Shown one piece after another: positions 1-26,677 of a stretch of DNA of 26,677 nt (the stretch's first letter is position 1; the number at the start of each line of letters is the position of its first letter). The position numbers were made by a program, and so were the translations under genes. The notes below the pieces were generated by a model that was not told the DNA's origin, ran no database searches, and was given only the letters and a program-made list of their open reading frames with translations. Source of the stretch: a virus; IMG/VR virus record IMGVR_UViG_3300031587_000008, positions 1 to 26,677 of that record; one strand, written 5' to 3'.

Positions 1-213
1 CTCTCCCAAAATCTCCTTGATTATTTTTCGTGTGCGATGTAATAGAGTACATCCTTCTTTTTCTAGGGAAGCATCAATTTCTCGGAGTTCCTTCTCAAAA
101 CCCTCAAACCACTCTTCTACGTCTTCTCGCCAATCTTGTATGCAAACTTCCCAGTCAGAATCTCCAAATTGGTCAAGCTTAAATTTCGGAAAGTTTTTCA
201 AATTAAACTTCAA
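1..213 (-). CDS. Small acidic/coiled-coil protein, N-terminal part (continues across the window ends)
   Basis: The frame is open from a TTG at 213 down to base 1 (71 codons) with no stop, so the gene leaves the window. The TTG is preceded by GAGGAG about 9 nt upstream and overlaps the end of the 203-349 gene by 11 nt, suggesting translational coupling. The protein is rich in Glu, Asp, Lys and Trp (for example DWREDVEEWFEGFEKEL) and is predicted mostly helical; I recognise no family. The last codon occupies bases 3-1, and the minus-strand ORF at the right end begins a codon at 26677. If the sequence is circular, the two form one 137-residue protein. Confidence 0.7.
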   Translation of the reverse strand, partial: MKFNLKNFPKFKLDQFGDSDWEVCIQDWREDVEEWFEGFEKELREIDASLEKEGCTLLHRTRKIIKEILGE

Positions 214-349
214 AGCTGTCCCACTCCTCACGCTTTTCCTTATGAAGAAACTTCTCAATTTTCTCTATCCGCAACAGCAAATCTTCAAGGCTGCTCTCTA
301 GGTCCTCAGCCGTCGGCTTTTTAGCTTCCAACAATAATTTTTCAGTCAT
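203..349 (-). CDS. Small charged helical protein (48 aa), unknown function
   Basis: A 48-codon ORF begins with ATG at 349 and ends with TAA at 203-205. A good ribosome-binding site (GGGGGTGA) lies about 4 nt upstream, inside a short hairpin. The protein is very acidic/basic and helical (MTEKLLLEAKKPTAEDLES, then LEDLLLRIEKIEKF), compatible with a small coiled coil. It lies just downstream of the integrase in the leftward unit and its stop overlaps the start of the next gene. No family is recognised; the start signal and coupling make it credible despite its size. Confidence 0.6.
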   Translation of the reverse strand: MTEKLLLEAKKPTAEDLESSLEDLLLRIEKIEKFLHKEKREEWDSFEV

Positions 350-352
350 CGT

Positions 353-366
353 GTCACCCCCGTGAC
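353..366 (-). promoter_or_regulatory. Short hairpin overlapping a ribosome-binding site
   Basis: On the minus strand GTCAC-GGGG-GTGAC forms a 5-bp stem with a 4-base loop. The loop and 3' arm contain the GGGGGTGA ribosome-binding site of the ATG at 349. Folding could mask the site and tune translation of the small gene downstream of the integrase. This is inferred from sequence symmetry only. Confidence 0.4.
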
Positions 367-397
367 TTGCCTTTCAAGAACCTTCTTTTTCCTACGA

Positions 398-1174
398 TTA
401 AACCGCCTCACCTTCAACCATCTCCTTTTTGTTTTTGTGAAGACAACCAGAAGCGAAACTCTTAGCCACAGGATCCAAGCGCCGTCTATAAGCCGCATCC
501 ACATTCTCCTGCAAAACCATGCTGTTCACGTAATCCAAAGTTGTGCCTGGCTTCTTGTGGCGCAGGTAACGTTGAAGCTCAGGCAAATCCCGCTCACTTT
601 CACTAGCACAATAATACCATTCTGCAGCGAAAGCCTCACGGAAATGCCGAGGCTTTAAACCTTCAACGCCCGCAGCCTTACCAATTCTGCGTACTAGAGC
701 CCATATAGTCTGTTTTGTTAAAGGCTTATCTGCTCTAGCCCGCCCCCAAGTTTGGTGTGTGAACACGTAGCCCTCAACGCGATCTGCAATAAACTGTTTG
801 ATTAATTCGACAGTTTCAACGTCTAACGGTAAAGGATAAGGACAAAACTTGTGTTTTTTGCTGTCCACGACTTGGAAGCAGTATGTGTTAAAGTCTATGT
901 GCTCAATTCTTAAAGTGCAAAGTTCGCTTGTTCTTAAACCGGTTTTCACGAAAACTCTAATGATTAAGTAGTCGCGTCGGCAACAGTTTATTCGTGCGTA
1001 ATCGTGAACCAGCATGATGTCTACTCTTCGGATGATACGTTGCTTGTAGCCGTGGGGTTCGCCGCCGTTTGTCATTGTAATTTTAAAGTGTGCTCTGATT
1101 CGCCATTTAATGATGGTCTTACAAGTTACACTAGTGCAATTTTGGGAGAGAGAAGAGTTAAAGTGTTTATTCAT
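398..1174 (-). CDS. int: Tyrosine recombinase (phage-type integrase), short form
   Basis: This 258-residue protein carries the catalytic domain of tyrosine recombinases, which cut and rejoin DNA at attachment sites through a covalent 3'-phosphotyrosine. Visible residues are Arg81 in TGLRTSEL, Lys106/107 in the beta-hairpin, Arg179 in RHFRE, His206 in LRHKKPGTT and the nucleophile Tyr215 in LDYVN. The box that usually reads HxxR has Arg176 at the His position. Only about 60 residues precede the catalytic domain, so a normal N-terminal core-binding domain is missing or much reduced. The start overlaps the stop of the DUF4326 gene (TGATGA) with GAGGG upstream, favouring the ATG at 1174; an internal ATG at residue 34 has no ribosome-binding site. 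It implies a temperate life cycle with site-specific integration. Confidence 0.88.
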   Translation of the reverse strand: MNKHFNSSLSQNCTSVTCKTIIKWRIRAHFKITMTNGGEPHGYKQRIIRRVDIMLVHDYARINCCRRDYLIIRVFVKTGLRTSELCTLRIEHIDFNTYCFQVVDSKKHKFCPYPLPLDVETVELIKQFIADRVEGYVFTHQTWGRARADKPLTKQTIWALVRRIGKAAGVEGLKPRHFREAFAAEWYYCASESERDLPELQRYLRHKKPGTTLDYVNSMVLQENVDAAYRRRLDPVAKSFASGCLHKNKKEMVEGEAV

Positions 1175-1487
1175 CAGCTTTTTCCCTCAAAATTTTTAAA
1201 ATCACATTAGCATGGCATGGCTTATCCAAGGGACACCAACAAGCCAAATCCTTACCTTTTAAAGGTTCAAGCATATTTGGTCTGTCAACTAATTCTCCTC
1301 TTAGCCATTCTTCATACGCCATAATTACGGGTATCCTATCGACTTCAGTTTTCATTTCAAAAGGATTACCCCAAATCGTCGGTCTTCCAACATAAACCGC
1401 ATTCGGAGGCATCTTCCACCCTTTAGTTCGCTTTCTTTGGATTCGTTTTGGCAATTTGAATTGAGAATCAAGAGTTAAAATTGGCAT
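1167..1487 (-). CDS. DUF4326 domain protein
   Basis: The 106-residue protein shows the DUF4326 pattern: VYVGRPTIWGNPF at about 31-43, a middle segment with YEEWLRGEL, and the C-terminal LACWCPLDKPCHANVIL. The family is small, common in phages and mobile elements, and has no established function; the conserved Cys/His residues suggest metal binding. It is the first gene of the leftward unit, with a TATA-like box about 40 nt upstream, and overlaps the integrase start, so the two are probably co-expressed. The ATG at 1487 lacks a strong ribosome-binding site, and the expected transcript start lies about 13 nt upstream, giving a short leader. Confidence 0.88.
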   Translation of the reverse strand: MPILTLDSQFKLPKRIQRKRTKGWKMPPNAVYVGRPTIWGNPFEMKTEVDRIPVIMAYEEWLRGELVDRPNMLEPLKGKDLACWCPLDKPCHANVILKILREKADE

Positions 1488-1525
1488 TCCGGTTGTCTTC
1501 CTAAATGTTTAACCGTAATAAGTTG

Positions 1526-1532
1526 TATATAT
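1526..1532 (-). promoter_or_regulatory. TATA-like box for the leftward (DUF4326-integrase) unit
   Basis: On the minus strand the core reads ATATATA in a CATATATAC context. It lies about 39 nt upstream of the ATG at 1487, so an archaeal start site about 25 nt downstream of the box would fall near 1500. This matches archaeal promoter geometry. It abuts a tandem repeat that could be an operator. Confidence 0.5.
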
Positions 1533-1550
1533 GATTTATTATGATTTATT
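1531..1550. repeat. Perfect 10-bp tandem repeat between divergent promoters (candidate operator)
   Basis: ATGATTTATT occurs twice in a row with no mismatch and partly overlaps the leftward TATA-like box. Its position between the two divergent transcription units makes it a candidate binding site for a regulator. It could also be simple AT-rich sequence. Confidence 0.5.
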
Positions 1551-1565
1551 TTGTAGGGTAAAGCT

Positions 1566-1573
1566 TAAAAAGA
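1566..1573 (+). promoter_or_regulatory. TATA-like box for the rightward unit
   Basis: TTAAAAAG lies about 30 nt upstream of the GTG at 1604 in an AT-rich stretch. A start site about 25 nt downstream would fall near 1595, giving an almost leaderless first gene if the GTG at 1604 is used. Weaker than the leftward box, because similar A-rich sequence follows. Confidence 0.35.
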
Positions 1574-1603
1574 CTTAAGATAAAAGATAAGACTACATTA
1601 TCC

Positions 1604-1882
1604 GTGTTGTGCTACTTCAAATTTTCAAATTCCGCCTTGAGTGGAAGGAGAATGCCCCACCAACGTAGCTCTAGAAGCCTACAACGGCGAGATGCAAAAC
1701 GGTTCATACTAGACACTAGCTATCACGATGTCATAATGGCAGAGTCAATTTCAAGAGTGGACCGCCACGCAGTTTTAAGTTATCTAGGCAAAATTTACAA
1801 AATGGTTTTCCCCGATGTCGCCGACGTTGAGTGCGGCGAGGTTTTAGTTGATTCACGTGGAAGAGGAAGTCTTCAAAGTTAG
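1604..1882 (+). CDS. Small basic protein, first gene of the rightward unit, unknown function
   Basis: The frame is open from a GTG at 1604 to a TAG ending at 1882 (92 codons). An ATG at 1652 (76 residues) is preceded by GGAAGGAG only 1 nt away, which is unusually close. The protein starts strongly basic (RSSRSLQRRDAKR) and continues into a helical, more hydrophobic part (HAVLSYLGKIYKMVFPDVADVECGEVLV). A first-gene position and basic N-terminus would suit a small DNA- or RNA-binding regulator, but I see no helix-turn-helix and recognise no family. The stop is 15 nt before the next start. Confidence 0.5.
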   Translation: MLCYFKFSNSALSGRRMPHQRSSRSLQRRDAKRFILDTSYHDVIMAESISRVDRHAVLSYLGKIYKMVFPDVADVECGEVLVDSRGRGSLQS

Positions 1883-1897
1883 GAGGTGAAAGTTTAA

Positions 1898-2323
1898 GTG
1901 AGAAAACTCGCAATCTTCCTACTCTTCATACTTGTAGCTGGAACAGTGACAACCACGTTAGCCGCAACCAATTACGGTGGCTTCGGCACATGGCTGTATG
2001 ATTCAGCGGAAGGAACAATGTTCATGCCAATACGAAACTCGGCGATAGACACTTGGTTTATGATTGGCAACAACGGTTTCGCTTACATTGCCCTTGCAAC
2101 GTTGGGTATAGCAATTTGCGGCGGGTTGTTCCTCACAGTAATCGTCTACGGCTTAATCTGGCAGAAAGGCTTAGGACCAAAACTGGGCTATAAACCGAAA
2201 TCTAAAATTTCAACAACAACACGAGAAGAACCACAAAACATAATCATAACTGAAAGTCCAGCACCAACAAAAACTGTTAGCGAACCTAAAAAGGAGGAAT
2301 TAACAGTTGAGTCAACTGCTTAA
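1898..2323 (+). CDS. Secreted/membrane protein with signal peptide and one transmembrane helix
   Basis: It starts at GTG 1898, set by a perfect GGAGGTGA 8 nt upstream. Residues 1-22 form a signal peptide or membrane anchor (MRKLAIFLLFILVAGTVTTT). About 45 residues rich in Gly, Trp and Phe follow, then a second hydrophobic helix (about 63-88) and a positively charged, Thr/Pro/Lys/Glu-rich tail of about 50 residues that is probably disordered and cytoplasmic. No family is recognised. It is the first membrane gene of a block that includes a GTPase, whose ribosome-binding site lies inside this gene's 3' end. Confidence 0.75.
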   Translation: MRKLAIFLLFILVAGTVTTTLAATNYGGFGTWLYDSAEGTMFMPIRNSAIDTWFMIGNNGFAYIALATLGIAICGGLFLTVIVYGLIWQKGLGPKLGYKPKSKISTTTREEPQNIIITESPAPTKTVSEPKKEELTVESTA

Positions 2324-3269
2324 AAAAATATCTTCTTTCGGCAAAGTTACCAGCAAAGAAAAACGCGTAATCTTTGTAGGAGCAAAAAGAAGCGGCAAAA
2401 CTACAGCTTTCGGTTGCTTAGACTTAGCTTGCGGAATTCTAACTCATCAGCCTAACTCAACATTCAGCTATTACATTGAAGAAAAATCAAGTGGCATATC
2501 CCAAGTCGCAAGCGATCTATGCCAAGGATTATTCCCAGAAGAAACACCTAGCGGTCTTATTTTCGAAGCAATATTGCATATTAGAAATAGAAGTCAATTT
2601 TCTGAACAGAACATTGCCATGCCCTTCTGCGAAACAGCAGGAGAAGACATGGAATCTTTAACAGGACCTTACATCGAAAGTGTTTACATGCAAAAACCAG
2701 ACTGGCAATCAGCAGATGTGTTAAACAAGTATATCTGCGACAGCCACGGCTACATTGTCACTTTACCAGTTAGCGAAACAAACATCCCATGGGTGCCCGC
2801 AGAATTTCGAGACACAAAAGATGAACCGCAAGATAGCTCTGGACATTTCGTTGACCCCGATTTAACTCTAAAACGCATTTTAAGCGCTGTTCTCACCTAC
2901 AAAGAAAAAAACAAGGCAACGACACCGCTGATTGAAGGTATAGCAATACTTCTCACTAAAGTTGACAAAATCCTGCATTTCGTCAAAGGACATGGAATGA
3001 ACCTAAACAGTTCTGAAGGGCAACAGAAATTTTTAACAACATACTTCCGACAGAGTACGGCCGTACTCAAATATTATGGTTTAGGTAAAGTCAAATTCTT
3101 TCCAGTGTTTGTGGAAGTTGAAAAGAAACGTACACCCGAAGGCAAAGTAATCATTAATCGAGCCGAAAATGGCAAACCAAAAATTCTTGTAGACCGCGAA
3201 AATAACCTGCCCTCTTTTAGCAAGACAACCTACACGGAATTGATTCAATGGGCGCTGAACACATTCTAA
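2307..3269 (+). CDS. P-loop GTPase of the conflict-system (double-GTPase-like) type
   Basis: The 320-residue protein has a Walker A/G1 motif GAKRSGKTT (25-33), a switch-II/G3-like ETAGED (109-114) after a hydrophobic strand, and a G4-like TKVD (217-220) after strand IAILL. This order fits a TRAFAC-type GTPase. The ETAGE form resembles what I recall of the DO-GTPase families described in prokaryotic conflict systems. The start is TTG 2307, with GGAGG 9 nt upstream. There is no transmembrane segment, so it should act in the cytoplasm, perhaps at the membrane with its neighbours. It overlaps the next gene by 22 nt. GTP binding is well supported; the role in the virus is unknown. Confidence 0.75.
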   Translation: MSQLLKKISSFGKVTSKEKRVIFVGAKRSGKTTAFGCLDLACGILTHQPNSTFSYYIEEKSSGISQVASDLCQGLFPEETPSGLIFEAILHIRNRSQFSEQNIAMPFCETAGEDMESLTGPYIESVYMQKPDWQSADVLNKYICDSHGYIVTLPVSETNIPWVPAEFRDTKDEPQDSSGHFVDPDLTLKRILSAVLTYKEKNKATTPLIEGIAILLTKVDKILHFVKGHGMNLNSSEGQQKFLTTYFRQSTAVLKYYGLGKVKFFPVFVEVEKKRTPEGKVIINRAENGKPKILVDRENNLPSFSKTTYTELIQWALNTF

Positions 3270-3628
3270 AAATTCGACAATTCCTATTCGCCAGCTTTAA
3301 CCGCATAGGCTATAAACTTGTAAAAAGCCATGAACTTGACAAAGTCATCAGTGAAGGCAGCATCATTCATTTATGTAGACAAGCGGCGAAAAGAGATGAG
3401 CAAACTTTTGTTCACGCTTTCTTGCCAGATGAAAAACTCTTAACAATCAGTTGTATAACGCCAGCGCTAGATTCTAGCGGAAGAAACACAACTCATAATC
3501 GCACAGTAATCATTAATACTGTCGAAATTGAGAACGCTTTGAAACCGTATTTAAGCAGTCCTATTCCTATGCAGCCGCCTAAAGAACTTCCTGACATTCA
3601 TGTTGCTTTAGAGTTTGAGGTGAAATAA
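3248..3628 (+). CDS. Putative GTPase-associated protein (GAP1-N-like domain)
   Basis: This 126-residue protein starts inside the 3' end of the GTPase gene, so the two are tightly coupled. Its layout, an N-terminal QFLFASFNRIGYKLVKSHEL, a central hydrophobic stretch, and then LDSSGRNTTHNRTVII, recalls the GAP1-N domain of GTPase-associated proteins, where a 'gy.l.aS..l' motif is followed by a 'GR..n..THt.ll' motif. The usual large middle and C-terminal domains are absent, so this would be a stand-alone N-domain. The match is by eye and could be wrong; the physical link to a GTPase gene is independent support. Confidence 0.5.
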   Translation: MGAEHILKIRQFLFASFNRIGYKLVKSHELDKVISEGSIIHLCRQAAKRDEQTFVHAFLPDEKLLTISCITPALDSSGRNTTHNRTVIINTVEIENALKPYLSSPIPMQPPKELPDIHVALEFEVK

Positions 3629-3927
3629 TGTCTAAGGGCGAGCAGCGCATAGCCATAGAAATTCGAGGCTTAATGAAAGTTCTAAAATATTTTGGCTTAG
3701 TCTTCCTCACTGGGTGGATTTGCAGTTACTTTGCCACACGCTTTGTAAATCTTGACATGCTTATCCTACAGTTTCACCTGCAGAACTTGTGGCTTGTCAT
3801 CCCCGAAGGCACGGTTGTCTTTGGCTTCTTGGCAATTTGGAATTGGAGCAGAACAAGCGAGAAAAAGAAACGGCAACGTCAAGCTCAGGAGCAAATAGAC
3901 AAACTGTTAGTTGAGGCAAAAGGCTAA
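3628..3927 (+). CDS. Small membrane protein with two transmembrane helices and a charged tail
   Basis: The 99-residue protein starts at ATG 3628 (TAATG overlap with the previous stop, GAGGTGA upstream). Two hydrophobic helices are visible (about 21-41 and 52-72), followed by a strongly charged helical tail (EKKKRQRQAQEQIDKLL). The topology would place the tail in the cytoplasm, where it could contact the adjacent coiled-coil protein or the GTPase. A holin is possible from size and topology, but the location far from lysis genes and next to the GTPase argues against a confident call. Confidence 0.65.
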   Translation: MSKGEQRIAIEIRGLMKVLKYFGLVFLTGWICSYFATRFVNLDMLILQFHLQNLWLVIPEGTVVFGFLAIWNWSRTSEKKKRQRQAQEQIDKLLVEAKG

Positions 3928-4472
3928 TGGGCAAAATAACCTATGTATTTGTCTTCCTTATCTTCGCAGCGATAGGAGGCATCCTATATATTTACGCACC
4001 GTCATTCTCGCCTCTAACCCTAATCCAAATGGCACCACAGTATTTTCAAAGTTGCCTCTTATGGATTCAACAGAATACAGCACAATTTATAACTACAATC
4101 GCTGGTGTCGGCACAATCATCACGCTGTTTTATAATCAACTTTACAAGAGAGCTAAAGAAGCTCAAGAACAACTGGCAATCAAGAAGGTTGGTGAAGCTC
4201 AAGAAGCAAGTTTGAAAATTCTAGAGCAAAACCAACAGTTAACACAGAAATTGGATAAGGCTAATGAAACAATTGTGAGTATGCAACAGGCTAAAGCGGG
4301 CGCGGGCAACCTACAGAAAACTATTGACGCTCAAACATTGACAATCGAGAAGTTGACGGCTGAGAGAAATCAGGCTTACAGTCTTGCGAATAGTGTAATT
4401 GCTCCTACTGATGAAGAGTTAATTAAAATGGCGAAAAAGCGAAATTTAACTTTAGTTCCCACAGTCAAATAA
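3927..4472 (+). CDS. Membrane-anchored coiled-coil protein
   Basis: The 181-residue protein begins at ATG 3927 (TAATG overlap). An N-terminal transmembrane helix (about 5-25) and a second hydrophobic helix (about 51-69) are followed by a long coiled coil (about 72-165) rich in Gln, Glu, Ala and Lys. The C-terminus is TPTDEEL-like and basic. It may form an oligomeric membrane scaffold together with the preceding two-helix protein. No enzymatic motif and no recognised family. Confidence 0.65.
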   Translation: MGKITYVFVFLIFAAIGGILYIYAPSFSPLTLIQMAPQYFQSCLLWIQQNTAQFITTIAGVGTIITLFYNQLYKRAKEAQEQLAIKKVGEAQEASLKILEQNQQLTQKLDKANETIVSMQQAKAGAGNLQKTIDAQTLTIEKLTAERNQAYSLANSVIAPTDEELIKMAKKRNLTLVPTVK

Positions 4473-4754
4473 TGGAGGTAAAGAATTTGGAATATATCCA
4501 AGGATCATCTTCTAATAACCGCGTCACAAATACTTTGGACCACATGGTATCCCAATTATCCTTATTATTACCCTTGCCCTTGTTATCCTCCTTCTGTTTA
4601 CGTTAAAGTTTCATATAGCTGTCCAAAATGTGGCAAACTGGTAGAAATTGAAGATAACTTCTGCAAGCATTGTGGTTCTGAACTCCGTAAATATTGTGCT
4701 TATTGCGGAAAATATCATCCAAATTTTTGTCCTCATTGTGGAAAACATCTCTAG
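4472..4754 (+). pseudogene. Zinc-ribbon membrane protein gene split across three frames
   Basis: A start region (TTG 4487 with GGAGG 8 nt upstream, or ATG 4472) opens one frame. A clear transmembrane helix (HGIPIILIITLALVILLLF) lies in the second frame (open 4519-4644). A double zinc ribbon (SCPKCGK, FCKHCGS, YCAYCGK, FCPHCGK) lies in the third (to TAG at 4752-4754). Neither the second nor the third frame has an ATG, GTG or TTG before its meaningful part. Two -1 steps in the same direction, equivalent to two single-base losses, would rebuild a normal N-tail, membrane helix and zinc-ribbon protein of about 90 residues. It is therefore degraded, misassembled, or read by unusual frameshifting. 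Confidence 0.6.
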
Positions 4755-4768
4755 GAGGTGAACCAAAT

Positions 4769-5173
4769 TTGAAAGCATCATATTTGCTCGTAGTAGCCAT
4801 AATAGGCGTGTTAGCAGGAGCTATAACTGCTGAAGTTATAACACATCTACTTACAGTTCCAAGCCAAGGCAATATAACTCTTGAATATGGTTTAATTGCT
4901 GAGCCTTCCACAGTAAACTGGGGAACCATGCAAATTGGAGTGCCTAAACAGTGTCAAATCAACATCACTAACGTAGGTACAAAGAATGTGGCGTCACTTA
5001 ATTTGACAAGTGGCAACGCCATAAACCTGACTAGCTATGAGGTGAGCTGGGATTGGGAAGGCGAAAGCTTGCCTGTAGGCTATTATATTGAAGCGAATTT
5101 CCAATTGATTGTATACGAGGCTAGTGCGGAAACTTTCAGTTTAGACCTCATCATAAACGACAAAGGAGCATAA
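4769..5173 (+). CDS. Secreted or membrane-anchored Ig-like beta-sandwich protein
   Basis: The start is TTG 4769, with AGGAGGTGA 7 nt upstream; the same frame is open further upstream but lacks a signal. The 134-residue product has an N-terminal hydrophobic anchor or signal peptide (KASYLLVVAIIGVLAGAITA), then a beta-rich domain. The pattern STVNWGTMQIGVPKQCQI followed by NITNVGTKNVASLNL resembles the ASH/DUF1573-type beta-sandwich seen in extracellular proteins. It should sit outside the membrane. Co-location with other membrane genes suggests an envelope function; the exact role is not visible. Confidence 0.65.
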   Translation: MKASYLLVVAIIGVLAGAITAEVITHLLTVPSQGNITLEYGLIAEPSTVNWGTMQIGVPKQCQINITNVGTKNVASLNLTSGNAINLTSYEVSWDWEGESLPVGYYIEANFQLIVYEASAETFSLDLIINDKGA

Positions 5174-5176
5174 AAA

Positions 5177-5461
5177 ATGAGTGCGGGCAATTGGATTGAC
5201 CGAGAACGCTTATTCAACAAAAAATGTTGCATGATATACGAGGCTTTCATTGACAAAACCTTCCCAGGCTACAGAGATGGCTACGCTGACTTGATAACTG
5301 ATTGGATTCTAACTGAATGGAAAGACAACAACCTAGTGGATGGTTGGCAAAAAGCTGACGCCATTGTAAAAAAGTTTTTAATGCCTACGCTTTACACGAT
5401 TAAGCCTTTACATGACGGCTTATGCGTTTGTCCAAAATGCGGACACAAATTCAAAGAGTGA
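5177..5461 (+). CDS. Small protein with C-terminal CPKCG zinc knuckle, unknown function
   Basis: The 94-residue protein starts at ATG 5177, 3 nt after the previous stop. Most of it is helical with several Trp and Asp residues (DRERLFNKKCCMIYEAFID, then ITDWILTEW). It ends with LCVCPKCGHKF, half of a zinc ribbon; Cys17/Cys18 might complete a site. No family is recognised. The tight operon spacing supports it as a real gene. Confidence 0.6.
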   Translation: MSAGNWIDRERLFNKKCCMIYEAFIDKTFPGYRDGYADLITDWILTEWKDNNLVDGWQKADAIVKKFLMPTLYTIKPLHDGLCVCPKCGHKFKE

Positions 5462-5468
5462 AAAGATT

Positions 5469-5570
5469 ATGGACTTTTTAACTCAATCGTTCTTAATCGC
5501 CGTATGCTCTATCGTAGTGTTCGGTTTAGAAGCTTGGGCAGTCAAACAAATGGAAAAACACGAAAAATGA
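5469..5570 (+). CDS. Single-helix membrane micro-protein (33 aa)
   Basis: ATG 5469 opens a 33-codon ORF (MDFLTQSFLIAVCSIVVFG then a charged tail) with one transmembrane helix. Its TGA overlaps the ATG of the next gene (ATGA), and the previous gene ends 8 nt upstream, so it fills the operon exactly. Function unknown. Confidence 0.55.
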   Translation: MDFLTQSFLIAVCSIVVFGLEAWAVKQMEKHEK

Positions 5571-5794
5571 ACCGCAAACTTATCCTGCTCTTTTTCCTCA
5601 TAGGCGTCTGCCTAATCGTCTACGGAATTCCTCTCACATACACATCACAGCTTACTCTTGTCGAATATGGCACCTTCACCGTGCACAAATACGTCGTTCC
5701 ATTAGAACAGACGATGCAGGGCATAATATTAATCTTTATGGGATTTGCATTTCTCATAGTTCCATGTTTCATTCCGGAAAAGCGTAAACGCTGA
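5567..5794 (+). CDS. Small membrane protein with two transmembrane helices
   Basis: The ATG at 5567 overlaps the TGA of the preceding micro-protein, so it is preferred over an upstream in-frame start at 5504 that would run through that gene. The 75-residue product has hydrophobic helices at about 4-22 and 50-70, joined by a short beta-like exterior loop (TSQLTLVEYGTFTVH), and a basic tail (PEKRKR). It closes the accessory membrane block. No family recognised. Confidence 0.6.
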   Translation: MNRKLILLFFLIGVCLIVYGIPLTYTSQLTLVEYGTFTVHKYVVPLEQTMQGIILIFMGFAFLIVPCFIPEKRKR

Positions 5795-5821
5795 ACACAA
5801 ACCTATTGTTCCAAAGTTCGA

Positions 5822-5843
5822 GTTTTTCTTTCTCTCTCCTTTA
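5822..5843 (+). terminator. Candidate T-rich terminator after the accessory membrane block
   Basis: A pyrimidine-rich, T-rich run (GTTTTTCTTTCTCTCTCCTTT) lies in the 91-nt gap between the last membrane gene and the methyltransferase gene. Archaeal intrinsic termination relies on T tracts. It may separate the accessory block from the packaging genes, but no promoter for the next gene is clear. Confidence 0.3.
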
Positions 5844-5885
5844 ATTGTTGCGGTTCAGCGGCGCAAAATTTAGAAAGGTGAAAAA

Positions 5886-6779
5886 TTGCAAGAAACTGAA
5901 AGAATAACTTATGAGTATGAATGGCTTGATAATGTAGTTTCTGAAGTTAAGCTGATTATGGATCAACTTGCGAAAGAAACTTTCAAACGTTATCGAGAAT
6001 CTGGCAAAGCAATTTTACGAAGTGGTTATGCTAAGTACACATGGAAATCGGAACATAAACAGTATTTCATAGAAAAACTTGGAATCAGCGATAGCACTTT
6101 TAAAAGTATGGTGCGACTCGGTGAAATGTCGCAAGAAAAATTCGACAATGTCATTGTCGAATTTCCAAGCCTTTATGCTTATGAGAATCGCGGAAGTATA
6201 ACTAAGAAAGAAAAGCGGAAGCGTGAAATTGAAGTTCTTAAAGAAGCTATTAAGTTTTTAGAACCACCGCAACAACTTTATGATGTAGTTGTTATTGATC
6301 CACCTTGGAATTACGGAACGGAGTATGATCCAGATACTAGGCGTGGAGCTTGTCCGTATCCCGAAATGACTACAGAAGAAATCATGAACCTAAAACTTTA
6401 CAACACTGAAAACTGTATTCTCTGGTTATGGACAACTAACGCTTTTATGAAAGATGCTTTCAGGATTTTAGAGGTTTGGGGTTTTGAGCCTAAAACTATT
6501 CTTACTTGGGTTAAAAACAACATTGGCGTTGGAACTTGGTTACGTGGGCAAACAGAACACTGCATTCTCGCGGTAAAAGGCAATCCTCTCTACGATTTTG
6601 AAAAAGCCAAATCATGTTCAACTTATTTAGTAGCCAAATCCAATGGGCATAGTGAGAAACCCGATGAATTTTATAAACTCGTAGAAGGACTATGCCCTGG
6701 CTGGAAACTTGACTACTTTGCCACAAAGCAGCGAGAAGGATGGGCAACTTTTGGAACTATGGAGAGAAATAACAAATGA
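5886..6779 (+). CDS. MT-A70 family N6-adenine methyltransferase
   Basis: Residues from about 125 onward form an MT-A70 methyltransferase domain, with the catalytic DPPW at 138-141 after strand YDVVVI, then the family segments YPEMTTEEIMNL, CILWLWTTNAFM, GFEPKTILTWVK, TEHCILAVKG and KPDEFY. The family transfers methyl groups from S-adenosylmethionine to N6 of adenine in DNA or RNA. The N-terminal 120 residues are helical and could recognise DNA. The start is TTG 5886, 5 nt after AAAGGTGA. In a virus it probably modifies viral DNA to escape host restriction, although a regulatory role is possible. Its stop overlaps the next start. Confidence 0.9.
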   Translation: MQETERITYEYEWLDNVVSEVKLIMDQLAKETFKRYRESGKAILRSGYAKYTWKSEHKQYFIEKLGISDSTFKSMVRLGEMSQEKFDNVIVEFPSLYAYENRGSITKKEKRKREIEVLKEAIKFLEPPQQLYDVVVIDPPWNYGTEYDPDTRRGACPYPEMTTEEIMNLKLYNTENCILWLWTTNAFMKDAFRILEVWGFEPKTILTWVKNNIGVGTWLRGQTEHCILAVKGNPLYDFEKAKSCSTYLVAKSNGHSEKPDEFYKLVEGLCPGWKLDYFATKQREGWATFGTMERNNK

Positions 6780-7093
6780 AATTTCAACGATTAGACAAAA
6801 AAACATTGGAAGCCTTAAAAATTTCCGATGGATTTGAATTACATCCAGACTGCCTATTCTTAATTGTAGAAGCACCAAGTAGACGTTCTTACACTACTGA
6901 AATTCAAAATAAAGATAGGCGCTATCTAGCGGGAATAATCTTTACATATCCTATTGAATTGCAAAAAGCCATGTGGGAACCTGTGATAAAAAATTTTGTG
7001 TTGTCGCATGAAAGAAAACGCTGGATAAGCGACATTGAATCATGGCTTAAGCAAACAGAATTTGGTGATAATATTTTAGATAATTCTTCTTAG
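6776..7093 (+). CDS. Hypothetical protein (105 aa), methyltransferase neighbour
   Basis: The ATG overlaps the methyltransferase stop (ATGA), so the two are coupled. The protein is mixed alpha/beta, with a strand-like CLFLIVEAP and a basic C-terminal helix (SHERKRWISDIESWLKQ). No motif or family is recognised. Its stop is shared with a GTG that may start the next gene. Confidence 0.6.
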   Translation: MKFQRLDKKTLEALKISDGFELHPDCLFLIVEAPSRRSYTTEIQNKDRRYLAGIIFTYPIELQKAMWEPVIKNFVLSHERKRWISDIESWLKQTEFGDNILDNSS

Positions 7094-7458
7094 TGAGATG
7101 TCCTTTAATGTCCCTCTCTACACAAACCCAGAAACGACTACCACAAATCAAAGCTAGCCTACTGAAAGGCTTAAACTACGAGCAAATAGGCACTAAATGC
7201 GGCGTGACAGAAAAAACCATTGACCGTGATGTTAAGGCTTGGGTTGACAGTGGCGACTTTGAAAATTGGATAAAAGAAGAGTGGATTAGGCTTCATCAGA
7301 TTGTAATGAATGAGTCGCCTGTGGAAGCGTATCGAAATTTAACTAAGCTAGTCGGTCAAATGTTAACACGAAAAATCCAAGCTAAAAGCGAAATCACCCA
7401 AACCCAGCGTGTTCTTCATTTGCACATGTGGAAGCCAGAGCAAATTGCAGAATCTTGA
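7093..7458 (+). CDS. Putative small terminase subunit (helix-turn-helix DNA-binding protein)
   Basis: Residues about 24-52 form a helix-turn-helix (LLKGLNYEQIGTKCGVTEKT, then IDRDVKAWV), followed by a helical oligomerisation-like region. Small size, this motif and a position directly before the large terminase gene fit the DNA-recognition subunit of the packaging motor. The start may be GTG 7093 (overlapping the previous TAG) or ATG 7108; neither has a strong ribosome-binding site. The 3' end overlaps the large subunit frame by about 50 nt. Role inferred from context and the motif. Confidence 0.65.
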   Translation: MRCPLMSLSTQTQKRLPQIKASLLKGLNYEQIGTKCGVTEKTIDRDVKAWVDSGDFENWIKEEWIRLHQIVMNESPVEAYRNLTKLVGQMLTRKIQAKSEITQTQRVLHLHMWKPEQIAES

Positions 7459-8701
7459 ACAGCACTATTATCTGCGTTATTATCCTGACGCTGGCAAACA
7501 ACGGCAATTCCACGAAGACCGCTACAAAATCGCTTACCGAGCTATCTTTGCAGGAACAGGCAGCGGCAAAACAATAAGTGGCATCTTCGAAGACGTAAGC
7601 TGGTGCATAGAAAATCCCGGCATCATAGGCTACGTTTTTGAACCTACCTACAAAATGGTGCGGCGCACATTAATACCCACACTCGAAGACGAGCATATCC
7701 TAGGCAGACCGTTAGAGTCTAACCCGCTTGTTAAAGAGTTCCGCATGGGCGACAACTGCATCATCTTCGACACAAGCCCAGAGAGCATCTTATGGTTCGG
7801 CAGCTTGGAAGAGCCAGAATACGCTGAAGGACCAAACGTAGACTTTGTCCACGTAGATGAAGCACAGTATGTGCGCCGCTTTAATGAAGCCTGGGACGTG
7901 ATACTTCGCAGACTAAGAGGCACAGGACGCTTTCCACCCAGCAGACAAGGCGCTTGGGTAACCACAACGCCTCCAGCCCTCTTACCGGGCGATAGGCTTT
8001 ACGAGTTCTTTGAAGACCCTGAAAAGCGCAATCCTCTCAGTAGAGTTTATCGTTGGAGCTTAGATGATAATCCGCATACGTCACTCCGTTACAAAGAAGA
8101 AGTTAAAGCATCACATCATGGTAGCCTTGCTAAACGGTTTATAGAGGGCTTGTTCGCACCTGCAGGTATGGGAAGTTTCGAGTTTGACAGCACCACACAC
8201 GAAATCAAAACATTCGATAAAAATCAAATACGGACAATTGTGTACGGAGTGGATTTTGGATGGACAAACCCCAGTGCTGTCGTTGCTGTTGCCTTCGACG
8301 GAGATGACCGCGCCTACATCATTGACGAGTTCTACCAGAACCGCACGCAAACGGAAACGCTTATTGAAGAACTCCAAGAAATGACAGAAAAGCATGGTGA
8401 AGGTCCAATTTACTGTGACCGCAGTGAACCGCAAACGATTGATATGCTTCGCAAGGCAGGATTAAACGCTAAAGCTGACCAGAGTAAAAGAGAGGATGGC
8501 ATACACGAGTTAGGTGGAAGATTTAAACTTCAAGCTGACAATCGCCCACGCATTTTCGTAAGTAAAAACTGTGTTAACTGGATTCATGAAGTTATGGTTT
8601 ACAATGCTGAAGTTAAAGAGAATGACCATGCAATAGATGCTACACGCTACGCTATTATGAGTTTGCGGAAGCCCGCTGAACCAGTATGGGTGTTAAAATA
8701 A
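7409..8701 (+). CDS. terL: Terminase large subunit
   Basis: This ATPase-nuclease pumps DNA into the prohead and cuts concatemers. The ATPase half has Walker A AGTGSGKT (48-55) and Walker B VDFVHVDEAQ (Asp150, Glu151), followed by a TTTPP coupling segment. The RNase H-like nuclease half has Asp282 in VYGVDFGW, Asp337 in IYCDRSEP and Asp406/Asp410 in NDHAIDATRYA. The length of 430 residues is normal for a compact TerL. The frame opens at GTG 7409, but the first dozen residues lie in the overlap and look atypical; TTG 7445 is an alternative start. The portal gene follows immediately. Confidence 0.93.
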   Translation: MFFICTCGSQSKLQNLEQHYYLRYYPDAGKQRQFHEDRYKIAYRAIFAGTGSGKTISGIFEDVSWCIENPGIIGYVFEPTYKMVRRTLIPTLEDEHILGRPLESNPLVKEFRMGDNCIIFDTSPESILWFGSLEEPEYAEGPNVDFVHVDEAQYVRRFNEAWDVILRRLRGTGRFPPSRQGAWVTTTPPALLPGDRLYEFFEDPEKRNPLSRVYRWSLDDNPHTSLRYKEEVKASHHGSLAKRFIEGLFAPAGMGSFEFDSTTHEIKTFDKNQIRTIVYGVDFGWTNPSAVVAVAFDGDDRAYIIDEFYQNRTQTETLIEELQEMTEKHGEGPIYCDRSEPQTIDMLRKAGLNAKADQSKREDGIHELGGRFKLQADNRPRIFVSKNCVNWIHEVMVYNAEVKENDHAIDATRYAIMSLRKPAEPVWVLK

Positions 8702-10219
8702 ATGCCGAAAACATTACCTAAAGGAATCAGCTATCGCAAAGACGGCGGTGTAATCATTCACCCAGATGTTGCCCTAGACACAACTGAAGGTGGCGGAATC
8801 AAAATTCCAAGCGTCGACACAAGCCTTGGCGCGGGATTTGGCGACACAATCACTGATGATGATAGGTTGTTTGCTGCGGAACGCGAGCCTGTAGCCCATT
8901 TCTTAACGTATGGAATTGCAGCTGATGTGACGGATAAATGGTTCAAGATTGACGATCCAGACACTGAAGAAGCTGATCCAGCACTTGACCGTACAGTTCA
9001 AGATGCATTAACTAAACTGAAGTTTAAGGCAAAATTAACTGAGGCCCTTGAGGCTGAACGTGTTTACGGTTGGAGTTTGCTTGTCGGCGGCTTCAGCGAT
9101 GTATCTGACATACGGAATCTTAATACTCCATTACGAGAGGGCAGCGAGCTTAAACAGTTAGCGGTTTATCAAAAAACGAAAGTGCAAACAGAAACTAAAG
9201 ATGAAAATCCAAACAGTGAACGCTTTGGAGAACCACTCGTTTATAGGCTTGACCGTGGTAGCGGACAATTTTTGTATGTTCATTATAGTCGGGTTTGCAA
9301 GGTGCAGACGCGTAGTAATGGAAAAAGCGTGTTAGACCCAGTATGGGATGACCTAACATGCGGACGTAACATTCGCTGGGGCGCTGCCCAGTGGATGTAC
9401 CGCAACGGCGGAGGCTTTCCAGCCATAGGATTTCCAGCGGGTATGACGCTTCCCAAACTGCAAGAATGGGCTGACAGTGGCGCATTCAGTGATATTATGG
9501 CTCGCACTTACTTGTGTTATGTACAGAACAGCCAAAAAGAGAACGACGGCATGGTTATCGATTTTATCGGTGCTCAAGGCAGAGCGCTTGATCCACAACC
9601 GTTCTTCAAAACTAATGATGAACAAATAAGTAAGGGTAGCGGCGTGCCTCAGCCTAAACTTGTAGGTGCTCAAGCGGGGGCAGTGACAGGCAGTGAAATT
9701 AACATGCAAGACTACTATAAAGTTATCAGCAGAATTCAAGCGCAACTGGAAGATGTTGTTCGCTGGGTGATTGATAAGCTTGCGGATAGTGGACAGTTAA
9801 CGATGATTAAGAGTGCTTCAGATAAGGATGGTAAACTTAAGCAGCTTTTTCACAAGGTTTTTGGTGACTATCGTCACAGAACAGCACGCACATACAATAT
9901 TGAGTGGAACAGCGCCTTTGAATTGAGCGAGGCTGAAGAAAAGGACATTGAGTTAAAGCATGCACAAGCGAACCAGGCGAAGCTGGATTACATGACTGTT
10001 GATGAGGTGCGTGCTGAAGACGGGTTAGACCCGTTGCCAAATGGTGAAGGTGCGACGCTTAAAAAGAGCGGGTTCAATGTTTTCGGCGAAAAAGGAAAAG
10101 AGGAAAATCCCGAATTAGCTGAGGCTGACAAGTTTTTGGTTGTTGATTTGAATAGGAAGCATGAACATGAGCATACTACGAGCAATCCAAGCGGTAAGGG
10201 CGGTTCAGAAAAGGCTTGA
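8702..10219 (+). CDS. Portal protein (DUF1073-like)
   Basis: The 505-residue protein starts at ATG 8702, directly after the terminase stop. Features match phage portals of the DUF1073 type: an N-terminal segment, alternating alpha/beta wing and stem regions (ALEAERVYGWSLLVGG, later FPAGMTLPKLQEWADSG), and a long helical crown (MQDYYKVISRIQAQLEDVVRWVIDKL) with EWNSAFELSEAEEKDIELK near the C-terminus. The portal forms the twelve-subunit ring at one capsid vertex through which DNA passes. Order terminase-portal-MuF is the standard packaging arrangement. The 3' end overlaps the MuF-like gene by 59 nt. Confidence 0.88.
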   Translation: MPKTLPKGISYRKDGGVIIHPDVALDTTEGGGIKIPSVDTSLGAGFGDTITDDDRLFAAEREPVAHFLTYGIAADVTDKWFKIDDPDTEEADPALDRTVQDALTKLKFKAKLTEALEAERVYGWSLLVGGFSDVSDIRNLNTPLREGSELKQLAVYQKTKVQTETKDENPNSERFGEPLVYRLDRGSGQFLYVHYSRVCKVQTRSNGKSVLDPVWDDLTCGRNIRWGAAQWMYRNGGGFPAIGFPAGMTLPKLQEWADSGAFSDIMARTYLCYVQNSQKENDGMVIDFIGAQGRALDPQPFFKTNDEQISKGSGVPQPKLVGAQAGAVTGSEINMQDYYKVISRIQAQLEDVVRWVIDKLADSGQLTMIKSASDKDGKLKQLFHKVFGDYRHRTARTYNIEWNSAFELSEAEEKDIELKHAQANQAKLDYMTVDEVRAEDGLDPLPNGEGATLKKSGFNVFGEKGKEENPELAEADKFLVVDLNRKHEHEHTTSNPSGKGGSEKA

Positions 10220-10430
10220 CGTTGAACCGTTGTTTACTCCTCAAACGGAATGGACTTTTCAAGCAGTGCCAGATGACACTACATGCCCCGTTTGCATGAG
10301 CAAAGACTTGAACATTTACTATGGTGATGAACTGCAACAGAAATTTCCTTACCTAGTTGTAGAGAGCAACTGGGTTATTCGCCCAATGGTTCACCCTAAT
10401 TGTCGTTGCATGTTAATGAGAAAAGTGTGA
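10161..10430 (+). CDS. MuF-like minor head protein (C-terminal domain only)
   Basis: The 89-residue protein has the hallmark of phage MuF/minor head proteins: DDTTCPVCMSKD followed by VHPNCRCML, a conserved Cys/His cluster near the C-terminus. Usual MuF proteins are 250-400 residues, so this is a stand-alone C-terminal domain. The start is ATG 10161 or 10167, preceded by AGGAAG, inside the 3' end of the portal gene. It should sit inside the prohead near the portal. The last 51 nt are duplicated at 10701-10751. Confidence 0.8.
   Translation: MNMSILRAIQAVRAVQKRLDVEPLFTPQTEWTFQAVPDDTTCPVCMSKDLNIYYGDELQQKFPYLVVESNWVIRPMVHPNCRCMLMRKV
10380..10430 (+). repeat. First copy of a 51-bp direct repeat encoding the MuF C-terminus
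   Basis: This copy forms the 3' end of the MuF-like gene. It matches 10701-10751 at 42 of 51 positions, including the first 14 bases and the last 12. Most differences are at third codon positions, so both copies were coding when they diverged. Confidence 0.85.
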
Positions 10431-10450
10431 GAAAAATAAAGTGAAAGTCT

Positions 10451-10720
10451 ATGGCTAATGAACCTCCCTGTTGGATACTGGATGAACATTATAAAGATAC
10501 TGGAAAACGTGACTATTCTCGTTGCAATCCTATGTGTTGTACTGTGATTTGCGATTTAATGAAGCCTTGTGTAATTTTTGAAGGAAGCCAAATTATGAAC
10601 GTTAAACCTAAACTTGTGACATTACGAGACGATCTGGAGAAGCTACTTACTCAAGATGTTGGCATTCAAGAATTGATTCATAAAATAACTAAAAAGAGGT
10701 CGCCCAATGGTTCATCCTAA
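10451..10720 (+). CDS. Cysteine-rich small protein, unknown function
   Basis: The 89-residue protein starts at ATG 10451. Its N-terminal half contains seven cysteines (PPCWILDEHYKDTG, SRCNPMCCTVICDLMKPC), suggesting a metal site or iron-sulfur cluster; the rest is helical (LRDDLEKLLTQ). The C-terminal residues are read in a different frame across the second copy of the MuF repeat. The gene therefore lies between the two repeat copies and may be an inserted cassette. No family assigned. Confidence 0.6.
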   Translation: MANEPPCWILDEHYKDTGKRDYSRCNPMCCTVICDLMKPCVIFEGSQIMNVKPKLVTLRDDLEKLLTQDVGIQELIHKITKKRSPNGSS

Positions 10721-10751
10721 CTGTCCATGTATGCTCGTAAGAAAAGTGTGA
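10701..10751 (+). pseudogene. Relic of a second MuF-like C-terminus
   Basis: In the frame starting CGC at 10701 the codons read RPMVHPNCPCMLVRKV then TGA, matching the end of the 10161-10430 product except for Arg to Pro and Met to Val. No upstream MuF sequence remains. It is the end of a paralogue whose front was lost or replaced by the cysteine-rich gene. The methyltransferase start overlaps its TGA. Confidence 0.7.
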
Positions 10752-11239
10752 CAGATTTGACAATGTTAGATGTTGGTTGCGGATGCAACGCCTTCGGCGA
10801 CGTAAACGTTGACTTGTATGTGGATGACACGGAGCATAGAAGTGGCTGGATTAAAGGAAAAATAAACCCAAAAACCACGCCCAACTTCATCAATGCTACA
10901 TGCTATATGCTTCCATTTCCCGACAACAGCTTTGAAGTTGTGTATAGTCGCAACACGATTGAGCATGTGAAAGACCCATTTAGAATGTTGAAAGAAATGG
11001 TTCGAGTTTCAAAAGACAAAATAATCATTGGCTGTCCACATCGCTACGTTGCAAAACACATTAGCCCCATGCACATTTCCTTTTTAAACATCACATGGTT
11101 TGTAAAGGCATTTCAAAAGCTAGGGCTTTACGCAATAAACTGCTATTATTCCGAATTTGCGAAGTATCCCCATTTCATGTTTCCGTTAATTCAAATTCCA
11201 GAGCAAATAACGTGTTCTGCAAGAAAATTAACAAAGTAA
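10748..11239 (+). CDS. Class I SAM-dependent methyltransferase (Methyltransf_11-like)
   Basis: Motif I is clear (MLDVGCGCNAFGDVNVDL), followed by a methyltransferase core with ATCYMLPFPDNSFEVVYS, IEHVKDPFRMLKEM and KIIIGCPH. Such enzymes methylate small molecules, proteins, sugars or nucleic acids; the substrate is not visible. The upstream limit of the frame (ATG 10727) lies inside the MuF relic, so a start at GTG 10748, TTG 10757 or ATG 10763 is more likely. Its location inside the head-gene cluster, after a repeat-flanked insert, suggests it is a moron-type addition. Confidence 0.8.
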   Translation: MTDLTMLDVGCGCNAFGDVNVDLYVDDTEHRSGWIKGKINPKTTPNFINATCYMLPFPDNSFEVVYSRNTIEHVKDPFRMLKEMVRVSKDKIIIGCPHRYVAKHISPMHISFLNITWFVKAFQKLGLYAINCYYSEFAKYPHFMFPLIQIPEQITCSARKLTK

Positions 11240-11254
11240 AAGGTGAATTGAAAT

Positions 11255-12130
11255 ATGCCGTTTGGAGAATACGAAAACTTTGAAGATTGTGTGGCTAAAA
11301 ACCAAGATAAAGAAGACCCTGAAGCATACTGTGCAACAATTAAAAGAGCAATTGAAGGCGACAAACCTCGCAAAATCGGATTTGACAAAGCTACTTTAGA
11401 TGACAAAATCTTGGTTGACGACGACAATTTTCTAGTGATGCCCGCAGTAATAGCCTCTGAAATTGTTCATGAATATCCAGAAGGCATGGCTTACAAGAGC
11501 GCAGATGAACTTGAAAAAGCAGCGTGGACAGCGGAGGGCAGATGGGTAAAAATTCTGTCACATCCAGACAGTGCGTTGCTTCAGAAGATAAGCGACATCT
11601 ACGGACGAATAGAAAACGTGAAGTTTGTTAAGGATTTGGTTGAACCGAAGACTAAGCGTCCAATGCGACGGGGTATAAGGGCAGATGTTAAATGGTTCAA
11701 GAATCGTGTCCCCGCAGATGTCATTGGCAAAATCAGAAGCGGAGCACTTCGTGATGTGAGCATAGGCTTCACCTACGAAGAGGACCGCGTGCCTGGAGAA
11801 TGGAACGGACAGAAATACGATTACATCCAAAGAAACATTTTCATAGACCATTTAGCAGCGCCCATAGAAGCGGGACGTTGCCCCGGTCCAGTCTGCGGAA
11901 TTGCCGTGGACAGCGTAATCTCTAACGATAGCGAATGCCCTGTGTGCCGCATGATTAGAGAGGTTGGTTTTTCAGTGGCGGGCAAGCGACTTTACAAGCA
12001 ATATGGTAGCGAAATCTTAGATGTAATAGAGGGCAATCCTCTGTTTCCAAAAACCGAGTTAGCCCAAGATGACAGCGACATAATAAAGCAAAGCCAGAAT
12101 CTCATTAAACAACTTTCATGGTTACATTAG
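11255..12130 (+). CDS. Prohead maturation protease (DUF2213-like)
   Basis: The 291-residue protein opens with MPFGEYENFEDCVAKNQDK and DPEAYCATI, an N-terminal motif common before DUF2213 proteases in archaeal and bacterial viruses. The protease-like core includes ILSHP (His103), RDVSIGF (Ser169) and IDHLA (His199), compatible with a herpesvirus/HK97-type serine protease that cleaves scaffold and capsid during maturation. The ATG has GGTGA upstream. A CPVCR pair at about 228-232 is unusual. The order protease, scaffold candidate, capsid fits HK97-fold viruses. Confidence 0.85.
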   Translation: MPFGEYENFEDCVAKNQDKEDPEAYCATIKRAIEGDKPRKIGFDKATLDDKILVDDDNFLVMPAVIASEIVHEYPEGMAYKSADELEKAAWTAEGRWVKILSHPDSALLQKISDIYGRIENVKFVKDLVEPKTKRPMRRGIRADVKWFKNRVPADVIGKIRSGALRDVSIGFTYEEDRVPGEWNGQKYDYIQRNIFIDHLAAPIEAGRCPGPVCGIAVDSVISNDSECPVCRMIREVGFSVAGKRLYKQYGSEILDVIEGNPLFPKTELAQDDSDIIKQSQNLIKQLSWLH

Positions 12131-12178
12131 GTAACGGAAATTCTCGATGGATGTTTCGGGTTCACATTGTGGCGTTGT

Positions 12179-12216
12179 GACTAAACAAGCCTTCTCGTAC
12201 GGGCGAGACTAAACAA
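12179..12216 (+). repeat. Repeat-hairpin element in the protease-scaffold gap
   Basis: GACTAAACAA occurs at 12179-12188 and 12207-12216. Between them TCTCG-TACGGG-CGAGA (12193-12208) can form a 5-bp hairpin. The 112-nt gap is long for this operon, so the element may be an RNA processing or regulatory site. Nothing else is seen in the gap apart from GGAAAG before the next gene. Confidence 0.45.
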
Positions 12217-12242
12217 ACTGCCAAAAAAAGGAAAGAAAATAC

Positions 12243-12755
12243 TTGTCAACAAACAATGAAAAGGCAAAAACGGATTTTCTGGAAGCATGTAGTAAAGACT
12301 ATACGCGGGATACTTGTGAGCGCATGTGGAACGATGCGAAAGCAGGGACAAAAGATGCTAATCCAGTGTATGACAAGAAAGTAAGTCATGATGAAAGCTA
12401 TTCTGCCATTGTCAAATCTAACGAAATGAAAGATGTTCGCATTGAGCGTCTAGAAGAGCAACTTAGACAGGCAAATACGCTGTTGCAGAGAGTTAACGAT
12501 TTGAAGAAGGCAGAAGATGAAGCTGACAAAGAACGCCTTGTAATCGACATCATGAACAGTAGCAACTACACAAAAGATATGCTCATCTCAAAAAGTCATG
12601 ATGAACTGAAAACCATAGCTGACGCTCTTATACACACGGAAAAAGGCTTCGCAAGCATAGCGGCAGACGCAGAACAAACACGCAGCGCAAAAGACCGCAA
12701 ACTCACCGTGGGCGAATGGGACCCAGAGACGAAAACGTGGAAGGGAGGCAGATGA
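12243..12755 (+). CDS. Putative capsid scaffold protein
   Basis: The 170-residue protein starts at TTG 12243 (GGAAAG upstream). It is highly charged and mostly coiled coil (RIERLEEQLRQANTLLQRV), as expected for a scaffold that directs capsid assembly and is then removed. The N-terminus (FLEACSKDYTRDTCERMWNDAK) resembles short motifs in viral head proteins. Position between protease and capsid genes is typical. The call rests on composition and context; there is no direct family match. Confidence 0.6.
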   Translation: MSTNNEKAKTDFLEACSKDYTRDTCERMWNDAKAGTKDANPVYDKKVSHDESYSAIVKSNEMKDVRIERLEEQLRQANTLLQRVNDLKKAEDEADKERLVIDIMNSSNYTKDMLISKSHDELKTIADALIHTEKGFASIAADAEQTRSAKDRKLTVGEWDPETKTWKGGR

Positions 12756-12759
12756 ATAG

Positions 12760-13230
12760 TTGGCAACTCAAAGAAGCATGATTCACCCCACAAACGCCAT
12801 AGTCTTGGACAGCCAAAACCTGCATACTCAACAAATGAAAATTGAAACAGTAGACAACTGTTATCCTGGGCGCCTAGTTAAGAAGGGAACAAACGACGAT
12901 GACGTTCAAGTATGCACAGCAGCAACTGACGCAGTGATTGGTTGGTTAGGCTATGAACAAACAAGCAAGAAATACCGCCCAGCGACAGTTGACACAATAT
13001 ATGTTGTAAACGATAAAGCAGCAGTCATCAACGGACCAGGTATAGTGTTAGTTGCCACTTTAGAAATAGGAGCAAGCGTTTCTAAAGGCAGTCGATTAAA
13101 GATGGGAGCCATCGGCGGACTCTCAGGCGGAACAGATGGCACAGATCACATCGTAGCTATTGCTGAGGAAACAATGGCTGCGACTCAAGCTACAGGCGCA
13201 AAGGACATTCTTGTGAGGAGCCTGATCTAA
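12760..13230 (+). CDS. Capsid cement/decoration protein (DUF2190-like)
   Basis: The 156-residue protein starts at TTG 12760 with AAGGGAGG upstream, inside the end of the previous gene. It is beta-rich with small residues (YPGRLVKKGTNDDDVQVC, VIGWLGYEQ, GPGIVLVATLEIGASVSKGS), resembling cement proteins of the DUF2190/Gp24 type that stabilise capsids. It ends 2 nt before the major capsid gene. Good context, moderate sequence support. Confidence 0.7.
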   Translation: MATQRSMIHPTNAIVLDSQNLHTQQMKIETVDNCYPGRLVKKGTNDDDVQVCTAATDAVIGWLGYEQTSKKYRPATVDTIYVVNDKAAVINGPGIVLVATLEIGASVSKGSRLKMGAIGGLSGGTDGTDHIVAIAEETMAATQATGAKDILVRSLI

Positions 13231-13232
13231 AC

Positions 13233-14105
13233 ATGAACACACTAAGATACGTTGGACGTGACGAACCGCTCACCACAGAACAAGGGCAATACATCATGGA
13301 CCGTGTCGTGTATGCTGCACGCAGAGAACTTGTCGGCAGAAAACTCATGCCTATACGCAAAATAGACAGCGCAACACAAGTGTTCGGCTACGACACATTG
13401 ACTGAAGTGGCAAACGCAGCCATAGACACAAACTGGCCTGGAAGAGAAACGTTGGACATCGTGAATCTTACGAGAAGCACAGTACCAATTCCTGTAGTGC
13501 ATAAAGAATTTGAAATCAACAAGCTGGACTTGGCTAGTTCACGCATGACAGGTACGCCGCTGAATACAACCTCAGCCGAAAGTGCAGGCTACAAGGTAGG
13601 GTTAGAAGAAGACACACTGTTAATTCTCGGCTATTCAGCGGATGGCACGGCTTATGATATAAACGGTTTATACAATGCTGCGGGCAACAGCAGAAGCGCC
13701 GCTGGAGATTGGAGCTCAGCCACCAACATTCCCACAGACATAAACGCCATGATTGCAGCATTAATGGCTGACAACATTTTTCCACCCTATAATCTCGTCT
13801 TAAATCCAGATCAATATAACGAGGCAGCAGTATTCATTGCAAATACTGCTGTGCCATACTTAACGTGGATTAAAGAGCGCATCGGCGGCGAAATCTATCC
13901 TTCAGCAACACAGACTACCAGTACAGGAATCATGACTAAGGCTAATCCTATCGGCATGTTCGAATATGTAATCGCTGAAGACCTTACCGTTGAAACGGAA
14001 ATCTTAAGCAAAAAGCAGGGAGAATCACTTTTCGGCAGAGTCTATGTACGAGGGCTTCCAGTAGTCTACGACAGCAACGCCATATGTAAAATCTCAGGAC
14101 ATTAA
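13233..14105 (+). CDS. Major capsid protein (HK97 fold, encapsulin-like)
   Basis: The 290-residue protein has the encapsulin/linocin-type arrangement: an N-terminal helix (TTEQGQYIMDRVVYAARREL), a beta-rich E-loop-like region (VFGYDTLTEVANAAIDTNWP, RSTVPIPVVHKEFEI), a long alpha region with EEDTLLILG, then PYNLVLNPDQYNEAA and a C-terminal strand segment (GESLFGRVYVRGLPVVYD). It lacks a long delta domain, so a separate scaffold is needed, as suggested by the upstream coiled-coil gene. It forms the icosahedral shell. ATG start 2 nt after the cement gene. Confidence 0.88.
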   Translation: MNTLRYVGRDEPLTTEQGQYIMDRVVYAARRELVGRKLMPIRKIDSATQVFGYDTLTEVANAAIDTNWPGRETLDIVNLTRSTVPIPVVHKEFEINKLDLASSRMTGTPLNTTSAESAGYKVGLEEDTLLILGYSADGTAYDINGLYNAAGNSRSAAGDWSSATNIPTDINAMIAALMADNIFPPYNLVLNPDQYNEAAVFIANTAVPYLTWIKERIGGEIYPSATQTTSTGIMTKANPIGMFEYVIAEDLTVETEILSKKQGESLFGRVYVRGLPVVYDSNAICKISGH

Positions 14106-14138
14106 CCTGAATACTGCGAGCACCATTAATCTTCCCCC

Positions 14139-14144
14139 TTTTTT
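14139..14144 (+). terminator. T6 tract after the capsid gene (possible partial terminator)
   Basis: CTTCCCCC followed by six T residues lies 34 nt after the capsid stop. An archaeal T-tract terminator here would raise capsid mRNA over the downstream connector genes. No hairpin is needed in archaea. Weak evidence. Confidence 0.25.
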
Positions 14145-14177
14145 AGTTCCTTAAAATATTGTTGGAGGTGAAATGTC

Positions 14178-14432
14178 ACGTCAGCGAAAGCCAAAAAAAT
14201 AGTAAAATCGTTGCCTTCATCTGAACCCGAAGTTGAAGTCAAACCAATAGAAGAAGCTAAGCCCATAGAGGAATCAGAAAAGACCGTTGCTCTTCCATCT
14301 GATATTGTGAAGGTTGAAGTTGTAATCGGCACCTTAAGCTGGGAGAAAGGCACATTTGAAAAAGGCGAAACCTTCACTTGCACAAGACAAGAACTTGCGA
14401 AGTTTGGAAACGATGTTAAAGAAGTTCCTTAG
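14178..14432 (+). CDS. Small head protein with non-standard start (ACG or frameshift)
   Basis: The frame is open from just after TGA 14169-14171 to TAG 14430-14432. Its product is acidic/Pro-rich first (SSEPEVEVKPIEEAKPIEE), then a small beta domain (VEVVIGTLSWEKGTFEKGET). The first normal start codon (TTG 14211) has no ribosome-binding site. A perfect GGAGGTGA at 14164-14171 instead points to ACG 14178 (6 nt spacing), giving an N-terminus SAKAKKIVKSL. Alternatively ATG 14173 reads SRQRKPKK and enters this frame by -1 slippage on A7 (14193-14199) before TAG. It is probably a head-associated or connector protein, judged by position. Confidence 0.6.
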   Translation, partial: TSAKAKKIVKSLPSSEPEVEVKPIEEAKPIEESEKTVALPSDIVKVEVVIGTLSWEKGTFEKGETFTCTRQELAKFGNDVKEVP

Positions 14433-14592
14433 CCTTTTGCTTCCTCCTTTATGGTGTGCAGGCAAACTTGGCAACTGCCCCTCTGATGTTAACCGATTTC
14501 GATTTACATGTCTTTTCTGTCGATGGAGAAGACATTTTTATGGATTGCTTGTTGACCCTCCTTTTTGGCTGAAATACTATTTCAAATCAAGC

Positions 14593-14826
14593 GTGGTTAT
14601 TTGGGTTTCAAAAGTATTGATTGTTGATGGCGTGGAGTACCGAGCGCCAGAAGGCAAAGTCTTTAAAGATACGTTTGTCAAATCAGTTGACATTGATCCT
14701 AGAGGTAAACTTGTGAAGATTCGCTGCGCCATCATAATTACGCTTGACAATTTGATGATGCGCGTAGGCTATAGAAAACCGTTCACGGAATTAACTGAGT
14801 TTCTCGCTAACTATCCAACATGGTGA
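14593..14826 (+). CDS. Small protein in the connector region, start uncertain
   Basis: The C-terminal part (IVDGVEYRAPEGKVFKDTFV, then DPRGKLVKIRCAIIITLDNL) looks like a real beta-rich protein. The frame is open up to 14356, but the upstream part is Cys/Trp-rich and unlike its neighbours. GTG 14593 or TTG 14617 are the nearest starts; neither has a ribosome-binding site. Bases 14433-14592 are otherwise unassigned; another frame there (14456-14572) encodes a short plausible peptide (LTDFDLHVFSVDGEDIFMD). The region may contain a damaged or frameshifted gene. Confidence 0.5.
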   Translation: MVIWVSKVLIVDGVEYRAPEGKVFKDTFVKSVDIDPRGKLVKIRCAIIITLDNLMMRVGYRKPFTELTEFLANYPTW

Positions 14827-14830
14827 AAAA

Positions 14831-15166
14831 ATGAATGTGGATGAAGCAAAAAATTTGATTGCATCGTTAAGGCAGAGCGATCCTTCACTCATTAACTTAC
14901 AAGGAGTATGCGATAAATTAGAGTCTTTTCTTGAAGCCGTTACTGTAGCCTTAGACTTGTCAGCGAAAATTGATGGGTTAACTTCACAAATTCAACAGTT
15001 CAAAGCTGTGAACAGAGATTTGAATGAGCGAATGGGCAACGTGGAAACCGTCCTTAAAACTCAGCAAGACCAACTTTTCATTAGCGACCAAGAGCATAAG
15101 GCTATGATTAGGCGTGTAAGTACGGTTTTGAATGCACTTGAAGATTATTTAAGGCGACATTCATAG
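14831..15166 (+). CDS. Coiled-coil protein (111 aa), unknown virion or assembly role
   Basis: ATG 14831 follows GGTGA by 5 nt. The protein is almost entirely helical with heptad-like spacing (VTVALDLSAKIDGLTSQI, then DLNERMGNVETVLKTQQDQL). It lies between capsid and fibre genes. Possible roles include a fibre-attachment or assembly chaperone; no family is recognised. Confidence 0.6.
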   Translation: MNVDEAKNLIASLRQSDPSLINLQGVCDKLESFLEAVTVALDLSAKIDGLTSQIQQFKAVNRDLNERMGNVETVLKTQQDQLFISDQEHKAMIRRVSTVLNALEDYLRRHS

Positions 15167-15224
15167 AGCGTGATGTGTTGTTGAAGTTAAATGCTAGGCT
15201 AGGCAGGCCATAAGAGGTGACGTG

Positions 15225-15293
15225 GTGAGTAATAAAGGCATGAAAACATCAGGCGAAACATGGGAATTAACCATAGACGAGGAATTTACTTAG
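15225..15293 (+). CDS. 22-residue leader ORF before the fibre gene (in-frame TAG)
   Basis: GTG 15225 has GAGGTGA 4 nt upstream and encodes SNKGMKTSGETWELTIDEEF-T before TAG at 15291-15293. The next ATG follows immediately and in the same frame. It is either a short leader peptide coupled to the next gene, or the true N-terminus of the next protein if the TAG is decoded. The 58 nt before it show no other gene. Confidence 0.5.
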   Translation: MSNKGMKTSGETWELTIDEEFT

Positions 15294-16007
15294 ATGCTCG
15301 TCAGCACAAAGATCGCCTCAATGTTCAAGCATTCAGGTTTTGTCAACATTGACTATCTCGTTAGAAATAAGCTTGAAACAGACCCTTCCAAAATTCTGGG
15401 AATCCTAAACCGTGATTGGCGAAAATGGGTTAAGCCTGTTTTTATGCTTGACGGAGGAGGAGACCCTGATTTCGGATATAAAGACGGAACATTGAGTTCT
15501 AATGCTCCGAGCAACTACATTGACGGCATACAATCAACATGCCCTGAAAGTGGAACAGGAGAAAGCATATCATGCTATCTCCAATTCTACACTTTGAGTG
15601 GAAAAGTGAAATATGCTCTCTATGAACATAATAGCGGAAATCTCACACAATACACGAATGAATGGACAATAACATCAGGATATGCAGATTGGAAAACGCT
15701 GAATTTTGTTTCAAACCCAAGCCTAACCAATCTTTCTTACATTATTGTGGCATGGCGAGAAGTCACCATAACCCAAAAATACGCATCTGAAGCTAACATA
15801 GAACACTATAAAAGCCAAACCTATGACAGTTTTCCAAGTCAAATAACCGATTGGACTCATCAAAATTACAAATGGAATATCTACTGCTCATACACAACAG
15901 GGGGGGCAAGTATTCCAGTTGTTATGCATCATCGTAGAATGCAAAAAATGAGCGTGGCAAATCGGTTTCCAAAATTGGAGCCTAGAAACATATGCCCGTG
16001 GCTTTAA
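15294..16007 (+). CDS. Virion fibre-like protein with a beta-sandwich (CBM-like) domain
   Basis: The 237-residue protein has a helical/basic N-terminus (ASMFKHSGFVNIDYLVRNKL, DWRKWVKPVF). A domain of about 140 residues (about 55-200) follows that looks like a jelly-roll: YLQFYTLSGKVKYALYEHN, ADWKTLNFVSNPSLTNLSYI, IIVAWREV. This pattern resembles carbohydrate-binding or fibre domains of phages. The ATG directly follows an in-frame TAG and has GAGGAA 9 nt upstream. The 3' end overlaps the next gene by 16 nt. Host recognition or virion decoration is likely; the domain call is by eye. Confidence 0.6.
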   Translation: MLVSTKIASMFKHSGFVNIDYLVRNKLETDPSKILGILNRDWRKWVKPVFMLDGGGDPDFGYKDGTLSSNAPSNYIDGIQSTCPESGTGESISCYLQFYTLSGKVKYALYEHNSGNLTQYTNEWTITSGYADWKTLNFVSNPSLTNLSYIIVAWREVTITQKYASEANIEHYKSQTYDSFPSQITDWTHQNYKWNIYCSYTTGGASIPVVMHHRRMQKMSVANRFPKLEPRNICPWL

Positions 16008-16975
16008 AACAATCTACCGCATCACAGGAAATCGTGTTAGGATACTTCGTCGATAGCACAGACGGCAACACGGAAGAAACAGGTTTAACCATTGCAAACA
16101 CGGACATTAAAATCTGGAAGAACGGAGCCACATCTCTGGCGAACAAAAACAGTGGCGGAGCTACACACATCAGCAACGGCATCTACTATGCTGTTTTAGA
16201 CGCTACAGACACGGACACTCTCGGTCCACTCATCATCTTCGTGCATGTTTCAGGCGCATTAACAGTTCGCTTAGAATGTGAAGTATTACCCGCAAACGTT
16301 TACGATAGCCTATATTCCACGGATAAGCTTCAAGTGGACTGTGTAGAAAAAAGCAGTTCAGCCTTAGACTTCACCACAACCGAAAAGGCAAGCATGAACA
16401 CTGAAGTGGATTCTGCGTTAGACACGGCTGTCCCAGGCACGCCCACAAGCAACAGCATAAATGAACGAATAAAAACAATGGATGACGCTTACACTGCAAC
16501 CCGCGGCGGATACTTAGATAACATCAATAATCCAGCTTTAGCGTCAATCGCCCTAACTGGCACCTATGTGAATGCGCAGGTTAAAGCTCAAGATAACATT
16601 GACTTTGGAGCACTTCAAAAAGCAAGCTTAAACGCTGCCACGCCATCTGTGACAGTTTCAGATAAAACAGGATTCAGCTTAGCCGCAAATCAAAGCACAG
16701 TGACAGTTGGCACAGTGAACACTTTAACAAATTGGGATAAAACAGGCTACGCTTTAAGCTCTGCAGGTATAGATTCCATTTGGGATGAAGTCACAGAGGG
16801 AACGTTGACAGTTCGCCAAGCCTTAAAACTTACAATGGCAATGCTTGCGTCCAAAAGCAGTGGCGGAGGGTCCAACACTCTAGTTTATCGTGATTATGGC
16901 GACAGCAAAGATCGTTTAACCTTCACTGTAGATGCGGATGGCAATAGAACAGCAGTCAGCACGAATGTGACTTAA
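15992..16975 (+). CDS. Tail fibre-like virion structural protein
   Basis: The 327-residue protein has an N-terminal domain seen in many phage virion proteins: LGYFVDSTDGNTEETGLTI, then NTDIKIWKNGATSLANKNSG and a GIYYAVLDATDTDTLGPLII segment. It continues with VSGALTVRLECEVLPANVYDSL. The middle has the GYLDNINNPA-type stalk and repetitive Thr/Ala/Val turns (SVTVSDKTGFSLA). The C-terminus DSKDRLTFTVDADGNRTAV completes a small beta domain. It probably forms an extended trimeric stalk or fibre. No chaperone or enzyme motif seen. Confidence 0.75.
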   Translation: MPVALKQSTASQEIVLGYFVDSTDGNTEETGLTIANTDIKIWKNGATSLANKNSGGATHISNGIYYAVLDATDTDTLGPLIIFVHVSGALTVRLECEVLPANVYDSLYSTDKLQVDCVEKSSSALDFTTTEKASMNTEVDSALDTAVPGTPTSNSINERIKTMDDAYTATRGGYLDNINNPALASIALTGTYVNAQVKAQDNIDFGALQKASLNAATPSVTVSDKTGFSLAANQSTVTVGTVNTLTNWDKTGYALSSAGIDSIWDEVTEGTLTVRQALKLTMAMLASKSSGGGSNTLVYRDYGDSKDRLTFTVDADGNRTAVSTNVT

Positions 16976-16977
16976 AT

Positions 16978-17184
16978 ATGGCGCTCATAAAACCTGGAGT
17001 TTGGCATTCAACCGTTTGGGCTAGTGGCACTTGGCAAGAAGACTTGTGGCTTGAATATGGTACGGCAACAGTGGCGGCAGGTGACAGCGCCAAATATTAT
17101 TATTTCAAGCGTAAGAAGCCTCAAAACGAAGTTTTCGGCTATTTAAAAGAGTTATTGCAGAAAATAGGAGAGCAAACTGAATGA
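16978..17184 (+). CDS. Small Trp-rich virion-module protein (68 aa)
   Basis: ATG 16978 comes 2 nt after the fibre-like gene stop. The product starts with a Trp-rich part (KPGVWHSTVWASGTWQEDLW) and ends with a basic helix (GYLKELLQKIGEQTE). It may be a small partner of the fibre-like protein, for example a tip or adaptor. The 3' end overlaps the next start (ATGA). No family recognised. Confidence 0.6.
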   Translation: MALIKPGVWHSTVWASGTWQEDLWLEYGTATVAAGDSAKYYYFKRKKPQNEVFGYLKELLQKIGEQTE

Positions 17185-18206
17185 CTACCATAACAAATAT
17201 TGCCCAGAGAATCTTGGATGAAAATAACTACACAATCGAAGATGTTACTATCACCAATCTTGAATACTTAATACAGAACGCAATTGACTACGTTAATTTG
17301 CGAGCTGGAACAAGCATTGCAGACTTAACTGGAGGAACCACATTTGCGGATGTTCTGAAAGACGACAACTTCAACGACAACACCATAGATACAACCTATT
17401 GGGAGAAATTCTATTATCCTAACAATTCAAGCGATGTAACGGAAACTGGACAACGAATCCAAATGGTATGCGATACAGCAGGCGACGTACTGGGGCTTAA
17501 CACAATCTCTTCATATGATTTAAGCGAAGCGTCAATAAAAATTTCAATCCCCGTCACACCTGTAGTTCATCAACAAGCCATTTGGTTGTTAAGCGACATC
17601 TACAGAGACGGAGCCGGCAATAGAATGCCGGAAATGTACCCTGCACTCGCTAATGGCTACAACCTTTACAAGTCACCTTTGTACGGAGGCATAACTCGAA
17701 TACGTAGAAACAAATACAAAGCATTCTGGTCAACATGGGAACTAATCTTCAGTGGCGCATGGAAATCCAGCACGGGCAGCATAAAAATAGTCACTCAAAA
17801 CGGGAAAATCACGTTTTACGATGATGATGTCGCCATCTACAGTGAAGCATGGGACAGCAATATTCCAACAGCCTTACATGTGGTTATAGCAAGCTACGCA
17901 GCCACAACATATGTTGGAACGGCGTATTTCGACAATTTTGTGGCAAGCAACGCCACTCTAGTTGAAAATAAAAGCATAACCGCTTCTAGTGCTGAAATTT
18001 TAGCCGTCAAAACTGCTACAGCAGTAAGTCTCCGAGCATATTTGGATCGTGGACCTAATAAAAGCGTTTCGGGAGTAAGCATTTCAAGTGTCATTTCCGA
18101 TCCTCAATACGATTTCTTAACAAAATCATTAGAAGAGCAAATTAAAGAATTAAAACTGCTCAATAAAGAACCGCCAATTTACGTTAAGAATGATCCGGTG
18201 GAATAG
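17181..18206 (+). CDS. Head-tail adaptor split by an inserted ConA/LamG-like lectin domain
   Basis: Residues 1-52 (IAQRILDENNYTIEDVTITN, LEYLIQNAIDYVNLRAG) and 262-341 (AVSLRAYLDRGPNKSV, SDPQYDFLTKSLEEQIKEL) together form the helical fold of head-tail connectors of the gp6/gp15 type, which sit under the portal. Between them, residues about 57-258 form a separate domain: DDNFNDNTIDTTYWEKF, a Trp-rich middle (KAFWSTWELIFSGAWKSS), TQNGKITFYDDDVAIYSEAW, and GTAYFDNFV at its end. This is the layout of ConA-like/LamG lectin domains. Start ATG 17181, with GGAGAG upstream. The insertion would protrude from the neck like a collar. The adaptor call is strong from neighbours; the domain insertion is an interpretation. 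Confidence 0.75.
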   Translation: MTTITNIAQRILDENNYTIEDVTITNLEYLIQNAIDYVNLRAGTSIADLTGGTTFADVLKDDNFNDNTIDTTYWEKFYYPNNSSDVTETGQRIQMVCDTAGDVLGLNTISSYDLSEASIKISIPVTPVVHQQAIWLLSDIYRDGAGNRMPEMYPALANGYNLYKSPLYGGITRIRRNKYKAFWSTWELIFSGAWKSSTGSIKIVTQNGKITFYDDDVAIYSEAWDSNIPTALHVVIASYAATTYVGTAYFDNFVASNATLVENKSITASSAEILAVKTATAVSLRAYLDRGPNKSVSGVSISSVISDPQYDFLTKSLEEQIKELKLLNKEPPIYVKNDPVE

Positions 18207-18209
18207 CTT

Positions 18210-20420
18210 TTGACTTTAGCCACTACGATAAGCGATTGTCTAGATGCAGTCACATGGTCTAATCCAAACCATAACGCAGTTACAATATATTTCGGTTCAC
18301 TTTTAGGCAAATACACTCGGTCAACATATGCAACGGAACTGGATTACCAAAATGACCTTGGCACAATGGCGGCGTACCTCACAGCTGCTGAACTGCATAA
18401 TGGTTGCTACAGTCGCGGTTTTGAATGTATTGCCTTAGCCACAGAGGTTAAGCGTACGCTCGCAGGTGTGACAATGCTGGGGCATCTGCCTCACAATTAC
18501 AGTACTGGAGGCAAAAACTATTTTCATGTTGACCGCAACGGTTACGGTACAATGTTCCGGTATGCTCGTGACTTCAATTATGCGATAACTAAGTGGGATT
18601 CAAGTTTTGCATGGCAAGAATACGAAGTTGGATGCCTCGCAGGCGGTAATCATGGAATCCAAGCGTACAATCCGAGTACAGGCGATAAGATAGATGGCGA
18701 CAACACATTTTACGGCGAAAACGGTCAAAGTCTCAAATTCTTGCTGGAACTATACGAGCTAGATAAGACAAATAATGCTGACGCTTTAACATATGCTAGA
18801 AACACTCTCTGGACCTACCTAAATAACATACATTATAGTGAAGGTCATTACGATTACAGACCAGATCAGACCGGGTATCATTGCCAAGGTGCAGTTTTCC
18901 CAATACTGATAGGTACACTACGAGCATTAAGCGACTATTCTCTAGACAACTGGGACAGAATGTTATTAGATGTAAAAACTCGATTTTTAACTGACGAATG
19001 GGATGCTCCACAGTGGACCTATGGCACGACAAAATATTATGCCACAGTCACCCATCACGACAACACGGAAACTAGGCGACTTGACACTACATTAGACGCT
19101 TGGATAATGCTTCACGCCTTTTATCAGGTCCTTGATTCAGTAAGCCAAACGCACATGCGAAACCTTTTAGATGGCAGCACAAAAGCTTGGGAATATCTTC
19201 TCAGCAACAGCGGGTTATATGATGCTGGAACAAAACAATTTAAAGTCGACAGTGGCTCCTCAGTAAGCGATTACGCAACCGCATGGGGAATAACTTGCCT
19301 CTTTTTTATGGGCATCATCCCCGAAACTGGAAGCCTATACGTTCCTCTCGGCGAGTTTTCGCAAAACTGGATTGGGCTAAACCGCTATTTTCTATTTGAT
19401 TACACCAATGGCAAAATCAGAATTCCAGTTACGGCGGGCTCTCTCAAATTCATTTACGGCTCAGACTCTGTGACAGCCGATTTTCCAGAAGATGCAGTCT
19501 ACGAAATCACTTTTTCCAGCGACTGGAACTTAATCTCAAAAATCGTCAAAATCTCCAATTTAGATCCTAATTTACACTATGTCGCCAAAATAGAGCAAGA
19601 AACTGAGGGCGGACAGCTTTATCGTCAGATTCAAGCAATAGCTAGGCGATATGGCGAAACAGTGACGAGGCGAGCGCTTGTTTTAGGGTTAAGAGACAGC
19701 CAAACAGGATGGTACCATAAGAGCTATGAAGAATCCAGCGTTTACATGATTATCATTCCAAAGACTGCTCAAAGTAAGGCTGTGGAATGCGGAGGCTACG
19801 TTACAACTGACGCTTTAGGCATTACCGTTGCTTACGTAGAACCAGGTGACCAGATTAAATCTTCAAACAACATTTACTATGAAGTTAAAAGTGTTCGGAA
19901 TTTGTATTTTGAAAAGGCTTTTTCACATCGGGAAGTTGACTTAGTTGAGTTGCAAATTCAACAGTTAACTGGCAAAACCTACACTGCCAGCAGTGTGGAA
20001 GATGCAAGATACCGCACACGAGACTACCTTGAAACCTACTTAAACGATGCAGCATTGCCCAATTACATTGTAGCATATGCTGAACCTGAGTATCCATTAA
20101 CACAAATTTTCAACGGTAAAGATGTAGATTTGATTTTCTGTATCGGTGAACCAAATTCCGAACCTCTAATCGATTCTGACCACTCGACCATAGGCTACCG
20201 AGAATCTGTTCCAATCACACCCTGTTGCATAAATAAAACGAACATTGCAGGAACAAAACTGTTACATCAAGCTCGAACGGAGCTGCGCAGAATTTTTGAA
20301 AATTATCCATCTGGAAGCTTGCGACTGCCAATAAGCGAAAGGCCAGAAACTGAATGGTTGGGTTCAACAGTTCTTTATAAATTCACTGCAGTTCTTGATT
20401 ATGAAAGGGATACTGATTGA
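18210..20420 (+). CDS. Fusion: glycosidase-like alpha-toroid, head-closure and tail-terminator domains
   Basis: The 736-residue protein has four parts. Residues about 1-375 are helical hairpins with aromatic/acidic patches (TFYGENGQSLKFLLELYEL, GHYDYRPDQTGYHCQGAV, LDTTLDAWIMLHAF), like six-hairpin glycosidases. Residues about 380-465 are a beta accessory domain. Residues about 470-590 (AIARRYGETVTRRALVL, AQSKAVECGGYVTTDALG, VEPGDQIKSSNNIYYEVKSV) fit a head-closure (stopper) protein. Residues about 600-736 (LPNYIVAYAEPEYPL, KLLHQARTELRRIFENY, EWLGSTVLYKFTAVLDYERD) fit a tail terminator. Separate genes are normal; here the neck carries an enzyme-like domain. Start TTG 18210. Catalytic residues cannot be named confidently. 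Confidence 0.65.
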   Translation: MTLATTISDCLDAVTWSNPNHNAVTIYFGSLLGKYTRSTYATELDYQNDLGTMAAYLTAAELHNGCYSRGFECIALATEVKRTLAGVTMLGHLPHNYSTGGKNYFHVDRNGYGTMFRYARDFNYAITKWDSSFAWQEYEVGCLAGGNHGIQAYNPSTGDKIDGDNTFYGENGQSLKFLLELYELDKTNNADALTYARNTLWTYLNNIHYSEGHYDYRPDQTGYHCQGAVFPILIGTLRALSDYSLDNWDRMLLDVKTRFLTDEWDAPQWTYGTTKYYATVTHHDNTETRRLDTTLDAWIMLHAFYQVLDSVSQTHMRNLLDGSTKAWEYLLSNSGLYDAGTKQFKVDSGSSVSDYATAWGITCLFFMGIIPETGSLYVPLGEFSQNWIGLNRYFLFDYTNGKIRIPVTAGSLKFIYGSDSVTADFPEDAVYEITFSSDWNLISKIVKISNLDPNLHYVAKIEQETEGGQLYRQIQAIARRYGETVTRRALVLGLRDSQTGWYHKSYEESSVYMIIIPKTAQSKAVECGGYVTTDALGITVAYVEPGDQIKSSNNIYYEVKSVRNLYFEKAFSHREVDLVELQIQQLTGKTYTASSVEDARYRTRDYLETYLNDAALPNYIVAYAEPEYPLTQIFNGKDVDLIFCIGEPNSEPLIDSDHSTIGYRESVPITPCCINKTNIAGTKLLHQARTELRRIFENYPSGSLRLPISERPETEWLGSTVLYKFTAVLDYERDTD

Positions 20421-21298
20421 CTAAACCCACAATAACGCACAGTCCAGGCATAGTCAGCGATTTAGTTGCCACAACCGAAGCCCTTGGCACTTGGACGTTC
20501 AACAACACAAACTTGCCTGGAGCCACATTAACTGTGGAACATAATGACTGGTTCACCATTCAAGGAACATTAACAACCACAGCAGACGAGTACGCCTACG
20601 CAGAAATAGATGTTGCAAACACGGTAAGCACCACACTATACCCCTATTATTTGTTGCGGTACAAGACAAGCGCCTCAGCAAACGGACTAGCAGCCAAAGC
20701 CAGAATAATTTATGCTGGCGAGCCTCCCAGCAGCGAGTGGATTTTAACCGAATCTTTCAGCACCCTCTTCAACCTTAAAACTGGAATGTTAACCTCGGGC
20801 AAAATAATAGATAAAATACAGTTGTTCGCTGATGATTATCCTAACACGCTTAACTCTGGAACCTTCAGTGTTTCATTTGACTTTTTTCTAATCTGCAAAG
20901 AACCATTCGCAATACCAAACACTATGTACGGCTTAAATTTTACGCCACCACCAAAATACGCAAAAATTCCAATTCCAAGCAGAGTAACCGACATAACACA
21001 GAATTTAGGAAGCGAAAACGCCACAGTACACGCAATCTGCAATTTAGACCGGGGCAACTGGAAAAGAAGCGGCGACATCCTAAAAGGACAAGTTTTCATA
21101 GACATTGCCCACAACACTTACCAGCATCCATTCCAATGGCTAACCACTGGGCAAGGACACAAATTTAAAGTCAGCTTAGAAGAACCAGTTTTCCGCTACG
21201 AAGATAAACGCCACATTTTAGAATTGCTCTTCACAGAATATTCGCGCAGCAGCAAAAGCAACGAAAGCTATGTCGAACGCTTTGGACTTAACTTGTGA
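20417..21298 (+). CDS. Tail protein with N-terminal carbohydrate-binding-like beta-sandwich
   Basis: Residues about 15-162 form a jelly-roll-like domain (ALGTWTFNNTNLPGATLTVE, YAEIDVANTVSTTLYPYYL, IDKIQLFADDYP, GTFSVSFDFFLI), similar to carbohydrate-binding modules. Residues about 175-293 form a tail-tube or distal-tail-like beta domain (KIPIPSRVTDITQNLGSEN, LKGQVFIDIAHNTYQHPFQW, KRHILELLFTEYSR). The start TTG 20417 overlaps the previous stop. It is the best candidate for tail tube or distal tail protein in this genome. The domain fusion repeats the pattern of its neighbours. Confidence 0.6.
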   Translation: MTKPTITHSPGIVSDLVATTEALGTWTFNNTNLPGATLTVEHNDWFTIQGTLTTTADEYAYAEIDVANTVSTTLYPYYLLRYKTSASANGLAAKARIIYAGEPPSSEWILTESFSTLFNLKTGMLTSGKIIDKIQLFADDYPNTLNSGTFSVSFDFFLICKEPFAIPNTMYGLNFTPPPKYAKIPIPSRVTDITQNLGSENATVHAICNLDRGNWKRSGDILKGQVFIDIAHNTYQHPFQWLTTGQGHKFKVSLEEPVFRYEDKRHILELLFTEYSRSSKSNESYVERFGLNL

Positions 21299-21302
21299 GC
21301 CT

Positions 21303-21342
21303 GCGAAAGTTTGTTCCAATTCTTTGATTGAAACTCTTTCGC
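21303..21342 (+). other. Potential RNA hairpin in the 151-nt gap
   Basis: GCGAAAG (21303-21309) pairs with CTTTCGC (21336-21342). Inner pairing GTTT/AAAC and CAAT/ATTG can extend it with small bulges. A second hairpin GCCAC-GTGGC lies at 21415-21431, near the next start. The gap 21299-21449 holds no ORF of note, so these may act as a processing, attenuation or packaging-related signal. No T run follows, so a terminator is less likely. Confidence 0.4.
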
Positions 21343-21449
21343 GTGCTCCTCCCTTGCAAAGATTATCTATACGCATATGATGCTCGTAGTATTAAGTCTT
21401 ACGATTATCTGCTAGCCACCAGCCTTGTGGCGACGAGGCAAAAAACAAG

Positions 21450-21827
21450 ATGAGCATAAAATACGACTTATCTGATTCTTATCTTAAAGAGAAACTGGCT
21501 AATTTGCCAGAGAAGATGTTAGAGTGGGCTTTTGAAGTTTTAATGAAGCAGGCGGAGCTTATGAAGGGTTTAGCTCAAGTGTATGTGCCAGTTGACACTG
21601 GAAGCCTCAGAGATTCCATAAGGGTTGAGCGTGGTGGGGAAAGCCTAAACTGGCGACAGGTTCGGGTTAGAGCTGGCGGCTACATAACTAATCCTAAGAC
21701 TGGAAGGCTAGTCAACTACGCTGCGGTTGTGGAAGCGAAGTATCCTTTCATGCATCCAGCATTTGAAGAGGTGAAGCCGACGATAGCGGAGATGATTAAG
21801 GTTGCGGTGGTGGAGAAGGCGACGTGA
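21450..21827 (+). CDS. HK97 gp10-like tail/neck protein
   Basis: The 125-residue protein shows the gp10-like pattern: helical N-terminus, then VPVDTGSLRDSIRVE, a beta hairpin (WRQVRVRAGGYI), NYAAVVEAKYPFMHPAFEE and a C-terminal helix. This family includes neck/tail-completion proteins. It normally lies between head-closure and terminator genes; here it follows the fused terminator and tail protein. The start is ATG 21450 with GAGG about 11 nt upstream. A GTGA overlap links it to the next small gene. Confidence 0.75.
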   Translation: MSIKYDLSDSYLKEKLANLPEKMLEWAFEVLMKQAELMKGLAQVYVPVDTGSLRDSIRVERGGESLNWRQVRVRAGGYITNPKTGRLVNYAAVVEAKYPFMHPAFEEVKPTIAEMIKVAVVEKAT

Positions 21828-21997
21828 AACTTAAAGAGTTTGTAGAGTTAGACGCAATGTTAAAAAAAGAAGTTGAAGCGTATGCTGCAGCAGAGAAGCT
21901 TTCCTTAGATCAGTTGCTAGAACTGTCCTTATCTGAATGGTTGAAATTATTGGCGACTGAAATAAATCAGCTTGCATTTGTGATTGAAAATGTCTGA
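21824..21997 (+). CDS. Small helical protein (57 aa) between gp10-like and tape-measure-like genes
   Basis: GTG 21824 overlaps the previous TGA (GTGA), and its own TGA overlaps the next ATG region. The product is helical and acidic (KLKEFVELDAMLKKEVEAYA, LLELSLSEWLKLLATEI). Location suits a tail assembly chaperone, the G/GT role next to tape-measure genes, but the size is small. No direct match. Confidence 0.55.
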   Translation: MKLKEFVELDAMLKKEVEAYAAAEKLSLDQLLELSLSEWLKLLATEINQLAFVIENV

Positions 21998-22292
21998 AGA
22001 AACCGTTACGTTTAATCTCGAGCTGAATACTGAGCCAGCTATAAATAATGTGCGCAGGTTGGAAACTTTAGTTTATCGCACTCTTGGGCTTATGAGGCGA
22101 CTTGGTTTACCCGAAGATATTAGTCAAGCAATCTATAAGGTTCAACGTTTAATTATGGTTTTACGGCTAGCTCATACAGCTATGATAGCATTGAGTTTAG
22201 CCTCTGGTCCCATAGGCTACGCGTTAGCGGCAGTAGGCATAGCCTCAGCTGCAGTTTCATTTTCTGACATGCTCATGGACACGGGCGGCTAA
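21990..22292 (+). CDS. Very short tape-measure-like tail protein
   Basis: ATG 21990 (100 residues) is preferred to an in-frame TTG two codons upstream. The protein has a helical part (VRRLETLVYRTLGLMRRLG, SQAIYKVQRLIMVLRLAHTA) and a hydrophobic Gly/Ala-rich end (ASGPIGYALAAVGIASAAV), resembling the membrane-active segment of tape measures. Siphovirus tape measures are normally several hundred residues or more. If it fixes tail length the tail would be only about 15 nm. It is the only candidate, lying just before the hub gene. Confidence 0.5.
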   Translation: MSEETVTFNLELNTEPAINNVRRLETLVYRTLGLMRRLGLPEDISQAIYKVQRLIMVLRLAHTAMIALSLASGPIGYALAAVGIASAAVSFSDMLMDTGG

Positions 22293-22295
22293 GAC

Positions 22296-23966
22296 ATGAT
22301 TCCGAAATACAAAATTGAAGTTTATCATGGCGCCAATTTAATCCACACAATCACGGATGTGGCTTTAACTCTTCATGTCCGAGATTTGTTAACTAGTGGC
22401 ACTGGAACGTTCTGTTTTAACGTTCCAACAGTTAAAGGTCTCCCCACCACTTTTGAATATAATGATGTTGTAGTTCACGATAAAGTTAAAATTTGGCTAG
22501 GTTACGACAGCGTTTCAGGTGACCCTAATTTTGTGGGAAGGATTTGTAGAGTTAACGCGCCTTTAACTAATGAAACAGGCTATAGCCGAGTTTTTGAGGG
22601 GAAATTGCAGAGTGAAATTTTGCAGCGCAGAATTAAATCGTTTAAGTATTGGCAAAATGTAGGTGTATCAGCTATTGTGGCTGAACTTGCAGGTGATTTG
22701 GGCTTAGGGACAAGTCAGATTGAAAGCGATTCTACGGCTGTTACGTTGAAGGTTGAAGGCGAAACCTACGAGGATGTATTGCGGAAGGTTTCAGATTACT
22801 GGTATGATGGTGACACTAGAATTCTGAAGGATTTTTATGTGGATATTGGCGACGAGGCGCATCCTAACGGTCATCTCGTTTGGGCTAGTCGAGATGGAAC
22901 AGCGCCTTTCAGATCTGGGGCAAATGTTGAAACCTTAACTGTAGGCACAAACATTCTTTCCTATAATATTGTGCGTGACGTCTTATCAGTTAAAAATAGC
23001 GTTAATGTTTATGGCACGTTTGATGAGGCTGCAACTTCAGCTAAGGACCCGCAAGACGAGAATTGGACGGAGAATTTAACAAATTGGACTAAAGAGTTTG
23101 GCGAGGACCTGCAATTAACTAGCGGCTATGCTATTGTAGGCAACTATGGGCTTATTTGTTTCTCAGCAGTGGATGACGGTTATTATCGTGCGCGCATCCG
23201 CAGAAGTTTTGAACCTGACTTTGACTGGGTGAGTGGAAGAGCCAATACGACGCGGAACAGCTACAGCAGAATGAGTTTCTACACGAGAAATATAGGTGGT
23301 TCAGGAGGTGACGTTACTCAAATATGGATTAAGCTTTACGCGCCTGACAGCAGCAACTATTTCAGATACTTCGCTTCCAACATAATTTTGCCGCCTCAAC
23401 TTCACACTTTATGGTTAGATGAGCCTTACGACACAACTGGAAGCCCAGACTACGACAACATAAGGCAAATAGTGTTTGATTTTTCGGCGATTGTTGACCG
23501 CGACTATGTCCTAGACGGCTTTTACTTCCGAGGCGGTCGCTTTCACAGTTCAGCTTCTAACTCAACAAGCCAAACAGACTACGGTCTTAGAGAGATGGTC
23601 AGCGTAGATGACATGCTATATTCTGACACTGATTGCCAAAGGCGCGCTGAAACACTTTTATATCAGCTTAAAGAACCAGCCGTGCGTGCGGACCTCACGG
23701 TTGTTGGAAATGCAAACATTAAAATTGGCGACCGCCTTAGCCTCACGATTCCTGCAGAGGGTATAAGCAGTCAAAGCTTTGATGTGGTAAGCGTAGAACA
23801 TGATTTGAATATGCAGGGCTTCACAACAAAGTTAAGCGCTATGGGCTTAAGCACTGAAAGCACAGCTGACATTAGACAGCTTCCCCCAGTCACAGTTTTC
23901 GACGTGATAGCCCACCATGCCTATTTAAGCCGAAGCGTAGCCCGCGGCCTAGAGGTGATACGTTAA
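22296..23966 (+). CDS. gpD-like tail hub protein with inserted beta-sandwich domain
   Basis: The 556-residue protein starts at ATG 22296. Residues about 1-242 match hub proteins of the gpD/gp27 type (DVALTLHVRDLLTSGTGTFC, VFEGKLQSEILQRRI, VEGETYEDVLRKVSDYW, DVLSVKNSVNVYG). Residues about 428-520 continue this fold (DYGLREMVSVDD, AETLLYQLKEPAVRADLTVV, KIGDRLSLTIPAEG). Residues about 250-425 form an extra domain (ENWTENLTNWTKEFGEDLQL, TQIWIKLYAPDSSNYFRYF, VLDGFYFRGGRF) with a carbohydrate-binding-like beta-sandwich pattern. The hub forms the tail tip or baseplate centre. The stop overlaps the next ATG (TAATG). Confidence 0.75.
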   Translation: MIPKYKIEVYHGANLIHTITDVALTLHVRDLLTSGTGTFCFNVPTVKGLPTTFEYNDVVVHDKVKIWLGYDSVSGDPNFVGRICRVNAPLTNETGYSRVFEGKLQSEILQRRIKSFKYWQNVGVSAIVAELAGDLGLGTSQIESDSTAVTLKVEGETYEDVLRKVSDYWYDGDTRILKDFYVDIGDEAHPNGHLVWASRDGTAPFRSGANVETLTVGTNILSYNIVRDVLSVKNSVNVYGTFDEAATSAKDPQDENWTENLTNWTKEFGEDLQLTSGYAIVGNYGLICFSAVDDGYYRARIRRSFEPDFDWVSGRANTTRNSYSRMSFYTRNIGGSGGDVTQIWIKLYAPDSSNYFRYFASNIILPPQLHTLWLDEPYDTTGSPDYDNIRQIVFDFSAIVDRDYVLDGFYFRGGRFHSSASNSTSQTDYGLREMVSVDDMLYSDTDCQRRAETLLYQLKEPAVRADLTVVGNANIKIGDRLSLTIPAEGISSQSFDVVSVEHDLNMQGFTTKLSAMGLSTESTADIRQLPPVTVFDVIAHHAYLSRSVARGLEVIR

Positions 23967-24121
23967 TGAATGATGAGGAGATGGAAGTTTTAGAAACTTT
24001 AGTTGAGCCTACGAGACTGGTGGTATTTCCTTCTCTAACTTGTGCAACTTCTCTTTCAACCATTCAACGTCATTTTTTAATGAATCAATCTCTATCTTGT
24101 CATCAGAAACCCAAACGCTGA
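23966..24121 (+). CDS. Short or truncated last gene of the rightward unit
   Basis: ATG 23966 overlaps the hub stop (TAATG) and opens 51 codons. The first 19 residues (NDEEMEVLETLVEPTRLVV) look natural; the remainder lies antisense to the 24009-24275 gene and looks random. This may be the remains of a longer tail gene cut off at the boundary between the two transcription units. Confidence 0.4.
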   Translation: MNDEEMEVLETLVEPTRLVVFPSLTCATSLSTIQRHFLMNQSLSCHQKPKR

Positions 24122-24275
24122 GGAAAATTATGCAAAGCCCAGATATGACAGGTAAGATGTAAAGTGCGGTTTGCCACCATTCTAGTTGTCGCCAAAAAAT
24201 GTTAGGAATAGACGCTAGCCCAGCTACGCCAATTATGAATAGACCTGTGAAGATTAAGGTGATATAACCTCTCAT
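24009..24275 (-). CDS. Small membrane protein with two helices and a coiled-coil tail
   Basis: The 88-residue protein has transmembrane helices at about 5-23 and 36-56 (ITLIFTGLFIIGVAGLA; TALYILPVISGLCIIFLSV) and a charged coiled-coil tail (LKNDVEWLKEKLHKLEKEI). Topology and position at the end of a unit would suit a holin, or a membrane protein for superinfection immunity; no partner lysis enzyme is visible. It is the last gene of the leftward unit and overlaps the last gene of the opposite unit. Confidence 0.65.
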   Translation of the reverse strand: MRGYITLIFTGLFIIGVAGLASIPNIFWRQLEWWQTALYILPVISGLCIIFLSVWVSDDKIEIDSLKNDVEWLKEKLHKLEKEIPPVS

Positions 24276-24317
24276 ATTTTATTCTTTGTTGTTTCAGCTT
24301 TTTATAGGTTTTGTGGA

Positions 24318-24407
24318 TTAATCTTCTATTTTTTCGCCATGTTTGCCAACAACTGCAGAATCCCATTCTGAATTTCCTTTAAACTTTTTTGCTGTTTTTA
24401 TGTTCAC
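24318..24407 (-). CDS. Micro-protein (29 aa), unknown function
   Basis: GTG 24407 overlaps the TGA of the upstream micro-protein (GTGTGA), and the ORF ends at TAA 24318-24320. The sequence (NIKTAKKFKGNSEWDSAVVG then KHGEKIED) is basic, then mixed. Coupling supports it, but its size leaves doubt. Confidence 0.4.
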   Translation of the reverse strand: MNIKTAKKFKGNSEWDSAVVGKHGEKIED

Positions 24408-24502
24408 ACATTTTTGAGAATCCACGCTACGGCAAAGAGTATGAGCCATCCTGGAAACCACAGCGGCAACGTTAACAACAAAACGGCTCTTCTTTTCGTC
24501 AT
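24404..24502 (-). CDS. Single-helix membrane micro-protein (32 aa)
   Basis: ATG 24502 overlaps the stop of the wHTH gene. The product has a basic start (MTKRRA) and one long hydrophobic helix (VLLLTLPLWFPGWLILFAVA). It is one of two adjacent membrane genes at the end of the leftward unit. A small holin- or exclusion-type peptide is possible; no family. Confidence 0.5.
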   Translation of the reverse strand: MTKRRAVLLLTLPLWFPGWLILFAVAWILKNV

Positions 24503-24837
24503 TTTAACTCGCCTTCAGCAGACGCCATGTCAATAAGATAGCAAGTTAAGGAATAACAATAGGGGCATTGAATGAAGCCTTTGAATTTACGTCCACATCT
24601 TTTACAAGTTCTGTCTTCTTTATTTCTCTCACCACCTTCTAGAGACGCCGCCTTAACCCACATGCACCTGCACTTGTGCCACCGAATGCGCTCCGCCCTG
24701 CCCTGCCTCCTCAACACTCCTAAAACATATTCGAGCCGTTGCAAGTCCATGTGCAGTCGCAACGCTAACCCGCTTGGATGCTGAGGCTTCAAACTTAAAG
24801 CGGCGTAAACTTGTTCTAAAACATCCTCACCAATCAT
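24499..24837 (-). CDS. Winged-helix protein with C-terminal zinc finger (putative regulator)
   Basis: Residues about 1-62 look like a winged helix-turn-helix (EDVLEQVYAALSLKPQHPSG, LALRLHMDLQRLEYVLGVL, RQGRAERIRWH). A C-terminal zinc ribbon follows (RTCKRCGRKFKGFIQCPYC). The start ATG 24837 has GGAG upstream and overlaps the preceding gene. It is the best candidate for a viral transcription factor acting on the divergent control region, but the target is a guess. Confidence 0.7.
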   Translation of the reverse strand: MIGEDVLEQVYAALSLKPQHPSGLALRLHMDLQRLEYVLGVLRRQGRAERIRWHKCRCMWVKAASLEGGERNKEDRTCKRCGRKFKGFIQCPYCYSLTCYLIDMASAEGELK

Positions 24838-25127
24838 TCTGTTTTCTCCTTCTCCAACTCCAAAAGCCTAGTCTGAAAGATGTCTTTTTTGCGAATGTCT
24901 TTATCTTCCCAGAATGAACCAGATTGAGGCTTGTCCCAAACAGCAAACCTTAGAACATACTTCTTCGTTAATCGGTAAGCCCATTTATCGTCAAAAGCTG
25001 AACCAAATTCCTGCAGGAGCCTCCACAATTTAGGAAAGAAACTTTGCACTTCATCATGTTTTAGATACTGTGTGTTTCTACCCCATCGTGTATTACGCCA
25101 AATTTGACTAAAATCAGCTTCATTCAT
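24834..25127 (-). CDS. Hypothetical protein (97 aa), helical and Trp-rich
   Basis: The ATG at 25127 overlaps the upstream stop. The protein is helical and rich in Trp, Phe and Lys (FFPKLWRLLQEFGSAFDDKW, RLTKKYVLRFAVWDKPQSG). No motif is recognised. Its position before the wHTH gene, with a shared start-stop, suggests co-expression. Confidence 0.55.
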   Translation of the reverse strand: MNEADFSQIWRNTRWGRNTQYLKHDEVQSFFPKLWRLLQEFGSAFDDKWAYRLTKKYVLRFAVWDKPQSGSFWEDKDIRKKDIFQTRLLELEKEKTE

Positions 25128-25306
25128 TCCAGTTTCACTTTGTATGTTGCTAACGCAGCTTCAACCTCACGCACGCTCTTGCCACACCGTTTCATGTAAT
25201 AGTTTAAGCAACCGCAAATCAGCATCCACATTTCGTCAGTGAATGGCGTGCTGCTCCAGAGGGTGCGGAAGGCTGTGAACTGCGAATCCTTAAACCCCCG
25301 CTTCAT
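25124..25306 (-). CDS. Hypothetical protein (60 aa)
   Basis: ATG 25306 has GAGGTTGA about 7 nt upstream and lies inside the 3' end of the preceding zinc protein gene. The product (FKDSQFTAFRTLWSSTPFTD, MWMLICGCLNYYMKRCGKSV) has a short helix pair with three cysteines. Function unknown. Confidence 0.55.
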   Translation of the reverse strand: MKRGFKDSQFTAFRTLWSSTPFTDEMWMLICGCLNYYMKRCGKSVREVEAALATYKVKLE

Positions 25307-25466
25307 TCTTGTTCAACCTCTTTTTCTTTCTCCAATCTGTGAAAACAGAATTATGAATTGAGCAGATACCGTTTGCGTCTATGAGCACTGAGCTTTTGTA
25401 ACCGCAAACAAGGCATTGCCTTTTCTCTTTATACTTACGCTTTTTTGGTGAAGCTTTTTCGCTCAT
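25290..25466 (-). CDS. Small basic zinc-finger protein (58 aa)
   Basis: The ATG at 25466 overlaps the TGA of the preceding micro-gene (ATGA) and is chosen over an in-frame upstream start at 25505. The product has a basic N-terminus (EKASPKKRKYKEKRQ) and a zinc-binding motif (CLVCGYKSS, then NGICSIHN). Nucleic-acid binding is likely by composition. The leader GAGAAACAAAATG resembles that of the 25566-25745 gene. Confidence 0.55.
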   Translation of the reverse strand: MSEKASPKKRKYKEKRQCLVCGYKSSVLIDANGICSIHNSVFTDWRKKKRLNKNEAGV

Positions 25467-25543
25467 TTTGTTTCTCGTTCTCCTTGTGCACCGCAATACG
25501 GACACTCAGCATGGCAACTGTAGAACTTGTGCAACGCCACCAA
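25463..25543 (-). CDS. Zinc-knuckle micro-protein, start uncertain
   Basis: The frame ending at TGA 25463-25465 encodes FYSCHAECPYCGAQGERETK, a plausible zinc knuckle, and its stop overlaps the next ATG. The nearest normal start is TTG 25543 (26 residues) with GGAGG 13 nt upstream; CTG 25576 would give 37 residues. A small but well-placed candidate. Confidence 0.4.
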   Translation of the reverse strand: MVALHKFYSCHAECPYCGAQGERETK

Positions 25544-25565
25544 TGTCCATGCCCATCCTCCAAAC

Positions 25566-25745
25566 TCACTTTTCAGCCTCCCCTAATCGAAAAATGGAAC
25601 CCGTAAAGGTCTTTCCGTCTTTACCCCACTTCCATGGGTTCTTATAGTGAAATTCACAGCAGGGCATAAAACCCCTCATTTTAAAGAAGGGTCGGAAGCA
25701 ATTGCTATACCCGCAAAGTTCAGGGATTCTTTTCTTTTCATTCAT
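25566..25745 (-). CDS. Small Cys-rich protein (59 aa), possible zinc binding
   Basis: ATG 25745 is chosen because GGAGAGTGAG lies upstream; an in-frame GTG at 25757 overlaps the previous stop and is an alternative. The product contains ELCGYSNCFRPFF and FMPCCEFHYKNPWKWG, giving four cysteines and a histidine in zinc-like spacing. Function unknown. Confidence 0.55.
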   Translation of the reverse strand: MNEKKRIPELCGYSNCFRPFFKMRGFMPCCEFHYKNPWKWGKDGKTFTGSIFRLGEAEK

Positions 25746-25753
25746 TTTGTTTC

Positions 25754-25996
25754 TCACTCTCCGACCTTTTCTCTAGGATGCTTCCACAACAACCTATGCG
25801 GAGTTGTTAATTCCGAACCCTCTGGGAATGTCCATGCTCTGTTTTTAAGGTATCCTTGTGTTTCTTTCTCGGATTTGAAAAGAATGTAGTCGCATTTTAC
25901 CTCGATTGGTTCTAATAAGCGAACTCGCCAGTTTCCTTTACTCTTTAAAACCACTTCAACTTTGTATTTGCCTTTATACCAGCGAATCTCACTCAC
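25754..25996 (-). CDS. Hypothetical beta-rich small protein (80 aa)
   Basis: GTG 25996 overlaps the stop of the zinc-ribbon micro-gene upstream. The product starts with alternating beta strands (IRWYKGKYKVEVVLKSKG, WRVRLLEPIEVKCDYILF), which suit a small SH3-like or OB-like barrel. No family match. Confidence 0.55.
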   Translation of the reverse strand: MSEIRWYKGKYKVEVVLKSKGNWRVRLLEPIEVKCDYILFKSEKETQGYLKNRAWTFPEGSELTTPHRLLWKHPREKVGE

Positions 25997-26112
25997 TTCC
26001 GCTTCAACTCCCTCTCCTTCATAACTTTACCGCAATTCAGACAAACCCGAAACTTCTCCTCAATCGGTGGCGAAATCATCCATGCTCCACAATCACACTC
26101 ATATCGAGTCAT
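25993..26112 (-). CDS. Zinc-ribbon micro-protein (39 aa)
   Basis: ATG 26112 lies in the 3' end of the preceding gene with GGAG upstream. The product has two Cys pairs (YECDCGAW and RVCLNCGKV), a full zinc ribbon, and a basic tail (KERELKRK). Such ribbons often bind nucleic acid or RNA polymerase. The overlap with the next start supports it. Confidence 0.6.
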   Translation of the reverse strand: MTRYECDCGAWMISPPIEEKFRVCLNCGKVMKERELKRK

Positions 26113-26477
26113 TGTTTTGTCTCCTTCAGCAACCCCTCAATCTCTTTCTTCCAATTCCACGCCTTATGCCGAAACATAGACGGTAACTCTTTAGGGTCAG
26201 GAAAGTTTTTGAAAGCCTCACGAACCAAATCAAACGTCTTTTTTAAGAGCAAATAATCTCCAAGATTCTTCTCGTTCATTCTTATAGCTCGTTCGTTCTG
26301 GTCTCTGAGTTTGTCTATTTCTTTTTGAGCGTCCTCAAGCAAAACCCATTTTTCAAGTCCACATTTTCTGCAATATTCATCAGAAGGTTCTAAAGTTGGG
26401 CAATCCTCTTCACATTCTCGTACTAATCTATTTCTAGTCCTGGCTTTGTTTCTAAGCGTCCCACTCACTTCACACAT
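26109..26477 (-). CDS. Coiled-coil protein with N-terminal Cys cluster (122 aa)
   Basis: ATG 26477 overlaps the stop of the junction-spanning gene (TGATG). The N-terminal 45 residues are basic then Cys-rich (VRECEEDCPTLEPSDEYCRK-CG), a likely zinc site. The rest is a coiled coil (LLEDAQKEIDKLRDQNERAI). No family is recognised; a structural or DNA-binding role is possible. Confidence 0.6.
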   Translation of the reverse strand: MCEVSGTLRNKARTRNRLVRECEEDCPTLEPSDEYCRKCGLEKWVLLEDAQKEIDKLRDQNERAIRMNEKNLGDYLLLKKTFDLVREAFKNFPDPKELPSMFRHKAWNWKKEIEGLLKETKQ

Positions 26478-26677
26478 CAACCCCTCTCTTTTTTATATTT
26501 CTGTTTACCACAAATTAGGCGACAATTCAAATGTAATTCCTGTAGAAAACTTCGCAAGTAGCGAATTTCATATTGAAATGCTGTTCTTTCCTTTACTTTA
26601 TCACCTCGAATCTGCGCCATTAAACGTTCTGTATTCCATTTTTGGATAAGTTCGAGTGTTTCTTTTTTCTTTTTATT
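26477..26677 (-). CDS. C-terminal part of the junction-spanning helical protein
   Basis: An open frame enters from the right edge (first codon 26677-26675) and ends at TGA 26477-26479 after 66 codons. It is basic and helical (KKKKETLELIQKWNTERLM, AFQYEIRYLRSFLQELHL) with two cysteines (NCRLIC). It joins the frame leaving at base 1 in phase, so the complete protein would be 137 residues if the molecule is circular. No family recognised. Confidence 0.65.
   Translation of the reverse strand, partial: NKKKKETLELIQKWNTERLMAQIRGDKVKERTAFQYEIRYLRSFLQELHLNCRLICGKQKYKKERG

Follow-up and report, generated by a model that had tools for sequence, protein, structure and literature searches.

In a small tailed virus, which of the domains carried by the neck and tail proteins belong to the standard make-up of their families, and which have been added in particular lineages? 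This question is raised by positions 15225-23966 of the window, i.e. the whole stretch of 26,677 nucleotides analyzed here (IMG/VR record IMGVR_UViG_3300031587_000008). A preliminary description, whose genes and coordinates we find to be correct, had proposed that five genes in this region each carry an extra domain, repeatedly grafted for binding or processing a host surface polymer. The reading that we favor, and hold to be reasonably probable as a whole, is that these genes form a module for the neck and short tail of such a virus, with a cargo slot for surface-polymer modules lying between the adaptor and closure genes. The extra neck and tail domains probably help this presumably very short-tailed virus to grip or digest the surface sugars of its host.

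The virus and its predicted host

The window encodes the terminase (PHROG E=1e-39), portal (2e-44), protease (9e-14), major capsid protein (3e-16), neck and hub genes of a Caudoviricetes tailed virus. Since the terminase, closure and hub all point to Bathyarchaeia, we predict from these relatives, rather than from spacers, that the host is a member of this archaeal group. The first ~153 residues of the fibre/baseplate-type protein 15992 (genes are named by their first position; L numbers are our handles for sequences outside the window) share 64% identity with a protein from a Microcystis phage, while its C-terminal part is related to L098 3590-4531 (34%); the cyanophage-type host suggested by the former was set aside in favor of the concordant signal from the terminase, closure and hub. 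Queries of IMG/VR with the toroid-closure fusion protein (see below) and the hub protein returned no match, and relatives in that database were reached instead through profile and terminase searches. Bathyarchaeia rank among the most abundant archaea of sediments, and viral attachment to them is almost undescribed.

Table 1. Domains and genes in the neck and tail region, with the evidence for each assignment.
Coordinates	Strand	Feature	Residues	Evidence or remark
15294..16007	+	Free-standing β-rich 'fibre-like' protein	237 aa	No core virion domain detected
15992..16975	+	Fibre/baseplate-type protein	327 aa	
17181..17339	+	Head-tail adaptor core, N-terminal half	1-53	Profile
17340..17966	+	Inserted β-rich domain	54-262	Missing from relatives' adaptors
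17967..18203	+	Adaptor core, C-terminal half	263-341	Weak profile match
18210..19583	+	α/α-toroid and small β-sandwich, carbohydrate-enzyme-like	1-~458	AlphaFold, Foldseek, homologues
19656..20009	+	Head-closure/stopper domain	~483-600	Foldseek: Pam3, SPP1, T1 and Pa193 neck stoppers; BFVD head-to-tail stoppers
20010..20420	+	Tail terminator domain	~601-736	Foldseek: lambda gpU, T5 p142
20462..20926	+	N-terminal β-sandwich of tail protein 20417	~16-170	Constitutive in family
20927..21298	+	Tail protein 20417, C-terminal part		
21450..21827	+	HK97-gp10/Neck1-type tail completion protein		Pfam E=1.6e-4, PHROG E=1.9e-10
21984..22292	+	Presumed mini tape-measure protein	102 aa	Position
22296..23045	+	Tail hub core, N-terminal part	1-250	
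23046..23567	+	CBM11-like β-sandwich between hub core parts	251-424	Profile search
23568..23966	+	Tail hub core, C-terminal part	425-556	Pfam, PHROG

Lineage-specific additions to the neck

Position and a profile constructed from four insert-free adaptors of relatives confirm, at the level of sequence, that 17181 is a head-tail adaptor: its residues 18-53 match model positions 14-49, and the second core half corresponds, weakly, to positions 51-113. Because both core halves abut in the relatives' profile, the intervening domain is a clean insertion, which is lacking in all four relatives. Searches of this insert against Pfam and the PDB found no identity; it possibly adopts a ConA-like lectin fold, a likeness at the motif level only. 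Weak homologues occur in Bathyarchaeia proteins, in L099 (with a signal-peptide-like start) and in L102, where the related domain touches the trans-sialidase C-terminal domain at an E-value (0.019) below the cut-off.

The next gene, 18210, encodes a head stopper and a tail terminator in a single polypeptide, as indicated by Foldseek comparisons of the C-terminal part of its AlphaFold model (Pam3 neck 8hdr, E=2.8e-4; also 7z4w, 9l0e, 3fz2 and 8bcp), the matched structures including the SPP1 connector chain, the T1 stopper, lambda gpU and T5 p142. Fused to its N-terminus is a 460-residue toroid extension that is lacking in six of seven relatives, in which the closure stands alone; the same fusion, at 44% identity, is found in L077, a contig from a Bathyarchaeia genome. 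The toroid part of the model is of moderate confidence only, and its best carbohydrate-enzyme matches (PL33, E=4.4e-3, Lin0763 and GH88) appear to share with it the helical toroid, followed in the lyases by a β-sandwich as in the N-terminal domain here. However, these E-values are just 4e-3 to 0.14, prenyltransferases score comparably, and the toroid sequence matched nothing in Pfam, NCBIfam or the PDB and no known CAZyme (GH or PL) family. When we looked for an internal start that might yield a free closure protein, the sole candidate was a GTG at residue 485, which is not preceded by a good ribosome-binding site; such a product is therefore not supported. The five closure sequences compared are highly divergent, too much so for a usable profile.

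Constitutive modules of the tail and hub

The remaining extra domains behave differently. The N-terminal sandwich of tail protein 20417 gave no informative match in the PDB and is present in every homologue that we detected, and is therefore not an insert; in L077, L096 and L098 the slot of this gene is taken by an unrelated protein of 162-164 aa. Protein 22296 is a hub/tail protein by its similarity to PHROG tail proteins and to the Pfam YQBQ-like family (E=2.4e-5, just under the curated cut-off). Bathyarchaeia yielded ~50 hub sequences. Its sandwich occurs in all 18 full-length hubs examined as well as in three further hubs and is for this reason a constitutive part of the family. When a profile of 13 such hub inserts was used in hmmsearch, it recovered CBM11 (2lro/1v0a) with a marginal E-value of 0.002 over positions 12-153 of 169, the turret carbohydrate-binding module (CBM) of the virus HFTV1 (E=0.002) and the CBM of a β-1,4-endoglucanase (E=0.09). 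By this profile the module looks like a CBM; its divergence outpaces that of the hub core in four of the five relatives compared (13-29% versus 36-50%). The AlphaFold model of the hub has a pLDDT of 45.

The fibre-like protein 15294 is neither fused to nor inserted into any core domain. It weakly matches the N-terminal part of a 1230-aa structural protein of L093 (E=1e-6, 27%), which also bears a toroid domain, and also L052 2631-3872; it had no match among phage proteins. Thus, the proposal of an extra domain in each of five genes holds for the adaptor, closure/terminator, tail and hub genes and fails for the fibre-like gene. Across relatives, two of these domains (adaptor and toroid) are true lineage-specific grafts, while those of the hub and tail protein are standard in their families. 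As to their carbohydrate connection, the hub module is the one that resembles a CBM, and the adaptor insert, tail sandwich and toroid are putative cases. Descent of all the inserts from one ancestor, also suggested earlier, was rejected: single-sequence searches and searches of the hub-module profile against every protein of the window found no relation. Profile-profile comparisons gave only a weak resemblance between the hub insert and the tail sandwich (score above 60/60 column shuffles, probability 5.5%), with shorter and even less convincing matches elsewhere, leaving no detectable common ancestry.

The toroid is shared by host surface proteins and virions

Homology to the toroid spans ~450 residues, with E-values of 1e-152 to 1e-25 in Bathyarchaeia genomes. 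The chromosomal homologues possess a signal peptide and a membrane anchor, and two of them additionally contain dockerin domains. Five further viral contigs carry toroid homologues, mostly adjoining recognizable head-tail genes. In L093 and L094 the genes for the toroid-bearing proteins lie downstream of the hub gene, which is the usual receptor-binding position. A tree of the family places the viral versions in at least two separate clades and is compatible with transfer between host and virus in either direction; on sequence evidence, there have been at least two crossings of the family between host and virion proteins.

Thirteen polar residues are invariant across 15 host toroids. Six of these are changed in the window (R110, R166, D169, E224, E226 and N286) and seven are retained (Y168, E170, Y216, D254, H282, R290 and T294), while the viral toroids of L091, L093 and L094 retain nearly all 13. 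Because of these six changes, it is likelier that the toroid of the window binds than that it catalyzes. Together with the CBM-like module in the hub family, a toroid common to host surface and virion proteins offers further leads on attachment to Bathyarchaeia.

A probable cargo slot in the neck

Between their adaptor and closure genes, relatives encode stand-alone β-helix, lyase-like or sialidase-like proteins, with best matches to Beta_helix (E=2.5e-24), BNR_4 (E=2.6e-20) and Polysacc_lyase (E=1e-5, below the cut-off). The idea of grafting is borne out for the neck proteins by the adaptor insert and the toroid-closure fusion, and at the level of the clade this slot upstream of the closure has been refilled repeatedly with different polymer-active folds. 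It is probably a cargo slot, whose products would act like neck-mounted tailspikes. While most relatives encode the cargo as a protein of its own, in the window and L077 the toroid is covalently fused to the stopper-terminator, so that each copy in that ring would show one toroid. The adaptor ring would additionally display its β-sandwich, and the hub its family-standard CBM11-like module.

P22-type podoviruses likewise mount polymer-binding or -cleaving proteins near the head owing to their short tail, their tailspikes being separate β-helix trimers. In contrast, the module of the window forms one polypeptide with the stopper-terminator, and the tail genes of the virus (hub, terminator and presumed tape measure) are siphovirus-like. 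We presume 21984 to be the tape measure from its position directly before the hub; it has a hydrophobic C-terminus and a weak PHROG tape-measure match (E=0.29), and its counterparts in relatives are 98-118 aa long. Scaled from the haloarchaeal siphovirus HFTV1, with a tape measure of 341 residues and a tail of 560 Å (PMC12494034), a presumed tape measure of ~100 residues would give a tail of ~15 nm, such that modules on the neck could touch the cell surface. In viruses of archaea, adhesion by modules on the neck would thereby be tied to a short presumed tape measure. In the sequence of events that we propose, the CBM of the hub and the adaptor sandwich would first bind host glycans weakly, following which the toroid, a domain also found in the membrane-anchored surface proteins of the hosts, would bind the surface polymer, or, in relatives whose toroids have complete motifs, cleave it; the hub would then open and DNA enter.

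Alternative explanations

The toroid-closure fusion could be imagined to be an assembly or reading-frame artefact that unites two genes, given that the L077 counterpart has a break at residues ~584-618 and that L098 encodes closure and terminator as distinct ORFs. However, the L077 break falls within the closure part rather than at the toroid-closure joint, toroid and closure core lie in a single frame in two sequences that are just 44% identical, the start (MTL..) is kept in the window, L077 and L090, and the junction has neither a stop nor a convincing internal start. We therefore regard an artefact as largely refuted and give it hardly any credence. That nothing here is special, all the extra domains being family-standard virion parts and normal modularity having been misread, does describe the hub module and the tail sandwich, and free-standing proteins in the neck slot are common in relatives. 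The restricted distribution of the adaptor insert and the toroid fusion nevertheless refutes this for two of the five genes, and as a general account it is unlikely. It is rather improbable, too, that the added domains are purely mechanical, i.e. spacers or braces that steady the head-tail junction of a minimal-tail virus and have no host-binding role. Two of them do sit on neck rings, and a brace would tolerate a kept position without a kept sequence; but relatives fill the same slot with polymer-active folds, and the location of the toroid in L093 and L094 likewise speaks against a brace.

Another possibility, which we entertain only tentatively, is that the toroid is a captured host surface domain, no longer an enzyme, which now serves as an adhesin or mimic that binds the polymer or a partner of the host's anchored protein. 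The secreted, membrane-anchored and in two cases dockerin-bearing chromosomal homologues agree with this, as does the mixture of changed and kept host-invariant residues. Against it stand the tree, which fits either direction of transfer, and the nearly intact viral toroids of L091, L093 and L094, which indicate that activity may be the rule elsewhere. More doubtful still is a bolder reading, namely that a domain of the host's membrane-anchored surface protein was built into the neck by way of the stopper-terminator ring as a (pseudo)enzyme that recognizes the surface polymer in the same manner as the host does, at least two lineages of archaeal viruses having each acquired such a virion-displayed module on their own.

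Comparison with known systems

Glycan modules distributed over the virion are already known from lactococcal 936-group phages and from HFTV1. The latter joins a turret head protein (gp31) with a CBM and a deacetylase-like domain to a carbohydrate-binding baseplate hub, gp44 (PMC12494034), which removes the earlier claim that no described archaeal virus has the full arrangement. The virus of the window resembles HFTV1, likewise a tailed virus of archaea, in carrying glycan modules, here putative, at several places on the virion, in having a carbohydrate-enzyme-like domain and in possessing, as judged by profile only, a carbohydrate-binding domain in the hub, whose resemblance to the HFTV1 turret protein is confined to the CBM part. 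The enzyme-like domain of HFTV1, however, is a deacetylase on capsid turrets, as opposed to an α/α-toroid on the neck stopper-terminator, and the window differs further in its adaptor insert and in a presumed tape measure of 102 rather than 341 residues.

In the 936-group siphophages, a single virion likewise carries CBMs as additions to its neck, tail and baseplate, namely on the neck passage structure, the major tail protein and an evolved Dit; one of the neck modules and one of the tail modules have been demonstrated to bind the host (Hayes et al., 2019, PMC6669499). These phages differ in their bacterial host and, in the available part of that report, in having the modules on proteins other than the stopper, terminator and adaptor, with no mention of a toroid enzyme-like domain. 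What the present data single out is a gene slot refilled with varied surface-polymer modules. Among the tailed viruses and proviruses of Bathyarchaeia, i.e. Fuxiviridae and Kunpengviridae (PMC10848311) and BATPV1/2 (PMC11705971), the available portions of both accounts report no glycan modules in the virion proteins of tailed members; their predicted host class is the same as that of the window, and the contig analyzed here is similar in size to Fuxivirus (31,982 bp).

Genome context and host

The window comprises the whole IMG/VR contig of 26,677 bases and encodes an integrase, a DNA methyltransferase, a terminase, a portal, a maturation protease and a major capsid protein, with the neck-tail block at 14.3-24 kb lying after the integrase-to-major-capsid-protein genes. 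Every terminase relative at 67-74% identity lies on a viral contig of uncultivated origin, and the single relative found in the genome collection (59%) is in a Candidatus Bathyarchaeota genome contig. Genomes of the same class also carry relatives of the closure (head-closure/stopper plus tail terminator) and tail hub proteins. From these relatives we infer that the host belongs to the Bathyarchaeia. Some of the viral contigs are perhaps chimeric or incomplete; the main claims draw on several independent contigs.

Domain insertion and fusion in the neck

A preliminary description had posited that five neck and tail genes each carry a grafted glycan-type domain. Grafting on this virus's line holds for two of the five, namely the head-tail adaptor (17181), which has an insert, and the closure protein (18210), which is fused to an α/α-toroid; the corresponding domains of the tail protein (20417) and hub (22296) are standard in their families, and the fibre-like 15294 is a separate protein. 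Adaptors of 123-137 residues that do not have the insert occur in L096, L097/L052, L098 and L004/L053. A profile of four adaptors matches 17181 in two pieces (model positions 14-49 and, weakly, 51-113), which abut in the model and are about 210 residues apart in the window protein, indicating that the extra domain is a clean insertion into a single loop. Inspection by eye suggested a ConA-like motif pattern in this insert, which has weak relatives among Bathyarchaeia proteins, one with a signal-peptide-like start; comparisons with the PDB and protein families gave it no fold assignment.

In a comparison limited to seven relatives, a small number, the closure core stands alone in L052, L053, L078, L079, L096 and L098, while a Bathyarchaeia genome contig (L077) has the same toroid-closure fusion as the window (44% identity), where 458 additional residues precede the core. 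Foldseek searches against the PDB, in agreement with viral library matches, identify the C-terminal 250 residues as a stopper and tail terminator. The AlphaFold model of the fusion, built with ten homologous rows (mean pLDDT 69), predicts an N-terminal α/α-toroid of about a dozen helices plus a small β-sandwich (residues 395-450), the latter confidently (pLDDT ~90). Among the nearest solved relatives of this N-terminal domain are a PL33 lyase (E 4.4e-3), Lin0763, GH88 and also prenyltransferases; given the last of these, the label of carbohydrate enzyme is a suggestion at the level of the fold.

The position between adaptor and closure is occupied in the relatives by free proteins: Pfam searches point to β-helix proteins in L052, L053, L078, L096 and L098, a lyase-like protein in L053 and a BNR/sialidase-like protein in L096, with the matches for both L052 proteins, L096 4014-5390 and the lyase-like protein falling under the curated cut-offs. 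The window encodes no free protein here, and its closure protein carries the toroid as a fusion. Read most simply, the slot has been loaded again and again with modules directed at surface polymers, which in some cases became fused. Such refilling is the strongest support for the repeated grafting that had been proposed, although it concerns this one slot and not each gene individually.

Features of the window and of related contigs
Feature	Locus	Coordinates (strand)	Observation
Direct repeat	window	10379-10430, 10700-10751	52 nt, 83% identical; second copy 321 bases downstream; first copy spans the end of ORF 10161-10430 (HPNCRCMLMRKV)
Fibre-type protein, first ~153 residues	window	15992-16450	Matches a protein of a Microcystis phage at 64% identity (PP496355.1, E 8e-46)
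Toroid-closure fusion	L077	3881-6293 (-)	Frame change inside closure part, residues ~584 to 618; second ORF has extra sequence; real split or sequencing error
Stopper, terminator	L098	6809-8435	Separate ORFs ~770 bp apart; fused in other relatives
Closure/terminator + tail protein	L079 (Bathyarchaeia genome contig)	10036-11916 (-)	One 626-aa protein; ~90 additional residues between the parts
Closure/terminator homologue	L080 (Bathyarchaeia chromosome)	9724-10854 (-)	Lone (30%), HTH-like N-terminal part; glycosyltransferase- and bactofilin-like genes nearby; either a domesticated gene or what is left of a provirus
Host toroid gene	L088	6205-8238	Conserved housekeeping locus in two Bathyarchaeia genomes (prefoldin-, FtsY-, eIF6-, ribosomal-protein-like neighbours), suggesting an old surface protein, vertically retained
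Host toroid gene	L089	6923-8818	As L088
Giant toroid protein (1003-2227 aa across L091, L093, L094 and L095)	L091	5208-11891	C-terminal region long, repetitive or alanine-rich
Giant toroid protein	L093	6678-10370	As L091
Giant toroid protein	L094	6837-10412	As L091
Giant toroid protein	L095	6098-9109
Presumed tape measure	window	21984-22292
Presumed tape measure	L052	14667-15023
Presumed tape measure	L053	2700-3005
Presumed tape measure	L077	2547-2870
Presumed tape measure	L096	9660-9974
Presumed tape measure	L098	9531-9827

The toroid in hosts and viruses

Toroid homologues in Bathyarchaeia genomes mostly possess a hydrophobic N-terminal signal and a C-terminal membrane segment, and two bear dockerin domains. 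Several lie amid chromosomal housekeeping genes (FtsY-like, ribosomal, aminoacyl-tRNA synthetase and proteasome, identified by eye) and are thus host genes. The domain is also present in five other viral contigs, where it mostly adjoins recognisable head-tail genes. In a maximum-likelihood tree the viral versions form two groups (window, L077 and L090 versus L091, L093, L094 and L095), and well-supported branches force at least two host-virus exchanges, in one direction or the other. Of 13 polar residues invariant across 15 host rows, six differ in the window toroid (R110, R166, D169, E224, E226, N286), and nearly all are kept in L091, L093 and L094. The residue pattern suggests that the window toroid may bind rather than cut.

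Tail protein, hub and fibre genes

The N-terminal sandwich of 20417 is found in all three of its homologues (L052, L053, L079); other relatives have in this place a different protein of 162-164 aa, for which profile-profile comparison detected no similarity to 20417. Likewise, the hub insert, 171-191 residues long, has the same position in each of the 18 full-length hubs examined, and the hubs of L093, L094 and L014 possess it as well. Searching the PDB with a profile of 13 hub inserts gives four different sequences with E<1: the CBM11 of endoglucanase H (twice, E 0.002), a β-1,4-endoglucanase (E 0.09) and the N-terminal region of HFTV1's turret protein (8QPG, E 0.002), which its authors proposed to be a carbohydrate-binding module (PMC12494034). 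The hub module is less conserved than the core (13-29% versus 36-50% identity) in four of the five relatives compared, L052 having the reverse pattern; this faster divergence is as expected of a host-facing part, and relaxed constraint would give a similar picture.

Descent of the inserts from one ancestor was not borne out, as sequence comparison among them detected no kinship. The hub insert and the tail sandwich show a weak profile-profile resemblance (114 columns, above 60/60 shuffles, hhalign probability 5.5%), which at most reflects a shared fold class.

Precedents and a possible mode of attachment

Glycan modules at several virion sites have been described in 936 phages, whose neck and tail CBMs were shown to bind the host (PMC6669499), and proposed for HFTV1 (PMC12494034). 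Virion-wide glycan modules are hence already known as a kind, and with HFTV1 the earlier view that no described archaeal virus has this full arrangement is not supported. The fusion of toroid, stopper and terminator is new, as are the insert in the adaptor, a cargo slot within a clade of Bathyarchaeia viruses and a toroid common to virions and host surface proteins. The available portion of a Bathyarchaeia virus paper mentions a polysaccharide lyase solely for a spindle-shaped virus (PMC10848311).

The presumed tape measure, assigned by position, has 102 residues in the window and 98-118 among relatives. Scaling from HFTV1 (341 residues, tail of 560 Å; PMC12494034) at ~1.5 Å per residue, and contingent on that positional assignment, the tail would be about 15 nm long and made of siphovirus-type parts. 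The neck rings would thus be within reach of the host surface, a likeness to short-tailed phages, whose neck parts are close enough to touch it. We propose that the hub CBM and the adaptor sandwich probably make first contact, that the toroid ring then binds the surface polymer firmly or trims it, and that opening follows last; glycan binding by the virion modules, their enzyme class and their copy number are presumed here.

Apparent exchange and possible duplication elsewhere in the window

The cyanophage-like part of the 327-aa fibre-type protein (15992) had zero matches in a search of 257 Bathyarchaeia genomes, and its similarity to the Microcystis phage protein suggests that an archaeal virus and a cyanophage exchanged this sequence recently. 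The direct repeat may have been left by the duplication of part of a gene.
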